This document shows positions 1-64,000 of a stretch of DNA of 64,000 bases, piece after piece. Below the pieces are notes generated by a model. That model was not told the origin of the DNA, did no database searches, and saw only the letters and a program-made list of their open reading frames with translations. This DNA comes from Haloplanus vescus (GTDB lineage Archaea; Halobacteriota; Halobacteria; Halobacteriales; Haloferacaceae): the NCBI RefSeq assembly GCF_900107665.1, contig NZ_FNQT01000001.1, positions 1,342,398 to 1,406,397 on the forward strand, given 5' to 3'. The first letter of the stretch is position 1. Each line of letters starts with the position of its first letter. The position numbers and the translations under genes are program-made.

Positions 1-646
1 GCGCGACGGCGACCAGACTCCACAGGGGCGCGAGCGCGGCGTCGTCGGGGACGAGCGTCACGAACGGCCCGTCGCCGCTGGAGTCGAAGGACGTGACCGT
101 CATGCGGCGTGACGACACGTCGGCGCCGGGGAGGGCGTCGCCGACGACCATCCCCGGCGGCGCGACGAGGGTGAGGCGGTCGGCGCCGAGACCGAACCGG
201 ACGAGACGGCCGTCGTCGTCGCGGAAGTAGTCGACGCGGAGGACGCCGCCCGGCGCATCGGTCGCCACGTCGGGCGTGCGGTACCGCATCCGGACGGTAT
301 CACCCGAGACGCTCGTCGAGTGGAGAGTGCCGTCGTGGATAGCGATGGCGTCACGGGCGAGCGAGCGCCGGAGCGAATCGTTGCGTGCGAGCGTCGCCGC
401 CGCGGTGTCGTTCAGTCGGTTCTCGACGGTCCACGTCGCGGAGCCGTTGCGGTGGACGCGCATCGTGGCGGTGCTGTGTTCGATTTCGACGTCCATCCCG
501 TGGGCGTATGCCGCGTCGGTGAAGCCACGGTCACAGGGCGAGCAGACGGGGACGGGCCGCGGACTCGCCGCGGCGGGGACCGCGACGCCGAGGAGGGCGA
601 CGACGAGAGCCGCGGCGACGAGGACGCGGGTCGGGCGGAGGGCCAT
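1..646 (-). CDS. Exported protein of unknown function, 3' end cut by window
   Basis: The frame opens at an ATG (complement of 644-646) and runs to the left edge without a stop, so about 215 codons are visible and the C-terminus is missing. Residues 1 to about 28 are a clear Sec signal peptide (basic start MALRPTR, then a Val/Ala/Leu core ending in AAAS). The mature part starts with a CSPCD pair of cysteines and then alternates short hydrophobic and Thr/Asp-rich stretches, which suggests a beta-rich extracellular domain. I recognise no family. It is divergent from the DUF2103 gene, with under 100 bp between the two start codons. Confidence 0.7.
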   Translation of the reverse strand, partial: MALRPTRVLVAAALVVALLGVAVPAAASPRPVPVCSPCDRGFTDAAYAHGMDVEIEHSTATMRVHRNGSATWTVENRLNDTAAATLARNDSLRRSLARDAIAIHDGTLHSTSVSGDTVRMRYRTPDVATDAPGGVLRVDYFRDDDGRLVRFGLGADRLTLVAPPGMVVGDALPGADVSSRRMTVTSFDSSGDGPFVTLVPDDAALAPLWSLVAVA

Positions 647-708
647 GCGAGGTGGTGTGTGGCCGGGACCCAATGGGCTTTGTGCCGGGGTCTGGGCACC
701 GAAGGACG

Positions 709-718
709 GACTTATCAG
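709..718 (+). promoter_or_regulatory. TATA-like box of the DUF2103 gene
   Basis: The sequence GACTTATCAG lies about 27 bp before the ATG at 740. That is the spacing expected for a leaderless haloarchaeal transcript. Confidence 0.4.
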
Positions 719-739
719 ACGCGCCCGACTGTCACCGAT

Positions 740-1459
740 ATGGAGTGTCGGCGGTGTGGAACCCCGTTAGACCGACCGGGCGACTACTGTCTGGTCTGTC
801 GCACCGCCAACTGCGACGCGGTCGTCCTCGACATCGACGTCGACCGCGCGACGCTGACGATGGTAGAGGAGGAGGAGACGGTGGGCGAGACGACGATTAC
901 GACGCGCCCGGAGGAGGAGGGCGAGGCGCGGGTCATCGAGCGCCGAAACTTCGCCGGGCTAATCGCCGACGAAATCCGTCGAAAGCGTCCGGAGACGGTG
1001 TTCGCGGCGGGCGACCGAGAGATAATCCGCGCGGTGCGGGGGGAGACCCACTACGAGTTCTATCGCGTCGCCGGCGACGACCCGGTGGCGTCGGTGTTGG
1101 AACGTCGCGGGGAACGGGCGCTCGAAGTCGTGGAGACGCCGCCGAAGGAGAAACTCGGCGGGCGACACACGACGCTCATCGGCAAACGAGCGGGGCGCCG
1201 AGCCATCTCGACGGTGGCCGAACACCCGCACGTGAAGAAAATCGTCCCCGGACCCATCGACGCCGGGGGCAAGGGGTCGCAGTCGGGGTTGCGCGCGAAG
1301 GTGACGCGGGCGGACGACAACGGGAACGTGCGCTTACTCCTGCGCGACGGGTCGAGCGTGCAGGAGAACCGCATCGTCACGACGGCGATGAACCGCGAAA
1401 CCGGCGAGCGCGTCCGCGACGATTTGAACGATGCGCTGGCGGCGGCGGACCTGCAGTGA
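740..1459 (+). CDS. DUF2103 family zinc-ribbon protein
   Basis: This 239-residue protein begins with a zinc ribbon (C3-x2-C6 and C17-x2-C20). The rest matches the archaeal DUF2103 domain, with conserved-looking [20 protein letters not shown] and [10 protein letters not shown] segments rich in basic residues that could bind nucleic acid. The biochemical role of the family is unknown. The frame is open further upstream, but the ATG at 740 fits a TATA-like box and puts the zinc ribbon at the N-terminus. It stands directly before the L37Ae and RpoP genes, which suggests a link with translation or transcription; this is inference from position. Confidence 0.85.
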
Positions 1460-1511
1460 CGAACGGAAACTCGCAGGGTTTATCCGTTCGCTAACGGTAA
1501 GAATCGGTACT

Positions 1512-1787
1512 ATGGCCGAGAACAAGGCACGCAGCACTGGGAGCGCGGGCCGATTCGGCGCGCGATACGGGCGTGTCGCCCGCCGGCGCGTCAAGGAAAT
1601 CGAAGGCGAGATGCAGAACGCCACGCTCGACGGTGACAGTGTCACCCGAATCGGAACGGGCGTCTGGAAGAACGAGGAGACGGGCGAAGTGTTCACCGGC
1701 GGGGCGTACCGCCCCGAGACGCCCGGTGGCCGCACCGTCAAGCGCTCCATCCGCGCTGCGCTCGCGACCGACGAAGACGACGAATAA
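1512..1787 (+). CDS. rpl37ae: Large-subunit ribosomal protein L37Ae (eL43), zinc ligands absent
   Basis: The 91-residue product has the L37Ae framework: an N-terminal [21 protein letters not shown] segment split around basic residues, and a C-terminal [20 protein letters not shown] segment. The protein normally binds 23S rRNA and carries a C-x2-C ... C-x2-C zinc finger between these two parts. Here that stretch reads [14 protein letters not shown] then [10 protein letters not shown], with no cysteine at all. The IGTGVW core of the finger is kept, so this is a genuine L37Ae that lost its ligands rather than a misassigned frame. A TATA-like GTTTATCC lies about 29 bp upstream. The stop is one base before the rpoP start. 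Confidence 0.92.
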
Positions 1788-1788
1788 C

Positions 1789-1923
1789 ATGAGTTACAAG
1801 TGTTCCCGGTGCAAGCGCGACGTCGAACTCGACGAGTACGGCGGCGTCCGCTGCCCGTACTGCGGTCACCGGGTGCTCCTCAAGGAGCGCGCGCCGACCG
1901 TCAAGGAAGTCAACGTCGAGTAA
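1789..1923 (+). CDS. rpoP: RNA polymerase subunit P (Rpo12)
   Basis: This 44-residue protein is the archaeal Rpo12/RpoP subunit, equivalent to eukaryotic Rpb12, which sits on the Rpo3/Rpo10 assembly platform of RNA polymerase. The zinc ribbon is intact: C5-x2-C8 and C22-x2-C25 in the YKCSRCKRD and VRCPYCGHR segments. The C-terminus [11 protein letters not shown] is typical of the family. It starts one base after the L37Ae stop and is four bases from the pcc1 GTG, so L37Ae, RpoP and Pcc1 are probably co-transcribed. Confidence 0.95.
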
Positions 1924-1927
1924 CTCC

Positions 1928-2203
1928 GTGGCCGAGTCGGTCGACGACGACGCGCCACACCACCTCTCTTTGCAGTTCGAGTATGACACCGAGGAACGCG
2001 CTCGTCGCGTCGAGCGGAGCGTCGGCGTCGAAGTCGGCGAGATAGACGACGCTCGGTCGGCGGCGACCGTCACGCGCGACGCGCAGACGGTCGAAGTTCG
2101 CATCGAAGCGACAGACCTCGTCGCCCTCCGTGCGGGGACGAACACGTGGAGTCGCCTCCTCGCCGTCGCGGAGCGAGTCGAGGACGTGGCGTCGCAAGCG
2201 TGA
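1928..2203 (+). CDS. pcc1: KEOPS complex subunit Pcc1
   Basis: This is a 91-residue protein of the Pcc1 family. Pcc1 is the dimerising scaffold of KEOPS, which makes N6-threonylcarbamoyladenosine at A37 of ANN-decoding tRNAs. The sequence fits the small two-helix/three-strand fold: an N-terminal strand (LSLQFEYD), a helix (ERARRVERSVGVE), strands with TVTRDAQTVEVRIEA, and a final helix with LRAGTNTWSRLLAVAERV. The start is GTG at 1928, four bases after the rpoP stop. The Kae1-Bud32 fusion of the same complex is encoded at 33048-34673. Confidence 0.88.
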   Translation: MAESVDDDAPHHLSLQFEYDTEERARRVERSVGVEVGEIDDARSAATVTRDAQTVEVRIEATDLVALRAGTNTWSRLLAVAERVEDVASQA

Positions 2204-2256
2204 CGTGAGCGAACGGAATACGGGGCTTTTTCACTCCGGGACCCAACGGTCCGCGC

Positions 2257-2646
2257 ATGCAAGGAAATCTGCCGCCGGAAGCCCAAGAGAAACTCGAAGA
2301 ACTGCAGGACCTGCAGGAGACGGCCCAGCAAGTGGCCGCGCAGAAACAGCAGGCCGAGTCGACGCTCAACGAGTCGAAGACGGCGCTCGACGCCCTCGGC
2401 GACATCGACGAGGACACCGAGATGTACCGTGAAGTCGGCGAACTCCTCGTCTCTACGGAGTACGACGAGGCCCACGACGACCTGGAAGAGAAAGTCGAGA
2501 GCCTCGAAGTGCGCGTCGAGCAGCTGAGCAAACAGGAAGAGCGCGTCCGCGACCAGTTCGAGTCGCTTCAGGAAGAGCTGCAGCAGATGCTGCAGGGCGG
2601 CGCTGGCGGCGGCCCGATGGGTCCGGGCGGCGCTGGCGGCGCGTAA
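2257..2646 (+). CDS. pfdB: Prefoldin subunit beta
   Basis: Prefoldin captures unfolded proteins and passes them to the thermosome. The 129-residue product has the expected coiled-coil helices at both ends (about residues 5-45 and 75-115), rich in E, Q, L and K, around a short central beta-hairpin ([16 protein letters not shown]). The tail is a Gly/Met/Pro-rich [12 protein letters not shown], as in other haloarchaeal beta subunits. A TATA-like CTTTTTCAC lies about 30 bp before the ATG, so it probably has its own leaderless promoter. The DUF3194 gene follows after 4 bp. Confidence 0.95.
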
Positions 2647-2650
2647 GGCC

Positions 2651-2905
2651 GTGCCCGACGACGAAACCGTCGTGCAGACGGCGGCGGAAGCCGCCGAAGG
2701 CGTCGTGTTCTCGCGATACCGACAGTCGGACGTTCGCGACCTAGACGTGACCGTGACGTTCGAAGACGGCGTGCTGGAAGTCGACGTCTATCTGAACGCG
2801 CCGGACGAGGACGCGGACCCCGAGACGGTGGCCGACGAGGCCGCACGGGCGGCACAGGATGCCGTCGACGACCTCTTCGACGCCGCGGACGACGACGCAG
2901 CGTAG
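2651..2905 (+). CDS. DUF3194 family protein
   Basis: This is a small acidic protein of 84 residues from a GTG start, four bases after the prefoldin stop. It matches the archaeal DUF3194 family, which commonly follows the prefoldin beta gene. An N-terminal helix (VVQTAAEAAEGVVFSRY) precedes a beta segment (LDVTVTFEDGVLEVDVYLNA) and a helical acidic tail. The function is unknown. Position suggests co-translation with prefoldin. Confidence 0.85.
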   Translation: MPDDETVVQTAAEAAEGVVFSRYRQSDVRDLDVTVTFEDGVLEVDVYLNAPDEDADPETVADEAARAAQDAVDDLFDAADDDAA

Positions 2906-2966
2906 TCCGAACGGCCACCTAACTTATGCCGACTCACTTCTGAGTCCCGACTGGAGTGATTTAACG

Positions 2967-3917
2967 ATGCGCGACATGACGCGCCGAACGTTACTCCGTG
3001 GTACCGCAGCGAGCGCCGCCCTGGCAAGTGTCCCGGCTCTCGGCGCCGCAGACAGCGTGTGGCTGAACGCGAAGACGGCGGTCGACGTGTCCCTCCACGA
3101 CGTGGAAATGACGAACGCGGGCGCGTACAGCGTCGGCGGTGGCGGGTACATCCTCGAACGCGGCAGCGACCTGTGGGGTATCGCCGCCAGCGGCGGCCCC
3201 ACGGGGAACGGCAACGACCTCTACGGCGCCGACGTGACCGACGACGGCGAGCGACTGTGGGTCGTCGGCGCCAGCGGTGCCATCGGCGAGTACGACGTCG
3301 CCGACCGCACCCTCGTCGACCACTCGGCCCCGAACGACGTGACGAACAACTTCAACGACGTGGCCGTGACGGGCGAAGCGGGCAGCGCGAACGTCTACGT
3401 CGCGGGTGACTCCGGGGCAATCTACTACAGCTTCGAGAACGGCGCCAGCGGAACGTGGGACTCGGTCACGCCGGGGAGCGGGTCGAACATCAACGCCATC
3501 GACTTCTACGGTCCCCGGTCGGGCTACGCCGTCGACGGCAACACCACCGTCTTCAGTACCAGCGACGGGTCGACGTGGGAGGCCAGAGGCATCGAGGACG
3601 CCGACAGCGACTTCTATGGCGTCGACGCCGACGGCGAGGACGAGGTGACCATCGTCGGCGGCAACGGCACGGTGTATCGCTGGTCCGAGGGCGCGTGGGT
3701 CCGGTCGGACACCGGCGACGCGTCGCTCCGAGACGTGGAAGTGACGGGCGAGACGGGGGTCACCGTCGGCGATGGCGGGGCGATGTTCCGCCGCGACGCC
3801 GAGGGCTGGACGGCCGCAACCGCGCCCACCGGGACGAATCTCCGGGCCGTCGTCGACGCTGACGGCCTCGAAGTCGCCGTCGGCGATGGCGGGACCGTCA
3901 TCGAGCGGTCGCTCTAA
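2967..3917 (+). CDS. Tat-exported beta-propeller protein
   Basis: The 316-residue product starts with a twin-arginine signal (MTRRTLLRGTAASAALASVPALG), so it is exported folded. After it come about six repeated blades with the pattern 'GxxGxIYxSxDGxxTW' (for example SGAIYYSFENGASGTWDSVT, TVFSTSDGSTWEARG and GTVYRWSEGAWVRSD). These resemble Ycf48/BNR-type or YVTN-like propeller repeats. No catalytic residues can be assigned. A TATA-like CTTATGCC is near 2923. The ATG at 2967 is preferred; an in-frame ATG three codons later would still keep the RR motif. It is next to two further exported proteins on the same strand. Confidence 0.8.
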   Translation: MRDMTRRTLLRGTAASAALASVPALGAADSVWLNAKTAVDVSLHDVEMTNAGAYSVGGGGYILERGSDLWGIAASGGPTGNGNDLYGADVTDDGERLWVVGASGAIGEYDVADRTLVDHSAPNDVTNNFNDVAVTGEAGSANVYVAGDSGAIYYSFENGASGTWDSVTPGSGSNINAIDFYGPRSGYAVDGNTTVFSTSDGSTWEARGIEDADSDFYGVDADGEDEVTIVGGNGTVYRWSEGAWVRSDTGDASLRDVEVTGETGVTVGDGGAMFRRDAEGWTAATAPTGTNLRAVVDADGLEVAVGDGGTVIERSL

Positions 3918-3969
3918 GCGGCCCGACCCGGCGGGCAAGGTACTTCCGTAGTGCATCCTAACGGGGGGT

Positions 3970-5568
3970 ATGCGACAGCGGGTATCCGTCGGACTCGCGG
4001 TACTGATCGTGTTGGCGTCGGTCGCTCCGGCCGCCGTTACGGGAACCGCCGCGGCGGCCGGTAGCGGGGGCGCCGCGACGGCCGTCGACGACGCGGGCGT
4101 CGCCCAACAGCGGGCCGACCCCGACAGCGACACTATCGGGTGGGAGAGCGGCTATTGGCACAACGAATCGATAGACGTCGACCAGTCGGACGGCCTCTCA
4201 GACCGGGAGTTGGACGCGCTCGTCAGCCGAGCGATGGCGCGCGTCGAGTACCTGCGCGAAGAGGAGTTCGAACAGGACGTCCCCGTCGAAGTCATCTCCC
4301 GCGAGGAGTTCCAGAGCCAGCGCAACCAGAACTCGTCGCGCAACGCGTCCTACGACGCGTGGAACAGTCAGGTGTGGGAGGCGCTGTTCATCGTCGGCGA
4401 GAGCGACGGCGCGAACGACGCCATCCAGTCGGCGACTGGCAGCTCGACGGCGGGCTTTTACGCCCCCGGTGACGACCGCATCCGCATCATTACGGATTCG
4501 CCGGATAGCCCCACCATCGACAACGCGACGCTGGTTCACGAGCTCACTCACGCGCTACAGGACCAGACGGGTGACCTCGGCGAGCAGCTGTCGGGGTCGA
4601 AGACACAGGACGCCGACCTCGCGACGGACGGCGTCGTCGAAGGGGAGGCGAACTACATCGAACACAAGTACACCGAGCGGTGTGGCGTCGAGTGGGAGTG
4701 TGTCGACCCGCCGAGTTCAGGCTCCAGCGGGTCGCAGTCCCCGCCGAACCTCGGCATCCTCCTGACGCTACTGCATCCCTACTCCGACGGCCCGGTGTAC
4801 ATCGACTGGCTCCGCCAGCAGGGTGGCTGGGACGCCGTCGACGAGGCGTTTCAGGACCCGCCCGAATCCACCGAGCAGGTCATCCACCTGACCGACGAGG
4901 AACCGGTGCCAATCGAGTACCGTGACCGCGCCCGCGACGGATGGGAGACGTTCCCCCAGCAGGGCGTCAACGGCTCCGACACGGTGGGCGAGGCGTCGAT
5001 GTACGTGATGTTCTGGTATCAGGCGCGGACGGCGGGCGCCCAGACCGTCTCGCCGCGGAGCGTCGCCCGGACCAGCGGCCCGCTCGACATGTACAACTAC
5101 GACGCGGCGCCGTCGGCTGGATGGGGGAACGACCGTCTGTACCCGTACCACAACGGAACCGGTGAGGACGCGGAGTACGGCTACGTCTGGGTGACCGAGT
5201 GGGACAGCGAACAGGACGCCGCGCAGTTCCACAACACCTACCGCGCCATCCTCGACGCTCACGACGCCACCTCGGAGGGGGAGAACACGTACGTCATCGA
5301 AGACGGCGAGTTCGCCGACGCCTTCCGCATCGACCGACAGGGCACCCGCGTCACCATCGTCAACGCGCCGACGACCGAGGGACTGTCGGACGTTCGACCG
5401 CGGAGTCAGAGCGACACCGGAGACACGAGCGGCGGCGACGAATCGACCGCCACGGCGACCGAGACGGATTCGACCGGGCTGGAAGCGCCCGGCTTCGGTG
5501 CGCTGCCCGCGCTCGTCGGGTTACTGATCGCCGTCGGCCTCGCGGTGGTAGTCCGCCGTCGCGACTGA
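3970..5568 (+). CDS. Hvo_1808-type surface protein with HELTH motif and PGF-CTERM anchor
   Basis: This 532-residue exported protein has a Sec signal peptide (about residues 1-30) and the IGWESGYWHNESIDVDQSDG segment typical of the Hvo_1808 family. Midway, LVHELTHALQDQ gives an HExxH motif, followed later by GVVEGEANYIEHKY, where E could be a third zinc ligand. This architecture suggests a zinc metallopeptidase, but activity is unproven. The C-terminus has a Thr/Ser/Asp-rich linker, then APGFGALPALVGLL, a hydrophobic helix and a basic RRRD end: a PGF-CTERM archaeosortase signal for lipid anchoring to the cell surface. A paralogue follows at 5605. Confidence 0.88.
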   Translation: MRQRVSVGLAVLIVLASVAPAAVTGTAAAAGSGGAATAVDDAGVAQQRADPDSDTIGWESGYWHNESIDVDQSDGLSDRELDALVSRAMARVEYLREEEFEQDVPVEVISREEFQSQRNQNSSRNASYDAWNSQVWEALFIVGESDGANDAIQSATGSSTAGFYAPGDDRIRIITDSPDSPTIDNATLVHELTHALQDQTGDLGEQLSGSKTQDADLATDGVVEGEANYIEHKYTERCGVEWECVDPPSSGSSGSQSPPNLGILLTLLHPYSDGPVYIDWLRQQGGWDAVDEAFQDPPESTEQVIHLTDEEPVPIEYRDRARDGWETFPQQGVNGSDTVGEASMYVMFWYQARTAGAQTVSPRSVARTSGPLDMYNYDAAPSAGWGNDRLYPYHNGTGEDAEYGYVWVTEWDSEQDAAQFHNTYRAILDAHDATSEGENTYVIEDGEFADAFRIDRQGTRVTIVNAPTTEGLSDVRPRSQSDTGDTSGGDESTATATETDSTGLEAPGFGALPALVGLLIAVGLAVVVRRRD

Positions 5569-5604
5569 CGGCACCCTTTTGCCGCCGTGGCGCCGACGGA
5601 GGGT

Positions 5605-6999
5605 ATGCACGCGCGGACCGTCCTGCTCGCGGTGCTGGTCGTCCTCGCCGGGTGTGGCGGGACGACTGGGACGGACGCGACGACGACGACGACGGAGCCA
5701 CCGACTTCTGCGGACACCACGACACCGACAGCGACGACCACGCCGGCACACCCCGCGTTCGACGACCCCGAGACGGACCGGTTGGGCTGGGAGCACGGCT
5801 ACTGGTACGACGAACCGCTGGCCGTGAACGCCACCGACGGCCTGAACGAGAGCGAGCGACGGGCAGTCGTCGCGCGGACGATGGCCCGCGTCGAGCGTCT
5901 CCGCGGGTTGGAGTTCGAATCGCGAGTGCCGGTGGACGTGGTCGACAGAGAGACCTACCTCGCCCGCGAGAACGTGACGGCGACGGCGTGGGACGAACAG
6001 GTGTGGGAGGCGCTCTTGCTCGTGGGGGAGAATCGGTCGGTCGAGGGCGTCTTCGAGTCGTTCTACGGCGCGTCGGTGCAGGGGTCGTACCTGCCGAGTG
6101 AGGACCGCATCGTGGTGGTGAGCGAGTCGGAGACGCCGACGATAGACCGCGAAACGCTGGCGCACGAACTCGTCCACGCCCTGCAGGACCAGCAGTTCGG
6201 CTTCGACCGCGGGAACCGAACCCGCGACGCGCGCCTCGGCTATCGAGGCTTGATAGAGGGCGACGCGGGGTACGTCGAAGACCTGTACGCGGAGCGATGC
6301 GAGGCGTCGTGGTCGTGTCTGCCCCGCCCCGAGAGCGGTCCGGGTGGGAGCCTCGACGACAATATGGGCGTCTACGTCGCCGCGTACCAACCCTACTCCG
6401 ACGGCCCGGCCTTCGTCCACCACCTCCGCCAGCGAGGGGGGTGGGAAGCGGTGAACGACGCGTACGCGAACCCGCCGACGAGTTCGACGCAGGTCATCCA
6501 CCCGGAGCGCTACCCCGACTGGTCGCCAGCGTCGGTCCGGATTCAGAACCGGTCGAGCGGCGACTGGCACCGGTTCGACCGGTCGCCCGCGGGGACGACG
6601 GTTGGCGAGGCGTCGCTGTTCGCCACCGTGTGGGCCAACGGCGGGACCGACGTGTTCCACCTCCAGCGACCGACCCGCCCCTACCGCGCGTACAACTACA
6701 CGCACGACGTGACAGCGGGGTGGGCGGGCGACCGACTCGTCCCCTATCGGAACGAGACGGGGGCGACGGGCTACGTCCTCCAGATAGAGTGGGCGACCGA
6801 GGGCGACGCCGCGGAGTTCGCCATCGCGTACCGCGACCTGCTTCGGACGCGCCGCGGCGCGGAGCGTCGCGGCGAGAACGTCTTGGTCGTCCCCGCAGGT
6901 CCGTACGCGGACGCCTTCCGCGTCGAGCAGTCGGGGACGACGGTGACCATCGTGAACGCGCCGACCGTGACGGCGCTCGATTCGGTTCACGCGCGATGA
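5605..6999 (+). CDS. Hvo_1808-type surface lipoprotein with HELVH motif
   Basis: This 464-residue paralogue of the preceding gene shares LGWEHGYWYDEPLAVNATDG, the HExxH-containing LAHELVHALQDQQFG, the GLIEGDAGYVEDLY segment, the PYSDGPAFVHHLRQRGGWEA block and the final FRVEQSGTTVTIVNAPTV block. Its anchoring differs: the N-terminus is a lipoprotein signal with lipobox VLAGC followed by a Thr-rich linker, and there is no PGF-CTERM tail. The ATG at 5605 is chosen because it puts the lipobox at the right distance; an in-frame GTG at 5587 would only lengthen the n-region. It is probably a cell-surface metallopeptidase-like protein; its activity is not known. Confidence 0.87.
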   Translation: MHARTVLLAVLVVLAGCGGTTGTDATTTTTEPPTSADTTTPTATTTPAHPAFDDPETDRLGWEHGYWYDEPLAVNATDGLNESERRAVVARTMARVERLRGLEFESRVPVDVVDRETYLARENVTATAWDEQVWEALLLVGENRSVEGVFESFYGASVQGSYLPSEDRIVVVSESETPTIDRETLAHELVHALQDQQFGFDRGNRTRDARLGYRGLIEGDAGYVEDLYAERCEASWSCLPRPESGPGGSLDDNMGVYVAAYQPYSDGPAFVHHLRQRGGWEAVNDAYANPPTSSTQVIHPERYPDWSPASVRIQNRSSGDWHRFDRSPAGTTVGEASLFATVWANGGTDVFHLQRPTRPYRAYNYTHDVTAGWAGDRLVPYRNETGATGYVLQIEWATEGDAAEFAIAYRDLLRTRRGAERRGENVLVVPAGPYADAFRVEQSGTTVTIVNAPTVTALDSVHAR

Positions 7000-7069
7000 A
7001 GACGAATCCTCTTCGACGGGGGGTATCGAACGAACGGACTTTTCACGAGCGGGGGCAAAACGGGCGTCA

Positions 7070-8224
7070 ATGCCACCGTTCGACATCGTCGGTCCCGACG
7101 CCATCCGCGACGGGACGGCGACCGACGCGTATTTCTCGCGGACGGAGACGACGCTTCGACACGCCGAGCGGAACCCGACCGTCGTCGCGGAAGTGACGGC
7201 CGACCAGTTCCCCGACGGCGACTTCGAACTGTTCGCGGGCGTGAAAGACGCTGCGTCGCTGCTCTCGGGGCTGGACGTCGACGTCGACGCGATGTGCGAG
7301 GGACAGCTGTTCGACGGCGGCCCCGTCCTCCGCATCGAGGGGTCGTATCTGGAGTTCGCCCGCTTCGAAACCTCACTACTCGGCTTCCTCTCGCACGCCA
7401 GCGGCATGGCGACGAACGCGCTGGAGGCACGGCGGGCCGCCCCCGACTCGACGGTGCTCTCCTTCGGCGCGCGGCACGTCCACCCGTCGATTGCGGCGAC
7501 GGTCGAGCGGAGCGCGTTGCTCGCCGGCTTCGACGGCTTCTCGCACGTCGCGGCGGGGGACGTGCTCGGCCGAGAAGCGGGCGGGACGATGCCCCACGCG
7601 CTCCTCATCTGTTTCGGGCGCGGAGAGCAGGAGCGAGCGTGGCGGGCGTTCGACGAGGCCGTCGCCCCCGACGTGCCGCGGGTGGCGCTCTGTGACACCT
7701 ACAGCGACGAGGTTGACGAGGTGTTGCGCGCCGTCGAGACGCTGGGCGACGACCTGGATAGCGTCCGCATCGACACGACGGGGTCGCGCCGGGGCGACCT
7801 CAAACACATCGTCCGCGAGGTGCGCTGGGAACTCAACGCGCGCGGGCACGGCGACATCGACGTGTTCGTGAGCGGCGGCCTCGGCCCCGCGGAACTGCGC
7901 CACCTGCGTGACGTAGCGGACGGGTTCGGCGTCGGCGGCCACGTCTCGAACGCCGACCCGGTGGACTTCGCCCTCGACATCGTCGAAGTCGACGGCGAAC
8001 CCGCGGCCAAGCGGGGGAAACTCTCGGGGACCAAGCAGGTGTATCGGACGCCGGACGGCGGCCACCACGTCGGCCTCGCGGCGCGCGAGGGACCGGAGGG
8101 GGGTGAGCCGCTGCTCGAACCGCTGATTCGCGACGGCGAGGTGGTTCGGGAGTTCGATTTGGACGCGGCGACAACGCGAGCGCTGGCCGACGCCGAAGCT
8201 GTCGGGTTCGGAACGGACGCGTAG
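7070..8224 (+). CDS. pncB: Nicotinate phosphoribosyltransferase
   Basis: This 384-residue enzyme makes nicotinate mononucleotide from nicotinate and PRPP in NAD salvage. Recognisable parts are the N-terminal TDAYFSRTETTLRH, FETSLLGFLSHASGMATNAL, the FGARHVHPSIAATVERSALLA segment with the conserved FG.RR/RH-type loop, IDTTGSRRGDLKHI, and VSGGLGPAELRHL with VGGHVSNADPVDFALDIVE for phosphate binding. The length fits the short archaeal branch of the family. A TATA-like CTTTTCAC lies about 30 bp before the ATG. It is a single-gene unit facing the convergent AMMECR1 gene. Confidence 0.92.
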   Translation: MPPFDIVGPDAIRDGTATDAYFSRTETTLRHAERNPTVVAEVTADQFPDGDFELFAGVKDAASLLSGLDVDVDAMCEGQLFDGGPVLRIEGSYLEFARFETSLLGFLSHASGMATNALEARRAAPDSTVLSFGARHVHPSIAATVERSALLAGFDGFSHVAAGDVLGREAGGTMPHALLICFGRGEQERAWRAFDEAVAPDVPRVALCDTYSDEVDEVLRAVETLGDDLDSVRIDTTGSRRGDLKHIVREVRWELNARGHGDIDVFVSGGLGPAELRHLRDVADGFGVGGHVSNADPVDFALDIVEVDGEPAAKRGKLSGTKQVYRTPDGGHHVGLAAREGPEGGEPLLEPLIRDGEVVREFDLDAATTRALADAEAVGFGTDA

Positions 8225-8239
8225 AATCGGCGCGACCGA

Positions 8240-8842
8240 CTACAGCTGTTCGACGCTGCCGCCGTCTGCGCGCTCGCGGAAGACCTGTCCCTCGAACAGC
8301 GTAATCATAGTGTCCTCGTCCTGCCACGCGACGGGCGAGATGCCGGCTTTGCGGCAGGCGTGCGTGAGGAACTGCTCTTCGTTCCAGTCGTTCTCGACGG
8401 GAAGCGTGGGGTACATCCACGCGTGTTGCCCGTTGGCGTCGATGGCGACGCCGTGGGTTCCGAGGTCGATGTCGGCGAGGGGGTCGCTGGTGAGGACGTG
8501 ATTACAGACGATACAGACGGAGATGTTGAGGCTCTCGAGTTCGGGGGGTTCGACTTCGGAGCCACAGGAGTCACCGGAAGCGGCGGTGATGGCCGCGTCG
8601 ACGATGGCGTGGCCGAGTTGGTCGGAGCCGCGATACGCACCGGCACAGCCGCGGAGACGACCACGGCCGCGTGTGGAGGTGATGCGGACGAACGCCCCGG
8701 TGCGGGCGTAGAATGCGTCTCGCATGCTTCCCGGTTGTTCGCGCTGGCCTTGAAGCACGTATGCCTCGACGGCTTCACGAGCCAGTTCGACCGCTCGGGC
8801 CCCATCGTCGTAAGAAAGGTGTACCGGCTGCGCCTCGGACAT
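8240..8842 (-). CDS. AMMECR1 / TIGR00296 family protein
   Basis: This is a 200-residue protein of the AMMECR1 family, found in archaea and eukaryotes with no established reaction. The signature LRGCAGAY (usually LRGCIG) lies in the first half, after a helical region. The second half contains LESLNISVCIVCNHV, the GTHGVAIDANGQHAWMYPTLPVENDWNEEQFLTHACRKAG stretch (in pieces) and a C-terminal VFRE. The start is the ATG at 8842; the open frame upstream contains basic non-homologous sequence and no promoter. It converges on pncB with about 15 bp between the stops. Confidence 0.9.
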   Translation of the reverse strand: MSEAQPVHLSYDDGARAVELAREAVEAYVLQGQREQPGSMRDAFYARTGAFVRITSTRGRGRLRGCAGAYRGSDQLGHAIVDAAITAASGDSCGSEVEPPELESLNISVCIVCNHVLTSDPLADIDLGTHGVAIDANGQHAWMYPTLPVENDWNEEQFLTHACRKAGISPVAWQDEDTMITLFEGQVFRERADGGSVEQL

Positions 8843-9002
8843 ACCTGTTCCTCGCTCCGAACGGACTTGAAGGCTTCCTTTCCGACGGGAACGACCGTGA
8901 TGAATTCTAGCCGAGGGGTTCGGGGCGAGCGCCCCGAGCGAAGTCGCGGGCGCCAACGGGTGAGGCGTCCGATAGTGTTATTCGAGCGCCCGATCTACCG
9001 AC

Positions 9003-9400
9003 GAGTGGCAGAGAGAGCCCGGCTTCCGTGCCCGCGGCGTTCGCGCCGGGGCATGAGGAAAGTCCCCCCACCGTCCGGACAGGTGACCGGGCGCAAGCCC
9101 GGAGTCGGAGACGGCTGGCTCTGGAACAGAAACGAGACCACTCGGCCCGACCGATGAGGTGCGCGAACCCGAGCGCAAGCGAGGGGAGTCGACCCACCGA
9201 GGGCAGGGAGGCGCGACGCGTCTCCGCGGCACGTGGCTCTGCCGCGTGCCTTCGGGACACCCGTCCCGCGACGGCCGAGAACGGATGGAACGGCGAATCC
9301 TCACCGGTGCAAGTCCGCCTCGCCAAGGTAGTCCGGACGCGGAGGTGGACGCTCAGCCGAATGCCGGTCGAACAGAAGGGGGCTTACTCCTCTCAGCCAG
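9003..9400 (+). ncRNA. rnpB: RNase P RNA (archaeal type A)
   Basis: The sequence contains the universal conserved elements of RNase P RNA in order. GAGGAAAGTCCCCCC (CR-I/P4 5' part) is near 9056. The P15/loop TCCTCACCGGTGCAAGTCC is near 9299. The 3' element AACAGAAGGGGGCTTACTCC is at 9371-9390, matching the ACAGAA...GGCTTA signature and the P4 3' strand. The ends can pair as P1 (GGCAGAGAG near 9007 with CTCTCAGCC near 9390). These points give boundaries good to about 5-10 nt. The molecule is the catalytic core that trims tRNA 5' leaders. Its 3' end directly meets the stop of the convergent GDPD gene. Confidence 0.95.
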
Positions 9401-10132
9401 TTACGCCTCGAGCCACTGCTGTAGTCCCGGATAGTCCGCGATGAGGCCGTCGGCACCCGCCGCGACGGCGTCACGTGCCTCGCGCCACGTCCGAAGCGTC
9501 CAGACGTTGCACGTGCGGTCGATATCCACGCCGCCGCGAACCGCCGCGAGCGACGCGTGAATCGCCGTCGCGTCGTAGCGGTCGGCGAGCGTCCGGCCCA
9601 CGTCGAGGCGCCGACAGAGTGGGGCAAGCGCGGCGTCGGCATCGCGGGCACGGACCGCCGCGAGTGCCCCCTCGCAAAAGGAGGAGAAGCGCACGTCTCG
9701 GTCCCCGAGCGTGTCACACACCCGATCAACGAAGGGTTGCCATCGCTCGCGGGCGGCGTCGCGGTCAGCGGGGGGAAGCGGGCCGCGACAGACGGACTCG
9801 CCGGGGCGCTTCAGTTCTATGTCAAGCGGCACCGTTGTCTCCGCACACAGGCGGGCGAGCGTAGGAACGCGTTCGCCGCTACCGTACACGCTCGCGGCCG
9901 TCACCGTCTCGGGTGACAGGTCGTGCACGGCGCCAGAGCCGTCGGTGACGCCGCGACTCTCGCCGTCGTCGTCGAGGTGGGCGTCGTGAAAGACGACGGG
10001 CGTCCCGTCCGCGCAGGCGACGACGTCGATTTCGACGCGGTCGGCGCCCGCGGCGCTCGCGGCGCGGACGGCGCCGACGGTGTTCTCCGGGTTGACGCCC
10101 GCGAACCCGCGGTGGGCGATGGTCGTCGTCAC
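9401..10132 (-). CDS. ugpQ: Glycerophosphodiester phosphodiesterase
   Basis: This 243-residue GDPD-family TIM barrel hydrolyses glycerophosphodiesters to sn-glycerol-3-phosphate and an alcohol. Catalytic motifs are visible: IAHRGFAGVNPENT with the essential His and Glu, VEIDVVACADGTPVVFHD with the metal-binding E/D and the second His, and VPLDIELKRPG with E and K. The end VAAGADGLIADYPG is the usual last strand. There is no signal peptide, so it is cytoplasmic. The ATG overlaps the stop of the upstream aminopeptidase by 4 bp (ATGA), so translation is probably coupled. Confidence 0.93.
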   Translation of the reverse strand: MTTTIAHRGFAGVNPENTVGAVRAASAAGADRVEIDVVACADGTPVVFHDAHLDDDGESRGVTDGSGAVHDLSPETVTAASVYGSGERVPTLARLCAETTVPLDIELKRPGESVCRGPLPPADRDAARERWQPFVDRVCDTLGDRDVRFSSFCEGALAAVRARDADAALAPLCRRLDVGRTLADRYDATAIHASLAAVRGGVDIDRTCNVWTLRTWREARDAVAAGADGLIADYPGLQQWLEA

Positions 10133-11223
10133 GACTCGAAGCCGTCCGCCCAGCGGAACAGACCGTCGCGCTGGATTACCTCGCCGTCGACGAGGAGGCG
10201 CGACCCCTCGTCCATCCGCGTGATGAGGTCGGTGTGGACGGCACTCTCGTTGCCCGACTCGCCCGCGGGGAGGCAGGCGTCGTACGCCCGGCCGATGGCG
10301 AGGTGGACGGTCCCTGCCATCTTCTCGTCGAAGAGAACGCTGTCGGTCGGTCGGGTGATGCCGCGGTTCATCCCGACGCCGAGTTCGCCGAGGCGTCGGG
10401 CGCCCGCGTCGGTGTCGAGGAGGGCGGCGAGGGCGTCTTCGCCCTCCGCGGCGCTGAAGTCGACGACTTGTCCGTCCTCGAAGACGAGGCGCGCGTCGCG
10501 GAGGCGCCGACCCTGTACGGTGATGGGCACGTCGAAGGTGACGTGACCCTCGGCGTCGGCGGGCGCGGTGAACACCTCGCCGCTGGGGAGGTTGTGGGAG
10601 TCGTAGGCGACGCTCGCGGCGCTGTTGACGGCGGTTCGGTTCTCGATGGAGAGGGTCAGGTCGGTGTCTTCGGTGACCAGACGGACCTCGCTCCCGGCGT
10701 CGAGGACGTCTTTCAACTGCCCCATCTCGTCGGCGAGCGACTCCCAGTCGCGGAGGACGGCGTCGTAGACGAAGTCCTGATAGGCCTCGTAGGACATCCC
10801 GGCGGCTTGGGCGAGCGAGCGCGTAGGGTGGACTGTCGACACCCAGTCGGTCGCCATGCGGGCCTCGCGGGCGTCTTCGCGGGCGCGGGCGTACGCCCCC
10901 TGTCTCTCGCCGGGCACGTCGGCGGTAGCGGTGGTGTTGCGGCCGCCGCCGAGCGAGAGGTACACGTCAGCTTCCTCGTAGAGGGCGCGTTCGGCGTCGG
11001 GCGTGGCGAACTCGTCGTCGTGGGCGCGGAGGTACGCCCGCGTCACCTCGTCGGAGCCGTAGGTGGCGAGGAGTGTCGCGCCGCGGGCGCCGAGTTCGGC
11101 GGCGACGGCGACGGCCAGGTCGTGGGCGCCTTCGGCGACACGCATCACCACCTCGTCGCCGGGGTCGACCCGGGCGCTCCAGTCGACGAGCGTCTCGGCG
11201 TGTGCACGAATACGGTCGTCCAT
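10129..11223 (-). CDS. M29-family aminopeptidase
   Basis: This 364-residue enzyme resembles the M29 (AmpS/AmpT/PepS) metallo-aminopeptidases. In the second half are GSEVRLVTEDTDLTLSIENR, NLPSGEVFTAPADAEGHVTFD (the conserved LPxGEVFTAP motif with a metal-binding Glu), LGELGVGMN, FDEKMAGTVHLAIGRAY (Glu and His ligands) and HTDLI. These match the two-metal site of the family, which uses two Co/Zn ions. The start is the ATG at 11223, because the open frame further upstream is antisense to gnd. It is in a two-gene operon with the downstream GDPD gene. Confidence 0.92.
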   Translation of the reverse strand: MDDRIRAHAETLVDWSARVDPGDEVVMRVAEGAHDLAVAVAAELGARGATLLATYGSDEVTRAYLRAHDDEFATPDAERALYEEADVYLSLGGGRNTTATADVPGERQGAYARAREDAREARMATDWVSTVHPTRSLAQAAGMSYEAYQDFVYDAVLRDWESLADEMGQLKDVLDAGSEVRLVTEDTDLTLSIENRTAVNSAASVAYDSHNLPSGEVFTAPADAEGHVTFDVPITVQGRRLRDARLVFEDGQVVDFSAAEGEDALAALLDTDAGARRLGELGVGMNRGITRPTDSVLFDEKMAGTVHLAIGRAYDACLPAGESGNESAVHTDLITRMDEGSRLLVDGEVIQRDGLFRWADGFES

Positions 11224-11323
11224 ACGCAGAGGAGATGGGGGAGGGGCAAAAGAGCGCGGGGGGGACAGTCGCCGGAACCGGCGAACCACAACCACTACCT
11301 CCCGGCGCGTCGCAGGGTGTGCC

Positions 11324-12217
11324 ATGCAACTGGGCGTTATCGGTCTGGGTCGGATGGGACAAATCGTCGTGGAGCGAACGCTGGCGGCGGGACACGACGT
11401 CGTCGCGTTCGACATCGACGAGGAAGCGGTGGCGACGGCGGCGGACGCCGGCGCCGAACCCGCGGACTCGATTCCCGACCTCTGTGACCGACTCGGCTCG
11501 GAGAAGCGAATCTGGCTGATGGTGCCGGCGGGCGACGCCGTCGACGCGGCGCTAGAGGAACTCGAACCCCACGTCGACGAGGACGACATCGTCGTCGACG
11601 GCGGCAACTCTCACTTCGAGGACTCGACGCGTCGGGCGGAGGCGACAGCGGCCGCCTACCTCGACTGCGGGACAAGCGGTGGGCCCGCGGGCGCCGAACT
11701 GGGCTTCTCGCTGATGGTCGGCGGGCCGGAGGCGGCCTACGCCGAACTGGCGCCGGTCTTCGACGCGGTGGCGACGGGGCCGGACGGTCACGACCGCATG
11801 GGGCCGGCGGGGTCGGGTCACTACGTGAAGATGGTCCACAACGGCGTGGAGTACGCGCTGATGCAGGCCTACGGAGAGGGGTTCGAACTGCTCCACGAGG
11901 GGCGGTACGACCTTGACCTCGAAGCCGTCGCCCGGACGTGGAACAACGGCGCCGTCATCCGCTCGTGGCTGCTCGAACTCTGTGAGGAGGCGTTCCGCGA
12001 GGAGGGGACGGACCTCGGGGACGTGGCCGACCACGTCGCTGGCGGGTCGACAGGGACGTGGACGGTCCAAGAGGCGCTGGAACGCGAGGTGCCGGTGCCG
12101 CTCATCCACCAGGCGCTCGCGGAGCGGTTCGCCTCGCGGCGCGACCGCTTCTCGCGGCGCTTGGCCAACCGCCTGCGCTACGGATTCGGACGCCACGAGG
12201 TCGCTCGCGAGGACTGA
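11324..12217 (+). CDS. gnd: 6-phosphogluconate dehydrogenase (short decarboxylating type)
   Basis: This 297-residue enzyme converts 6-phosphogluconate to ribulose-5-phosphate and CO2 in the oxidative pentose phosphate route. The Rossmann motif is GVIGLGRMGQ. VVDGGNSHFEDS, FLDCGTSGGPAGAE-like YLDCGTSGGPAGAELG, and GHYVKMVHNGVEYALMQAYGEG carry the substrate Lys and Asn residues. At about 300 residues it belongs to the short GndA-like class, which lacks the long C-terminal tail of the E. coli enzyme. It is divergent from the aminopeptidase gene, about 100 bp apart. Confidence 0.94.
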   Translation: MQLGVIGLGRMGQIVVERTLAAGHDVVAFDIDEEAVATAADAGAEPADSIPDLCDRLGSEKRIWLMVPAGDAVDAALEELEPHVDEDDIVVDGGNSHFEDSTRRAEATAAAYLDCGTSGGPAGAELGFSLMVGGPEAAYAELAPVFDAVATGPDGHDRMGPAGSGHYVKMVHNGVEYALMQAYGEGFELLHEGRYDLDLEAVARTWNNGAVIRSWLLELCEEAFREEGTDLGDVADHVAGGSTGTWTVQEALEREVPVPLIHQALAERFASRRDRFSRRLANRLRYGFGRHEVARED

Positions 12218-12277
12218 CGACCCGGCCGCAGCGCGGTAATCACAATTACCTTAACCCCCGAATCCGTAGCGCCGACC

Positions 12278-12871
12278 ATGGTCGAGGTTAACTTGGTGGG
12301 TCTGGGGGCGGGTGCGCTCCTGACGCTCACCGCCGTCGCGCTCCACCTGTCGAAGGGGACGGGGTGGACGCCCACCACGGACATCAGCCAAGAGGTGCTC
12401 GAACACCGGGCCGAATCGGTGCCGGAGACGGAGTTCCCGGAGCCGATGAACCGCGCCATCGGCGCCGGTGGCGGCGGCGCCGTCCCTGCGGGTGGCGCCG
12501 GCGAAGACGGTGCCGAACTCGAAGGCGGGGCCGAGAGTGCCGAGGAAGCAGGTCCGTGGGACCTCTCCGACGACGAGGCCGACACCTTCGAAATCGAGTA
12601 CGCGAAAGAAGGGTCGACGGTCGAAGTCAAAGAGAACGAGACGGTCCTCGAAGCCGGCGAAGACGAGGGCTGGGACATGCCCTACGCCTGCCGACAGGGC
12701 CAGTGTGTCTCGTGTGCCGGACAGATCACCTCCGGCGGTAACGCCGAAGACTACGTCGTCCACGACGACCAGCAGATGCTCGACGACAACGAACTCGGCG
12801 ACGGCTACACGCTCACCTGCGTCGCGTACCCGAAAGACGACTTCACCATCGAGACGGGCGAAGCGCCCTAA
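12278..12871 (+). CDS. Membrane-anchored 2Fe-2S ferredoxin
   Basis: The 197-residue protein ends in a plant-type [2Fe-2S] ferredoxin domain with ligands C138, C143, C146 (CRQGQCVSC) and C181 (LTCVAYP). The N-terminus (about residues 4-23) is a hydrophobic helix, and residues 60-95 are a Gly/Ala/Glu-rich linker, so the domain should be tethered to the membrane. The soluble haloarchaeal ferredoxin is about 130 residues and has no such helix. The partner is not evident from the neighbours. A TATA-like CCTTAAC lies about 25 bp before the ATG. Confidence 0.88.
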   Translation: MVEVNLVGLGAGALLTLTAVALHLSKGTGWTPTTDISQEVLEHRAESVPETEFPEPMNRAIGAGGGGAVPAGGAGEDGAELEGGAESAEEAGPWDLSDDEADTFEIEYAKEGSTVEVKENETVLEAGEDEGWDMPYACRQGQCVSCAGQITSGGNAEDYVVHDDQQMLDDNELGDGYTLTCVAYPKDDFTIETGEAP

Positions 12872-12937
12872 TCGACGCCGTCGCTCGCGACTGTTTTTCC
12901 GACCTGCGTCCGCAAAATATCGTGACGCCCGACGCCG

Positions 12938-13642
12938 TCAGTCCGCCGTGGGCGTCGCTTCGCTGTCGACGGCGTCGTCCTCGGCGAGTGTCGCCAGTCC
13001 GTCCACCGCCAGCGCGACAAAGGCCGCCTTGCTAATCAGGTCGAGGTAGGCGATGACGAGCATCGTCATGTCGCGGGTGAGCAGGCTGATGCCCGACGGG
13101 GCGAGAATCCAGACGACGGGGTAGAGCGTCCACAGCGCGATGGTGAGGTTGCGGAGCGTGATGAAGAGTGTGCGGGTGCGCTCGTTCGAGAACGTCGCCT
13201 GCCGCGGAATGCGGCCGTAGAGCTCGTACACGAGGACGCCGAACGCGAAGACACCGCCCGCGAACGCGATCCAGCGAATCGGGCCAGCGATGACGACGGC
13301 GACGGCGCCGAGGACGAGTAAGAGCACGTCGGCGACGATGAGGCGGAGCAGCGACCCGCGGCCGGTTTCGCCGAGCATCGCTAGGAAGAGGAGGATGAGC
13401 GGCGTCGTAATCAGCCAGTCGACGTAGCGGGGAATGGAGACGACACGGCCCGAGGCCGACACCGCCCCGATGTCGAACGCCATCAGGGTGTAGGCCACGG
13501 CGGCGACGCCCGTCACCCCCGCGAGGACGAGATAGTGCGTCCGTCGGTCGGGGTCGGTTCGCCACCCCCAGAGGGGTGGGAGCGTTCCGAGCGCCATGCC
13601 GATGGCGCCGAGCGTCGCCCACGTCGTAGTCGTTCCGAGCAT
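12938..13642 (-). CDS. sopII: Sensory rhodopsin II-like photoreceptor
   Basis: This is a 234-residue seven-helix retinal protein. K205 in AYLDLISKAAF is the Schiff-base lysine; R72, D75 and D201 form the counterion complex in PRYVDWLITTPL and YLD. The proton-donor position of bacteriorhodopsin (D96) is F86, which argues against a pump. These residues, Y174 and G130 fall at the same numbers as in Natronomonas SRII, so the protein appears to be an SRII-type receptor for blue-green light avoidance. Position 204 is Ser, where SRII has Thr. It follows its transducer gene by 2 bp. SRII is an assignment by residue pattern; the spectrum is inferred. Confidence 0.9.
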   Translation of the reverse strand: MLGTTTTWATLGAIGMALGTLPPLWGWRTDPDRRTHYLVLAGVTGVAAVAYTLMAFDIGAVSASGRVVSIPRYVDWLITTPLILLFLAMLGETGRGSLLRLIVADVLLLVLGAVAVVIAGPIRWIAFAGGVFAFGVLVYELYGRIPRQATFSNERTRTLFITLRNLTIALWTLYPVVWILAPSGISLLTRDMTMLVIAYLDLISKAAFVALAVDGLATLAEDDAVDSEATPTAD

Positions 13643-13644
13643 AG

Positions 13645-15942
13645 TTATCGTGCCTCCGTGTCGCGGCCGCCGTCACCGACGGCGTCTGCGCGCGTGCCGC
13701 CGGTCGCGGTCGGTGCGTCGGTGTCGCCGACGTCGAAGCCGGCGAGTCGTTCGCGAAGCCGAGTGGCCCGCCGCGTGAGTTCGTCCGCGGCGTCGTCCAC
13801 CTCGGTGATAGTCCGCTCCTGTCGGTCTGCCGTCTCCGTCACGCTGCTCGCCTGCTCTGCGGTCTGTTTGCTGATTGCGGCCACCTCGTCGAGGTTCTCC
13901 ACCACTCGCTCGGTGGAGTCGGCCTGACCGTCGGTGGCGTCAGCGATGCCCTGGATGCTGGAGTCGATTTCCTCGACGTAGTCGGCGATGCGTTCGAGGG
14001 CGTCGATGGCACCCTCCACCGTCTCGACGCCTTCGTCGACGCGCTGGCTCGTCTCCTGTGTGCCCTCGACGACCTGCTCGGTGCGTTCGCGGACGGATTC
14101 GATGCGCGCCTCGATTTCGCTCGCGGACTCCTTGGTCTCCTCGGCGAGGTTCTTCACCTCGTCGGCGACGACCGCGAAGCCGTCAGCGTCGCCCACCTCG
14201 CCGTTGGCGTGGGCGGCTTCGATGGAGGCGTTGAGCGCGAGCAGGTTGGTCTGCTCGGCGATGTCGGAGATGACGTCGACGATTTCGCCGATTTCGTCCA
14301 TCTCGTCTTTGAGCGCCTCGACTTCGGCCTGCGTGTGGTCGGTCATCCCCTCGATGCTGTCGAGTTCGTCGACGGCCGCCTCGGCGGCGGCGCGGCCGTC
14401 GTCGCCCGCGTCGGCCGCGCGCTCGGAGGTGTCGGCGACGGTGTCGACGGTCGCTGCAATCTCCTCGGCGCTCGCCGAGAGGTCGTTCACTTCGCCGGTC
14501 ATGTCCTGCAGGCTCTCGGTCTGCGTGCGGGCACCGTCGGCGATTTCGCCGACCGCATCGTTCATCTCCTCGCCCGCGGCCATGACGTCGGTGGCGTTCT
14601 GGTCGACCGCTTCGGCGGCCGTCGCCACCTCGGCGCTGAACGCGGTGACCTCCTGGATGGTCGACTGGATGGCGGCGACCATGTCGTTGAACGCCCGGCC
14701 GATGGTAGCCATAGCGTCGTTCTCGTCTTGCACGTCGATGCGGCGGGTGAGGTCGCCGTCGGCCACGTCTCGCATCACCTCGCCGTAGGCTTCGGCGGTC
14801 CGTTCGAGACGCTCGTTGGTCTCGGTCGCTTCGGCGCGGGCCTGTTCGGCCTCGGCGCGGGCCTGTTCGGCCTCGGTGCGCGCCGTCTCGGCTTCCCGAA
14901 TCCGCTCGCGGAGCGAGGCCCGCATCTCGTCGAAAGCCCGGTAGAGCTGGCCGATTTCGTCGGTTCGCCCGGTCCGAAGCGTGACGTCAAGGTCCCCGTT
15001 GGCCATCGCTTCGGCCTTGCCGGAGAGGCGGCGAAGCGAGAGCGTCGTTCGGCTCCCAATGGTGACGCCGATCAGCACGAGGCTGATGACGGCGACGAGG
15101 ATGAGACCGAGGATGCCGGAGACGACAGCTCGTTGCACCGCGAAGGCCGCACTCGACGGCTGGACGACGACGACTGCCCAGCCGGTGCTGTCCATCGGCG
15201 CGGCGGCGACGGCCTGCTCGTCGGTCGTCGTGAACGTCGCACCGTCGAACGCGCCGTCGGGGACGACGGTCGACGTGGCTTCAGCAGCGGACCCGAGACG
15301 CGACGAGTCGGGGTGCGCGAACACCGTGCCGTCGGTGCCGACGACGGCGGTCTGGCTGGATTCGGCGCCGTCCGTGAGGGCGCTAACGTGGCCACCGAAG
15401 TCGACGACGTACACGAGTAGCCGGTCGGAACGGCCGTCGACGGGCGTCGCGACCGAGACGGTCGAGGAGTCGACCCGCTCGGAGCGTGCGGGGTCGGTGA
15501 CGACCACGTCGTCCGCGCCGTCGAACGAGGACTGCGCGACCCGCGCGTCGGTGCCGACGAAGTCGGCGTCCGAACTCGCGAGCACTTCACCGGAGTCGGC
15601 GTCGACGTAGTGCGTAGCCACGAGGTCCGGCGGCGCCCGGTCAGGGCTGGATACGTCGGTCAGATACGCGGAGACGGCGGCTGAGTCGTCGCTCCGGAGC
15701 GCTGGGTGGTCGGCGGCGACGCGTGCCTGCGTCGTCACGCCGGTCAACCAGGCGTCGACGCGCTCGGCCCGCTGGTCGGCCGTCTCGGTCATACGTTGCT
15801 GTACGTCGTCGCGCAACTGTGCGGACGCGTCGACGCTCACGGCAGCTCCGACGCCGACCGTCAGGAGCAACACCACCGCGAACGCCACCGCGAGTTTGAG
15901 TCCGTACCGGCGACGAAACCGGTTCAGGACGGGAAGGCCCAT
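13645..15942 (-). CDS. htrII: Halobacterial phototransducer, HtrII-like (methyl-accepting)
   Basis: This 765-residue transducer lies directly before the rhodopsin gene. TM1 is about residues 15-37 and TM2 about 272-296. Between them is a roughly 230-residue extracellular domain with a YVDADSGEVLASS strand, as in Cache-type sensors. Then come two HAMP segments (around DLDVTLRTGRTDEIGQLYRA and DGDLTRRIDVQDENDAMAT) and the long MCP coiled coil with the tip AEQTNLLALNASIEAAHANG, which contacts CheA/CheW. The length and large outer domain resemble H. salinarum HtrII, which senses both light through SRII and serine, rather than the short Natronomonas HtrII. The ligand here is unknown. Confidence 0.92.
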   Translation of the reverse strand: MGLPVLNRFRRRYGLKLAVAFAVVLLLTVGVGAAVSVDASAQLRDDVQQRMTETADQRAERVDAWLTGVTTQARVAADHPALRSDDSAAVSAYLTDVSSPDRAPPDLVATHYVDADSGEVLASSDADFVGTDARVAQSSFDGADDVVVTDPARSERVDSSTVSVATPVDGRSDRLLVYVVDFGGHVSALTDGAESSQTAVVGTDGTVFAHPDSSRLGSAAEATSTVVPDGAFDGATFTTTDEQAVAAAPMDSTGWAVVVVQPSSAAFAVQRAVVSGILGLILVAVISLVLIGVTIGSRTTLSLRRLSGKAEAMANGDLDVTLRTGRTDEIGQLYRAFDEMRASLRERIREAETARTEAEQARAEAEQARAEATETNERLERTAEAYGEVMRDVADGDLTRRIDVQDENDAMATIGRAFNDMVAAIQSTIQEVTAFSAEVATAAEAVDQNATDVMAAGEEMNDAVGEIADGARTQTESLQDMTGEVNDLSASAEEIAATVDTVADTSERAADAGDDGRAAAEAAVDELDSIEGMTDHTQAEVEALKDEMDEIGEIVDVISDIAEQTNLLALNASIEAAHANGEVGDADGFAVVADEVKNLAEETKESASEIEARIESVRERTEQVVEGTQETSQRVDEGVETVEGAIDALERIADYVEEIDSSIQGIADATDGQADSTERVVENLDEVAAISKQTAEQASSVTETADRQERTITEVDDAADELTRRATRLRERLAGFDVGDTDAPTATGGTRADAVGDGGRDTEAR
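14830..14871 (-). repeat. 21-bp tandem duplication inside the transducer gene
   Basis: Two adjacent 21-bp units (14830-14850 and 14851-14871) differ at one base. Each encodes one heptad of the coiled coil (AEQARAE), so the duplication inserts exactly one heptad between the HAMP segments and keeps the register. Confidence 0.75.
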
Positions 15943-15966
15943 GGTCTGAACGCCATTTGGTGCAGT

Positions 15967-15979
15967 GTTTAATAATCAC
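15967..15979 (-). promoter_or_regulatory. TATA box of the htrII-sopII operon
   Basis: On the minus strand GTGATTATTAAAC is centred about 30 bp before the htrII ATG at 15942. This is a strong archaeal TATA element implying a leaderless two-gene transcript. Confidence 0.6.
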
Positions 15980-16015
15980 ACCCCCCCAAGTATAGCGTCT
16001 GATAATCGGAGGCAG

Positions 16016-17122
16016 TCAGTCGGACGGCGTCGCCGCGTCGGCGCTCGGGTCGACCGCGTCTTGGAGGCCGATTCGCGAGCGGAGTCGAGGGACGAGTGTC
16101 CGGTCAACCGCGAAGGGACCGCTCCCAGTGATGAGCAGCGCGGAGGTGAGGCCGAAGAGCGTGACGTGGGCGAGGACGGGGTCGTCGGGCAGGCCGAAGA
16201 GCGTCGTCGTGAGGATGAGGAATCCGGCCCCGGCGGCGCTGCGAGTGAAGGTTCCGGTCAGGATGCAGAGGCCGACGACGAGTTCGCCGAGGCCCGCGCC
16301 GAACACCCACATCTCGGGCGAGACGGGGACGACGGCGGTGAGCCCGTATTTCTCGACCACCTGCAAGGCACGCCCCGAGTTGAGCCACTTCTCGGTCACG
16401 CCGAGATAGGCGAAGTTGAGGCCGAGGAAGAGGCGGATGAGCAGCGGCGCGACGGATTTCTCGACGCCGAAGCGAGAGAGCAGGTCACCGACGGTGGTCA
16501 CGCCCCGGAACCGACTCATGAGCGTGCCGTCGGTGACGACCAGTCGGCGGAGCAGCAGGTCGGCGCTCGGCTGTCCTGGGCCGACGACGAGGATGCCGAG
16601 GAAGCCGGCGACGTACTCGGAGCTGAGCAAGAGCGTGGGGAAGTGCATCGTCAGGCCGACGGCGTAGGTGAGGAGGCCGGCCACGGCGGCCAGTCGGGTC
16701 GCCAGCCCGAACAGGAGACAGAAGGCGATGGTGACCTGCACGATACGGGCTTCGACGCTGACGACAGGTGAGAAGAAGTAGCCACTGAAGCCGGCACCCA
16801 TGAGTGGGAGGCCGGTGGCGAGTCGCAACAGCCAGCCGAGATACGGCTGGTAGGAGCGGAGCGTCCGCCGCGTCACCGTCACGTCCGCGAGGTGGTCGCC
16901 GTAGCGAAGCCACCCGAGCGTTGCGACGGTGACGCCCACCGCGCCGCCGAGCAGGAGTGCGAGGTTCAGCGGATCGGAGAGGACGGCGAGGAGGAAGTCA
17001 ACGACAGCGGGGCCGCCCTCCCCGTCTTCGGTCACGTAGTCGACGTGTGCGGCGACGGGGGAAGCGACGAGCGTGGCGCCAGTCGCTCCCGCCAGGACGC
17101 GCCGCGCCCAGCGAAGATACAT
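16016..17122 (-). CDS. DoxX-family multi-pass membrane protein (long form)
   Basis: This is a 368-residue membrane protein. After a signal-like first helix (VLAGATGATLVASPVAAH) there are about eight further hydrophobic helices. The second half contains a DoxX-like repeat pattern: LLIRLFLGLNFAYLGVTEKWLNSG, then VFGAGLGELVVGLCILTGTFTR and FGLPDDPVLAHVTLFG. DoxX proteins are four-helix membrane proteins, in some organisms linked to quinone or thiol oxidation. Here two related units seem fused, because the first half has a similar LRLATGLPLMGAGFSGY start. The catalytic role is not known. A second DoxX gene lies just upstream on the same strand. Confidence 0.72.
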   Translation of the reverse strand: MYLRWARRVLAGATGATLVASPVAAHVDYVTEDGEGGPAVVDFLLAVLSDPLNLALLLGGAVGVTVATLGWLRYGDHLADVTVTRRTLRSYQPYLGWLLRLATGLPLMGAGFSGYFFSPVVSVEARIVQVTIAFCLLFGLATRLAAVAGLLTYAVGLTMHFPTLLLSSEYVAGFLGILVVGPGQPSADLLLRRLVVTDGTLMSRFRGVTTVGDLLSRFGVEKSVAPLLIRLFLGLNFAYLGVTEKWLNSGRALQVVEKYGLTAVVPVSPEMWVFGAGLGELVVGLCILTGTFTRSAAGAGFLILTTTLFGLPDDPVLAHVTLFGLTSALLITGSGPFAVDRTLVPRLRSRIGLQDAVDPSADAATPSD

Positions 17123-17171
17123 CGGTGACTATTGGGGGACGACGCTGATAAAAAACGCGGCTGGCGTGGGC

Positions 17172-17588
17172 CTACAGGCCGACGTTCGCGGCGAGCGGCC
17201 ACGCCGAACTCGCGAGCGCGAGGAAGACGAGGGCGCCGCCGAGGAGCGCGACGTTCTTCAGGAAGTTGTTGAACTCGCCCTGTCGCTGGTCCTCGGGTGC
17301 GTTCCAGAAGTCGTGCATCGTGGGCGTGGCGCCGACGAGGAAGACGGCGATGGCACCCGCGGCAATCGTCGGATAGACGCCGAGGATGAGGCCGAGGCCA
17401 CCGGCGATGAGCATGCCGCCGGAGAAGGGCACGCCGAGCGACGCGGCGGGGATACCCTTCGCCTGCGCGTAGCCGATCATGCCCTCGGCATCGAGGAAGT
17501 GGTTCAGACCGGTAAAGGCCATCACGCCGCCGAAGAGGACGCGAGCAAGCAGGAAGACGACGCCCGCACCTGCGGAGTCGAAGACCAT
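17172..17588 (-). CDS. DoxX family membrane protein
   Basis: This 138-residue protein has four predicted helices and the DoxX signature: LARVLFGGVMAFTGLNHFLD at the start, AQAKGIPAASLGVPFSGGMLIAGGLGLILG (in pieces), and a final helix with HDFWNAP before it. Such proteins are often controlled by HxlR regulators, and one is encoded divergently at 17797. The ATG overlaps the stop of a 17-codon upstream ORF as ATGA, so its translation is probably coupled. A strong TATA box lies the right distance before that upstream ORF, not before this gene's own ATG. Confidence 0.88.
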   Translation of the reverse strand: MVFDSAGAGVVFLLARVLFGGVMAFTGLNHFLDAEGMIGYAQAKGIPAASLGVPFSGGMLIAGGLGLILGVYPTIAAGAIAVFLVGATPTMHDFWNAPEDQRQGEFNNFLKNVALLGGALVFLALASSAWPLAANVGL

Positions 17589-17641
17589 CAGGCGGTCACC
17601 TCAGTCGATACGAACGTGTCGAAATCGATTGTAGCGTTCAT
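17588..17641 (-). CDS. 17-codon leader ORF coupled to doxX
   Basis: The minus strand reads MNATIDFDTFVSTEVTA then TGA, whose last bases overlap the doxX ATG. A TATA box (ACTATATATC, about 17666-17677) is centred some 30 bp before this ATG, so the leaderless transcript should start exactly at this mini-ORF. The peptide has no recognised homology. It may be a translated leader that delivers ribosomes to doxX, or a small protein in its own right. Confidence 0.5.
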   Translation of the reverse strand: MNATIDFDTFVSTEVTA

Positions 17642-17663
17642 CGTACCCCGTCATACTCCCCCC

Positions 17664-17678
17664 GTAGATATATAGTTT
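17664..17678 (-). promoter_or_regulatory. TATA box of the leader-ORF/doxX transcript
   Basis: On the minus strand AAACTATATATCTAC is a near-ideal archaeal TATA element. Its centre is about 30 bp before the ATG at 17641. Confidence 0.6.
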
Positions 17679-17689
17679 ATCTGATACTC

Positions 17690-17741
17690 GTGTCACCGGG
17701 TGGCGTGCGTGTTACCGGGGTGGCCCCTCTCACGGTAACAC
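17690..17741 (+). promoter_or_regulatory. Operator-like repeats between doxX and the HxlR gene
   Basis: A perfect 9-bp inverted repeat, GTGTTACCG (17709-17717) and CGGTAACAC (17733-17741), has half-site starts 24 bp apart. A near-direct copy of the left half, GTGTCACCG, begins at 17690. CTGATAC also occurs twice, at 17681 and 17742. HxlR proteins bind DNA as dimers at inverted repeats, so the adjacent regulator is the natural candidate for binding here. That pairing is inference. Confidence 0.55.
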
Positions 17742-17796
17742 TCTGATACCTGATTCGGAACGTAACTGGTATCCCGGCGGATGGAATATCGTGAGT

Positions 17797-18150
17797 ATGG
17801 CAATCCAGACGGGAACGGGGGACGCGGAGACGTGTTACGTCATCGAATCGCTCGAACAGATTGGCTCCCAGTGGCGACTGGCGGTCCTGCACGACTTGCA
17901 GGGCGAGGAGAAGCGCTTCAACGAACTCAAGCGGTCGACGGGCGCGAGTTCGCGGACGCTCTCGCGCGTCGTCGACGACCTGCAGGAGATGGGCTTCGTC
18001 GACCGGCGCCTCGAAGAGGACGCGCCGGTGGCGACGTACTACTCCCTGACCGAGAAGGGCCAGTCGCTCTGCCCGGTGTTCGATGCCATCGGCGACTGGG
18101 CCGAGGAGTGGATGGCCGAGGAGCCGACAGCCGAGGAATCGACGGCCTGA
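17797..18150 (+). CDS. HxlR-family transcriptional regulator
   Basis: This 117-residue winged helix-turn-helix protein carries the HxlR core: IGSQWRLAVLHDLQGEEKRFNELKRSTG, then SSRTLSRVVDDLQEMGFVDRR (recognition helix) and a wing with PVATYYSLTEKGQSL. One Cys (C14) sits before the HTH, where redox- or aldehyde-sensing HxlR proteins often have one, and a second is in the LCPVFDAIG helix. An in-frame GTG two codons upstream (17791) is an alternative start. It is divergent from the DoxX genes and separated from them by operator-like repeats, which suggests control of those genes. Confidence 0.88.
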   Translation: MAIQTGTGDAETCYVIESLEQIGSQWRLAVLHDLQGEEKRFNELKRSTGASSRTLSRVVDDLQEMGFVDRRLEEDAPVATYYSLTEKGQSLCPVFDAIGDWAEEWMAEEPTAEESTA

Positions 18151-18192
18151 GTGGGGCGACGAGTCGCCACGGCACGAGCGGCCGCGATGCGA

Positions 18193-18200
18193 CATACTTA
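18193..18200 (+). promoter_or_regulatory. TATA-like box of hemE
   Basis: CATACTTA lies about 29 bp before the hemE ATG at 18226, the spacing of a leaderless transcript. Confidence 0.45.
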
Positions 18201-18225
18201 GCCGGTCGGGGTCCAATCACCGGCC

Positions 18226-19233
18226 ATGACGCACCTCCTCGTCCGCGCGGCCCGGGGCGAACGGACCGAGCGCCCGCCCGTGTGGCTGATGCGACAGGCC
18301 GGCCGCCACATCCCGGAGTACCGCGAGATTCGCGCCGATTACAGCTTCCGCGAAGCCATCGAGACACCGGAGGTGGCCACTCGCATCACGCTTCTCCCGT
18401 GGGACCTCTACGAACCCGACGGCCTGGTGATGTTCTCTGACATCCTGACCGTCCTCGAACCGCTTGGCTTCGACTATCACGTTGAGAGCGGCGTCGGTCC
18501 GGTCATCGAAAATCCCGTCGACGGCCCGGCAGACGCCGAGCGACCCCACGGCGACGTGGCGACCGACCTCGATTTCGTCGGTGACCTCCTCGACCGACTG
18601 GTCGACCGCGTGGGCGACCAGACGGCCATCATCGGCTTCGCCGGCGGGCCCTTCACCCTCGCCTCCTACGCCGTCGCCGGCGGCACGTCGCGCAATCACG
18701 GGCCACTCCGACGCTTCCGCGCCCAGCATCCCGAGGCGTTCCGCACCCTCCTCCGCGAGTTCGCGGACGTGGTGCGGGAGTATCTGGAGTATCAGGCCGC
18801 CCACGGCGCCGACGTGGTCCAACTGTTCGACACCTACGCCGGCGTCCTCTCCCCCGCCGACTACCGCGAGTTCGTCCTTCCCCTCCATCGCGAGATTCTG
18901 GCCGACCTCTCGGTGCCCTCCATCGTCTTCGTGCGCAATATGGGCGGGCGCCTCGACGCACTGGAGGCGACGGGGGCGGACGTGGTGGGACTCGATTGGA
19001 CCGTCGACATGGCGGACGCGCGCGCCGAACTCGGTGACCGACCCGTGCAGGGGAACCTCGACCCGCAACACCTGTTCGGGCCCACGGATTTCGTCCGCGA
19101 GCGAACACAAGAGATAATCGACGCCGCCGGTCCCCGCGGCCACATCCTCAACCTCGGCCACGGCGTGAACCGAAACACGCCCGTCGAGTCCGTGAAGGCG
19201 TTCGTCGAGACGGCGAAGTCGGTCAGTCGGTAG
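18226..19233 (+). CDS. hemE: Uroporphyrinogen decarboxylase
   Basis: This 335-residue enzyme decarboxylates the four acetate groups of uroporphyrinogen III to give coproporphyrinogen III. Both family signatures are present: PVWLMRQAGRHIPEYREIR near residue 20 and IIGFAGGPFTLASYAVAGG near residue 135. The active-site Asp of the motif DILTVLEPLG is also visible, as is GNLDPQHLF near the end. The stop overlaps the convergent hemG gene by 11 bp. Together with hemG and hemH it forms a protoheme (or coproheme) synthesis cluster. Confidence 0.95.
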   Translation: MTHLLVRAARGERTERPPVWLMRQAGRHIPEYREIRADYSFREAIETPEVATRITLLPWDLYEPDGLVMFSDILTVLEPLGFDYHVESGVGPVIENPVDGPADAERPHGDVATDLDFVGDLLDRLVDRVGDQTAIIGFAGGPFTLASYAVAGGTSRNHGPLRRFRAQHPEAFRTLLREFADVVREYLEYQAAHGADVVQLFDTYAGVLSPADYREFVLPLHREILADLSVPSIVFVRNMGGRLDALEATGADVVGLDWTVDMADARAELGDRPVQGNLDPQHLFGPTDFVRERTQEIIDAAGPRGHILNLGHGVNRNTPVESVKAFVETAKSVSR

Positions 19234-20485
19234 CGAACCGCTCGGCCAGTCGCTTGGCCTCGCGGATACGCGACGGAACGCCCATCCGGCCCGCGTAGTT
19301 GGTCGCGAGGGTCACATTCTCGGGTAGGTCGACCCGCTCCATCGCCGCCCACGACTCGTCGTACGCGGGGAAGCCCCGCGGGTGGCGCGTGACGTTCAGC
19401 ACCTCGGCGGGGGCACCGAGGACGTCCTCGAACTCCGTTGCGGCGATGCGGCCGAGTTCGGCGTCCGAGCGGTCGACCATCCCGGGGTTCCCCATCCCGC
19501 CGAGGAAGCAGGTGTAGACGCCGTCGCGGTCGAACAGGCCGGTGTTCCACGTCACGCCGAGAGTGTGGAGCGGTTCGTCGCGGCGAACCTGATAGCCGTA
19601 GCCGTCGGGCGCTGCCTCCGAAGCGAGGTGGACGTACGCGAGGGGGTTGTAGTAGAGTCGGCGGAGCGCGCGGGCGCTCTCGGCGTCGACGGGCGCGAGG
19701 AGGCCGGCGGCGACGTCGGCTCGCGTCGTCACGACGACGCGGTCGACGCGTTCGTCGCCAGCGTCCGTTTCCAGTCGGTAGCCCGACCCCTCGGGGACGA
19801 TTCGGTCGACCGGCGTCTCCAGTTCGATTCGGTCGGCGTTGTGGTCGTAGAGCGCCCGCGGGAGTTGGGCCATGCCGTCCGCGAAGGAGACAGGCGGGGG
19901 GCGCTCGCCGTCCTCAATGATGCGATTGAGGGCGGCGCGGAGCAGACTCCCGGAGCGTTCCATCCGCCGCATCGTGTCGAGGGCGTACGCCCCGGGCATC
20001 TCCATCGGGTCGGAGCCGTAGATGCCGCCGAAGAGCGGTTCGACGAGGTTGTGGTACGCCTCCGTCCCGAACTTCCGCTGGAAGTACTCGCCGGCCGTCT
20101 CGTCGTCGCGAACGCCTTCGGTGAGCGGTTCGGCGAGCAGTCGGAGCTTCCCCCGGACCGAGAGCAGGTCGGTCGACAGGAACTCCCGGGGCGTGAAGGG
20201 AACGGGGCGGAGTCGGCCGTCGACGTAGACGTACAGGGGCAGGTCGTCGTCGGCCACGAGCAAGTCGTCTCGGAGCCCACAGGCGTCGACCAGTTCTTCG
20301 AGTTCGTCGGTCAGGCGCGTGCGCTGTGGGCCGTGGTCGAGAATACGTCCGTCGACGCGAGAGGACCGGATGACGCCACCGGGTTCTGCGGTGGCCTCGA
20401 ACGCGACGGCGTCGACGCCGCGCTCCCGGAGGTAGTGGGAGAGGGCGAGTCCGGTGATGCCCGCGCCGACGATGCCGACCCTCAT
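19223..20485 (-). CDS. hemG: HemG/HemY-type (copro)protoporphyrinogen oxidase
   Basis: This 420-residue FAD enzyme has the N-terminal dinucleotide motif MRVGIVGAGITGLALSHYLRERG and the amine-oxidase superfamily fold. EPGGVIRSSRVDGRILDHGPQ binds FAD, and the C-terminal LATNYAGRMGVPSRIREAKRLAE is the second FAD-binding segment of HemY proteins. It oxidises proto- or coproporphyrinogen. The ATG at 20485 overlaps the hemH stop by 4 bp. Whether the true substrate is coproporphyrinogen cannot be told from this sequence. Confidence 0.9.
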   Translation of the reverse strand: MRVGIVGAGITGLALSHYLRERGVDAVAFEATAEPGGVIRSSRVDGRILDHGPQRTRLTDELEELVDACGLRDDLLVADDDLPLYVYVDGRLRPVPFTPREFLSTDLLSVRGKLRLLAEPLTEGVRDDETAGEYFQRKFGTEAYHNLVEPLFGGIYGSDPMEMPGAYALDTMRRMERSGSLLRAALNRIIEDGERPPPVSFADGMAQLPRALYDHNADRIELETPVDRIVPEGSGYRLETDAGDERVDRVVVTTRADVAAGLLAPVDAESARALRRLYYNPLAYVHLASEAAPDGYGYQVRRDEPLHTLGVTWNTGLFDRDGVYTCFLGGMGNPGMVDRSDAELGRIAATEFEDVLGAPAEVLNVTRHPRGFPAYDESWAAMERVDLPENVTLATNYAGRMGVPSRIREAKRLAERFATD

Positions 20486-21528
20486 TCGTGGGGTGCGTTC
20501 AGACACATCGTCCCCGGTTCGTCGCGGCACTCACACTGGCGCAGGCCGGCGTACTCGGGGTCGTAGCCGGCGACGAACGGTTCGACCAAGTCTGCGAGTG
20601 CACCGATGAACCGCGAGTCGTCGTAGGGGATGGGGACGCGGTAGAACTCCAGCCCTTCGGCTTCGGCCTCCTCGCGGAGCTCCACGTCGAGTTCCGAGAG
20701 CGTCTCGCTCTGTTCGTGCATGAAGCTGACCGGTTCGACGACGACTCGGTCGGCGTCAACCTCCTCGATGACCTCCTCCACGTCGGGTTCGGTCCAGTCC
20801 ACGTCGCGGTTCTCGTGGTTCTGGTAGCCGAGTTCGTACTCCTCGACGCCGAGCGCCGTGGCGACGACGTCACAGAACTCCTCGACGTACTCCTCGTAGC
20901 GACTGCCCTCGTCGAGGTAGTACTGGGGCGTGCCGTGCGCGGAGAAGACGAGGCGCGTGCCGTCGCCGAGCGAGAGGTCGTTCTCGTCGAGAAAGGTGCG
21001 GATGTTGTCGATGCGGACGCGGTTGTACGCGGGGTGTTTGTGCCAGCCGGTGAGGGCGTCGGTGGGTACGTCCCAGCCGATTTCGTCGAGGGCCTCGTCG
21101 AGTTCGTCGAGCGATTGGACCGTCGTCGAGGGGCCACAGAGCGGGTAGACGGGCAGGCCGATGAGGTGGTCGATACCGTCGTCGCGGGCGGCCTCCACCG
21201 CGTCCGTGATGAACGGCTCGGTGTACTGCATCCCATAGTAGGTCTCCACGTCGTAGCCGCGGTCGGCGAGGTCGTCGGCGAGCATCGTCGCCTGGGTGGT
21301 GGCGTGGTCGATGAGCGGCGAGCCGCCGATTTCCTCGTACTCTTCCATGAGGTCGGGGACGCGCCGCTGGGCAAGTTTGCTGGCGCGTTCGCGTGCCGCC
21401 GCCTCCGTCGCCTCCATCTCTTCGATGTCCATGTTGGCGAAGAAGATGCGTTCGAGATAGTCCACGACGACGTCTCGACGCGGCTCCGCCGGCTCACCGA
21501 AGTTGAGCAGGACGATTCCGGTAGTCAT
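20482..21528 (-). CDS. hemH: Ferrochelatase, with C-terminal cysteine cluster
   Basis: This 348-residue enzyme inserts iron into a porphyrin. The catalytic His is H198 in FSAHGTP, the glutamate is E272 in MHEQSETL, and the N-terminal VLLNFGEP and YPLCGPST segments are typical. The C-terminus carries C332, C334 and C342 (QCECRDEPGTMC), placed like the ligands of the [2Fe-2S] cluster in some bacterial and animal ferrochelatases. C131 or C219 could be the fourth ligand. A TATA-like element lies about 30 bp before the ATG. It is the first gene of the hemH-hemG pair. Confidence 0.93.
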   Translation of the reverse strand: MTTGIVLLNFGEPAEPRRDVVVDYLERIFFANMDIEEMEATEAAARERASKLAQRRVPDLMEEYEEIGGSPLIDHATTQATMLADDLADRGYDVETYYGMQYTEPFITDAVEAARDDGIDHLIGLPVYPLCGPSTTVQSLDELDEALDEIGWDVPTDALTGWHKHPAYNRVRIDNIRTFLDENDLSLGDGTRLVFSAHGTPQYYLDEGSRYEEYVEEFCDVVATALGVEEYELGYQNHENRDVDWTEPDVEEVIEEVDADRVVVEPVSFMHEQSETLSELDVELREEAEAEGLEFYRVPIPYDDSRFIGALADLVEPFVAGYDPEYAGLRQCECRDEPGTMCLNAPHE

Positions 21529-21672
21529 ACGCTCCGCCTAGGGGAAGGGCGATACAAAACCTGTCGATGAGTGTGAGACGGTGACGACTGCCCCGGTAAT
21601 TTAAGTCTGGAAACGGAGTTTCGGCGGCGAAATCCGTGGGTCGCTCCCGAGTTGTACCCGGTTCTATGGCTG

Positions 21673-21686
21673 TTCGAACGTTCGAA
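21673..21686. promoter_or_regulatory. Perfect 14-bp palindrome in a long leader
   Basis: TTCGAACGTTCGAA is fully self-complementary. It lies about 60 bp before the ATG at 21749 and about 70 bp after a TATA-like AATTTAAG near 21598, so it could be an operator or an RNA hairpin in the 5' leader of the small gene. Confidence 0.4.
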
Positions 21687-21748
21687 GGGTGCGATTGAAC
21701 CCCAGTAAGGAGCCGATACCTATGAGGGATGCAGGAGGATTGACAACT

Positions 21749-21910
21749 ATGAGTTCCGGATCCCGGACGGACCGAGAGGGCGCCGAGATGATGGATACGA
21801 CTGCCGCCATGGAACGGCAACTGCGAGACGCACTCGAAAGCGCGGACTCGCGGCAGGCGCGCTTTCATCTGCGGCAAGCGCTCCAACTCGTCGACGCCAT
21901 CGACGAGTGA
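21749..21910 (+). CDS. Small helical protein of unknown function
   Basis: The 53-residue product is almost all helix: MDTTAAMERQLRDALESADS and RQARFHLRQALQLVDAIDE, with an acidic and basic heptad-like pattern. The start at 21749 is chosen because a good Shine-Dalgarno (GGAGGA, about 21734-21739) precedes it by about ten bases; other in-frame ATGs at 21689 and 21722 lack one. Shine-Dalgarno starts are uncommon for first genes in haloarchaea, so this mRNA probably has a long leader. No family is recognised. Confidence 0.65.
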   Translation: MSSGSRTDREGAEMMDTTAAMERQLRDALESADSRQARFHLRQALQLVDAIDE

Positions 21911-21973
21911 GGTGGGGCGAGTCGATACAGTGAGTTAGTAATCATTATACGCCGGGTGGACTAAAATCGGGGC

Positions 21974-22834
21974 ATGCAACGACGCGCTGCGGCCATTTAC
22001 GTCGCGTTCTTCATCGTGCTCGGCGCGGCGTCGTACTCGGTGATCGCGACGGCCAGTGCGCCGACGATTGGGTTCGAGAACCCCGATCACCGGCTCAGCG
22101 AGGGCGACCAGTTCTCGGTCGACGGCCAACAGTACACGGTTTCGTCGATTTCGGCCGAGATGTCGGGTGGCGGCGGTCACGGGGGCGCTCCGAGCGTCAC
22201 TCGCTCGGGACAGGTGTCGTGGACGAACGACTCGGCCCGCCACACTCAAACGTGGGACCACGACAGTGCCGTCACGTATCAGGGCGACTCCTACCGCGTC
22301 GTGGTCGAGGATAGTGACGACCCGTCGTCCTTCGAGTTGGTCGAGGAAATCAACCGGAGCGCAATCCTGCAGGACGACCCGGCGGTCGAGGACGAGACGG
22401 TCACCGTGAACGGCACGGAGTACGTCGTCCGCGAGTCGAACGGGAGTCGGTCGCTGACGCCGGCGAGCGAGTACTTCCCAGCACCGTCGTCGACCCAGTA
22501 CAGCGAGGGCGACACGCTCCAGTATCAGGGCAACGCGACCACCGTGTCCGACGTGACGAGTTCGGGCGCGACGCTTTCGTGGACGGCACCGCGGACCAAC
22601 ACCGTCGACGTGGGTAACGAAGCGAACGTCACGCTCAGCGGCCAGCAGTACTTCGCGTACTTCCCCGACAACTCGACGCTCGTCCTCGAGAGCGACTACG
22701 GGGTGTATCAGGAGCAGACCGAGGAGATAGACACGTACCACGAGCACACCAACGGCCTGTGGGGCGTCTCCATCGTGAGTTTCGCCACGGCCATCCTGCT
22801 GCTGGGCATGGCGTACATGCCCTCGCGGTACTGA
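21974..22834 (+). CDS. Membrane-anchored extracytoplasmic protein, unknown
   Basis: This is a 286-residue protein with a hydrophobic helix at each end (about residues 7-27 and 262-281). Between them lies an acidic beta-rich domain of some 230 residues, probably outside the cell. The middle has two similar halves, each with a 'GDxxxxxGxxYxV' pattern (SEGDQFSVDGQQYTVSS and SEGDTLQYQGNATTVSD). The function is unknown. It is convergent with the oxidase gene cluster and may belong to the cell-envelope or respiratory neighbourhood only by position. Confidence 0.72.
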   Translation: MQRRAAAIYVAFFIVLGAASYSVIATASAPTIGFENPDHRLSEGDQFSVDGQQYTVSSISAEMSGGGGHGGAPSVTRSGQVSWTNDSARHTQTWDHDSAVTYQGDSYRVVVEDSDDPSSFELVEEINRSAILQDDPAVEDETVTVNGTEYVVRESNGSRSLTPASEYFPAPSSTQYSEGDTLQYQGNATTVSDVTSSGATLSWTAPRTNTVDVGNEANVTLSGQQYFAYFPDNSTLVLESDYGVYQEQTEEIDTYHEHTNGLWGVSIVSFATAILLLGMAYMPSRY

Positions 22835-23052
22835 GCGGCGCGGAGTTCTCTTTCGAGGTTCAACGTTCTTTCACCCCTCTATGAGCGACAGCAGGGCCGG
22901 GAGGAGAGCCGAACTCGCACCGATGTCGCTCCGACGGGACGGAGACGCGTAGCCACTCGTCGTCGCCGAGAGCCGCGCGTCGGGGAAAGATGTGATTCAA
23001 GCGCGGAGCGTCGGCTAAGATCGTGAGAAAAGACGCCGCCGTGTGCGCCCAC

Positions 23053-23667
23053 TCAGCTGCCGCGAACCGGAATCTTCGCCAGTTCGACCTGGCGCTCGAC
23101 CGTCTCGACGCCGTCGTCGCCGTAGACCAGTGCCACCGCATCGACGGCCCGAGGCGTCGACCCAGCCGGGATGGACCACTCGGCAGTTATCGTGCGGGAC
23201 TCGCCGGGGGCGAGGCGGTCGGTGCTGGTGCGTCCGCTGACGCTGCGGCCGTCGTCGAGGTGGACGGCGAGGAGTTGGAACTCGTAGTCGGTCTCGCCGG
23301 TGTTTTCCACCTCAACGGTGAGCGAGAGCGGCCAGCGGTCGCCCGACTCCTCGCGGAGAATTGCGGAGCGGAGCGTCTCGGGGCGGTCGGTCGCTTCGAG
23401 GACGTCATCACCGACATCGATGGCCGAGTCCGGAGCCTCAGTCGCCGTCGACGTGCCGCCACCGCCGTCTCCTTCGTCGGCGCCGGTGAGCTGGCGGCGG
23501 AACAGTTCGAAGAACGTGGCCCCCTCGACGGCCAGCGGGACGCCGAGCGCGAACCCGACGAGGATACGAACGAGCGTTCGCTTCGAGAGGCCGCCGGAGT
23601 CCGCTGAGTCGGCTGTATTGGCGTCGACGGCATCACCGTCGTCGCTGGAATCGGACGGGGCGGACAC
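23053..23667 (-). CDS. Membrane-anchored protein downstream of ba3 oxidase subunit I
   Basis: The 204-residue product starts with an acidic Ser/Asp-rich cytoplasmic stretch and one hydrophobic helix (about residues 32-52, LVRILVGFALGVPLAVEGATF). The extracytoplasmic part resembles an immunoglobulin-like domain: WPLSLTVEVENTGETDYEFQ and RLAPGESRTITAEWSIPAGS, as in DUF4352/FxLYD-type domains. The start is a GTG three bases after the subunit I stop, so it is co-translated with the oxidase. It could be an assembly or accessory factor; that is inference from position. Confidence 0.7.
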   Translation of the reverse strand: MSAPSDSSDDGDAVDANTADSADSGGLSKRTLVRILVGFALGVPLAVEGATFFELFRRQLTGADEGDGGGGTSTATEAPDSAIDVGDDVLEATDRPETLRSAILREESGDRWPLSLTVEVENTGETDYEFQLLAVHLDDGRSVSGRTSTDRLAPGESRTITAEWSIPAGSTPRAVDAVALVYGDDGVETVERQVELAKIPVRGS

Positions 23668-23670
23668 GGC

Positions 23671-25350
23671 TTAGATCGGAATCGGCGGCGTGCCCGGCGC
23701 CAGGAGTCCGTCGCTGGCCATCGCCCACAGCGGTAGCCCGTAGGCGAGCACGATCAACAGGATGGCGACGGCCGTCCAGAGCTTCAGGTTGTCCAGAATC
23801 TTCGGGCTGTGTTCCGGTCCGGAGAGCGGGGCGGGAATGGCGCTGCTGACCTGGATGGGGTCGGCACTCCGTCCCGAGAACCACGTCCCGAAGATGACGA
23901 TCAGGAAGAGGACGAGCGCCAGGAAGAGGAGCGTGCCGCCGATGGCGATCTGGAGGCGCATCTCGCTGATGCCGCCGACGACGCCCTCGAACGAGACGGC
24001 GTCGTACTGCGGTTCGGCGGTACGTCGGGGCACGCTCGCGAGGCCGGCGCGGTGCATGGCGTTCGACATGAGCGTCATGCCGACGAACCAGAGGTAGGGC
24101 TGAATCGTCGCGAGCGACTTGAAGCGCAGGCGCTTGCCCGTAATCTGCGGGAACAGCCAGTAGCCCGCGGCCATGAACGTCAGCGCCGATGCGGTGCCGA
24201 CGGTGAGGTGGAAGTGCCCCGGCACCCACAGCGTGTTGTGGATGAGGTAGTTGATGTTCATGCCCGCGTTTATCATGCCGGAGAAGCCGCCGGCGGCGAA
24301 CATGAGGCCGGCGAGGGCACAGCCGGCAAAGGCGGGTTCGTCCCACGGGAGTTTTCGGAGCCAGCCGAGGCGGCCCTCGCCGCCGCGCTGTCTGGCCCCG
24401 TGTTCCATGCTCGCGACGACGGTGAAGGCGGTGAGCAGGCTGGGCAGGAGGAGGAACATCGTGTTCGTCATCGCGATGAACTTGAAGCCCTCGGGGATGC
24501 CGGGGTCGACGTACTGGTGGTGGAAGCCGACCGGCGTCGAGAGCAGGAGGAAGAGGACGAACACGACGCGCGCGAGCGGGTCGCTGAACAGCCGACCGCC
24601 GGAGAGCTTCGGCAACACGGTGTACCAGATGAAGTACGCTGGCATGAGCCAGAAGTAGACGACCGGGTGGCCGAAGTACCAGAACAGCGTCCGCGTGAGC
24701 AGGGGGTCGACCTGCTGAATCAGGCCGAGCGACCACGGCAGGAGGAAGAAGATGACCTCGATGGCGACGCCAGCCGACGAGATGTACCACATGAGCATGG
24801 TCGTCAGCACCATGAACGTCTGCAGTGGGATGCGCTCGTCGGGGTTATCTGCCCGCCACTGCCAGTAGGTTCGGAACCAATCGACGCCCGCGAGCCACGA
24901 GCCGACGATGAAGAGCACGAGGCCGACGTAGAAGGCCGGGTGTGCCTGCATCGGCGCGTAGAACGTGTAGAGCACGTCCGCGCTCAGCGGAATCGACTCG
25001 ACGAACCCGCCGAGGATGGTGACGGCGGTGACGAGCGAGCCCAGTAGCATCAGCCCGAACCACGCCATCGAGAACGTCGGGTTCGGGAGCGGCCTGTCGA
25101 GGCTTCGAGTCACGCCCCACGTGAACAAGCCACAGAGTGCGAAGGTCGTGAACACGAGTGCGAGGAGCACGCCGTGAGTCGTCAGCACGGTGTAGTAGTC
25201 CGTCGAACTGACGAAGCCACGGAAGTAGCCCGTGCGATGCAGGGCCTGCACCATGCCGAGCAAGCCGCCGATACCGAGGGCGAGGAAAGCCACGCCCATG
25301 TTCCAGCGAACGATTCGTGCGTCAGTCGGGAAGTCGTCGACGTATGCCAT
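23671..25350 (-). CDS. cbaA: ba3-type cytochrome oxidase subunit I
   Basis: This is a 559-residue heme-copper oxidase subunit with about 13 helices. Ligands can be placed: the low-spin heme His in VLTTHGVLLALVF; the CuB His and cross-linked Tyr in FGHPVVYFWLMP; two CuB His in GFHHQYVDPG; and the heme His in VPGHFHLTVG. The sequence follows the B-type (ba3) pattern, not the aa3 type: the D-pathway motif is absent. It reduces O2 to water with electrons from the CuA subunit. The ATG follows the subunit II TAA with no gap. Confidence 0.95.
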   Translation of the reverse strand: MAYVDDFPTDARIVRWNMGVAFLALGIGGLLGMVQALHRTGYFRGFVSSTDYYTVLTTHGVLLALVFTTFALCGLFTWGVTRSLDRPLPNPTFSMAWFGLMLLGSLVTAVTILGGFVESIPLSADVLYTFYAPMQAHPAFYVGLVLFIVGSWLAGVDWFRTYWQWRADNPDERIPLQTFMVLTTMLMWYISSAGVAIEVIFFLLPWSLGLIQQVDPLLTRTLFWYFGHPVVYFWLMPAYFIWYTVLPKLSGGRLFSDPLARVVFVLFLLLSTPVGFHHQYVDPGIPEGFKFIAMTNTMFLLLPSLLTAFTVVASMEHGARQRGGEGRLGWLRKLPWDEPAFAGCALAGLMFAAGGFSGMINAGMNINYLIHNTLWVPGHFHLTVGTASALTFMAAGYWLFPQITGKRLRFKSLATIQPYLWFVGMTLMSNAMHRAGLASVPRRTAEPQYDAVSFEGVVGGISEMRLQIAIGGTLLFLALVLFLIVIFGTWFSGRSADPIQVSSAIPAPLSGPEHSPKILDNLKLWTAVAILLIVLAYGLPLWAMASDGLLAPGTPPIPI

Positions 25351-25857
25351 TTAGCTACCCTCCGAATTGTACTCGTCCTCGGGGACGACGACGAGTTGGC
25401 CAGCCATCGTGTGATGGCCGCCACCGCAGTACTCGTGACAGACGATGCCGTATTCGGCGGGCTCGTCGAAGCGAACGGTGACCTTGGCGACCTGTCCGGG
25501 AATCGCCATGGTGTTGACGTTGGTGCCCGCGAGTTCGAAGCCGTGGATCACGTCCGCGCTCGTGATGTAGAACGTCACTTCAGAGTTCGCCGGGACGCGA
25601 ATCGGCTCGCTGGTGCCGGGCTGGAAGAGGAACTGCCGCGCGACGACGTGCACTTCGTAGGAGTCCTCACCGACCTGTGTCACGCCGGGGTCCGCAAACT
25701 CGGTATCGCCGAGCGACCCGGGGTCGACCGTGCCGCCGGAGTCGTCAACCATCTTCACGCCCGCGCCGACCGCACCGTAGGTCACCGTCCCGATGAACGC
25801 GACGATGAGCAGCAGTGCAACGACCGTCCAGATTTTCTCGTAGCGATGAATTTCCAT
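25351..25857 (-). CDS. cbaB: ba3-type cytochrome oxidase subunit II (CuA)
   Basis: The 168-residue product has one N-terminal helix (about residues 9-33) and a cupredoxin domain with the CuA site: H105 in VIHGFEL, then C140, C144, H148 and M151 in CHEYCGGGHHTM. It receives electrons from halocyanin and passes them to subunit I. The start is taken as the ATG at 25857 because GGAGGTG lies 7-8 bases before it. The in-frame GTG at 25866 would overlap that ribosome site. It lies between the halocyanin fusion gene and subunit I in one operon. Confidence 0.93.
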   Translation of the reverse strand: MEIHRYEKIWTVVALLLIVAFIGTVTYGAVGAGVKMVDDSGGTVDPGSLGDTEFADPGVTQVGEDSYEVHVVARQFLFQPGTSEPIRVPANSEVTFYITSADVIHGFELAGTNVNTMAIPGQVAKVTVRFDEPAEYGIVCHEYCGGGHHTMAGQLVVVPEDEYNSEGS

Positions 25858-25872
25858 GTCTGACACCTCCAG

Positions 25873-26748
25873 TTAGCCGATCACCGTCGGTCCTCCGCCG
25901 AGGAACTCGACGAAGTACATGAACACCCAGAGCAGGCTGATGATGCCCAGGTAGATGGCGATGAGCGTTGCCGTCCCGTACGGGTCGTAGTCGTCGTGGC
26001 CGAGGTCGCGGACGACGCCGGACTCGAACACCGACTCGGTGGGCGTCCGCGCGGCCATCGACTCGGATTCGTCGCCGGTCGTGACCTCGTCGTAGTTGAG
26101 GAACACCCACGCCGTGACGCCGAGGACGACGGCGATGGCCGCGGCGACGGCGCCGCCGAGCAGTTGGAAGGCGAAGGTGAGAGCGGGTGAACTGCCGCCG
26201 GCCGATTCGCCGCCACCACCGCTTTCGCTGCCACTGCCGCCACCACCGCCGCCGGCGGTTCCACCGCTCCCGCCGACGACGACGGCGCCTTTCATCCCGA
26301 GTGCGAGATGCGGCTGACAGTAGTACTTGTAGACGCCCTCGGTTTCGAAGGTGTGCTCGTGGCTGAATCCGGAGTTCTCGATGCTCTCGACACCGCCCCA
26401 GTCCGCGTCCGAGGGCTGGTCTTCGATGAGGACGTTGTGCGTGTCCGACACCCACTCGAAGGTTATCGTCGTGCCGGGGTCGACGCGGACGGCGGTGGGC
26501 GAGAAGGCGTACGACCCGCCGTTGCCTTCCGCCCCGACGTCGACGGTGATGGCGTCTTCGCCCGTGCGGTCGACGGTGCCGTCGAACGTCGCCGTCTCGC
26601 CGCCGGTGCTACCGCCGAACCAACCGCCGTAGTCGACGCCGCCCTGTGCAGTCGCGGTTCCGGCGCCGACCACCCCCGCGGCGACGCTGCCGGCGGCGGT
26701 CCGGAGCGCCGTCCGGCGCGTGACCCACGGTTCGTCGTCGCCGGTCAT
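25873..26748 (-). CDS. Halocyanin fused to a two-helix membrane domain
   Basis: This 291-residue protein has a Tat signal (VTRRTALRTAAG) and a blue-copper halocyanin domain with ligands H104, C144, H147 and M152 (SDTHNVLIE and YYCQPHLALGM). It then has a Gly/Ser linker (about residues 160-190) and two hydrophobic helices (about 197-220 and 260-282, LIAIYLGIISLLWVFMYFVEF). Halocyanins carry electrons to the terminal oxidase, so the fusion would hold the donor at the membrane. The last helix may stand for a small oxidase subunit of the CbaD/CbaC type. It opens the oxidase operon. Confidence 0.9.
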   Translation of the reverse strand: MTGDDEPWVTRRTALRTAAGSVAAGVVGAGTATAQGGVDYGGWFGGSTGGETATFDGTVDRTGEDAITVDVGAEGNGGSYAFSPTAVRVDPGTTITFEWVSDTHNVLIEDQPSDADWGGVESIENSGFSHEHTFETEGVYKYYCQPHLALGMKGAVVVGGSGGTAGGGGGGSGSESGGGGESAGGSSPALTFAFQLLGGAVAAAIAVVLGVTAWVFLNYDEVTTGDESESMAARTPTESVFESGVVRDLGHDDYDPYGTATLIAIYLGIISLLWVFMYFVEFLGGGPTVIG

Positions 26749-26841
26749 GGGTACGGCCTCCCGACGCGGTCCGGACGCCGCGTCACGATTCGTCGGTCGT
26801 TACCGTCAGCTACCACCATATCACCCACCTCGCTACTTTGG

Positions 26842-26855
26842 GCTTATAATACGGG
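26842..26855 (-). promoter_or_regulatory. Possible TATA box of the halocyanin-oxidase operon
   Basis: On the minus strand the region reads ...GTATTATAAGCCC. A start site about 25 bp on would give a leader of about 70 nt before the ATG at 26748. On the plus strand TTATTAG (about 26892) fits the divergent gene at 26921. Confidence 0.35.
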
Positions 26856-26920
26856 TCGGCGATTTTCGAATCGTTGGAATAGCGGGGGTAGTTATTAGCA
26901 CGGCCCGCCGACGCGCCAGT

Positions 26921-27100
26921 ATGGTTTCCGTACACCGCGTCCCACTCGTCGGGCTCTTGGCGTTGCTTCCGGTGGCAGTGTACGCGCTCTCGGTCGACCT
27001 CATCGTCGCCGTGGCGCTCGTCAACGTCGTCCTCATCGCGGGGAGCGTGACTGCGATGTTCATGCCCAGCGAGTCGACGGCCAAGGCCAGCGCCGCGTAG
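26921..27100 (+). CDS. Small two-helix membrane protein
   Basis: The 59-residue product is nearly all membrane helix: HRVPLVGLLALLPVAVYALS and DLIVAVALVNVVLIAGSVTAMFM, with a short Ser/Lys tail. It lies divergent to the oxidase operon and is followed after 1 bp by a SafE-like gene. A small subunit or assembly factor of the ba3 oxidase (CbaC/CbaE type) is plausible, but no motif proves it. A TATA-like TTATTAG lies about 28 bp before the ATG. Confidence 0.65.
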   Translation: MVSVHRVPLVGLLALLPVAVYALSVDLIVAVALVNVVLIAGSVTAMFMPSESTAKASAA

Positions 27101-27101
27101 G

Positions 27102-27881
27102 ATGCACCCACTCGCCGGCGCGTTCGCTCCCGCCGACGACGCGGGACTGGTCGTCTTCCTCGCCATCGGCGTCCTCGGCGGGGCGCACTGTCTCGGGATG
27201 TGTGGCCCGCTCGTGACGCTGTACGCCGACCGCCTCGGTGCGGAGGGGGGCCGCGACCACCTTGACTGGCACGACGTCCGCCAGCACCTCCTGTTCAACG
27301 CCGGGCGGACGGCGAGTTACACCCTCGTCGGCGGCCTGATGGGAGCGCTCGGCGCCGCCCTCTTCGACGCCGCCGCCGTGGCCGCCGTCGCGACAGACGT
27401 GCGCGCGGTCACCGGCGTCGTCGTCGGGAGCGTCATCGTCTGTACGGGCGCCGGCTACCTCGTCCGCGGGTCGGTCCGCGGCCGGTCGCTCCCCGTCGTC
27501 GGCAGCGTCTTCTCGCGGGTGTACGGCGCCCTGACCGACCGCGTCGACGAGTGGGTCGGCGGGCCGCGCATCGTCGCCCTCGGCGCGCTCCACGGACTCA
27601 TGCCCTGTCCCCTGCTCTACCCCGCCTTCCTCTACGCGCTCGCCGTCGGGTCGCCGCTGCGCGGGGCGCTCTCGCTGGCCGTCCTCGGCCTCGGCACCGT
27701 CCCGACCCTCCTCGCGTACGGCACCGTCTTCCAATCGCTCGATGCGGGGACGCGCGTGGGCCTCCACCGGGCGCTCGGCGTCTGCTTTCTCGCGCTGGGC
27801 TACCTGCCGCTGGCGCGAGGGTTGGCGCTGTTCGGCGTCCCCCTCCCCCACCCGCCGATTCCCGTCTACCAGCCACTATGA
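27102..27881 (+). CDS. Sulfite exporter TauE/SafE-family (UreH-like) membrane protein
   Basis: This 259-residue protein has about six helices. The start has the family motif AIGVLGGAHCLGMCGPLV, where a His-Cys-x3-Cys cluster in the membrane is typical of the SafE/UreH-like group found next to copper ATPases and cbb3 oxidase assembly genes. A second half-motif, GALHGLMPCPLLYPAFLYAL, mirrors the first. A role in copper or thiol traffic for oxidase assembly is inferred from context. The stop overlaps the P-type ATPase ATG (ATGA). Confidence 0.85.
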   Translation: MHPLAGAFAPADDAGLVVFLAIGVLGGAHCLGMCGPLVTLYADRLGAEGGRDHLDWHDVRQHLLFNAGRTASYTLVGGLMGALGAALFDAAAVAAVATDVRAVTGVVVGSVIVCTGAGYLVRGSVRGRSLPVVGSVFSRVYGALTDRVDEWVGGPRIVALGALHGLMPCPLLYPAFLYALAVGSPLRGALSLAVLGLGTVPTLLAYGTVFQSLDAGTRVGLHRALGVCFLALGYLPLARGLALFGVPLPHPPIPVYQPL

Positions 27882-30307
27882 CCTGCACGCTCTGTGACCT
27901 GCCGACGCCCGACCCGCCGGTGAGCGACGACGACGTGGCGGGCACCTTCTGCTGTCGGGGGTGTCTGGAGGTGGCGCGCACCCTCGACGACGTGGACGCC
28001 GCGTCGGTCGACGGCCCGGACGACGTGCGCTCGGCGCTCGGCGACGACGACGAGTCCGCGGACCCAGCCGACACCGAGGCGGCCTTCGTCGCCGTCGACG
28101 GCATGCACTGTGCCACCTGCGAGGCGTTCCTCGAAGCGCGCGCGACGGGCCACGAGGGCGTCGTCGACGCCGAAGCGTCGTACCCCTCGAACCTCGTCCG
28201 CGTCGTCTACGACCCCGAGCGTCGCGACGAAGACGACCTGCCGGCCTTGCTCGACGGCGCCGGCTACCGCGCGCGGCCCGTGGACGAATCGGGCGAGGAC
28301 GACACGACGGAGACGGTGGGCCGCCTCGTCATCGGCGGCTTCTTCGGCATGATGACGATGGCGTGGTACGTCCTCTTCCTCTATCCGACCTACCTCGGAT
28401 TCGACGCGCTGTTGCTCGACGTGACCGGCGTCGCCGGCCAGTACCTCCTCTGGAACGTGTGGGTGATGACGAGCGTCGTCCTCGGCTACACCGGCTACCC
28501 GATTCTCCGAGGGGCGTACGTCAGCCTCCGCGCCGGCCAGCCGAACATGGACCTGCTGGTGGCGCTCGCGGCGGGCACCGCCTACGTCTACAGCACGGCG
28601 ACGCTCCTCCTCGGCGGCACGGAGGTGTACTTCGACATCACGACGGTGGTCGTGCTGGTGGTGACGCTGGGCGGCTACTACGAGACGCGCCTGAAAGCGC
28701 GGGCCGCGGGGCAGTTGACGGAGCTCACGGAGAGTCGGGTGAGCCACGCCCGCCGGCGCACCGCGGACGGCGAGGAAGTGGTCGACGTAGAGGAGGTGAC
28801 GGCCGGCGACGAACTCGTCGTCGGCGCGGGCGACCGACTCCCGGTCGATGGAACGGTGGTCGAAGGGACCGCCGCCGTCGACGAGTCGCTCGTGACGGGC
28901 GAATCGGTGCCCGTCCGGCGCGAGGTGGGCGACGAGGTTATCGGCGGCGGCCTCGTCACCGCTGGCGGCCTCGTCGTCGAAGCCGACGAAGGCGCGACGA
29001 GCACGCTTGACCGTCTCGTCACCCACCTCTGGCGCGTCCGCAGTTCGCGCCCCGGCGTCCAGCGACTCGCCGACCGCCTCGCCGCCGTGTTCGTCCCCGT
29101 CGTCGTCCTCCTCGCTCTCGGCGCTGTGGCCGTCCACCTCGCCCTCGGCGCGGCGCCGAGCGACGCCGTCCTGACCGGGTTGGCGGTGCTCGTCGTCTCC
29201 TGTCCCTGCGCGCTGGGACTGGCGACGCCGCTCGCCGTCTCGGCGGGCGTCCGGGAGGCGCTCGATGCGGGAATCGTCGTCACCGACGGCGACGTGTTCG
29301 AGCGCGCGCCCGAGGCGGAGATTCTCGCCTTCGACAAGACGGGGACGCTGACGACGGGCGAGATGTCCCTCCACGACGCCGTCGGCTCCGACGAGGCACT
29401 GGCGCGCGCCGCGGCCGTCGAGTCGTTCGCTGACCACCCGATGGCCCGAGCGGTGGTCGAGGGGGTGGACGCCCCCGACCGACGCGTCGACGGCTTCGAG
29501 CGCCACCCCGGCCGCGGCGTGAGCGGCGTCGTCGACGGTGAGCGCGTGACCGTCGGGCGCGCGGCGCTGTTCGAGGACGGCGAGATTCCAGACACCTACC
29601 GCGAACGCTACGAGCGAGCGGTCGAGGCTGGGAACGTCCCCGCGTACGTCGGCTGGGAGGGGAGCGTGCGCGGCGTCGTCGTCGCGGGCGACCAGCCCCG
29701 TCCGGAATGGGAGCGCGTCGTCAGTTCGGTGGCCGAGGACGTGGCTCGCGTCGTCGTCATCACCGGCGACGGCGGCGAGGCGGACACCGACGGGACCGCC
29801 GCGCGCTTCCGCGAGCACCCCGACGTGGACGACGTGTTCACCGGCGTCCCGCCCGAGGCGAAAGCCGAAGTCGTCGAGCGCCTCCGCGAGGACGGCACGA
29901 CGGTGATGGTCGGCGACGGGAGCAACGACGCGCCGGCGCTGGCGGCCGCCGACCTAGGTATCTCTCTGGAGAGCGGGACGCGCCTCGCGGCCGACGCCGC
30001 CGACGCCGTGGTGACGACGGACGACCTGACCACCGTCCCCGAGGTGTTCGACCTGACCGCGGCGACCAATCGCCGGGTCCGCGAGAACCTCGGCTGGGCG
30101 TTCTGTTACAACGCGCTCGCGGTGCCCGCCGCCGCCCTCGGCGTCCTCAACCCGCTCGTCGCGGCGGTGGCGATGGCGACGAGCAGTCTGCTGGTGGTCG
30201 CCAACTCCGCCCGCGGACTGGGCCACGGGAGCGCGGACGACTCGTTGGCAGGGGGCGACCCCGAGGCGAACGCACTCGGTCACGCGGGGGCGACGGCGGA
30301 CGATTGA
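27878..30307 (+). CDS. Copper-translocating P-type ATPase, CcoI-like
   Basis: The 809-residue P1B ATPase starts with a cysteine-rich metal-binding domain (CTLCDLPTP and FCCRGC) as seen in CcoI/FixI proteins. An HMA domain with GMHCATCEAF follows. The membrane metal site is CPCALGLATPLAVS, the actuator is VDESLVTGESVPV, the phosphorylation site DKTGTLT, and the hinge GDGSNDAPALAAADLGIS. CcoI-type pumps deliver copper to heme-copper oxidases, and the ba3 oxidase genes lie just across the divergent promoter. It overlaps the SafE-like gene by 4 bp. A copper efflux (CopA) role remains possible. Confidence 0.93.
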   Translation: MTCTLCDLPTPDPPVSDDDVAGTFCCRGCLEVARTLDDVDAASVDGPDDVRSALGDDDESADPADTEAAFVAVDGMHCATCEAFLEARATGHEGVVDAEASYPSNLVRVVYDPERRDEDDLPALLDGAGYRARPVDESGEDDTTETVGRLVIGGFFGMMTMAWYVLFLYPTYLGFDALLLDVTGVAGQYLLWNVWVMTSVVLGYTGYPILRGAYVSLRAGQPNMDLLVALAAGTAYVYSTATLLLGGTEVYFDITTVVVLVVTLGGYYETRLKARAAGQLTELTESRVSHARRRTADGEEVVDVEEVTAGDELVVGAGDRLPVDGTVVEGTAAVDESLVTGESVPVRREVGDEVIGGGLVTAGGLVVEADEGATSTLDRLVTHLWRVRSSRPGVQRLADRLAAVFVPVVVLLALGAVAVHLALGAAPSDAVLTGLAVLVVSCPCALGLATPLAVSAGVREALDAGIVVTDGDVFERAPEAEILAFDKTGTLTTGEMSLHDAVGSDEALARAAAVESFADHPMARAVVEGVDAPDRRVDGFERHPGRGVSGVVDGERVTVGRAALFEDGEIPDTYRERYERAVEAGNVPAYVGWEGSVRGVVVAGDQPRPEWERVVSSVAEDVARVVVITGDGGEADTDGTAARFREHPDVDDVFTGVPPEAKAEVVERLREDGTTVMVGDGSNDAPALAAADLGISLESGTRLAADAADAVVTTDDLTTVPEVFDLTAATNRRVRENLGWAFCYNALAVPAAALGVLNPLVAAVAMATSSLLVVANSARGLGHGSADDSLAGGDPEANALGHAGATADD

Positions 30308-30364
30308 GGTCGGCCAATACCGAACCACGACCACTAAGAGCGCCCGGGCGCAACCCCCGGGCGA

Positions 30365-31216
30365 ATGCGGGTGACGCTACTCGGAACGGGTGATACGACC
30401 GGGACGCCGACGGTCGGCTGTGACTGTGCCACCTGCGAGGGGGCACGTGACCGTGGCGTCGAGCGCTCGCGGTTCTCCGTCCACATCGAGAACGAGCGGA
30501 CGGGCGAATCGCTCCTCGTCGACTGCAGCCCCGACTTCCGCCACCAGTTTCTCACGCAGGACGTGTCACTCCCCGACGCCGCGCTGGTGACGCACATTCA
30601 CTTCGACCACCTCGACGGCCTCGGGAACGCCTACCGCGTCTTCGACCACCTGCCAGTCCACGCCGCGGACGTGGTCGACCCCGTGACCGACGAGAGCGTC
30701 GCCGACACCGTCCGACGGAAGTACGACTACCTCGACCGGGTGTCGGTCCACGAGCAGACGCCACACGACACGTTTCGCGTCTGCGGCCTCGACGTGCAGT
30801 TCGTCCCCGTCGACCACCCGCCGCTCCTGTGTTACGGCGTCGTCGTCACCGACCCGGAGACGGGCGCGAAGTGTTCCATCACGGGCGACACCAGCTACGA
30901 TATCCCCGAGGAGTCACGGGCGGCACTTGCCGACCCCGACCTGTTGCTCGCGGACGCCATCGTCCCCGCGTCGTCGGCCGAACACCATCCGCAGGGAGGG
31001 GCCCATTACGACGAGAGCGGCGTCCCGCGGACGTTCGGGACGAAACACATGACCCGGGAGGGGGCACTCGCCCTCGCTTCGGAACTCGGCGCCGACCGAA
31101 CGCGGCTGGTCCACCTCGCTCACTACTACCCCGCCGAGGAGGCCTTCGCGGAGCCACTCGCCGTCGACGGCGAGCAGTACGACCTTTACCCCTCGGCGGC
31201 GGAGGAACGCACATGA
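30365..31216 (+). CDS. MBL-fold metallohydrolase (PhnP-like)
   Basis: This 283-residue enzyme has the metallo-beta-lactamase site THIHFDHLDG (HxHxDH) plus further ligands in VDHPP and SITGDTSYD. The N-terminal LLGTGDTTGTPTVGCDCATC cysteine pair is the zinc-binding loop of the PhnP (phosphoribosyl cyclic phosphodiesterase) group. The true substrate in haloarchaea is not known. A TATA-like ACTAAGAG lies about 30 bp upstream. The palindrome CGCCCGGGCG lies between it and the ATG. The next small membrane gene overlaps its stop by 4 bp. Confidence 0.85.
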   Translation: MRVTLLGTGDTTGTPTVGCDCATCEGARDRGVERSRFSVHIENERTGESLLVDCSPDFRHQFLTQDVSLPDAALVTHIHFDHLDGLGNAYRVFDHLPVHAADVVDPVTDESVADTVRRKYDYLDRVSVHEQTPHDTFRVCGLDVQFVPVDHPPLLCYGVVVTDPETGAKCSITGDTSYDIPEESRAALADPDLLLADAIVPASSAEHHPQGGAHYDESGVPRTFGTKHMTREGALALASELGADRTRLVHLAHYYPAEEAFAEPLAVDGEQYDLYPSAAEERT

Positions 31217-31389
31217 CCGTCGTCTCGACGCTCGGACGCGGCGCCGCCAGCGGGCTCTCGGGTGCCTTTGTCTGGGTCGCCGTCTCGGTGCTCGCGTACG
31301 GCACGCCGGCCCCGCGCCGGGCCGCGCTCTTCGGTGTCGCGCTCGGCCTTCTGGTCGCGCTCACGACCGCAGTAGCGAAAGTTAGGTGA
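31213..31389 (+). CDS. Small two-helix membrane protein
   Basis: The 58-residue product has two hydrophobic segments (GLSGAFVWVAVSVLAYG and ALFGVALGLLVALTTAVA) joined by a short basic turn (TPAPRR). It overlaps the upstream hydrolase gene as ATGA and its 3' end overlaps the convergent DUF5787 gene by 8 bp. The function is unknown. Confidence 0.6.
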   Translation: MTVVSTLGRGAASGLSGAFVWVAVSVLAYGTPAPRRAALFGVALGLLVALTTAVAKVR

Positions 31390-32341
31390 AGCGGTCCAGC
31401 CCTGCCTGCCGACGCGCCACGCCCGCCGGGTCGGCGACCCACGGCGTCCGCGCGTCGCGCAGCGCCGCGGTGTCGACACTCGGCGCTTCGGCGGCCTCGA
31501 AGTGCGGACACGACGACCCACAGTCGCTCCCGGGGTCAACCACGGCGTCGAACGCGGTGCAGTAGGGGCGGCCATCATCGGTCGGGTCCATCGCCGCACA
31601 CCCCGGAAACTCGTCGGGGCGCCATCCCTTGCCGTAGGCTCGCTCGGCGATAGCGCGTCGCTTGCGCGCCTTCGCGGCCGTCGAAGCGACGGCAACGTCC
31701 GTCCGGAGCGGACGCTCGTCGAGAGGTTCGACGCCCGGTGCTCCGGTGTCGATTGGCGTCGGCTCCCGGACGACGGTCAGGTCGTCCGTCTCGGGGTCGA
31801 ACCGCCAGACGCCGACCGCGTCGGGGATGCGGTTCAGGTGCGCGCCGGTCACGTAGCTCTCGGTCGCGAGAATCACGGTGTCGAAGAGGCCGAGCGACAC
31901 GTCGCGGCGCAACTGCCACTGGAGGTCGCCCGGCCGGTCGAGGTCCGGTTTGTTCTCGATGCCGACGAGGTGGCCAACCCAGTCGGGGTAGCGCGTCGTC
32001 GCGCGGACGTGCCGGCGACTGCCTCGATGCTCCGTCTCGAAGAAGCCCACGTCGACGGCGCGGTCGGTGACGCGGGCGGCGACGCCGGGGGAGCAGTCGA
32101 AGGCCTCGGTGGGGTCGACGGCGCGTCCGGGGCCCACGTCGCTCTCGACGGCGCGGGGCGGGATGGTCCGACTCGTGATGGCGGCCCGGCGGTCGAACTC
32201 GGGGCCGGGGACGACGCCGCAGACGTCGACGACGCGCGCGCCGGGGTCGGCGACCGACGCCCCGAGCTGGCGACCCAGTATCCACTCACGGGTTCGCTCC
32301 AGCTGTGCGCACAACGCGAGTTCGAAGGCGTACTCCGACAC
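31382..32341 (-). CDS. DUF5787 family protein
   Basis: This is a 319-residue protein of the haloarchaeal DUF5787 family from a GTG start (VSEYAFELALCAQLER). The middle part IENKPDLDRPGDLQWQLRRDVSLGLFDTVILATESYVTG looks like a PD-(D/E)XK nuclease-like core: E and K in GIENKPD after an acidic residue upstream. The C-terminus carries a cysteine cluster (CTAFDAVVDPGSDCGSSC), as in Fe-S or zinc nucleases related to Cas4. The activity is unknown. The GTG overlaps the stop of the upstream DUF5808 gene by one base. Confidence 0.82.
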   Translation of the reverse strand: MSEYAFELALCAQLERTREWILGRQLGASVADPGARVVDVCGVVPGPEFDRRAAITSRTIPPRAVESDVGPGRAVDPTEAFDCSPGVAARVTDRAVDVGFFETEHRGSRRHVRATTRYPDWVGHLVGIENKPDLDRPGDLQWQLRRDVSLGLFDTVILATESYVTGAHLNRIPDAVGVWRFDPETDDLTVVREPTPIDTGAPGVEPLDERPLRTDVAVASTAAKARKRRAIAERAYGKGWRPDEFPGCAAMDPTDDGRPYCTAFDAVVDPGSDCGSSCPHFEAAEAPSVDTAALRDARTPWVADPAGVARRQAGLDRFT

Positions 32342-32619
32342 TAGTCGTCGACGATCACTTCCACCGGCTCGTCGTCGGCGTCGTCGATGTCGGTGTCGCT
32401 CTCGCCACCGCGCTCCTGCCAGAGCAGGACGGCGGCGACGATGACAACGATCCAGGACCGCCAGTTGGCCATGTTCAGCGAGTAGCCGATGCCGAAGGGC
32501 TTCTCCACGACCATGCCGTCGCCCGGCTTCCAGTGCGACGAGACGAGACGCCCGAGACTCGGGCGCTCGAAGTTGTAGGGGATGCCGAGAATCGATCCGG
32601 ATTGCGGCTTGTCTACCAT
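32341..32619 (-). CDS. DUF5808 family small membrane protein
   Basis: The 92-residue protein has an N-terminal domain of about 60 residues (GSILGIPYNFERPSLGRLVS, HWKPGDGMVVEKPFGIGYSL). One helix (WIVVIVAAVLLW) and an acidic tail follow. This matches the DUF5808 family, of unknown role. The start at 32619 is preferred over upstream codons that encode an unrelated sequence. It is the first gene of the pair with DUF5787. Confidence 0.78.
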   Translation of the reverse strand: MVDKPQSGSILGIPYNFERPSLGRLVSSHWKPGDGMVVEKPFGIGYSLNMANWRSWIVVIVAAVLLWQERGGESDTDIDDADDEPVEVIVDD

Positions 32620-32772
32620 GCGCGAGACGTACGGTCTCCCGGGATAAATCGTTTCGGCTCGGAGCGAGAGACGACCGTCGATGGCGATATCGACACACCC
32701 CGTATCGTTCATTATCGACCGATTCAGACCTCAACGCCAGCGTTATCCCGCTCGCGCGGCAAAGTAACGGTA

Positions 32773-33051
32773 ATGGCCCCCCACACGGCCCCGTCGCCCG
32801 CGAGCGTCGACGCCCGCCCGCGCAAGGCGACCCTGTTCTGTCCGGAGTGTGGCCACGCCAGCCCAGTCGACGGCGACTGGGCAGTTCGAACGCTCGGCAA
32901 CAGTCGACGACTGCGCTGTCCCGAGTGCCAAGCCGTCGTCGACGAACGGCGACGCTCTCGCGACGAGGCTCCCGCCGTCGAGCAGTGTGTCGACGCGTGG
33001 CGACGCTACTGGTCGGCGTGGGCGAGACTGGTCGCCGACGCGACGCTCTAG
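32773..33051 (+). CDS. Small zinc-ribbon protein
   Basis: The 92-residue protein has a two-CxxC zinc ribbon (FCPECGHASPV and LRCPECQAVVDE) in residues 20-62, and a helical, Arg/Trp-rich C-terminus (CVDAWRRYWSAWARLVAD). Such ribbons are common in haloarchaeal single-domain proteins of unknown role. Its stop overlaps the convergent Kae1-Bud32 gene by 4 bp. Confidence 0.75.
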   Translation: MAPHTAPSPASVDARPRKATLFCPECGHASPVDGDWAVRTLGNSRRLRCPECQAVVDERRRSRDEAPAVEQCVDAWRRYWSAWARLVADATL

Positions 33052-34673
33052 GTGTAGCGCCCGCGACCCTCGATTTTCCGCAGTCGCGTCAGGACGGATT
33101 CGTCGCCGACCGCCGCGTAGCCGTCCTCGAAGGCGTCGAGGAGGGCGTCAGCGTCCGCGGCCGACACCGTCCCGCGGACGCTCCCGCCGAAGACGTGACA
33201 GTCCATCGCGTGGTCCTCGACGTGCCCGCTGTGGTAGCCGAGGCCGAAGTCGATGAGATAGCAGCGCTCGCCGACGCGGACGTTCCGCACCGTGGGGTCG
33301 CCGTGGACGAGGCCCGCCTGATGGAGCGTCGCGAGATGCTCGCCGACGGTGCGCGCCGTCTCGGGCGAGAGCGCCGCCCCGAGGTCACAGTCGCCGACGG
33401 CGTCGAAGGTGAGCGTCGCCTCTGGCACGTCCACGTCGCGAACGACGGGTGTCGGCACGCCCTGCCGCCGCGCCTCGCTGGTGAGTCGCGCCTCCGCGAC
33501 GGTGCGCTCTCGGCGCAGGCGGGCGTCGAGTTCGGGGTGACGGTAAGACTTCGGGACGCGGCGCTTGACGATTCGGTCCGGCGCCCCGTCCGCGGTGCGT
33601 TCGACGCTGACGACGGCCTCGGCGCCGCGTCTGGCGGGCGCCGCTGACGGGTCGAAGGAGACGGTGGGTTCGCCCGTCCGCCACGTCACGTCGACTTCGT
33701 CGGGGCGGAAGTTCGGGTCGATGGCGGAGTCCTCGATTGGGAGTCGCTCGCCCGCGACGAACATCTTGGCGCCGAGGACGGCTATCATCCCCGCGTTGTC
33801 TCGGAGGTAGCGGGCGTCGGGCGCGTAGAACTCGGCGCCGCGCTCGGCACACATCGATTCCAGCATCTCGCGCAGGCGGGCGTTTTGCCCCACGCCGCCG
33901 CCGAGGACGAGCTCGTCCGCGCCGGTCAGCGAGAGGGCGCGTTCGGCCACCTCGGCCAGCATGGCGAAAATCGTCTCCTGGAGCGAGAAGCAGACGTCCT
34001 CGACGGGTGTCCCCGCGTCGTATTCGTCTTTGGCGGCGCTCATCAGGCCGGAGAAAGAGAAGTCCATCCCCTTGACGACGTAGGGCAGGTCGACGTACTC
34101 GCCGTCGGCCGCCGCCTCCTCCACCTTGGGGCCGCCGGGGTGAGACCAGCCGACGTGTCGGGTGAACTTGTCGATAGCATTGCCGACGCCGGTGTCCATC
34201 GTCTCGCCGAGGACACGATACCGGCCGTCGTGGAAGCCGAGGAGATGGGCGTTGGCGCCGCTGGCGTTCAGGCAGACGGGCGCGTCGAAGCCGGAGCCGT
34301 GGCGCCCGATTTCGAGGTGGGCGACCATGTGGTTGACGCCGACGAGGGGCACGTCCAGCGTCCCCGCGAGGGCGCGGGCCGCGGTGCCGACGATGCGCAA
34401 GCAGGGGCCGAGTCCGGGGCCGCGGGAGAAGGCGACGGCGTCGATGGGGCCGTCGGCGGCGTCGAGAGCCGCCTCGACGACTTTGGGGATGGCCTCGCCC
34501 ATGTGTTCGGCGGCCTCGCGCGGGTGAATGCCGCCGCTCTCGGGCTGGTAGGCGTCGGTTTCGATAAAGGGTGGGTTGGCGTCGAGCGGCGCGGGGTCCG
34601 CGGGGTCGTACTCGAAGACGGCGGCGCTGGCCGCCCACGCGGTGCCCTCGATGCCGAGCACGCGGACGGTCAT
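33048..34673 (-). CDS. kae1: Kae1-Bud32 fusion (KEOPS core)
   Basis: The 541-residue protein joins the Kae1 threonylcarbamoyltransferase (about residues 1-330) with the Bud32 kinase/ATPase. Kae1 features are VLGIEGTAWA, VNHMVAHLEIGRH with metal-binding histidines, FSRGPGLGPCLR, KGMDFSFSGL, and DNAGMIAVLG. Bud32 features are SYRHPELDARLRRERTVAEA, LVHGDPTVRNV and YLIDFGLGYHS; the usual HGDLTxxN has Pro after the Asp. It makes t6A37 in tRNA with Pcc1 (gene at 1928). The ATG at 34673 is used. S24e lies upstream, but the usual S27ae gene does not intervene. Confidence 0.96.
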   Translation of the reverse strand: MTVRVLGIEGTAWAASAAVFEYDPADPAPLDANPPFIETDAYQPESGGIHPREAAEHMGEAIPKVVEAALDAADGPIDAVAFSRGPGLGPCLRIVGTAARALAGTLDVPLVGVNHMVAHLEIGRHGSGFDAPVCLNASGANAHLLGFHDGRYRVLGETMDTGVGNAIDKFTRHVGWSHPGGPKVEEAAADGEYVDLPYVVKGMDFSFSGLMSAAKDEYDAGTPVEDVCFSLQETIFAMLAEVAERALSLTGADELVLGGGVGQNARLREMLESMCAERGAEFYAPDARYLRDNAGMIAVLGAKMFVAGERLPIEDSAIDPNFRPDEVDVTWRTGEPTVSFDPSAAPARRGAEAVVSVERTADGAPDRIVKRRVPKSYRHPELDARLRRERTVAEARLTSEARRQGVPTPVVRDVDVPEATLTFDAVGDCDLGAALSPETARTVGEHLATLHQAGLVHGDPTVRNVRVGERCYLIDFGLGYHSGHVEDHAMDCHVFGGSVRGTVSAADADALLDAFEDGYAAVGDESVLTRLRKIEGRGRYT

Positions 34674-34691
34674 GGCAGTCGCTGTGCGCGG

Positions 34692-34729
34692 GTGGTCACG
34701 AGCTGACCACACGACACCGCGTGGTCAGC
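34692..34729. repeat. Three GTGGTCA half-sites between S24e and kae1
   Basis: GTGGTCA at 34692-34698, its complement TGACCAC at 34704-34710, and GTGGTCA again at 34721-34727 fill the gap. The last two extend to a 9-bp inverted repeat GCTGACCAC/GTGGTCAGC with a 10-nt spacer. It could be an RNA hairpin, processing site, or operator for kae1. Confidence 0.5.
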
Positions 34730-34743
34730 GGGCGGCGTCACGT

Positions 34744-35070
34744 CTACGCTTCTTCCGCTTCGGCGTCGGCCTCGTCGGCCTCCTCGCCGTCCGGGCTAAT
34801 CTTGTTCCGGTCGAGCATGTGGTCCTGCTCCACGTCGCGGGCGTGGTCGGGGCTCTCGTAGACCTTGGCGAAGCCGATGGTCTTTCGCATCCCGAACTTC
34901 GTGTCGAGTTCGCGAACGACGACTTCCGCAGAGTCCTTGTTGAGCTTGGCCGCGAGACTGTCACGAACGGAGAGCCGCGAGGGGGTCTCCTCTTCGTGCG
35001 TAATCTGGAATCTAACGTCCGTCCGGTGCAACATGGGGTTCTCGTCTTCCTCGATAATATCGATGTCCAT
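34744..35070 (-). CDS. rps24e: Small-subunit ribosomal protein S24e (eS24)
   Basis: The 108-residue protein has the eS24 fold markers: MDIDIIEEDENPMLHRTDVR, a PSRLSVRDSLAAKLNKD segment, VVVRELDTKFGMRKTIGFAKVYES and the HMLDRNKI end. An acidic tail follows. It sits in the conserved neighbourhood rpo7-spt4-DUF359-S24e-kae1. In many haloarchaea an S27ae gene stands directly after it; here the 70 bp before kae1 hold none. Confidence 0.93.
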   Translation of the reverse strand: MDIDIIEEDENPMLHRTDVRFQITHEEETPSRLSVRDSLAAKLNKDSAEVVVRELDTKFGMRKTIGFAKVYESPDHARDVEQDHMLDRNKISPDGEEADEADAEAEEA

Positions 35071-35133
35071 CGTTCAGTTACCTATACGTGGTCCCGAACT
35101 GGACAAAAGGATTACGAAGCGTGCGACAGCGCT

Positions 35134-35664
35134 CTAGCGGGTGTCGAGACGGGCAAGCACGGCGTCGGTGTCGCCGGTCATTCGCCCGAGGAGGTCACGG
35201 GCGCGGGCCTGCGTCTCCTCGGTGACGGGGACGAGCACCATCCCCTCGCCGGGTTGGCCGTAGACGACGGCGCCGCCGCGGGGCGTCGCGAGGATGGCCG
35301 GCAGCGCCGCCAAGTCCTCCTCGCCGTCGACGCCGATGACCGTCGGCGCCTCGCGGTCGAGTGCGTCGAGCAGCGCGTCGATGAGGTCGCTGGAGAGCGT
35401 CGCCGGCGGGTTCGACACCTCGATATCTGGGTCGGGCAGCCGTTTCGCGACCGAGTCGTCGACGCGTTCGCGCTCGGTGTGACCGTCGATGAGCGCCACG
35501 TCCGGCGGGTGGTCGGTGGCGTAGAGGTGCGCGGTGACGACGTCGCCGACGGCGACGAGTGGGCGGCCGGCGCCATCGGCGTCGAGCAGGCGCTCGGCGT
35601 CGGTGAAAAGAGGGCCGAACGGCTCCTTGAACGCACCCCGGAGGTCGTCGGGGAGTTCGAGCAC
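35134..35664 (-). CDS. GTP-dependent dephospho-CoA kinase (DUF359)
   Basis: This 176-residue protein of the DUF359/GTP-dependent dephospho-CoA kinase family carries out the last step of CoA synthesis in archaea. Motifs are VAVGDVVTAHLYATDHPPDVALIDGHTER (in pieces) and the strongly conserved VIGVDGEEDLAALPAILATP, GGAVVYGQPGEGMVLV. The start is GTG at 35664, two bases from the spt4 stop. It is in the rpo7-spt4 operon, as in other archaea. Confidence 0.88.
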   Translation of the reverse strand: MLELPDDLRGAFKEPFGPLFTDAERLLDADGAGRPLVAVGDVVTAHLYATDHPPDVALIDGHTERERVDDSVAKRLPDPDIEVSNPPATLSSDLIDALLDALDREAPTVIGVDGEEDLAALPAILATPRGGAVVYGQPGEGMVLVPVTEETQARARDLLGRMTGDTDAVLARLDTR

Positions 35665-35666
35665 GG

Positions 35667-35864
35667 TCAGCGGACCTTGAGCGCGTAGCCGCCGGGTTCG
35701 GAGACGTTCATCTCCTCGGCGACTTCGGACTGTTCCGGGTGGGTAATGATGACGTAGCCCGCCCAGTCCTCCGTGAGACTCGACGACCCGCAACTGGCGC
35801 AGGTCTGCGTGTCGGGGTCGTTGATGAAGTGACACTCACGGCAGGCGAGGCGGTCCTCGGCCAT
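35667..35864 (-). CDS. spt4: Transcription elongation factor Spt4 (RpoE'')
   Basis: The 65-residue zinc protein has C8-x2-C11 and C22-x2-C25 (ACRECHF, TCASCGSS) and the Spt4 core SLTEDWAGYVIITHPEQSEVAE. With Spt5 it keeps RNA polymerase processive. It overlaps rpo7 by one base at 35864. All zinc ligands are present, unlike L37Ae and aIF2-gamma in this window. Confidence 0.95.
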   Translation of the reverse strand: MAEDRLACRECHFINDPDTQTCASCGSSSLTEDWAGYVIITHPEQSEVAEEMNVSEPGGYALKVR

Positions 35865-36436
35865 CAGTTACCCTCCATCTGTGCCTCGCGCTCTTGGCGC
35901 TCCGCTTCGAGCCACCCGTGCTTGCCGAGGCCGGGCTGTTTGGCCGTCAGCCCAATCTTGCTGTCACGGGGGTTGCGCTCGTCGATGCTCTTGGTGACGA
36001 TACGCACCCGAATCTCGTCACCGACGCCGAGGGTGCGGTTCGTCTCCGTCGAGGCGAGCTGCTGGTTCTCGCCGTCGTAGGCGAGATATTCGTCGGAGAT
36101 CTGTGAGACGTGGAGCAGGCCGTCGACGGGACCGATCCCGACGAACGCCCCGAACTCGACGACTTCGACGACCGTCCCGTCGACGACCTCCTGCATCTGT
36201 GGATCGAAGGTGATGGCGTCGAATTCGGCCTCGTAGTAGACCCCGGGGCGGTTGGGCAAGACGGCGCCGTCGCCGATGTCGTGGACGTTAGTCACGCTCA
36301 CGATGCTGCCCACCTCCTCGTCCATTCGTCCTTCGAGCTTGTCCTGGAGCAGGCGCTTCACCCGCTCGGGCGTCACGTCGGCGAGGTGCCGCGGCGGCAC
36401 TTCGACCGTGTCTTTGAGTCGTACCCGTTTGTACAT
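35864..36436 (-). CDS. rpo7: RNA polymerase subunit Rpo7 (RpoE1)
   Basis: The 190-residue protein is the archaeal Rpb7 homologue, part of the Rpo4/7 stalk. The N-terminal RNP-like domain (MYKRVRLKDTVEVPPRHLAD, RPGVYYEAEFDAITFDP) is followed by an S1/OB domain with EVVEFGAFVGIGPVDGLLHVSQISDEY. It opens in the order PIN nuclease, rpo7, spt4, DUF359. Confidence 0.95.
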   Translation of the reverse strand: MYKRVRLKDTVEVPPRHLADVTPERVKRLLQDKLEGRMDEEVGSIVSVTNVHDIGDGAVLPNRPGVYYEAEFDAITFDPQMQEVVDGTVVEVVEFGAFVGIGPVDGLLHVSQISDEYLAYDGENQQLASTETNRTLGVGDEIRVRIVTKSIDERNPRDSKIGLTAKQPGLGKHGWLEAERQEREAQMEGN

Positions 36437-36437
36437 G

Positions 36438-36836
36438 CTAAGGTTGTGTTATGTTCAGTTTGTTCCGACCCCTTAAACCGATTACCCGAACGCCGCGTTC
36501 GAGCAGGCGGTCACGCAAGGGGCGGTCATTCGTCACGACGTACGCGCAGTCGTCTCGCTCCGCGAGTTCGACGAGGGCGTCGTCGGCGTACGATGCGTCC
36601 GTCTCCACCACGCGACACCGCTCGGCCAGGTCCCGACCGACGCTGGCCGCGGTCGCTTCTTCGCCAGCACCCGACGCCAGACGGTCCAGCTCCGCGAGCA
36701 CCGCTCGCGGCGTCACGAGGTCGACCTCGTTCAGACCGAGCAGACGGTCGAGTTCGTCGAACACGCGAACGTCGCACTCGACCGGCATCATGAGTGCGCT
36801 GGTGTCCACGGCGACAGCTGGCGAATCACGTGTCAC
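36438..36836 (-). CDS. PIN-domain nuclease (Fcf1/Utp24-like)
   Basis: The 132-residue PIN domain has its acidic residues in order: [10 protein letters not shown] (Asp), [12 protein letters not shown] (Glu), [17 protein letters not shown] (Asp) and [17 protein letters not shown] (Asp). The RGRNKL end resembles archaeal single-PIN proteins related to Fcf1/Utp24, used in pre-rRNA processing. The gene always seems to follow aIF2-gamma; here the ATG overlaps that stop by 4 bp. This conserved context argues against a VapC toxin. Confidence 0.82.
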
Positions 36837-38065
36837 TTGAGCGTGCCGATGCCGATGAGTCGCCAGCGCGCGCCGACGCGGCGATTGATGGCGATTTGGG
36901 CGCCCGCTTCCGCACAGACCGGGCGCTTCAGCGATACTTCACACTCGCCGGACCGGGCGCTGGTCACGGCACCGACCGTCGTCGCGGTGCCGATGGTGAG
37001 CATCAGCGGCTCACCCGTCGAGATGTCTTCGATTTCCTCCTCGTCCTCGCCGACAACGCGGTCGAGCAGTTCCACGTCCATCTCGAAGGACTCGTAGGTC
37101 GGCGGGAGCGTTCCGGGCTCGCCCGCGACCTGTCCCGCCAGCGCGTCACCCTTCGTGAGCGCGGGGTCGAGACCGGTCCCGACGCCGAGGAGGCCGCCGG
37201 GCCGAGCCACGTCGACGGTCTGGCCGCCCGCCTGTAGCGAGCGAACCTCGGTCGTAATCGGGCGCCACTCGGTCTGGCCCTCCTCGTCGATTTCGCGGCC
37301 GGGACGGAGTTCGATTTCGTCGCCGACTTCGAGCGTCCCGTCGACGAGACTGCCGCCGACGACGCCGCCGTTGAGATCCTCCCACGTCGTGCCGGGACGG
37401 TTGATGTCGAAACTGCGGGCCGCGAACATCTGTGCCGGCTTCGTCTCGTCGCGGTCCGGCGTCGGAATCTCCTCCTCGATGGCGCCGATGAGGAGGTCCA
37501 TGTTCACTTCCTGCTGGGCGCTGACCGGGACGATGGGGGCGTCCTCGGCGACGGTCCCCTCGACGAAGGATTCGATTTCCTCGTAGTTCTCCATCGCCCG
37601 CTCGCGGTCGACGAGGTCGATTTTGTTCTGGGCGATGACGATGTTCTCGACGCCGACGATGTCGAGGGCCATCAGGTGTTCTTCGGTCTGAGCCTGCGGC
37701 ACCGGGTCCGTGGCGCTCACGACCAGTACCGCACCGTCCATGAGCGCCGCACCCGCGAGCATCGTCGCCATCAGCGTCTCGTGACCCGGGGCGTCGACGA
37801 AGGACACCGTCCGAAGCGGTTCGCTCTCGGACCCGTCGGCACAGGTTTCGTCGACAGTGAACGCTTCCGGTTCGTCGACCCCGGGGCACTTACGGAACGT
37901 CGCGTCCGCGTACCCGAGTCGGATGGAGATGCCGCGTTTCATCTCCTCGGAGTGCTGGTCCGTCCACGACCCGCTGAGGGCCTGCACCAACGTCGTCTTG
38001 CCGTGATCGACGTGGCCAACGAGACCGATGTTCACCTCCGGTTGCTGATGTGTTTCCGTTGCCAT
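36833..38065 (-). CDS. eif2g: Translation initiation factor aIF2 subunit gamma
   Basis: The 410-residue GTPase brings initiator Met-tRNA to the ribosome. Motifs are [10 protein letters not shown] (G1), VDAPGHE (G3), NKID (G4) and SAQ (G5), then two beta-barrel domains ending with [16 protein letters not shown]. The zinc knuckle in the switch region has only C60 and C75; each second cysteine is replaced (CPGV and CADG instead of CxxC). It is the head of a run that includes the PIN gene and rpo7. Confidence 0.96.
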
Positions 38066-38193
38066 TGAGAGTAATCTTGGAGGATTTTCGCCCCCTGGCG
38101 GTGATAAGCTTGCTGTTTGCCGACGAGGAGTGACACGACGGGAAATCGCCGCCGGACCGACGCCTCTTTGCCCCGACCGACCCCACGCCCGCT

Positions 38194-38817
38194 ATGCTCC
38201 GGTACGTCACGACCAACGCGGGGAAGGTCCGCGAGGCCCGCGATTACCTCGACAGCGAGGTGTCACAACTCGACTTCGACTACACCGAGATTCAGGCGCC
38301 CGACCTCGAACCCATCGCCGCCCGCGGCGCCCGCGAGGCCTACCGCCACGCCGGCGAACCCGCCCTCGTCGACGACGCCGGCCTGTTCGTCGACGCCCTC
38401 GACGGCTTCCCCGGCCCCTACTCCGCCTACGCCGAGGAGACGTTGGGGATGGAACGCGTCGGCCACCTCGCCCGCGACGCCGCCGACCCCGCCCGCGCCG
38501 AGTTCCGCTGCGTGCTCGCGTACTGCGACGGCGACGCCTTCGACGCCAGTCCCGACCCGGTCGACCGTGCGGACCGCGCCGCCGCCGCGGCGACCGACGA
38601 CCGGGAGGAGCAAGACGACGCCCTCCCCGTCAAACTGTTCAGCGGCGTCGTCAGAGGCCGCATCGTCGAACCGCGCGGCGACGGCGGCTTCGGCTACGAC
38701 CCGGTCTTCGAACACGACGGGACGACGTTCGCGGAGATGAGCGCCGCCGAGAAAAACGCCGTCTCCCACCGCGGCCGGGCGCTCGAACAGTTCGCCGAGT
38801 GGTACGCGACGCGATAG
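38194..38817 (+). CDS. rdgB: XTP/dITP diphosphatase
   Basis: This 207-residue Ham1/RdgB-type enzyme removes non-canonical purine triphosphates. Motifs are VTTNAGKVREARDYL at the N-terminus, EPALVDDAGLFVDALDGFPGPYSA, GFGYDPVFEHDGTTFAEMS, and KNAVSHRGRAL. Residues 125-145 hold an acidic Ala-rich insert (DRADRAAAAATDDREEQDD) not usual in the family, probably a surface loop. It is divergent from aIF2-gamma. Confidence 0.93.
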   Translation: MLRYVTTNAGKVREARDYLDSEVSQLDFDYTEIQAPDLEPIAARGAREAYRHAGEPALVDDAGLFVDALDGFPGPYSAYAEETLGMERVGHLARDAADPARAEFRCVLAYCDGDAFDASPDPVDRADRAAAAATDDREEQDDALPVKLFSGVVRGRIVEPRGDGGFGYDPVFEHDGTTFAEMSAAEKNAVSHRGRALEQFAEWYATR

Positions 38818-38857
38818 CGGCCAAAGGCACTTGCAGTCGCTGTGACAACGGCTACGT

Positions 38858-39448
38858 ATGCCCCTCCACCGACTCGCGGAGCGGTCGGCACCCCTGTCGG
38901 TCCCCCTGTTCGTGTTCGCCCTCGCGGCGACGGCCCTACTCGTCGTCCCCGCAGTCGCGGCGGGCCCCCTATCGCTCGCCGAGGCGTACCTCATCGCGGT
39001 GGCACTCTCCATCCTCGCCGTCGCCAACGGCGCCCCGTACGCGGTAGTCGTCGCTGTCGGGACGCTCCCACTCGTGTGGCTTGACAGCGCCGGCTACGCC
39101 TCGCCCGAGGCGGCCGTTGGCGACACGTCCAGAACTGGCGTCGCCGTCCACCACGTCGCTGTCGGCTTCGGCTACGGCCTCGCGTCCGCGTGCGTTGGAA
39201 GCGTGCTCGTCGGGGCGGAACTGGCGGGGCTCCCGCTTCCGAGTGGCTTCGTGGTGCCCTCCGGCGCCGCCGTCGGCGGCCTACTGATCGGCGGGGCGTT
39301 CGTGTCCCTCCAGTCGTGGCGATACCGGACGCTCGGCACGGCGCTTGACTGGCGGACGGCAGGGACGACGGTCGGACTCGGCGTCTTGCTGGCGCTGTCG
39401 CCGGCGGTGACGTACTGGCAGTTCGGCGGGCGACTGGGCGGCCTGTAG
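38858..39448 (+). CDS. Multi-pass membrane protein of unknown function
   Basis: The 196-residue product has about five hydrophobic helices (around residues 15-37, 42-60, 62-75, 100-125 and 128-148, plus a final one near 170-187), separated by short Gly/Ser-rich loops. No conserved polar motif for transport or catalysis is seen. It follows rdgB after about 40 bp and faces the PIN-like gene with 5 bp between stops. Confidence 0.68.
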   Translation: MPLHRLAERSAPLSVPLFVFALAATALLVVPAVAAGPLSLAEAYLIAVALSILAVANGAPYAVVVAVGTLPLVWLDSAGYASPEAAVGDTSRTGVAVHHVAVGFGYGLASACVGSVLVGAELAGLPLPSGFVVPSGAAVGGLLIGGAFVSLQSWRYRTLGTALDWRTAGTTVGLGVLLALSPAVTYWQFGGRLGGL

Positions 39449-39453
39449 CGAAG

Positions 39454-39927
39454 TCACGCCCGCGGGTCGCGGTCCGGGCCCGGATACTCTCCACCGACGA
39501 CCTCTCGATACAGACTCTCGGCGTCGAACAGCGTGTCGAACGCGCTGGGATGGCGAGGACTGGTCTCGACTCTGCCCCGGAGGGCCGCGCCCGCCGACGC
39601 CGACTGGAGCGACTCGTCGAGCGTCAGGAGATGCATCGCGCCGCCGCGGTAGGCCGACGCGAGCGCCGGGTGGTCCTCGGCCGGATGCGAGACGAGTTCG
39701 CACTCGGGTTCGATTCGGTCGCGCCACGCCTGCGCCAGCTCGTCGTCCGCGAGCGTTCGGACGACGGCGGCGGCGTCGTCGAGCAACGGCGTGCTGGCGA
39801 CGAGAGTCATCCACGAGTGCTCGCGGACGTGGTCGAGCGCGGCCCGCGAGGCGCCGCCGATGAGGAGGTCCGCCACGAGAACGTCGGCGTCCGCGGTCAC
39901 GCGGGCGGGCGACGGCTCAGTCGGCAT
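39454..39927 (-). CDS. PIN-like domain protein (DUF7384-type)
   Basis: This 157-residue protein shows a degenerate PIN pattern: VTADADVLVADLLIGG, ASTPLLDDAAAVVRTL, DHPALASAYRGGAMHLLTLDESLQSASAG with Asp residues at three of the four usual places. It resembles haloarchaeal single-domain PIN-like proteins with no known substrate. Its start lies inside the last 11 bases of a 32-codon ORF (39917-40015), an arrangement like an antitoxin-toxin pair, but that is inference. Confidence 0.72.
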   Translation of the reverse strand: MPTEPSPARVTADADVLVADLLIGGASRAALDHVREHSWMTLVASTPLLDDAAAVVRTLADDELAQAWRDRIEPECELVSHPAEDHPALASAYRGGAMHLLTLDESLQSASAGAALRGRVETSPRHPSAFDTLFDAESLYREVVGGEYPGPDRDPRA

Positions 39928-40015
39928 CGGCTCGGTGCTGGTCGAGTGCGTCTGTCACGTCCGCCTCAGTGCTGTCGTAGCAGTCGGCGCGCGCGAAGAG
40001 GTCGGCCCACGTCAT
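39917..40015 (-). CDS. 32-codon ORF overlapping the PIN-like gene
   Basis: The minus strand encodes MTWADLFARADCYDSTEADV then TDALDQHRADAD, a short acidic helical protein too small for many gene callers. Its stop lies 8 bases inside the downstream PIN-like gene, so translation should be coupled. Overlap with a PIN protein suggests an antitoxin-like or specificity partner. There is no independent proof. Confidence 0.6.
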   Translation of the reverse strand: MTWADLFARADCYDSTEADVTDALDQHRADAD

Positions 40016-40089
40016 ACCCACCTCTCGGTTCGGGGACACAAAGAGCCTTGTCGACGACCCTGATCGCTCGACGGCAGACCCTTGTCTGA

Positions 40090-40101
40090 CGCATGTTTAA
40101 G
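40090..40101 (+). promoter_or_regulatory. TATA-like box before the possible structured RNA
   Basis: ACGCATGTTTAAG contains TTTAAG, with the expected A/T run, about 25 bp before the start of the GC-rich stem region at about 40118. Confidence 0.35.
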
Positions 40102-40117
40102 TCAGGGGCTAGTAAGT

Positions 40118-40310
40118 GTTGGACCGGGCGCGCACTACCGGCTTCAGTTCCCATCCTCCCCACCCGCGCGCCCGGCACACCCCACTGGCACCTCGGTGCT
40201 CGGCGCCGTTCCCCCACGGCGCCGCCTTCGGCGATGCGTAGCCGGGGCTCCGTTCACACGCTCGCGGGCCGGGTACCGAGCGGGGTGCAGCGGTCACTTT
40301 CTCAGGAATC
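40118..40310 (+). ncRNA. Candidate structured non-coding RNA
   Basis: This 315-bp gap (40016-40330) has no convincing coding frame but dense secondary structure. A 10-bp perfect stem (CCGGGCGCGC 40124-40133 with GCGCGCCCGG 40166-40175, 32-nt loop) is followed by an 8-bp stem GGCGCCGT/ACGGCGCC with a CCCCC-rich loop (about 40202-40223). More GC-rich segments lie downstream. A TATA-like box precedes it. No SRP or RNase P signature is present. The ends and strand are estimates. Confidence 0.35.
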
Positions 40311-40330
40311 GAAAAGAGCGGCGCGACCGG

Positions 40331-41851
40331 TTACTCGGCGGCCGCGTTCGGCGCGTTCCGCTTGACGCTCTCGATGGCGTCGCGGACGCTACTGCGGTCC
40401 GTGTAGCCCTCGCCGCTGTCGGCGAGGATGTTGCCGTTGCGGTGGCGGAGCCGCCACCGGTGTTCGCCGGCCTCGTCCTCAAAGATTTCGAACGCCGCCA
40501 GCCCGATTTCGAGCGTGTCCGCCTCGGGGACGAGTTCGTTGACGCGTTCGAGGGCGTCCTCGGCGTCGTCCTGTCGCGTGTAGCCCTCGCCGCTCCCGGC
40601 GACGAGTTCGCCGTTCGAAGCGCGGAGCCGCCAGCGGTACTCGTCGCGTGCGTCCTCGTAGACTTCGCTCTCGAAGTCGTCGAGGCCGTCGCGAAGCCCA
40701 CGAACCGCGCGACGGGCGTTGCCGTGGGTGGCGAAGCCCTCGCCCGAGGTGGCGATAATCTGGCCGTTGCGCGCGACGAGTCGCCAGCGGTACTCGCCGC
40801 CCTTGTCGCGGTACGTCTCGAAGCCGGCCGGGTCGAACCAGAGGTAGTCGGCGGGGCCGACGGTCAGCTGCACGCTCCGAAGCGCGCGTCGCGCGTTCGA
40901 CTTCGTGCTGTAGCCCTCGCCGGAGTCCGCGAGGAGGTTGCCGTTGTCGTGGACGAGTCGCCAGCGGTACTCGCCGCCTTGGTCCTCGTAGACTTCGACC
41001 GTGGCGTTGCTCTCGTGTTCCTCGACGGGTTCGAACTCGTCGTCCTCGGCCGGGATATCGGCCTCCGCGTCGAGGTCGACGACGGTGGCGCCGAGGGCGT
41101 TGCGCCGGACGCTCTGCATCCCCTTGTGGGCGTTGTGCCTGCGCGTGTAGCCCTCGCCGCTGGAAGCGATGGCGTTCCCGTTGCGGTGGCGAAGCCGCCA
41201 GCGGTACTCGCCGCCCTTGTCCTCGTAGAGTTCGAAGCGACCCTGACTCTCGTGGAGTCCGCGGAGTTCCGCAGCGAGGTCGGCTTCGTCGGCTTTGGCG
41301 TTCGCGAGCGCCGCGCGCACCGTCTCGAGTTCGGACGCGTGGCGCTCCTCCGTCGCGGCACGCTCTCGCTCTCGTTCGGCCCGCTCGGCGGCCTCAGCGG
41401 CGCGTTCGTCCGCTTCGGCGTCTGCCGACTGTGTCAAGATAGGGACGACGATGCCAGCGATGGCGATTATCAGCACGCCGAACCCGTAGAGGCCAATTAT
41501 ACTCCGATTCCCCGTCGCCCGACTCCAGTTGTCGGGGAAGGCGACGAGGAACCAAACGAGCGCGAGTGCGCTGATGGCGACGCCGAGGTACGTAAGCAGC
41601 GTCGCCGCCCGCCTGAGCGGCAGTCGAATGATCGGTCCAGCGAGGATGAGGACGAGCCCACCCGCGCCGAGGAGAATCGCCATCTGGCGACCCGCGCTCG
41701 CGGGCGCGGCACCGAGGCTCAGGAAGATGCCGAGCGTACCCGCGACGACGCCGACGACGAATATCCAGTAGCCGGTCACCTCACCTCCGTTGGTCGGTCG
41801 GCCGATATGCTCTCGATACCACGCTGTCAGTTGATTTGTGTTGGATGACAT
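40331..41851 (-). CDS. Membrane protein with five DUF1508 (HVO_2922-type) repeats
   Basis: The 506-residue protein has four N-terminal helices (about residues 28-50, 55-75, 83-103, 118-140). An acidic and basic coiled coil (AEAAERAERERERAATEERH) follows, then five DUF1508 units with the repeated pattern 'ExYxDxxGEYRWRLRxxNGxxxAxSGEGY'. This unit occurs as HVO_2922-type proteins in haloarchaea and YegP in bacteria; its ligand is unknown. The C-terminal repeats should be cytoplasmic. A two-repeat paralogue lies immediately upstream. Confidence 0.87.
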   Translation of the reverse strand: MSSNTNQLTAWYREHIGRPTNGGEVTGYWIFVVGVVAGTLGIFLSLGAAPASAGRQMAILLGAGGLVLILAGPIIRLPLRRAATLLTYLGVAISALALVWFLVAFPDNWSRATGNRSIIGLYGFGVLIIAIAGIVVPILTQSADAEADERAAEAAERAERERERAATEERHASELETVRAALANAKADEADLAAELRGLHESQGRFELYEDKGGEYRWRLRHRNGNAIASSGEGYTRRHNAHKGMQSVRRNALGATVVDLDAEADIPAEDDEFEPVEEHESNATVEVYEDQGGEYRWRLVHDNGNLLADSGEGYSTKSNARRALRSVQLTVGPADYLWFDPAGFETYRDKGGEYRWRLVARNGQIIATSGEGFATHGNARRAVRGLRDGLDDFESEVYEDARDEYRWRLRASNGELVAGSGEGYTRQDDAEDALERVNELVPEADTLEIGLAAFEIFEDEAGEHRWRLRHRNGNILADSGEGYTDRSSVRDAIESVKRNAPNAAAE

Positions 41852-41857
41852 CGGTTC

Positions 41858-42214
41858 CTACTCCGCTATGTCGCCGTCGGCAGCGTTCGATTTGAGTCGC
41901 GTTACCGCCTGCCGAGCGCCGCTCTTCTCGGCGTACCCCTCACCGCTGTCGGCGAGGATGTTGCCGTTCCGGTGGACGAGTCGCCAGCGATACTCGCCGC
42001 CCTTGTCCCGATACACCTCGAACGCCGCCTTGCCGACTTCCAAGACGTCCGCGTCGGGAGCGTACGCTTGCAGTCGGGTGATGGCCTCGCGCGCACCCGA
42101 CTTCGACGCGTACCCCTCGCCCCCGTCAGCGACGATTTCGCCATTCTGATGCCGTGCTCGCCACCGCCACTCGTCCGCCGCGTCCTCGAACAGCTCGAAT
42201 GTGATATTTGTCAT
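41858..42214 (-). CDS. Two-repeat DUF1508 (HVO_2922-type) protein
   Basis: The 118-residue protein has two copies of the DUF1508 unit: FELFEDAADEWRWRARHQNG then GEIVADGGEGYASKSGAREA, and FEVYRDKGGEYRWRLVHRNG then NILADSGEGYAEKSGARQA. It has no membrane segment. The function of YegP-like domains is unproven. The gene precedes the five-repeat membrane protein by 6 bp, so they are probably one operon. Confidence 0.9.
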   Translation of the reverse strand: MTNITFELFEDAADEWRWRARHQNGEIVADGGEGYASKSGAREAITRLQAYAPDADVLEVGKAAFEVYRDKGGEYRWRLVHRNGNILADSGEGYAEKSGARQAVTRLKSNAADGDIAE

Positions 42215-42356
42215 TTATACACATAATAGGTCAATGTGAGACACTAAATAACTTGTTGATAATCACATACATTCAGCTGCATATCAATATCGACGTGTTC
42301 CAGCCCCATTCGTAGAGCCCAAGGTAGTTTATCTATCAGTCCCGTCGGGACGGTAG
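42215..42356. promoter_or_regulatory. AT-rich divergent promoter region with an odd palindrome
   Basis: This region is strikingly AT-rich for the GC-rich half of the window. Before the permease gene are TTTATCT (about 42329) and GTCCCGTCGGGAC at 42339-42351, a perfect 6+1+6 dyad between the TATA-like box and the ATG. That is where a repressor would block transcription. Confidence 0.45.
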
Positions 42357-43316
42357 ATGATCACGAACGGCTGGCTCCAGCGCCATCAGGTCGCCGTCTA
42401 CGCAGTCGCCGTCGCGTTGGCGATTGGCGTCGGCGTCGGTCGTCCGGAGGCGGCCCCGGTCATCGAGCGCTTCATCGACCCCGTCCTGGCCGTGTTGCTG
42501 TACGTGACCTTCCTCGAAATCCCGTTCGTTCGCCTCCGCCGCGCGTTCGCGAACGGGCGCTTCATGGCGGCGGCGCTCGGCACGAACTTCCTCGTCGTTC
42601 CGGTCGTCGTATGGGGACTCCTGCACCTGCTTCCCGCGGACCCAGTCGTCCTCGTCGGCGTGTGTCTGGTGCTCCTGACGCCGTGTATCGACTACGTCAT
42701 CACGTTCACGGAACTGGCGGGCGGCGACGCCGAGCAGATTACCGCGACGACGCCGGCGCTGATGCTCGTCCAACTCCTCCTGTTGCCCGTCTACCTCTGG
42801 CTCTTCGTCGGCCCGGCGGTGGCCGAGGCTATCGACGCCGGGCCCTTTATCGACGCTTTCCTGCGACTCATCGTCCTTCCCCTGAGCGCCGCGTGGCTGA
42901 CCGAGGTGGGCGCAAAACGGTCCTCGAAAGCCGCCGCGTGGCAGGAGACGATGGCGTGGCTCCCCGTGCCGATGATGGGCGCGACGCTGTTCGTCGTCAT
43001 CGCCTCGCAGCTCCCGCGGGTCCACGACTCGCTAGCGCAGATTGCCGTCGTCGTCCCGGTCTATGTCTTGTTCCTCCTCGTGATGCCCCTACTCGGTCGG
43101 CTGGTGGCCGGACTGTTCGAGATGGACGTCGGCGAGAGTCGCGCACTCGTGTTCACCTCCGTCACCCGGAACTCGCTGGTCGTCCTCCCGTTGGCGCTGG
43201 CGCTTCCGGCGGGCTACGAGCTGGTTCCCGCCATCGTCGTCACGCAGACGCTCGTCGAACTGACGGGGATGGTCGTGCTCACGAGAATCGTTCCGGCGTG
43301 GCTGGTGTCGGAGTGA
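42357..43316 (+). CDS. Acr3/BASS-type arsenite permease-like transporter
   Basis: The 319-residue membrane protein has about ten helices. The motif TPCIDYVITFTELAGGD, with Cys in the first half, is the Acr3-type arsenite-efflux signature (Pro-Cys). It lies in the discontinuous helix that binds the substrate in the BASS fold. The second half shows VTRNSLVVLPLALALP. No arsenic regulator or arsenate reductase gene lies adjacent, so the arsenic role is family-based. A dyad before the ATG suggests an ArsR-like repressor. Confidence 0.82.
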   Translation: MITNGWLQRHQVAVYAVAVALAIGVGVGRPEAAPVIERFIDPVLAVLLYVTFLEIPFVRLRRAFANGRFMAAALGTNFLVVPVVVWGLLHLLPADPVVLVGVCLVLLTPCIDYVITFTELAGGDAEQITATTPALMLVQLLLLPVYLWLFVGPAVAEAIDAGPFIDAFLRLIVLPLSAAWLTEVGAKRSSKAAAWQETMAWLPVPMMGATLFVVIASQLPRVHDSLAQIAVVVPVYVLFLLVMPLLGRLVAGLFEMDVGESRALVFTSVTRNSLVVLPLALALPAGYELVPAIVVTQTLVELTGMVVLTRIVPAWLVSE

Positions 43317-43611
43317 CGGTGGCGATTTCGCTACTGGAGTGAGGCCGTATGTAGGGTGTAATCGAGTACTGGCAGCGGAATTCTGGTTCATCGACGAGGA
43401 CAGAGCGGAATCCCCGAAACCAAATTAACGTAGTAATATCGCTCGCGACAGCTCACACTCTGTGAGTATCAGATACGCTGTTGAAAGCTCTGAAGAAGAT
43501 GGCGTAGAGAGTAATAAGATCCTGGATCGGAGTTGAAGACGTATTTCGCCAGTTCAGTATATGATATCTAACACTCAGGATTTATCCGCGTGAACGCGGG
43601 GGTGGAGGTCA
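43317..43611. other. Non-coding 295-bp stretch at the island boundary
   Basis: I see no gene, RNA or repeat here. Base composition turns more AT-rich, with runs such as CCAAATTAACGTAGTAATATC. It separates the GC-rich core from the accessory genes and could hold a remnant or an integration edge, but no tRNA or direct repeat was found to prove this. Confidence 0.5.
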
Positions 43612-44310
43612 CTACTCGTCGCCTTGGGCGTTCCGTCTGTGGTGTTCGCGGCGCTCAAGCCGATCCAAGTGCGTGTCAGTGTAGTCCTCGTGACCTGTGC
43701 GATCTGGCACGTAACATGGCGCGCTCGTGTTGGGGAAGAACACCGGGGTTTCGATATCGACCGGCTGCCCGGCCTGCATCCGTAGGAGTGGGACCGGTGG
43801 CGTGGTTCGGAGCGACCATGGGTTAACGGAGGTCCGGTGGACATCGGCGTCCTCCGGTGGCCGCTCGCAGGTCAACGGCGGGAGTTCGTCTCTCTCAAGA
43901 TCTCGGAGCGTGAGCAGTCGGACATCGAAGGCTTGAGCGAGCCGCCAAGCACGATCCGTCAGTCGGGTGGTGTGACAGAGTACTGGCATTGCTCGCCCCA
44001 AGAAGGCAAGCAGGCAAAGTCGGATGATGACCGACTCGTCGATGGAGCGACTTTCCCAATCTTTGCATTCGGCAACCAGATAATCGGCCGGCTCATCGCG
44101 GTGGTCTCCACGACAGGCAACGACATCGGCAGTGAGTGCAACGACGGGTTCGCGGCGGGCCGCACCATAGCCCCACTCTTCAAGAGCCTTTTTGAGTTGG
44201 CGCTCTAGCCACGCACCTTGTCCTGGACCACGTCCATGGGTGATTTCACGTGGGGGATCATGGGGATCCAGCTCCGTCTCATCAACTTCCTCATCACTCT
44301 GGTCACTCAT
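43612..44310 (-). CDS. PD-(D/E)XK restriction-endonuclease-like protein
   Basis: The 232-residue protein has an Mrr/RecB-like nuclease core at about residues 30-130. A helix (GAWLERQLKKALEEWGYGAA) leads to ALTADVVACRG (Asp) and the ExK motif YLVAECKDW. A helix with LCLLAFLGRAMPVLCHTT follows, then the RAWRLAQAFDVRLLTL strand that ends Mrr-type domains. The C-terminus (about residues 150-232) is unrelated and has a Cys and many charged residues. The ATG at 44310 overlaps the next gene by 8 bp. A defence or DNA-modification sensing role is inferred. Confidence 0.72.
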   Translation of the reverse strand: MSDQSDEEVDETELDPHDPPREITHGRGPGQGAWLERQLKKALEEWGYGAARREPVVALTADVVACRGDHRDEPADYLVAECKDWESRSIDESVIIRLCLLAFLGRAMPVLCHTTRLTDRAWRLAQAFDVRLLTLRDLERDELPPLTCERPPEDADVHRTSVNPWSLRTTPPVPLLRMQAGQPVDIETPVFFPNTSAPCYVPDRTGHEDYTDTHLDRLERREHHRRNAQGDE

Positions 44311-44671
44311 CGTTAGTGGCCTCCTGTTGGTCGGCTTCGGTGTGTGATAGGAGACTAGAGTCGTGTGAATCAGTGGTCGTCTCGTTGGTTGCGGGGGACG
44401 TGGCTGCTGGGTCGTCGGGCGGTGTCTCAAGGTGGTTGGCCACCCGTTCGAGCGCTCGAGCGAGGTCACGGGCCTGGGTCGGGGTGAGTTCCGTGGTGGT
44501 CAGCCCCCAGTGACCTCCAAATCCGATCAGGAGCGTCCGGTCAGCTGTAGCTTTGGGAGTGACCTCAAGAGTAGCGCGTGAGTATTCGTCTTCGAGTTGG
44601 CGTGTGACGCCAGTCTCGACGGTGAAGCTCGATTCGTCCGTGGATCGCTCGTCGTCTGGAAGGTGTGACAT
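44303..44671 (-). CDS. Small protein in the nuclease cassette
   Basis: The 122-residue protein has a possible small beta-sheet domain (SRATLEVTPKATADRTLLIGFGGHWGLTT in parts) and a helix TPTQARDLARALERVANHLE. A Ser/Thr/Asp-rich tail follows. The 'ELTPxxARxLAxAL' helix is shared with many short archaeal proteins of unknown role. It sits between the zinc-binding protein and the nuclease, overlapping the latter by 8 bp. Confidence 0.65.
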   Translation of the reverse strand: MSHLPDDERSTDESSFTVETGVTRQLEDEYSRATLEVTPKATADRTLLIGFGGHWGLTTTELTPTQARDLARALERVANHLETPPDDPAATSPATNETTTDSHDSSLLSHTEADQQEATNDE

Positions 44672-44686
44672 TGGAGTGGGTGGTGG

Positions 44687-45184
44687 TTAGCGGGACGGGA
44701 GTGTGGTGGAACTGGTCGAAGCTGGCTCGGCCGTCGGGGAGATTGCCTCAAGGACCCACGACTGGGGAGCCTGGCGCGTGTGCAGCCCGCGGAGTCCACA
44801 GTGATATGTAGCGAGGATGGAGAGCACACGGGGAGGCACGTAGTGAGTGGCCGGGGTCCCGACGATTTCCAATATCGGGTGGTCGACGTGGGGATTGTCG
44901 GTACAGATGTCTGTGGTACGGACCTCAGTGATGGGCTGGAGAACCTCTGCGCACCGCTGGAGCGACGCATCTGGGGTGGCGCGTGATTTGGAATGAGTGA
45001 GGTTGGAAGTGGATCCGCCAGTCTGGGAGTGAGTAGCGGCTGTGTCCTGACAAGAATGGATCGCAATCCGTTCAGGAAGGCCAACGACCCCACAGACTGG
45101 ACAGCGCTGTAGCTGCGGGCTGGCTGTATCGTGAGTTAGTGACTGTACGACAGGTTCTTTATTGGGTGGTTCGGAGTTTCTCAT
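44687..45184 (-). CDS. Zinc-finger-containing protein, first gene of the cassette
   Basis: The 165-residue protein has one C-x2-C ... H-x2-C type site (RCPVCGVVGLPERIAIHSC) at about residues 27-46, then a Ser/Thr-rich stretch and an end with ATYHCGLRGLHTRQAP. The zinc module suggests nucleic-acid or protein binding. It begins the cassette 44687-43612 and has a GC-rich hairpin upstream at 45208-45235. No family is recognised. Confidence 0.6.
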   Translation of the reverse strand: MRNSEPPNKEPVVQSLTHDTASPQLQRCPVCGVVGLPERIAIHSCQDTAATHSQTGGSTSNLTHSKSRATPDASLQRCAEVLQPITEVRTTDICTDNPHVDHPILEIVGTPATHYVPPRVLSILATYHCGLRGLHTRQAPQSWVLEAISPTAEPASTSSTTLPSR

Positions 45185-45207
45185 GCTTCGTCTGGTTGGC
45201 GAAGCGC

Positions 45208-45235
45208 GGTCGGACGTGTTGGCGCACGTCCGGCC
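45208..45235. promoter_or_regulatory. Strong hairpin between the cassette and the wHTH gene
   Basis: GGTCGGACGTG and CACGTCCGGCC pair over 11 positions (8 perfect, plus one GU and two GC) with the 6-nt loop TTGGCG. It lies about 25-50 bp upstream of the minus-strand cassette start, where it could act as an operator or leader structure. Confidence 0.5.
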
Positions 45236-45386
45236 AGATGTCTTACAGTAGCCGAGTCCCGCGCTTCTTATCCAATATCATACACTCGTTACTAATAAAC
45301 GTTACTGAAGAACATCTAATAGAACTTCGAGATGGAAGGAAACACGAACGACGAACTACTAAGTACGCCACAAAGTAGGTTCACGC

Positions 45387-45644
45387 ATGACCAACGAGAA
45401 ACACGAGCCATCCGAACACGAGGAGCGGGTCTTAGAGGTGCTGAAAGAGGGAAGAACATCTGCGGATCAACCATGGGGATATACAACACCGTCTCGAGTA
45501 GCGGAGCGATTTAACCTGCCTCGGCAACGGGTAAATGAAGCGATAAATCGACTCACTGCGGCCGGCTGGATTAAACAAGTTGAAGAAAATGACACCCTAA
45601 TCCGTGGCCTGTATATTTTTGTGGACGATCCACGTGAGAACTGA
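45387..45644 (+). CDS. Small winged-helix DNA-binding protein
   Basis: The 85-residue protein has the wHTH order: helix HEERVLEVLKEGRTSADQPW, helices TTPSRVAERFNLPRQRVNEAINRLTAAGW, and a wing with IKQVEENDTLIRGLYIF. MarR/GntR-like small regulators share this fold. A TATA-like CTACTAAG lies about 30 bp before the ATG. It sits between the nuclease cassette and the origin, and could regulate either. Confidence 0.75.
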   Translation: MTNEKHEPSEHEERVLEVLKEGRTSADQPWGYTTPSRVAERFNLPRQRVNEAINRLTAAGWIKQVEENDTLIRGLYIFVDDPREN

Positions 45645-45743
45645 GATGCAGAGTTCACGAAATCTTTTCCCTCCGTTATCTACTAATTGTGGCGCGTGTG
45701 CCGAGATCGTAGAGGCACACCTAACTGAGAAGATCAGCCATTC

Positions 45744-45770
45744 TCTCACACTCCACTGTGTCGAATGTTC
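45744..45770 (-). repeat. Origin recognition box (ORB) 1
   Basis: Read on the minus strand it is GAACATTCGACACAGTGG followed by AGTGTGAGA. It differs by one base over 27 from the box at 47407-47433. It points away from the orc1 gene, opposite to the boxes on the right arm. Confidence 0.85.
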
Positions 45771-45817
45771 TTTGACTACGCTATGGACAGGGGGTCATCT
45801 TATCTTTGCATGAGCCA

Positions 45818-45844
45818 TCTCACACCCCACTATGTCGAATGTTA
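45818..45844 (-). repeat. Origin recognition box (ORB) 2
   Basis: The minus strand reads TAACATTCGACATAGTGG then GGTGTGAGA. It is the second of two boxes on the left, 74 bp from the first. Confidence 0.85.
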
Positions 45845-45933
45845 ATGCTTTCTCAGTCGTGAGATAGAACATTCTATACCGTCCAATACAGCATATTTGT
45901 CTTTCACGGTATTAGGATATAATTTCAATTGAC
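45845..45933. other. AT-rich unwinding-element candidate of the origin
   Basis: About 90 bp between the left boxes and the box at 45934 are AT-rich (for example CATATTTGTC and GGATATAATTTCAATT). They contain the dyad ATAGAA-CA-TTCTAT at 45864-45877. Position between inverted ORBs fits a DNA unwinding element. Confidence 0.6.
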
Positions 45934-45949
45934 GCATTCGACGCAGTGG
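45934..45949 (+). repeat. Degenerate ORB at the orc1 promoter
   Basis: GCATTCGACGCAGTGG matches the conserved core of the other boxes in the forward direction but lacks the G-rich end. It directly precedes the TATA-like TTTATTAT (about 45950-45957), so it covers the BRE position of the orc1 promoter. Confidence 0.65.
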
Positions 45950-45957
45950 TTTTATTA
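45950..45957 (+). promoter_or_regulatory. TATA box of orc1/cdc6
   Basis: TTTATTAT is about 30 bp before the ATG at 45986, fitting a leaderless transcript. The upstream edge touches an ORB core. Confidence 0.6.
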
Positions 45958-45985
45958 TCCAAGCATCAAGAGCTACACGTGACTG

Positions 45986-47206
45986 ATGCCGACGTTTACC
46001 CGTGATACCCAGATCTTCCGTAACGAGGATATGCTCCGGGACGATTATCAACCGAGCTCAATCACGGCTCGGGAGTCGGAATTGAATGCGTACAAAACCG
46101 CTCTCCAACCAGTAATTAACGGCGCACAGCCACGGAATATTTTCTTGTATGGGAAGACAGGTGTTGGGAAGACAGCAGTCTCACGATATTTGCTCAAACA
46201 ACTACAACAAGACTCAAGCCAATACGACGATGTATCACTCTCGGTATTTTGGCTGAACTGTACGAATCTCTCCTCATCATACCAAGTAGCAGTCAACCTC
46301 GTCAATACCCTCCGATCACCCGACGATCAAATCAGTACAACTGGCTATCCACAGCAGCGTGTCTTTGATCTCTTATATGATGAACTCGATACAGTCGGGG
46401 GAACAGTCTTGATCGTTCTTGATGAGATTGATCATATCGGGACCGATGATGAGATTCTGTATGAAATTCCGCGAGCACGCTCAAACGACTACCTGACAGA
46501 AACGAAACCCGGCGTAATCGGGATTAGCAACGATTTCGGTTTTCGAGACAATCTCTCGCCAAAAGTGAAAGATACCCTCTGTGAAGAAGAGATCCATTTC
46601 TCACCGTACAATGCGCCCGAATTAGAAGCAATTCTTGAGCGTCGCGCGGAGGGTGCCCTCTTTGAAGATGCCACTGAACCGGGCGTACTCGCACTATGTG
46701 CTGCAATCGCCGCCCAGGACACCGGAAGTGCGAGACAGGCGCTCGACTTGCTGTACCAAGCCGGTGAACTCGCACGATCGGTGGCCCGTGATCAAATCAC
46801 CAAAGACGATGTCCACGACGCTCGGAACAAAATTGAGCGGAGCCAAATCGAACACGGCATGCGTGAACTAACCCGACACGGGCATCTCTCTCTCGTGGCA
46901 GTCCTACAATTGGCGCTTGAGTCAGGGGATCCCTTTCGTGTGCGGGATATTTACCCACAATATCGGACTATTGCCGAGCAATCAGACATTGACCCCCTAG
47001 TTCGACGTCGCATGCACGATCACCTTGCCGATCTTGCAATGCTTGGCATTCTTGACCGTCGCTCTCGAAATGAAGGCCGTTCGGGTGGTCAATACTATGA
47101 ATATGAATTTGCCGTTGATCTTGATCTTGTCGCCAAGGTCGTCAGTGACTTTGAGGGACTGACACTACCACGGTGTGTCATAAAATTAACCCAATCATTG
47201 GAATAA
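45986..47206 (+). CDS. orc1: Orc1/Cdc6 replication initiator
   Basis: The 406-residue AAA+ ATPase binds origin recognition boxes and loads MCM. Walker A is GKTGVGKT (residues about 56-63), Walker [13 protein letters not shown], sensor 1 [11 protein letters not shown], and sensor 2/arginine region [18 protein letters not shown]. The C-terminal winged helix (about 300-406) includes [19 protein letters not shown] and YYEYEFAVD. Both sides carry inverted ORB repeats, so it is an origin-linked orc1. Codon use and composition are more AT-rich than in the core genes. Confidence 0.95.
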
Positions 47207-47260
47207 ATAGGCAGTAACTGAGCATTACGGTAGTTCGCTTCGCTGGTAGGAATTTATCTG

Positions 47261-47287
47261 GAACACTCGACACGGTGGGGTGTCAGA
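47261..47287 (+). repeat. Origin recognition box (ORB) 3
   Basis: GAACACTCGACACGGTGG with GGTGTCAGA follows the same pattern as the left boxes but in the opposite orientation. It is about 55 bp after the orc1 stop. Confidence 0.85.
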
Positions 47288-47310
47288 CAGGACTCGACAA
47301 CCTCTGAAAT

Positions 47311-47338
47311 AAACACTCGACATAGTGGAATGGTGAGA
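47311..47338 (+). repeat. Origin recognition box (ORB) 4
   Basis: AAACACTCGACATAGTGG with AATGGTGAGA has one extra base in the G-rich part. It lies 50 bp from ORB 3. Confidence 0.75.
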
Positions 47339-47406
47339 GATTGATCTGAATAGTCGCTATGAACATTTGATAACAAGATACTGCTTGAGAGGTGACGAAC
47401 AGATGA

Positions 47407-47433
47407 GAACATTCGACACAGTGGGGTGTGAGA
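47407..47433 (+). repeat. Origin recognition box (ORB) 5
   Basis: GAACATTCGACACAGTGG with GGTGTGAGA is the closest to a consensus and mirrors ORB 1 with one difference. A degenerate GAACATTTGATAACA lies 46 bp before, at 47361. Confidence 0.88.
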
Positions 47434-47765
47434 CAATACTTCCTCTGCAGTAGGGGCCACTAAATCAAGAAATACCCCGACCTGATATCAGCGATGTACG
47501 GACAGTAATGACTCTTTACTGGATAGTCGCTTAATCCCAGTCCCGATGATACGGAATCCCCCTGTCCAAACCATCTGCAAACTTCACAGTTCGACGGGCC
47601 GTGGTACGTCGTCAAATAGTGTAGACACCGAACACTACAGGATACAGAATGACAGCAATTATCACACCCATGATCCCCGCTCCGACGTAGTCAAGCGAGG
47701 TCTGATGAACGTATCCATGTGAGCGAGTGCGCTCACACCACCATTAAACGGATACGGAAGAAGTA

Positions 47766-48101
47766 TCACGGGTCGGTGTCCTGCTCTGCACCGCGTCGAA
47801 CGGCGTCTCGATGTCGCTGTGCGATCGGATCGATATCAGCGTTGAGTGATGTCGAGGCGTCGTTCGTTGGGGCAGTCTCCACAACGAGCGTTTCCAACCG
47901 ATCGAGTACCCTCTGTGGGTCGGCCTCCGGTTCAACGATCACTTTCCCGTCCTCAGTCCGAACCGTCACTTCGGTGCCAGGTTCGAGACAGAGTCGTTCC
48001 CGGATCCGCTGTGGAAGGATGATCCGCCCCTTCGAATCAATCGTCGGCACATTCTCACATACAGTGGGAATGGAATTAATCGCTTTGCTCGGCAGCATCA
48101 C
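47766..48101 (-). CDS. AbrB/SpoVT-type DNA-binding protein
   Basis: The 111-residue protein has the swapped-hairpin domain VPTIDSKGRIILPQRIRERL, then LEPGTEVTVRTEDGKVIVEP. The C-terminus (ADIDPIAQRHRDAVRRGAEQ) resembles VapB-type antitoxins that pair with a PIN toxin. No PIN gene follows, so it may be an orphan antitoxin or a free-standing regulator. Two ATGs are adjacent (48101 and 48098). Confidence 0.82.
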   Translation of the reverse strand: MMLPSKAINSIPTVCENVPTIDSKGRIILPQRIRERLCLEPGTEVTVRTEDGKVIVEPEADPQRVLDRLETLVVETAPTNDASTSLNADIDPIAQRHRDAVRRGAEQDTDP

Positions 48102-48236
48102 TCCGGTAGATAACTATTCAGAACCGTATGAGTCAGTTTGGACACCTCGAAAGTCCTTACATCGACAAATCACGGGGTGAGCTGAGGAGTTAGTGCCGCC
48201 ACTAATCCACCGATATAGAAACAGTAGGTGTATTTC

Positions 48237-50039
48237 TCACTCGACAGTCACACTTTTGGCGAGATTCCGAGGTTTATCGATCGGGCGGCCTTTCTCGTTG
48301 GCGACGTGATAGGCAAACAGTTGGAGGGCGACGTTGGCGACAAGTGGTTCAAGTAGGCCACACTCCGGAATTTCGAAGGTCGTGTTAAGATCATCCGTCA
48401 GTTGGTCATCACTCGTTACACCGAGCACTGGCGCTCCGCGGGATTCGACCTCCTTGACGTTGTGAACAGTCTTCTCGGCGGCAGCATTATTCGTAAGGAT
48501 CGCAAGCACTGGCGTCTCTGGAGTGACAAGCGCAAGTGGTCCATGCTTGAGTTCGCCCGCGGCAAAGCCCTCGGCGTGGTCGTAGGAGATCTCTTTGAGT
48601 TTGAGGGCACTCTCAAGGGCCACTGGGTACGCCGCGCTACGTCCAATGTAGAAAAACGCATCACTGTCAGCGTAGGTCGCTGCCGCCTGCTTCATCGTGG
48701 CTTCCTGATCAAGGACCTGCTGGACGGCCCCAGGAAGGGTACGAAGACTCCCAAGGAGATCGGCCGCAGTTTGTGAATTGAGCACATCCCGGAGCTGGCC
48801 GATATGGACAGTTAGCAGTACGGTGGTGGCAACTTGCGAGACAAAGGTCTTGGTTGCAGCGACACCGATCTCGGGGCCGGCGCGAATAAAGACCGTATCA
48901 TCAGCATCACGCGTGACAGTACTCCCAAGCGTGTTCGTGAGTGCGAGTGTTTGTGCGCCTTCGTGTGCGGCAGCTCGAAGTGCAGAGAGTGTATCTGCAG
49001 TTTCCCCACTTTGCGTGATGGCAAGGACAAGGGTTCGCCACGGATCGCGACCCCCGTTGAACGTGTATTCACTTGCGATGTGTACCGTCACGCGGACTCC
49101 AGCATGCGTCTCTAGGAGCTCTTTGGCGTAGAGCCCAGCATGATATGAGGTCCCACAGGCAACGATTTGAATCTCTTCGATTGATTGCAAGTACTCATCG
49201 GGCAGATCGATATCGAGATCAACGGCAGGTGCAAAGTCATCGATACGCCCCGAGATCGCCTGTCTGAGCGCCCGTGGCTGTTCGTGAATCTCTTTGAGCA
49301 TATAGTGCTCGTAGCCACTCTTGCCAGCTGCTTCGGCATCCCACTCTAGAGTTTCCGTTTCTCGCTCAACCTGCTCGCCGTCATTGTAGATTGTGATTGT
49401 GTCAGGGGTGATCCGAGCAATATCGCCCGATTCTAAGTAGGTCACACGATTCGTATGCTCGATAAATGCCGTGGCGTCGCTACCGATGAACGTCGCATCT
49501 TCACCATGGCCCAGGAGCAGTGGGCTATCCTCTCGAGCGACAACAATTTCATCCTGCCCCGCTACGACAGCAGCAATCGCGTAACTCCCTTCCAACTGGT
49601 CGGTGGTCCGTTGGACGGCACTCAACAACGAGATACCAGCCTCCAAGTGGGACTCGATAAGATGTGGGATTACCTCGGTATCGGTCTCACTTTGGAAGAC
49701 GTGCTGGTCACTCAGCTCCGCCTTGAGAGCTTCATAGTTGTCGATAATGCCATTATGTACAACCGCGACCTCACCAGTACAGTCCGTATGCGGATGGGCG
49801 TTCGTTTGCGTGGGCTCACCATGAGTGCTCCAGCGCGTGTGTCCAATCCCGATCGTTGCGTCATTCGCATGGGGAGCAGTAAGTGCATCCACTTGGCCAG
49901 CCGTTTTGGCAAGCGTAAGAGTTCCTCCAGCAAGAGCGATCCCAGCGGAGTCATAGCCCCGGTATTCGAGATTTTTGAGTCCCTCATGTACCATACGCCC
50001 CGTGTCATCCGGCCCGATATAGCCGATAATCCCACACAT
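48237..50039 (-). CDS. glmS: Glutamine-fructose-6-phosphate aminotransferase
   Basis: The 600-residue enzyme makes glucosamine-6-phosphate, the first step to UDP-GlcNAc. The N-terminal class II amidotransferase starts with Cys2 (MCGIIGYIG), with HTRWSTHGEPTQTNAHPH and HNGIIDNYEALK. Two SIS domains follow, with ACGTSYHAG, VLAITQSGETADTLSAL, KEISYDHAEGFAAGELKHGPLAL and the end PRNLAKSVTVE. The gene lies directly after a GlmU-like gene (5 bp) in a sugar-nucleotide operon. Confidence 0.95.
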   Translation of the reverse strand: MCGIIGYIGPDDTGRMVHEGLKNLEYRGYDSAGIALAGGTLTLAKTAGQVDALTAPHANDATIGIGHTRWSTHGEPTQTNAHPHTDCTGEVAVVHNGIIDNYEALKAELSDQHVFQSETDTEVIPHLIESHLEAGISLLSAVQRTTDQLEGSYAIAAVVAGQDEIVVAREDSPLLLGHGEDATFIGSDATAFIEHTNRVTYLESGDIARITPDTITIYNDGEQVERETETLEWDAEAAGKSGYEHYMLKEIHEQPRALRQAISGRIDDFAPAVDLDIDLPDEYLQSIEEIQIVACGTSYHAGLYAKELLETHAGVRVTVHIASEYTFNGGRDPWRTLVLAITQSGETADTLSALRAAAHEGAQTLALTNTLGSTVTRDADDTVFIRAGPEIGVAATKTFVSQVATTVLLTVHIGQLRDVLNSQTAADLLGSLRTLPGAVQQVLDQEATMKQAAATYADSDAFFYIGRSAAYPVALESALKLKEISYDHAEGFAAGELKHGPLALVTPETPVLAILTNNAAAEKTVHNVKEVESRGAPVLGVTSDDQLTDDLNTTFEIPECGLLEPLVANVALQLFAYHVANEKGRPIDKPRNLAKSVTVE

Positions 50040-50044
50040 ACGTA

Positions 50045-51211
50045 TTATCCCCCTTGGACGTGACTGCTGTCGTCAATCCGTCCGACAACGGACGTCCCGC
50101 TATCGATTGTCGCATCGTTTCCGACAATCGTGCCCGGTCGGACGGTCACGTTACCCCCAATTGTAACATTGTCGCCTATAAGCCCACCGAGTGTGACATC
50201 GCGGTAGACCCTGTCTTCAAGCACAAGATCAGTACATCCACCTTCAACCGTGGTATTAGGCCCGATACTCGTGTTTGCACCAACGATACAGTCAGTCACG
50301 ACCGCCCCATGTTCGATTGTGACGTCATCCAAGAGCACCGCTCGTTCCAGGGTGACACCAGCACCGACAGTGACATTGTTACCGATACTTACCCCGCGAA
50401 GCACGGTGGTCTGTGGATAAATCACAGCATTATCACCAATCGCTGTTGCCGCTCTCACAACAGCAGATTCATCGATAGTAGCCGTTTCTGGGTCCGTTAC
50501 TGACTTGCCTTGTGTATCAAGCAGCGTTTGGTTAACAGTAAGCAAATCCCACGGTTCTGAGACATCTAACCACCGTCCTTGATACCGAACTGCTTCCAGT
50601 CGCTGCTCCTCAATGAATGTCCCCAACGCATCTGTCAATGCTTGTTCGCCATGCGTATCAAGCCGGCGTATTGCAGCAAAGACTTCGGGACTAAATGCAT
50701 AGACACCGGCGTTGACGTAATTAGATGTTGTATGGTCAGAGTGAGGACGTTCCGTCAGACCCGTCACGGTCTGGCCAGTAAGTTCGACAACACCGTATCG
50801 GCTTGGGCGTTCAGTCCGCGTAATCGCCATAGTGGGTTCGGCAGTCGTTTCGTGTCGTTCGATAACTGCATCAATGAGACCGGGCTTGATGAGTCGGTCT
50901 CCATTCAACGCCACAAATGAATCACCTACCGATGATTCAGCCTGCAATAAGGCGTGTCCCGTCCCGAGCTGTGGCTCCTGAACGATATAGGAGATACTGA
51001 GGTCACGATAGCTATCCCCAAAGTAACTCTGAATACGGTCCCGATTTGAGCCGACGATCAAGAGTGCCTCAGTAATATCCGTCTGAGTGAGGGCCTCGAG
51101 AACGTGTTCGAGAATTGGTCTATTCGCAACCGGGAGCATGGGCTTCGGCCGGATCTCTGTGAGTGGCCACAATCGACGCCCCTTCCCTGCTGCGAGTACG
51201 ACTGCTTTCAT
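50045..51211 (-). CDS. glmU: Bifunctional sugar-1-phosphate nucleotidylyltransferase/acyltransferase (GlmU-like)
   Basis: The 388-residue protein has the nucleotidyltransferase signature LAAGKGRRLWPLTEIRPKPM, and QEPQLGTGHALLQAE and YVNAGVYAF. The C-terminal left-handed beta-helix of hexapeptide repeats (VIYPQTTVLRGVSIGNNVTV, IGDNVTIGGNVTV) acts as acetyltransferase in archaeal GlmU-type enzymes. The product would be UDP-GlcNAc or a related nucleotide sugar. The ATG at 51211 is chosen; an in-frame GTG two codons earlier is less likely. It is the gene before glmS. Confidence 0.9.
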   Translation of the reverse strand: MKAVVLAAGKGRRLWPLTEIRPKPMLPVANRPILEHVLEALTQTDITEALLIVGSNRDRIQSYFGDSYRDLSISYIVQEPQLGTGHALLQAESSVGDSFVALNGDRLIKPGLIDAVIERHETTAEPTMAITRTERPSRYGVVELTGQTVTGLTERPHSDHTTSNYVNAGVYAFSPEVFAAIRRLDTHGEQALTDALGTFIEEQRLEAVRYQGRWLDVSEPWDLLTVNQTLLDTQGKSVTDPETATIDESAVVRAATAIGDNAVIYPQTTVLRGVSIGNNVTVGAGVTLERAVLLDDVTIEHGAVVTDCIVGANTSIGPNTTVEGGCTDLVLEDRVYRDVTLGGLIGDNVTIGGNVTVRPGTIVGNDATIDSGTSVVGRIDDSSHVQGG

Positions 51212-51311
51212 ACACACTAATGCTCAGTATCGCGCATAGGCCTTCGGGACATACCTGCAAGTGCGTAATATTCTCTTTTCCCACGAAAGGATGACTTCCG
51301 CTTGCTACGTG

Positions 51312-51728
51312 TCATCGATATTTGTCCTGCGATCCACTCCGTTCCTCTGGGAGCTCAGGTGGTTCAAATAGTGCGATGACGAGTTTGCCTACACGTGTCT
51401 CGGCAGCGCGTTCACCGAGCGTAATGACACTATTGATGCCACGCTTGAGCGCCGATTGACGGTACCACGGTACCAGCATCTCGATCACCAGGTCAAGGAG
51501 AGCGATGACCGGGCCAACAGTACGAGTCTCACGGAGGTCAATAACGATGATCTCGGGCTCCGGTTCGGCAGTCAGCCAGTTATAGATCCAAGAATTTCGG
51601 ACTATCTTCGTGGTCCTGTTGGCAGCCAATTCAACGAGATTCATGAGCCGGGATCTATCGACTGCACGGCTCATTCGTTCGGTGTAGGCAACCAATATCT
51701 TGAGCACCAACGAACTCTTGGCCGACAT
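51312..51728 (-). CDS. Conserved-looking protein in the glycan island, unknown
   Basis: The 138-residue protein has a basic, helical first part (LVAYTERMSRAVDRSRLMNLVELAANRTTK) and a striking ScnEPEPEIIVIDLRETRTVGP-type middle, here TAEPEPEIIVIDLRETRTVG, followed by a hydrophobic segment (VIALLDLVIEMLVPWY). I think similar proteins occur near polysaccharide genes in haloarchaea, but I cannot name the family. It precedes the GlmU-like gene and follows the DUF4330 gene on the same strand. Confidence 0.62.
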   Translation of the reverse strand: MSAKSSLVLKILVAYTERMSRAVDRSRLMNLVELAANRTTKIVRNSWIYNWLTAEPEPEIIVIDLRETRTVGPVIALLDLVIEMLVPWYRQSALKRGINSVITLGERAAETRVGKLVIALFEPPELPEERSGSQDKYR

Positions 51729-51789
51729 CTATTCACATAGTACAGTAGAAGCAGTATGTCGATTTCGATACTGCTCTTGTGAACACCGA

Positions 51790-52884
51790 TTAGCCGCCGA
51801 TATTGACTACCGTCGCTTCAACTATGATCGTTCCGAGATCGATAACGACCGTTGAGCCCTGACGGAGAGACTGACCCTTGAACATGAGGCCGGTAGTCGT
51901 CTGACGGAGCCGGAGGTCAGCCGTGATAGTCACCGTCCGGTTGTACGGATGATCGACGACATTGACGCTCCCGTTTTCGGCAGTTGCGATAATGATCGAG
52001 GGTTCGGTCTCGACATCAATGATGCGAGCGACCGTCTCGCCCCCCGAGCGCTCAGTCATGCCAGGCTGGATGGCATCGGCAAAGTTATCACGGACATCGT
52101 ACAGCTGGAGTGTTACCGTCTGTTTAGTGGCCGAGCCGCGAGATTCGAGCGTCCCGACACGCTCAATCTGGCCGTTGAAAGTATACATATCAGTGGAGAG
52201 TGTCACCGTCTGCCCGGACCTGACAGGCGTGTTGCCAAAGCGAGATCCGCCGGAGTGCATGTACGTCTCTAGGGTGGCTCCGACAACGACACGCCGTTGA
52301 TTCGGATCGGCAGTTGCGTAGACGGTGACATTCTCGATGGCAGCGACAGTGCGTCCACCAAGGCGAATCTCGTCGCCTTTGGTTACTTCCTCAGCGTTAG
52401 CGGCCGACATGGTGTCGCTGAGGACGACGTTCGTCTGCTTGGTGGAGAGTGAGTCACCTCTACCGACTGCCCTGATGCGGCCGTCGATCTGGTAGGTCGA
52501 CGTGGCAATATCGAGTGTACGACCAAGCCGTGGAGGCGCGTTCGCATACTCAATGCCCCCGCGGCTGGCGGGACCACGGAGCTCGGCCCGGATGATGACT
52601 TGAGTTTGGTTTTCCTGTGGTGTGATGTGGACATCAGTAATGGTGATCTGGCTTTGCTCGGTCGGATTGTACGTGTCGCCCTCATTGATCGCATCGATGA
52701 GGTAATCTGGCTGTGTACCCAGATCAAGAGTGACATGGGTCGTTCCGATATCCGGCCCCTCTGGCTCAGGCTGGAGGACGAACGCTACGCCAGCGACGAC
52801 GACTGCGAGTACGAGTAGAACGACCAGCGTGTCGACGACGTTGACGATACCGAAAAGGTTCCCGTCGTCGTCAATGAGTTCCAT
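51790..52884 (-). CDS. DUF4330 domain protein, membrane-anchored
   Basis: The 364-residue protein has a short cytoplasmic start (MELIDDDGNLFGIVNVVDTL), one helix (LVVLLVLAVVVAGVAFVLQ), and a large extracytoplasmic part of several similar beta units. Each ends in a 'LGRTLDIATSTYQIDGRI' or 'RSGQTVTLSTDMYTFNGQIE' style pattern with three to four copies. DUF4330 is linked to export or polysaccharide gene clusters but has no known activity. The ATG at 52884 gives the typical MELIDD start. Confidence 0.85.
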   Translation of the reverse strand: MELIDDDGNLFGIVNVVDTLVVLLVLAVVVAGVAFVLQPEPEGPDIGTTHVTLDLGTQPDYLIDAINEGDTYNPTEQSQITITDVHITPQENQTQVIIRAELRGPASRGGIEYANAPPRLGRTLDIATSTYQIDGRIRAVGRGDSLSTKQTNVVLSDTMSAANAEEVTKGDEIRLGGRTVAAIENVTVYATADPNQRRVVVGATLETYMHSGGSRFGNTPVRSGQTVTLSTDMYTFNGQIERVGTLESRGSATKQTVTLQLYDVRDNFADAIQPGMTERSGGETVARIIDVETEPSIIIATAENGSVNVVDHPYNRTVTITADLRLRQTTTGLMFKGQSLRQGSTVVIDLGTIIVEATVVNIGG

Positions 52885-52956
52885 AGATGCGATCACCGGT
52901 CATGCTGATCGTGATTGGTTGACAGAGTAGCAAAACGGTTCCGGAAGACGTATTGT

Positions 52957-53889
52957 TTAGTCGCGGTAGTAGGGGATAGTCTGTTTGAGTCCTTCTTCGA
53001 ATCCGACCTTGGGCTCGTAGCCGAGCACATCTTGAATTTTCGAGATGTCAGCATGAGAGTGTCGTACATCGCCGGGCCGGGGGTCATCGTAGATTGGGTC
53101 AATGTCAGTATTGAGGATATCATTAAGAGTATCGACAACTTCGTTGACTGTGACTCGACCGCCGCAACCGACGTTGAATGCTTCGCCAGTGGCGTCCCCC
53201 TCAGCGGCAAGGATGTTCGCTTGGACGGCGTTGTCGATATACGTGAAGTCACGAGACTGTTCGCCATCGCCATAGATAACCGGACGCTCGCCGTCAAGCA
53301 TCAGGTCGATGAACTTCGGGATGACAGCAGCGTAGTCGCCGTTGGGATCCTGCCGTGGCCCGAAGATGTTGAAATAACGGAGTGCGGCCGTATCGATATC
53401 GTAAAAGTGTCTGAACTGGAGTGCGAGTTTCTCTGTATAGTACTTCGAGAGTGCGTAGGGTGATTCAGGCAGGGACTCCATGTGCTCGACCTTTGGGAGT
53501 TGTTCAGTTGAGCCATAGACTGACGAGGAGGAAGCGACGACGACGGTATCGACATCGGCGTGGCGCGCCGCGTTGAGAACGTTCGCTGTCCCCGTACAGT
53601 TGGCGTCGGTAGTAGCAACGGGATCATCAACGCTCCGCGGGACGGAGGGAATTGCGGCTTGGTGGAACACGTAATCGACACCGTCAGTGGCCTCAGCCAT
53701 TGCATCGACATCACGGATATCCGCCTCATGGAACGTGAAGTCGTCGTTAGTGTGGAGTGCATCGAGGTTCTGTTCACGTCCAGTGGTGAGGTTGTCGACG
53801 CCGCGGACGTCGTAGCCGCGGTTTAATAGTTCGTCAGCGAGATTTGACCCGATGAATCCAGCAACTCCGGTGATAAGTGCAGTCGGCAT
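52957..53889 (-). CDS. UDP-GlcNAc/GalNAc 4-epimerase-like SDR (WbpP-type)
   Basis: The 310-residue enzyme has the NAD motif TGVAGFIGSNLADELLNRG, SSSSVYGSTEQLPKVEHM, the catalytic YALSKYYTEK (YxxxK), then LRYFNIFGPRQDPNGDYAAV and GDGEQSRDFTYIDNAVQAN. These segments match the WbpP group, which interconverts UDP-GlcNAc and UDP-GalNAc, better than plain GalE. It is next to the dehydrogenase gene at 54535 and would feed it. Substrate preference is inferred from similarity only. Confidence 0.88.
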   Translation of the reverse strand: MPTALITGVAGFIGSNLADELLNRGYDVRGVDNLTTGREQNLDALHTNDDFTFHEADIRDVDAMAEATDGVDYVFHQAAIPSVPRSVDDPVATTDANCTGTANVLNAARHADVDTVVVASSSSVYGSTEQLPKVEHMESLPESPYALSKYYTEKLALQFRHFYDIDTAALRYFNIFGPRQDPNGDYAAVIPKFIDLMLDGERPVIYGDGEQSRDFTYIDNAVQANILAAEGDATGEAFNVGCGGRVTVNEVVDTLNDILNTDIDPIYDDPRPGDVRHSHADISKIQDVLGYEPKVGFEEGLKQTIPYYRD

Positions 53890-54534
53890 ACGTTACGATT
53901 TTCATGATATGGAATGGGTCTGTCGACTTCGACTGCGGAGAGCAATCAGATACTGGTTAGGAGCGATGACACCGCTACGTGCTTGACGAACTGGGGCCTG
54001 CGCGATGGTCATTGTACTGGTGGCAGTGGTCGTGGTCACCGAGATATGTCGATAGAGATCCTAGTGGCTTTGAGGGTGTTTGTGGTGTCTGTGATGCTGG
54101 CTGCGTTTGGTGATAGCGGCGATGAGGTAGTTGATAGCGAAGCAATTAGTTGAAATTTGCGTTAGGTAGTATGCTTAGGCGTCTCCTTTGTGGAGTATCT
54201 TGTGCGCGTGATACCGACAGAATTTTCCCTTCCCAGGAATTCGTTGCATGGCTTCCACTGGGTAGCACTCCGGGTGTTGACAGCGATTGTTCATACTACT
54301 GGCATCCATCCGATTATAGATAGTAATTCGCACCCTACTATCATAACCGACATCCAACTCTACTGTAGCTGTCTTCGGATATGGAACACAATCCAAAGAC
54401 ATAGTCGATAACTGTTGAGGTGAGTTTCGGACAGGTGTTATTGGATCATAGATATCGAAAGTGACCCCATATTACCACCTATTTTATATATCCTGTCTAG
54501 TCCTATTTGAAGTAGTCAATACCTTATGTTGCAA
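53890..54534. other. 645-bp gap with no clear gene
   Basis: No strong coding frame or repeat is seen. Two short open frames (plus 53914-54153 and minus 54175-54402) are weak. The segment may hold gene remnants of insertion or deletion events in the glycan island. Confidence 0.45.
54175..54402 (-). CDS. Possible small zinc-binding ORF
   Basis: A 75-codon frame contains a cysteine/histidine pattern RCQHPECYPVEAMQRIPGKG and KFCRYHAHKI that could hold a zinc ion. An internal ATG at 54294 would give a 39-residue protein centred on that motif. Codon use and neighbours do not decide whether it is real. Confidence 0.3.
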   Translation of the reverse strand: MSLDCVPYPKTATVELDVGYDSRVRITIYNRMDASSMNNRCQHPECYPVEAMQRIPGKGKFCRYHAHKILHKGDA

Positions 54535-55809
54535 TCAAAGCAAGACGATATGGTCGTCGTCACGGTGGTCAGTAGCGTTTCGAGCGTCAAAGACGAGTGA
54601 TGCCTCATCAACGATAGAATCCACATCGAACACAGAGTGGTCTGTGACAATCACGACGCAATCTGTGCGACTGAGTCGAGTGTCAGTGAGTGGGACGGAT
54701 TCGTAGGTGGTGTCGCCGACATCAAGTTCGGGGACGTAGGGGTCGTGGTAGTCCACAGTAGCGTTCCAGTCGGTGAGCTCGTCGATAATGTCGATAGCCG
54801 GGGATTCCCGGGTGTCAGACACATCGGGCTTGTACGCAGCACCAAGCACGAGAACCTCAGCTTTTGAGAGTGCAGTACCACGATCGTTGAGCAGTTCAAC
54901 AATGCGATCAACGACGTGTTCGGGCATCTCCCGGTTGACCGTGTCCGCAAGGTTGATGAAGCGAGTATCGATACCGTTCTCGTTGGCCTTCCAAGAAAGA
55001 TAGAACGGATCAATAGGGATACAATGGCCACCCAATCCAGGCCCAGGATAGAATGGCATAAATCCGAATGGCTTGGTCTCGGCAGCCTTGATAGCGTCCC
55101 AGATGTCGACATCAAGTTCGTGGGCGATCTGGGCGAGCTCGTTGATGAGACCGATGTTGACTGCGCGGAACGTATTCTCGAGGAGCTTGACGAGCTCGGC
55201 CTCAGTCGCAGAGTCAACGCGCACGACTTCATCAAAAACGGGCTCGTAGAGGGCCTGTGCGCGGTTGCCGCATTCGTCAGTGACGCCGCCGAGAACTTTG
55301 GGGATATCTGTCGGACCGTACTCCTTGTTTCCGGGATCAATGCGTTCCGGCGAGAAGGCAAGGAAGAGATCCTCCCCGACAGTGGTTCCGTTTTTTTCGA
55401 AAACATCGGCGAGCGCCTCCTCAGTTGCACCCGGGTAGACAGTACTCTCGAGGACGATTGTGCAGCCCTCAGAGACGACAGAGGCGAGACGTTCAGCAGC
55501 GTCGAGGACAAAGGAGAGATCGGGCGTATCAGTCTTCCGAAGCGGTGTTGGTACGCAGATGGAGATGCCATCGACGGTCTTGAGGTTGTCGTAATCAGTA
55601 GTGAACGTGAGGCCGCTCTCAACTGCGGCCGCGACTTCGTCATCAGTGACATCTTCAACGGTCGAGTTACCGCTACTAAGCGTTTCAACTTTGTCAGCGT
55701 CGACGTCAACGCCGACCACGTCGTAGCCCGCGTCGTGCATCGCAAGGGCAAGCGGAAGGCCGACGTAGCCGAGGCCGATGATGCCCATTTGCGTCCGTAC
55801 TTCTGCCAT
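54535..55809 (-). CDS. UDP-HexNAc 6-dehydrogenase
   Basis: The 424-residue nucleotide-sugar dehydrogenase has the Rossmann motif GIIGLGYVGLPLALAM, ICVPTPLRKTDTPDLSFV, the catalytic region PGPGLGGHCIPIDPFYLSWK with Cys and Lys, and a C-terminal NAD-binding domain (VLVLGAAYKPDVSDTRESPA). It resembles the WbpA/WbpO/TviB group, which oxidises UDP-GlcNAc or UDP-GalNAc twice to the uronic acid. The ATG at 55809 is used. It is next to the 4-epimerase. Confidence 0.9.
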   Translation of the reverse strand: MAEVRTQMGIIGLGYVGLPLALAMHDAGYDVVGVDVDADKVETLSSGNSTVEDVTDDEVAAAVESGLTFTTDYDNLKTVDGISICVPTPLRKTDTPDLSFVLDAAERLASVVSEGCTIVLESTVYPGATEEALADVFEKNGTTVGEDLFLAFSPERIDPGNKEYGPTDIPKVLGGVTDECGNRAQALYEPVFDEVVRVDSATEAELVKLLENTFRAVNIGLINELAQIAHELDVDIWDAIKAAETKPFGFMPFYPGPGLGGHCIPIDPFYLSWKANENGIDTRFINLADTVNREMPEHVVDRIVELLNDRGTALSKAEVLVLGAAYKPDVSDTRESPAIDIIDELTDWNATVDYHDPYVPELDVGDTTYESVPLTDTRLSRTDCVVIVTDHSVFDVDSIVDEASLVFDARNATDHRDDDHIVLL

Positions 55810-55928
55810 TGATCTGGTGGACACACCTCAGCCGTTTTAGCGTGTCGTTACTCAAATCAGATCACGCAGTCAGTCAAGAGAACGAGGCTTAAGTTGACAA
55901 GCACCGTCGCCAGACGTGTGACTGTTCA

Positions 55929-57047
55929 ATGACGGGCCAACCCCATGTTTTCCATCTCATCACGCGATTGATAAAGGGAGGTGCAGAAGCCAAGACATTG
56001 GCGACCGTACAGGGACTAAAGAACGACTACCTGTTCACTGTCGGCTACGGTGCCGAGTACGACCTGGAACCACTAAACCGGCTCAACGAATGGGGGGTCG
56101 AGACGGAGCGATTCCCGTTGATTCGTCACTATAACCCCGTGACTGCAGTCCCGGCGGTCGTCTCACTGGCACAGTACCTCCGTCGTGAGGAGTTTGATAT
56201 TGTCCACACACACAGCACGGAGGCGGGGATCATCGGACGCTTCGCCGCCGCGTTAGCTGGCGTGCCGAACGTTGTCCACACCGTCCATGGCGTCCCGTTC
56301 ACTGAGGATCGAAACGATACGCTGAATCGATTCGTACTCGCGTGTGAGCGCCGGGCCGCGATGTATACCGACACCATCGCGACGAACGCCGACGTGATTG
56401 CCGAGGAGTATTTGGAGGAGGGGATCGGGAGGTCGGGACAGTACACGACAGTCTACAGCGGGGTGGACTTGGATGCGTTCGCAGACGCGACACCAGCCGA
56501 TGACCTACCGGGCGAGCGCCCGCGTGTGGTGATGGTCGGGCGGCTTGCAGAGGGAAAGGGCCACGGCGTGTTGCTGGACGCTGTTGAGTCGATGGGCGAT
56601 TTCGAGGGCTCGGTGTGCATCGTCGGCGATGGCCCGCTGTACGGCTCGTTGGGTTCGGAGATCGAGGAACGGGGGCTGTCGGATCGCGTGTTCCTGACCG
56701 GGTACCGGGACGACGTGCCGCGCATTCTCGCAGCGAGTGACGTGCTCGTGTTGCCGTCGTTCCGCGAGGGGACGCCACGGGTGATCACCGAGGCGATGGC
56801 GAGTGGGCTACCCGTGGTTGCGACCGATATCGCGGGGATTCCGGAGCAGGTTCTTGATGGGGAGAACGGATACCTGGTTCCGACTGGTGATGCTGCAGCG
56901 GTGCGTGAGGGGGTGGGGGATTTGTTGAGGGATTCGGAGTTACGGGAACGGATGGGAGAGCGGGGCCTGGAGCGAGTGGAGGAATTTTCGGCTGAGGCGA
57001 TGGTTGGGCAGTTGGACGGGGTATATCAGGAGTTAATCGGAGAATAG
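55929..57047 (+). CDS. GT4-family glycosyltransferase
   Basis: The 372-residue enzyme is a GT-B fold transferase. The N-terminal glycine-rich LITRLIKGGAEAKT binds the acceptor side, HTHSTEAGIIGRFAAAL and VHTVHGVPF follow, and the donor-binding half has VMVGRLAEGKGHGVLLDAVE, and PSFREGTPRVITEAMASGLPVVATDIAGIPE with the E-x7-E motif. A TATA-like CTTAAGTT lies about 38 bp upstream. Which sugar is used is not known. Confidence 0.9.
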   Translation: MTGQPHVFHLITRLIKGGAEAKTLATVQGLKNDYLFTVGYGAEYDLEPLNRLNEWGVETERFPLIRHYNPVTAVPAVVSLAQYLRREEFDIVHTHSTEAGIIGRFAAALAGVPNVVHTVHGVPFTEDRNDTLNRFVLACERRAAMYTDTIATNADVIAEEYLEEGIGRSGQYTTVYSGVDLDAFADATPADDLPGERPRVVMVGRLAEGKGHGVLLDAVESMGDFEGSVCIVGDGPLYGSLGSEIEERGLSDRVFLTGYRDDVPRILAASDVLVLPSFREGTPRVITEAMASGLPVVATDIAGIPEQVLDGENGYLVPTGDAAAVREGVGDLLRDSELRERMGERGLERVEEFSAEAMVGQLDGVYQELIGE

Positions 57048-57064
57048 GCAGCGTTTCGCCGTAT

Positions 57065-58957
57065 TTAGAGGATCCCTCGTTCGCGCATTCGATTGTGCCA
57101 TCGAAGGAAAACATACACCGCCCAGAGGAAGTACGCGTGATCTCTCGTGCCGTCAACGTGTTCGCGATAGAGTTTCCAGACGAACTCCGTGTTAATCACG
57201 TCCGTTTCCGACCTCATGATCGTCTCGGTGAATTCATCTTCGAGTTCGTCTTTGAACCACTCTCCAATCGGGACCTCGAACCCCTGTTTCCCGCGTTGTA
57301 GGATCTTCTCCGGGAGAATATCATCGAACGCCTCTTTCAGGACGACCTTCTGCTTCGTCGGCGTGATTTTCTGCGATGTCGGTAGTCCCATCGCAAACTC
57401 GAAGACATCGGTATCGAGGAACGGAACGCGAACCTCGAGGGAGTTCAGCATACTCGCCCGATCGACCTTGGAAAGGATGCCGTCGGGAAGCGCGAATCGA
57501 GCATCCGTCATCTGCATAACGGCGAGGTCGTCGCTTCGGTCATCCGGAAGGTTCGCAACCGCATCTTGCTGAGCCTCTGCAACTCGGTTCACGCCACAAT
57601 CCTGAACGTCAACCCCATCTATTGCCGGAGAACTCCGTGGCGTCGTAAGCGTCATCCATTGATACTGGCGTTCTGCTCGGTCCGATTCACCACCACGAAT
57701 GAATTTCTGTGCTTTCCGAATCGCGTTACCTGTCTTCGTTCCCCGTGACGCAGGCAGATGATTCATAACTGGTGTGACTACCTTACGGCGAACAGAACGT
57801 GGGAGAATCCGGTAGTACTTCGAGTAGAATTCTCCTCGGTATTTGTTGTATCCGGCAAAGAGCTCATCCGCCCCATCACCCGAAAGTGCGACAGTCATCT
57901 CCTCTCGAGTCTTCTGTGAGACGATGTACGTCGGCAAAATAGACGAGTCAGCAAACGGCTCACCCAGCGACGGGATGACGGTCTCGATCACATCACGGAC
58001 GTCCGATGGCGAGACCTTGTACTCGTGATGATCCGTGTCGTGGTACGTCGCAACCTCCTGTGCAGCCCATGTTTCGTCAAACTGAGATTCGTGGAAGCCG
58101 ACGCTAAACGTACTTACTGGCTCCTCACGGATCTGGGATAAGATCCCCGTGATAACACTCGAATCGATCCCTCCACTCAAGAACGCACCGAGTGGTACGT
58201 CGGCCTGTAGTCGTTCCTCTACAGCCTGTTCCACTCGGCTGCGGAGTTGTTTTGCAGCCGTCTCGAGGTCTCGATCGATGGACTCTATATTTGGGCTATA
58301 GAACTGTTTCCGCTCTACTTCTCCGTCTGAAACGACAGCCAAGTGGCCGGGCTGAAGTTTCGATACGTGCTGGAACACTGACCGCGGCGCGGGAATGTAC
58401 CCATACGAGAAATACTCCGCAACCGCCTGTTCATCTAACCCTCCGAAATCAAAATCCAAGGGGAACAGCGCAGAGAGTTCCGAGGCAAAAGCGACCCTTC
58501 CGTTCGGTTCGACGCCGAGGTAGAGGGGTTTGATTCCCATCTGATCTCGAGCGAGAAGTAATCGCTCTCGTGACCTATCCCACAGCGCGAACGCGAACAT
58601 CCCGTCTAGCTCTTCGATGAACGAGTCTCCCTGTTCCTCGTAGAGATGGACGAGGACCTCTGTATCGGTCTCCGTAGTGAACTGGTGACCTTGATCTTGG
58701 AGATTCGTGCGAAGTGATTCGTAGTTGTATATCTCACCGTTGAAAATGACGGCGACGGTGTCGTCCTCGTTAAAGATCGGTTGCCTGCCGGTATCGAGGC
58801 CGACGATACTGAGGCGGCGATGAGCAAGGCCGACAGGACTATCTACGTGGATTCCTGCCTCATCAGGGCCACGGTGGACGAGACAGTTGTTCATCTGCCG
58901 GAGAGACTGCTCACTTGGAGATGTAGAACGAGAGTACAAACCCGCAATTCCACACAT
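57065..58957 (-). CDS. asnB: Asparagine-synthase-type amidotransferase
   Basis: The 630-residue protein has an N-terminal class II amidotransferase with Cys2 (MCGIAGLYSRS) and an AsnB synthetase domain with PP-loop FLSGGIDSSVITG and ALSGDGADELFAGYNKYR. AsnB-like enzymes in surface-glycan clusters (for example WbpS-type) are thought to amidate uronic acids instead of aspartate. The neighbours, a nucleotide-sugar dehydrogenase and glycosyltransferases, favour that role here. It could still make asparagine. Confidence 0.9.
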   Translation of the reverse strand: MCGIAGLYSRSTSPSEQSLRQMNNCLVHRGPDEAGIHVDSPVGLAHRRLSIVGLDTGRQPIFNEDDTVAVIFNGEIYNYESLRTNLQDQGHQFTTETDTEVLVHLYEEQGDSFIEELDGMFAFALWDRSRERLLLARDQMGIKPLYLGVEPNGRVAFASELSALFPLDFDFGGLDEQAVAEYFSYGYIPAPRSVFQHVSKLQPGHLAVVSDGEVERKQFYSPNIESIDRDLETAAKQLRSRVEQAVEERLQADVPLGAFLSGGIDSSVITGILSQIREEPVSTFSVGFHESQFDETWAAQEVATYHDTDHHEYKVSPSDVRDVIETVIPSLGEPFADSSILPTYIVSQKTREEMTVALSGDGADELFAGYNKYRGEFYSKYYRILPRSVRRKVVTPVMNHLPASRGTKTGNAIRKAQKFIRGGESDRAERQYQWMTLTTPRSSPAIDGVDVQDCGVNRVAEAQQDAVANLPDDRSDDLAVMQMTDARFALPDGILSKVDRASMLNSLEVRVPFLDTDVFEFAMGLPTSQKITPTKQKVVLKEAFDDILPEKILQRGKQGFEVPIGEWFKDELEDEFTETIMRSETDVINTEFVWKLYREHVDGTRDHAYFLWAVYVFLRWHNRMRERGIL

Positions 58958-59150
58958 GATAGAGTTACCTGTTCACAGAGGAGACACAGTAATCAGTTTT
59001 GCTATCGCTGACGTAATTCAGAGTGGAATATCGGGAATTGGAGAGCAGGTGGGCAAGCGATACGGCATTTTTTGAGATGGGAAGGAAGAAGCACAGAGAG
59101 TGTTGAGCATTCACGGGATATTCGTGGAGTGTTGGCAGGATCAAACCAGA

Positions 59151-60362
59151 CTAGTCTGAGCTGGATCGGTTAGGATCGGATTCCATGAACGAATCTTTGC
59201 CCCAACGGAACGGCCACACGAACTTCACGTGCTCACTGATTCCGATTCCGCCAAAGAGGAAGATGACCCAGAGGAACATTTGCCGGTGGCGCATTCCTGT
59301 CCCGTAGTTGACTGTCCCGACACCGTATAGAATTACTGCAACAACGAGACCTACGAGTAGTCCGATGGTTGCGGAGGGATTCTTCTGTCCGAGTGAACGG
59401 ATACCCCATATCGAAGCCATGGTGAATGCGATACTGACGAGTCCCTCGATACCGACGAGCAGGTCAGGGATCGTTTCGATCATCCACGGAAACGGTGCAT
59501 AGAGGAAGTACGCTCCACCGACCCAGCTGAACGCGGCGAGTTCGAGAATTGTTTGTGGTATCACGTCGGGAAGATAGATTGTACGACCGCGGGCGCGAAC
59601 GACACGAATGTAGGCCAGAAATTCGACTCCGTCTCGGATGACCGGAAGCGAGAGCACGAACGCGACTGGTGAGAGTGCGAGCCCCAAACCTGTGGTTGAT
59701 TTCGAAATATATCCAGACTTAATCATATATGCGGCGATTGCCGCACCGATAGCTGCGGCAATAATAATTGCGTTATCATCGCGTTGGAGAAGCGAGATAT
59801 GGAGTAGAACAGCTGCAAGCGCGTACGAAAACCAGTAGGGACGCTGTTGTAGGGGTAGTATCAGAAGTCGGGCTGCCGTAGTGATTGCGAACAGAATGAT
59901 CGCTTCGCGGAGTAGTGTACTGTGGATGGCAACGAAACTCGGATAGAATATCATTGGAAGCGCCGCAGTAATGCCAGCATGGTGAGAGTGGTAGTACCGG
60001 GCAATGAGATAGACATTATAAATCGCAAACGCTCCGAGAAACGCATTTCCAAGGCGTGCATAGAGACCACTCGGGCCGGGTAGTAACCAGAACGGGGAGA
60101 GGAAGGAGCCCCATAGGTTATATGGATCAACTGATGTCAAAGGATAGATCAGTTCTGAGAAACCAACTGAACCAGATACGTACCGATAGGGCTGCCCATT
60201 ACTAATACCACGCGCAATTAACGCCGCAGTATTTCCGAATTTGATGGCGTCAGCCTGAGAGTCGGGATTGAGGTTAGTAACTGTCGTTATGCCGGCAGAA
60301 ATAAATCTGAGTATGAGCGTGAGGACGAATATCGGGATAGTTTGTTTCGCTTCTTTATCCAT
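59151..60362 (-). CDS. Polytopic membrane protein, glycan polymerase or GT39-like
   Basis: The 403-residue protein has about ten to eleven helices. A charged external loop holds NLNPDSQADAIKFGNTAAL (acidic, near the first helix) and RYVSGSVGFSELIYP. HSTLLREAIILFAITTA and RHRQMFLWVIFLFGG follow. The early acidic loop recalls GT39/PMT-like membrane glycosyltransferases and Wzy-type polymerases, but neither signature is decisive. The gene lies among glycosyltransferase genes. Confidence 0.68.
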   Translation of the reverse strand: MDKEAKQTIPIFVLTLILRFISAGITTVTNLNPDSQADAIKFGNTAALIARGISNGQPYRYVSGSVGFSELIYPLTSVDPYNLWGSFLSPFWLLPGPSGLYARLGNAFLGAFAIYNVYLIARYYHSHHAGITAALPMIFYPSFVAIHSTLLREAIILFAITTAARLLILPLQQRPYWFSYALAAVLLHISLLQRDDNAIIIAAAIGAAIAAYMIKSGYISKSTTGLGLALSPVAFVLSLPVIRDGVEFLAYIRVVRARGRTIYLPDVIPQTILELAAFSWVGGAYFLYAPFPWMIETIPDLLVGIEGLVSIAFTMASIWGIRSLGQKNPSATIGLLVGLVVAVILYGVGTVNYGTGMRHRQMFLWVIFLFGGIGISEHVKFVWPFRWGKDSFMESDPNRSSSD

Positions 60363-60495
60363 GGATTGGAAGAAGGCTTCTTTTTAATCGCAAGATAAAC
60401 CGTATACGGTGTCCGTAGTGATGCGCAGTATATAACCGATACGGAGTTGAGTGGATGACTAGTACAACTGAGAGCGGATAGCGGGAAACAACGAA

Positions 60496-60506
60496 AATTT
60501 AGGTAT
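60496..60506 (+). promoter_or_regulatory. TATA box of the GT4 pair
   Basis: AATTTAGGTAT lies about 27 bp before the ATG at 60527, fitting a leaderless transcript for the two glycosyltransferase genes. Confidence 0.45.
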
Positions 60507-60526
60507 AGAGGTCAGAATTTCGGACA

Positions 60527-61735
60527 ATGGAACAGTCGCCGGGCAAAAATATACTCTACATATCTTACACAGGCTTACTCGAACCACTCGGACAATCACA
60601 GGTATATCGGTATCTGGATCGCCTTGCGGAGAGGCATAAAATTACACTTGTTACGTTTGAGAAACGAGAAGATGTCAAAAAAAGAAAAAGATTTGAAGCG
60701 ATGAAACAGAGGGTAGAAAATGCGGGAATTCAATGGCATCCGATGCGATACCATCGAAAGCCGTCGCTACCCGCAACCATATGGGATCTTTCCAGAGGAT
60801 TCATAACCTGCTTGAGATCAATCCGCCGCAATGATATTGACATTGTACACTCACGAAGCTATGTCGCCTCAATTCTTGCCTTGCTATGCAAACGTTTGTT
60901 CGGAACTACATTTGTTTTTGATATGCGTGGGTTCTGGGCAGATGAACGCATTGATGCTGGTATTTGGGATGAGGATGATCAAATCTATCGGATTGCAAAA
61001 TGGTTTGAGACAAAGTTTATTGAACAAGCAGACGTAGTTGTTTCATTGACCAATGCTGGAATTGGCGCAATACGATCGTTCGATCATGTGGATACCAGTA
61101 ATACACAGTTTGAGATGATTCCAACATGCGTTGATCTCGAGCTGTTTACACCCAACCCAGAACAGCGGAGTGAAGACTTCGTGGTTGGGTATGTCGGATC
61201 CGTAGGAACTTGGTATCTATTTGATGATGTACTTGATTGCTTTGAGCTGATTCAAGATCGGAAGCCCGAAGCACAGCTTGCCATACTCAATAAAGGAGAC
61301 CATGAATTAATCAAAGAAAAATTGCGAGAACACGACATTGACCCATCTGTAATTTCATTAAAATCTGTCCAGCACGAACAAGTCCCAAAAGAGATGAATA
61401 AAATGGATATAGGAATCTTCCTCATCAAGCCAACATTTTCCAAGACGGGGTCATCGCCAACAAAAATGGGAGAATTTCTCGCCTGCGGAGTCCCCTGTCT
61501 GAGTAATGCAGGTGTCGGGGACGTGGAAGAAATTCTTGAGAGTAACGAAGTCGGAGTGGCAATGGAATCACTAGATCATACTGCCAAGCAAGAAGCCGTA
61601 GAAAATATTCTCAAATTACATTTGAGTTCGGAAATCGCCACTCGTTGCAGATCAGTGGCAAAATCGTACTACTCGCTCTCGGAAGGGGTTGAGAAATACG
61701 ATAAGATCTACCAATCAATATCGTCCGATGAGTGA
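60527..61735 (+). CDS. GT4-family glycosyltransferase
   Basis: The 402-residue GT-B enzyme has an N-terminal YTGLLEPLGQSQVYRYLDRL, VHSRSYVASILALL, and FDMRGFWADERIDAG, and a donor-binding half with VGYVGSVGTWYLFDDVL and FLIKPTFSKTGSSPTKMGEFLACGVPCL (Glu in the conserved place). Composition is strongly AT-rich compared with the core. The stop overlaps the next gene by 8 bp. Confidence 0.9.
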   Translation: MEQSPGKNILYISYTGLLEPLGQSQVYRYLDRLAERHKITLVTFEKREDVKKRKRFEAMKQRVENAGIQWHPMRYHRKPSLPATIWDLSRGFITCLRSIRRNDIDIVHSRSYVASILALLCKRLFGTTFVFDMRGFWADERIDAGIWDEDDQIYRIAKWFETKFIEQADVVVSLTNAGIGAIRSFDHVDTSNTQFEMIPTCVDLELFTPNPEQRSEDFVVGYVGSVGTWYLFDDVLDCFELIQDRKPEAQLAILNKGDHELIKEKLREHDIDPSVISLKSVQHEQVPKEMNKMDIGIFLIKPTFSKTGSSPTKMGEFLACGVPCLSNAGVGDVEEILESNEVGVAMESLDHTAKQEAVENILKLHLSSEIATRCRSVAKSYYSLSEGVEKYDKIYQSISSDE

Positions 61736-62798
61736 TTTTGATGTACTATTTCTGACAAAGTATGGTAGAAAGGGAGCTAGCAGTCGCTATCGGTTGTTAC
61801 AGTATTTCCCATATTTCGAGGAATATGGTATTCACTGTTCATGCAAACCACTGTTTTCGAATGAATATCTTGAATCGCTGTATGCGACGGGCGAACGTTC
61901 AATAGAGGCTGTAATAAATTCCTATATTCGACGAATTCGGGACATATTAAACGCACAGAAATATGATGTTATTGTTATCGAAAAAGAACTCTTTCCGTAT
62001 ATTCCCGCTATATTTGAGCGTCTACTTAGTGCTCTCAATATACCCTATATTGTAGACTACGATGATGCAATATTCCACAACTATGACCAGTCAGATCGGC
62101 CGATAATCAGACGTCTCTTGGGCAAAAAAATCGATATTGTAATGCGGGAAGCTGAGATCGTTGTCGTTGGGAATGAATATCTGGCTTCTCGAGCTCAACA
62201 AGCAGGTGCGTCCCAGATTAAAATCATACCGACAGTTATTGATCTAGATCGGTATCCACATGTTCCACCAAATGAGAACGGAACGTTCACTATCGGATGG
62301 ATTGGATCTCCAACAACAGCCAACTATGTGGAACAGATTGCGCCGGCACTTCGAGAAGTATGCAACGAAAACGACGCACGCGTCGTCCTCGTAGGCTCGG
62401 GTGAAGTGGAGTTACCGGGCGTTCCTCATGAAGTGAAAACATGGTCAGAAGAGACAGAAATCAAAAATATTGTTGAGTTCGATGTTGGAATCATGCCACT
62501 TGAAGAGACACCGTGGGAGCGGGGAAAGTGCGGGTTCAAGTTAATTCAGTACATGGGATGTGGGAAGCCAGTCGTAGCAACACCAGTCGGTGTCAACGCT
62601 GAGATCGCAGAGGACGGACACAATGGCCTACACGCCACTACAAATAATGAGTGGGTAACCGCATTGGACCGTCTCTACAAAAATCGGGAACTAGCAAAGA
62701 CAATGGGAAATCGTGGTCGTCAACGTGTTGAGGAACAGTATTCTTTGACCACAGTAGTACCAACGTGGGCAGATATATTGAATAAATTTTCGAAGTGA
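61728..62798 (+). CDS. GT4-family glycosyltransferase
   Basis: The 356-residue enzyme has RKGASSRYRLLQYFPYF at the N-terminus, VIEKELFPYIPAIFERLL, YIVDYDDAIFHNYD, and a donor half with IGWIGSPTTANYVEQIAPAL, and PWERGKCGFKLIQYMGCGKPVVATPVG with the Glu in the conserved place. The ATG at 61728 lies inside the last codons of the preceding glycosyltransferase gene, so the two are translated together. Confidence 0.9.
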   Translation: MSDFDVLFLTKYGRKGASSRYRLLQYFPYFEEYGIHCSCKPLFSNEYLESLYATGERSIEAVINSYIRRIRDILNAQKYDVIVIEKELFPYIPAIFERLLSALNIPYIVDYDDAIFHNYDQSDRPIIRRLLGKKIDIVMREAEIVVVGNEYLASRAQQAGASQIKIIPTVIDLDRYPHVPPNENGTFTIGWIGSPTTANYVEQIAPALREVCNENDARVVLVGSGEVELPGVPHEVKTWSEETEIKNIVEFDVGIMPLEETPWERGKCGFKLIQYMGCGKPVVATPVGVNAEIAEDGHNGLHATTNNEWVTALDRLYKNRELAKTMGNRGRQRVEEQYSLTTVVPTWADILNKFSK

Positions 62799-62816
62799 AT
62801 AAAATAAAAGTAAGAA

Positions 62817-64000
62817 TTATTCAAGATAACCCAGATCGCGTAATTGGCGCTTATTTGGGCCTTCTGTAGTCGCATCGGATTGCTGCTCAGATTCGAAGTC
62901 CTGTGGGAACTGGATACTATCTCTGCTGAATTCGCCATAAGTGATCTCTGGCTTCAGATATGCTTTCAATTGTTTCATCGTCCCTGAAGATAGTTTACGG
63001 ACCATATTTGAATATGGAGCATAATAATACTCGTATGCGAGAAGATAGCTAAGTCTTGAACTGATCGAATTTAAATGTCGAACGATACCTCCTTTAGAGG
63101 TCCACGCCGAACTAGCCTGATACGACATCATCGGATAGTCCGGCTGACGCCAGATTTCCGAACGGACAATCCGGTTATTGATTCTTTCTGAGTCGCGGTT
63201 CCATATATCATATCCATTGACGTGAGAAGGAACCGTTTTATTTAATGCAGCAAACACAGTCGGAACAATATCTGTTGTTGAAAGTAATACATCAATCTCC
63301 TCATTAGTAGGGAGATTAGCACCCATAAACACCATTGGCACAGAAACGAGTTCAGGAACAACAGGAGCGCCATGGTCATACAGGCCACCATACTCCCCGA
63401 GGAGTTCACCATGGTCACTCGTCAGAATGACCAGCGTATTCTCAAACTCTTTTCTAGATTTTAGCTGAGCACAGATATTTGAGAATCGGTTCATTGACTC
63501 ATCTACACCCTCACGATACAAGTCCCTAATTCGGCTGGGATCGTCTGCTAAATCCGTGAAAAACTCCTTATGTGAATTCCACTGGGCCTGCTCACCCTTA
63601 CCATACTGCATATGGCCCCCCTGATCGTGAATAACGAGTGTAAATGGGGATTCAATGTCATCTATAGTTGTATTATCTTGTTCATGGCACATTCGGAGAG
63701 GCGGTTTGTTTTCTGGATCAGGTACTGTAGCCCAGACGTTAGTTGCGTCAATCCCAGAGTTCGACGTAGCATTCAACAAATTTGGTGTTGCGGGTAACGT
63801 ATCCGTTAATTCCCATACTCGGTGATTGACTGGATATTTACCAGTCATAATAGATGGAAATCCCGATCCAGTAAATGTAGATGCTGCAATCGCACGACCC
63901 CACATAGAGTTGGATTTCACAGAGTTAGGAAGTTCGTCGAAACGTAAACTATCCGAAATAAAAACTAGAATGTTTTCGACTTGCTTGACCGAAGTGAGGT
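62817..64000 (-). CDS. Sulfatase-family enzyme, 5' end cut by window
   Basis: The frame continues to the right edge without a start, so the N-terminus is missing. The visible start shows ENILVFISDSLRFDELP, a metal-binding Asp of the sulfatase/alkaline phosphatase superfamily. VILTSDHGELLGEYGGLYDH gives the second metal site. The place for the formylglycine motif reads STFTGSGFPSIMTGKYP, without C/S-x-P-x-R. It may transfer or remove a sulfate or phosphoryl group of the glycan, or be inactive as a sulfatase. Confidence 0.85.
   Translation of the reverse strand, partial: LTSVKQVENILVFISDSLRFDELPNSVKSNSMWGRAIAASTFTGSGFPSIMTGKYPVNHRVWELTDTLPATPNLLNATSNSGIDATNVWATVPDPENKPPLRMCHEQDNTTIDDIESPFTLVIHDQGGHMQYGKGEQAQWNSHKEFFTDLADDPSRIRDLYREGVDESMNRFSNICAQLKSRKEFENTLVILTSDHGELLGEYGGLYDHGAPVVPELVSVPMVFMGANLPTNEEIDVLLSTTDIVPTVFAALNKTVPSHVNGYDIWNRDSERINNRIVRSEIWRQPDYPMMSYQASSAWTSKGGIVRHLNSISSRLSYLLAYEYYYAPYSNMVRKLSSGTMKQLKAYLKPEITYGEFSRDSIQFPQDFESEQQSDATTEGPNKRQLRDLGYLE

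Follow-up and report, generated by a model that had tools for sequence, protein, structure and literature searches.

A 64,000-nucleotide stretch of the Haloplanus vescus genome (hereafter the window) carries, beside a replication origin, a compact cassette of three genes, which a preliminary description put forward as a possible, unrecognised anti-phage system. What does this cassette do, and what controls it? All three co-oriented minus-strand open reading frames (ORFs) are present, and their order of transcription is ZN3 (also P0003; 45184-44687, 165 aa), P2 (44671-44303, 122 aa), a small acidic partner protein just over the Pfam cut-off for DUF6907, and NUC (44310-43612, 232 aa). The overlapping or tight spacing described earlier holds, with a 15 nt gap between the end of ZN3 and the start of P2 and an overlap of 8 nt between P2 and NUC; only the start of NUC had to be corrected. 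The 285-aa ORF starting at GTG 44469 was rejected, its extension overlying P2 and being unconserved, and the ATG at 44310 was adopted from the alignment, its conservation and the P2 overlap. No methylase or other self-protection gene was found in the operon. The GC content is about 60% in ZN3-P2-NUC, 67% in the left-hand permease gene and 44-50% in the region of the regulator and initiator genes described next.

Upstream of the cassette lie a divergent winged-helix-turn-helix (wHTH) regulator, W4 (45387-45644, plus strand, 85 aa), and an orc1/cdc6 initiator gene (45986-47206, plus strand, 406 aa; TIGR02928, E 1e-131). Four ORB-like repeats, for which the chance expectation is 0, flank orc1, two on each side and in inverted orientation, at 45747 and 45821 upstream (45744-45843, minus strand) and at 47264 and 47410 downstream (47262-47433, plus strand, two full copies and one partial). 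The origin and wHTH gene said to adjoin the cassette are therefore both there. Between orc1 and glmS there is also an AbrB/MazE-like ORF (47766-48098, minus strand).

NUC had been described as having an Mrr-like core, an Asp followed by ECK, and these residues were identified as D62 and E81-C-K83, preceded by E36. Across 20 relatives E36, D62 and K83 are invariant, as are residues including G32, W34, C82, D84 and W85, while position 81 is E or, in some, Q; such E/QxK variation is a feature of the Mrr literature. The Pfam family Mrr_cat (PF04471) matches 9 of these 20 relatives (best E 7e-8). Window NUC itself falls below that model, no curated family claims it in the profile searches, and none of the component models in PADLOC-DB 2.0 matches NUC, P2 or ZN3. 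An AlphaFold model made from a two-sequence input was weak (mean pLDDT 48, core about 50-75); at this low confidence, its order of a helix (31-45), three strands (48-56, 61-68 and 76-82), a helix (92-104), a strand (107-113), a helix (119-127) and a strand (131-134) is that expected for the PD-(D/E)XK fold. Foldseek matches to the model were likewise weak (best E 1.5e-3), the top ones being of the PD-(D/E)XK class (EndoMS, RPB5, MspJI and AF1548, with AspBHI lower down), in support of the nuclease core proposed earlier. No sequence relative with a solved structure was found. Judged from its sequence and this model, NUC is a predicted Mrr_cat-like enzyme with the PD-(D/E)XK fold, sharing with Mrr the catalytic E, D and (E/Q)xK and the fold order, and within its known fold family it forms a new branch. 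It differs from Mrr in scoring below the model, in having no Mrr_N domain and in being encoded with the partner P2 in an RNA-led operon.

The genes travel together, more than chance would allow and as the preliminary description required of a real cassette. In our survey sample of 292 Halobacteria genomes, P2 immediately precedes NUC, on the same strand, at all 21 strong P2 loci, and at none of these is it alone. ZN3 was correctly called zinc-binding, carrying an N-terminal CPxCG...HxxC knuckle (CPVCG...HSC). In G284 it forms a single protein with the P2 domain, and in the plasmid pHLAC01 the ZN3-P2 fusion has degenerate cysteines; what ZN3 and these fusions have in common is the zinc knuckle alone. 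A first profile hinted that ZN3 and P2 might be paralogues, an idea dropped when the alignment did not support it. The knuckle (window 45050-45115, CPxCG...GLPERI..HxC) recurs in short proteins of 71 of the 292 genomes, including G237, G245 and G155.

A small acidic gene lying directly upstream of a nuclease gene and overlapping it, never found alone and present at plasmid-type loci, could also be the antitoxin of an addiction module in which NUC would be a DNA-cutting toxin, the pair would stabilise the plasmid or origin region, and the wHTH regulator and the RNA leader described below would provide autoregulation. Toxin-antitoxin genes indeed accumulate right downstream of NUC in Halorubrum. 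Against such a module, NUC occurs without P2, next to unrelated partners, in two of the four locus classes defined below (B and C), and we consider it improbable.

Relatives of NUC were found in 38 of the 292 genomes, and their loci fall into four architectures. In class A, from Halorubrum, a wHTH gene is divergent from a series of overlapping genes, Z13-H8-Z9-RepH-P2-NUC, whose 930-960 aa protein is RepH by the annotation of its relatives, that is, the annotated initiator of the pNRC100 type. Class B (pNRC100 and others) consists of a DUF7344 protein, C5 and a NUC with a helical extension, and class C of C5-TUD-NUC or of TUD fused to NUC. In class D, to which the window belongs together with G294, G140 and G284, W4 or another small regulator is divergent from ZN3-P2-NUC; pHLAC01 and G068 join the class D ZN3-P2 fusion to a TUD-NUC fusion.

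This distribution links the cassette to replication initiators. Relatives of P2 and NUC close the repH operons of Halorubrum, about 15 of the 21 P2-NUC loci are within or next to such an operon, often with overlapping genes, and orc1 adjoins the cassette in the window, G294 and G284 copies. We found no RepH in the window, which differs in this from the RepH replicons of the pNRC100 type and has orc1 and ORB repeats instead. The main rival to a defensive role follows from these neighbours: NUC may be a replication or recombination nuclease of RepH- or Orc1-type replicons, for instance one that resolves junctions or multimers or keeps copy number in check, with P2 and ZN3 as loading or control factors. 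Weak similarities of NUC to Hjc (0.16) and to RusA-like proteins (0.005) point the same way; Hjc, the archaeal Holliday junction resolvase, shares with NUC the PD-(D/E)XK fold and the helix-1 Glu. However, window NUC reaches only 12.4 bits with the Hjc profile, against a Pfam cut-off of 21.1, and Mrr_cat is the better family match. RepH replicons also exist without NUC (the pNRC100 repH locus and pHrrPV6), as do many orc1 relatives, and the patchy occurrence of NUC likewise speaks against a housekeeping role. We regard such a role as unlikely, though well short of negligible: it fits the link to RepH operons well and leaves the links to the RNA leader and to CRISPR-like genes, described below, unexplained. 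The literature searched on origins next to orc/cdc6 genes and on a new family of rolling-circle Rep proteins makes no mention of NUC.

Two observations concern the repH operons themselves. In pHrrPV6 a gene annotated as rod-determining factor RdfA (L092 9067-9663) occupies the place of NUC. In Halorubrum, the intact NUC gene is trailed on its own strand by one to four NUC fragments (L036, L038, L040, L042, L043, L044, L047 and L061); they nearly always reach the C-terminus, their N-terminal cut points vary, and toxin-antitoxin genes and IS elements separate them. The pattern suggests successive recombination events in the 3' part of NUC, which stack cargo.

In the congener G294, an orc1 91% identical to that of the window has the cassette alongside it, in the same divergent layout, at another chromosomal site with unrelated flanking genes (identities to the window 64% for ZN3, 61% for P2 and 72% for NUC). 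Five other orc1 relatives (75-78%) lack the cassette, one of them (G202) having a RepH-P2-NUC operon nearby. The cassette therefore travels with replication initiators without being a constant part of them. The joint presence of cassette and orc1 at two unrelated sites, together with broken copies in G160 and G240, would also suit a functionless passenger, decaying as the cargo of a transposed origin region. This we hold to be very unlikely: the window ORFs are all intact, the catalytic residues are kept, and base pairs of the RNA leader ahead of them are maintained by compensatory change.

That leader, R1, is an 86-nt RNA (45182-45267, minus strand) in the conserved non-coding stretch ahead of ZN3; it opens the ZN3-P2-NUC operon, comprises a three-way junction and a hairpin proximal to the start codon, and ends at the ZN3 ATG. 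Its folding z-scores are -3.1 (window), -3.7 (G294), -4.9 (G284) and -4.8 (pHLAC01), and a pattern search located it ahead of the G140 operon too. A covariance model was built from 7 sequences, its E-values being rough, and covariation was tested on 27 distinct sequences against 500 shuffles. In the alignment, whose fitting to the model makes the counts lean towards structure, 95% of the cells pair and 29 show double changes versus 9.9 in the shuffles (0/500). Sliding the pairing partners destroys the signal, and the best-covarying pair (columns 6/70; G-C 14, A-U 9) is plain in the raw sequences.

The closing helix of R1 (GAAGCgCGG/CCGcGCUUC) has an alternative. Its GCUUC arm can pair instead with CGAAGC, forming the hairpin GCUUCG...CGAAGC directly before the AUG, so that the two helices are mutually exclusive. 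This AUG-proximal hairpin folds locally (z -2.6 in the window) and is kept in nearly all R1 sequences, with 13 double changes versus 4.6 in the shuffles (0/500); its two outer pairs covary (UA/GC and CG/GC/UA), although both are unpaired in a third to half of the sequences. A profile of 29 distinct R1 loci revealed an A/T box 28-36 nt ahead of R1, in the window within a probable promoter at 45268-45312 (minus strand), and the transcript therefore probably starts at the RNA itself. Mutually exclusive helices with covariation support, one of them next to the start codon, in a leader whose start lies about 30 nt past an A/T box, resemble a translational riboswitch; R1 differs in matching no Rfam family and in being confined to Halobacteria in the sample surveyed. 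Nothing in the haloarchaeal structured-RNA and riboswitch literature searched apparently describes it. We also considered R1 as a CRISPR-like guide; the 27 sequences contain no hypervariable, spacer-like stretch, and a role in cis is therefore preferred.

R1 extends well beyond this cassette. It was detected in 110 of the 292 Halobacteria genomes, about a third, at E<=0.01, with some 70 matches below 1e-5; in a 120-genome sample of the phylum it occurs in members of the order of the window only, more distant genomes having 0. It is absent from the NUC loci of classes A and B, bar one weak match that belongs to the CRISPR-like genes described next, and NUC therefore does not need R1. Upstream of R1 stands a small divergent regulator, of the W4 family (c0) at 13 loci and of a second family (c2) at another 13, among them G294 and G284. 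Downstream, a small protein with a zinc knuckle, or another short one, is followed by a variety of genes: a three-gene set, an MkoA-like (Mokosh-like) gene, LAGLIDADG genes or ZN3-P2-NUC. Several of the short ZN3-type knuckle proteins sit right behind R1, and ORFs behind R1 (L180-L229) have N-terminal residues in common, for example M-[KN]xSDxxxxESVEQ or MSxKTSAGLQDSGT. Some R1 loci encode proteins of 1316-1352 aa, and the one scanned is this MkoA-like gene product.

The commonest set behind R1 is the three-gene one (about 287, 246 and 298 aa), whose first gene resembles Csm3/Cas7 (E 2e-4) and whose third resembles Cmr3/Cas5 (E 3e-8). By these sequence similarities it fits the description of HRAMP, the haloarchaeal RAMP, a derived class 1 CRISPR-like system whose Cas5 and Cas7 homologues are nearest to those of type III and which also includes additional nucleases and uncharacterised proteins (PMC8730458). 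Among 47 close-family HRAMP Cas5-like loci, 25 are preceded by R1 on the same strand at a distance of at most 5 kb. At four loci HRAMP genes also precede NUC on its own strand, no more than 2.4 kb away: all three at G133, G072 and G105 (L043, L061 and L079), where they precede a RepH remnant and P2-NUC, or NUC itself, and two of the three, 2.4 kb before NUC, on a Natrarchaeobaculum plasmid (L055). HRAMP and the window cassette thus have the same front end, a divergent small regulator, the R1 leader and often a zinc-knuckle first protein; HRAMP genes closely precede members of the NUC family at those four loci, and both systems are patchy and haloarchaeal. They differ in the effector, which in the window is ZN3-P2-NUC alone: the Cas5-like gene has no match in the window or its genome, and neither the Cas7-like nor the middle gene was found in the window (tblastn of c3 and c4).

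These links bear on the proposal of an anti-phage system, which is upheld in part. The regulator and R1 shared with HRAMP operons, and HRAMP genes upstream of NUC, speak for it indirectly; the lack of a PADLOC match for any of the three proteins and of a self-protection gene in the operon speaks against it. The expected defence-island company was not borne out, since replication initiators (RepH operons and Orc1) dominate the neighbourhoods. By raw count, only a handful of the roughly 50 NUC loci have a known large defence gene as a neighbour, and a free-standing defence island was rejected after a PADLOC scan of the neighbours gave few such genes. Type IIG enzymes lie near NUC in L034 and pHLAC01, and SMC/HerA-type genes at the L050 locus. 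At G140 (L032 2038-8058), whose cassette nuclease is 64% identical to window NUC, a 2006-aa protein matching PADLOC TmtA (E 1.7e-205) adjoins the wHTH gene of the cassette. A viral origin of NUC was considered and discarded, with none found in 50,697 phage records or in the IMG/VR contigs scanned. The position of R1 ahead of HRAMP operons, and that of HRAMP genes ahead of NUC, makes a still hypothetical role of the cassette in defence or replicon exclusion likelier than before; most P2-NUC pairs lie in RepH operons, which fits a replication or maintenance role equally.

The explanation we prefer, with roughly even chances of being right, is that the cassette encodes a nuclease effector under the control of a shared regulator-and-RNA front end and is carried by plasmid-type replicons. 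W4 and R1 would control the ZN3-P2-NUC operon, one state of R1 admitting ribosomes to the start codon and the other hindering them. The signal that opens the operon might be a ligand, the zinc protein itself or infection stress; P2 would then hold or guide NUC, which may cut the DNA of invading viruses or rival replicons. More broadly, and slightly more doubtfully, R1 may define a new haloarchaeal class of RNA switch and form, with its divergent regulator, an interchangeable front end for many defence effectors, namely HRAMP, Mokosh-like, LAGLIDADG and ZN3-P2-NUC. In the boldest form of this proposal, R1 would also be the missing RNA partner of the HRAMP Cas5 and Cas7 proteins.

HRAMP is already known, and R1 is the part that could be new in kind; as far as Rfam and the literature searched go (the original HRAMP description lying outside that scope), R1 and its use before several effector types are undescribed. 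To our knowledge, HRAMP presents the puzzle of CRISPR-like proteins with neither an array nor a known RNA. A structured RNA that opens HRAMP and other nuclease operons offers a handle on it, both for the opening signal and for an RNA-binding HRAMP protein. Together, these results suggest a shared on-off switch for nucleases, probably antiviral or plasmid-excluding. If R1 does switch, it would represent a rarity, a natural RNA switch widespread among haloarchaea; defence-type nucleases would also be tied to the mobility of plasmids and origins.
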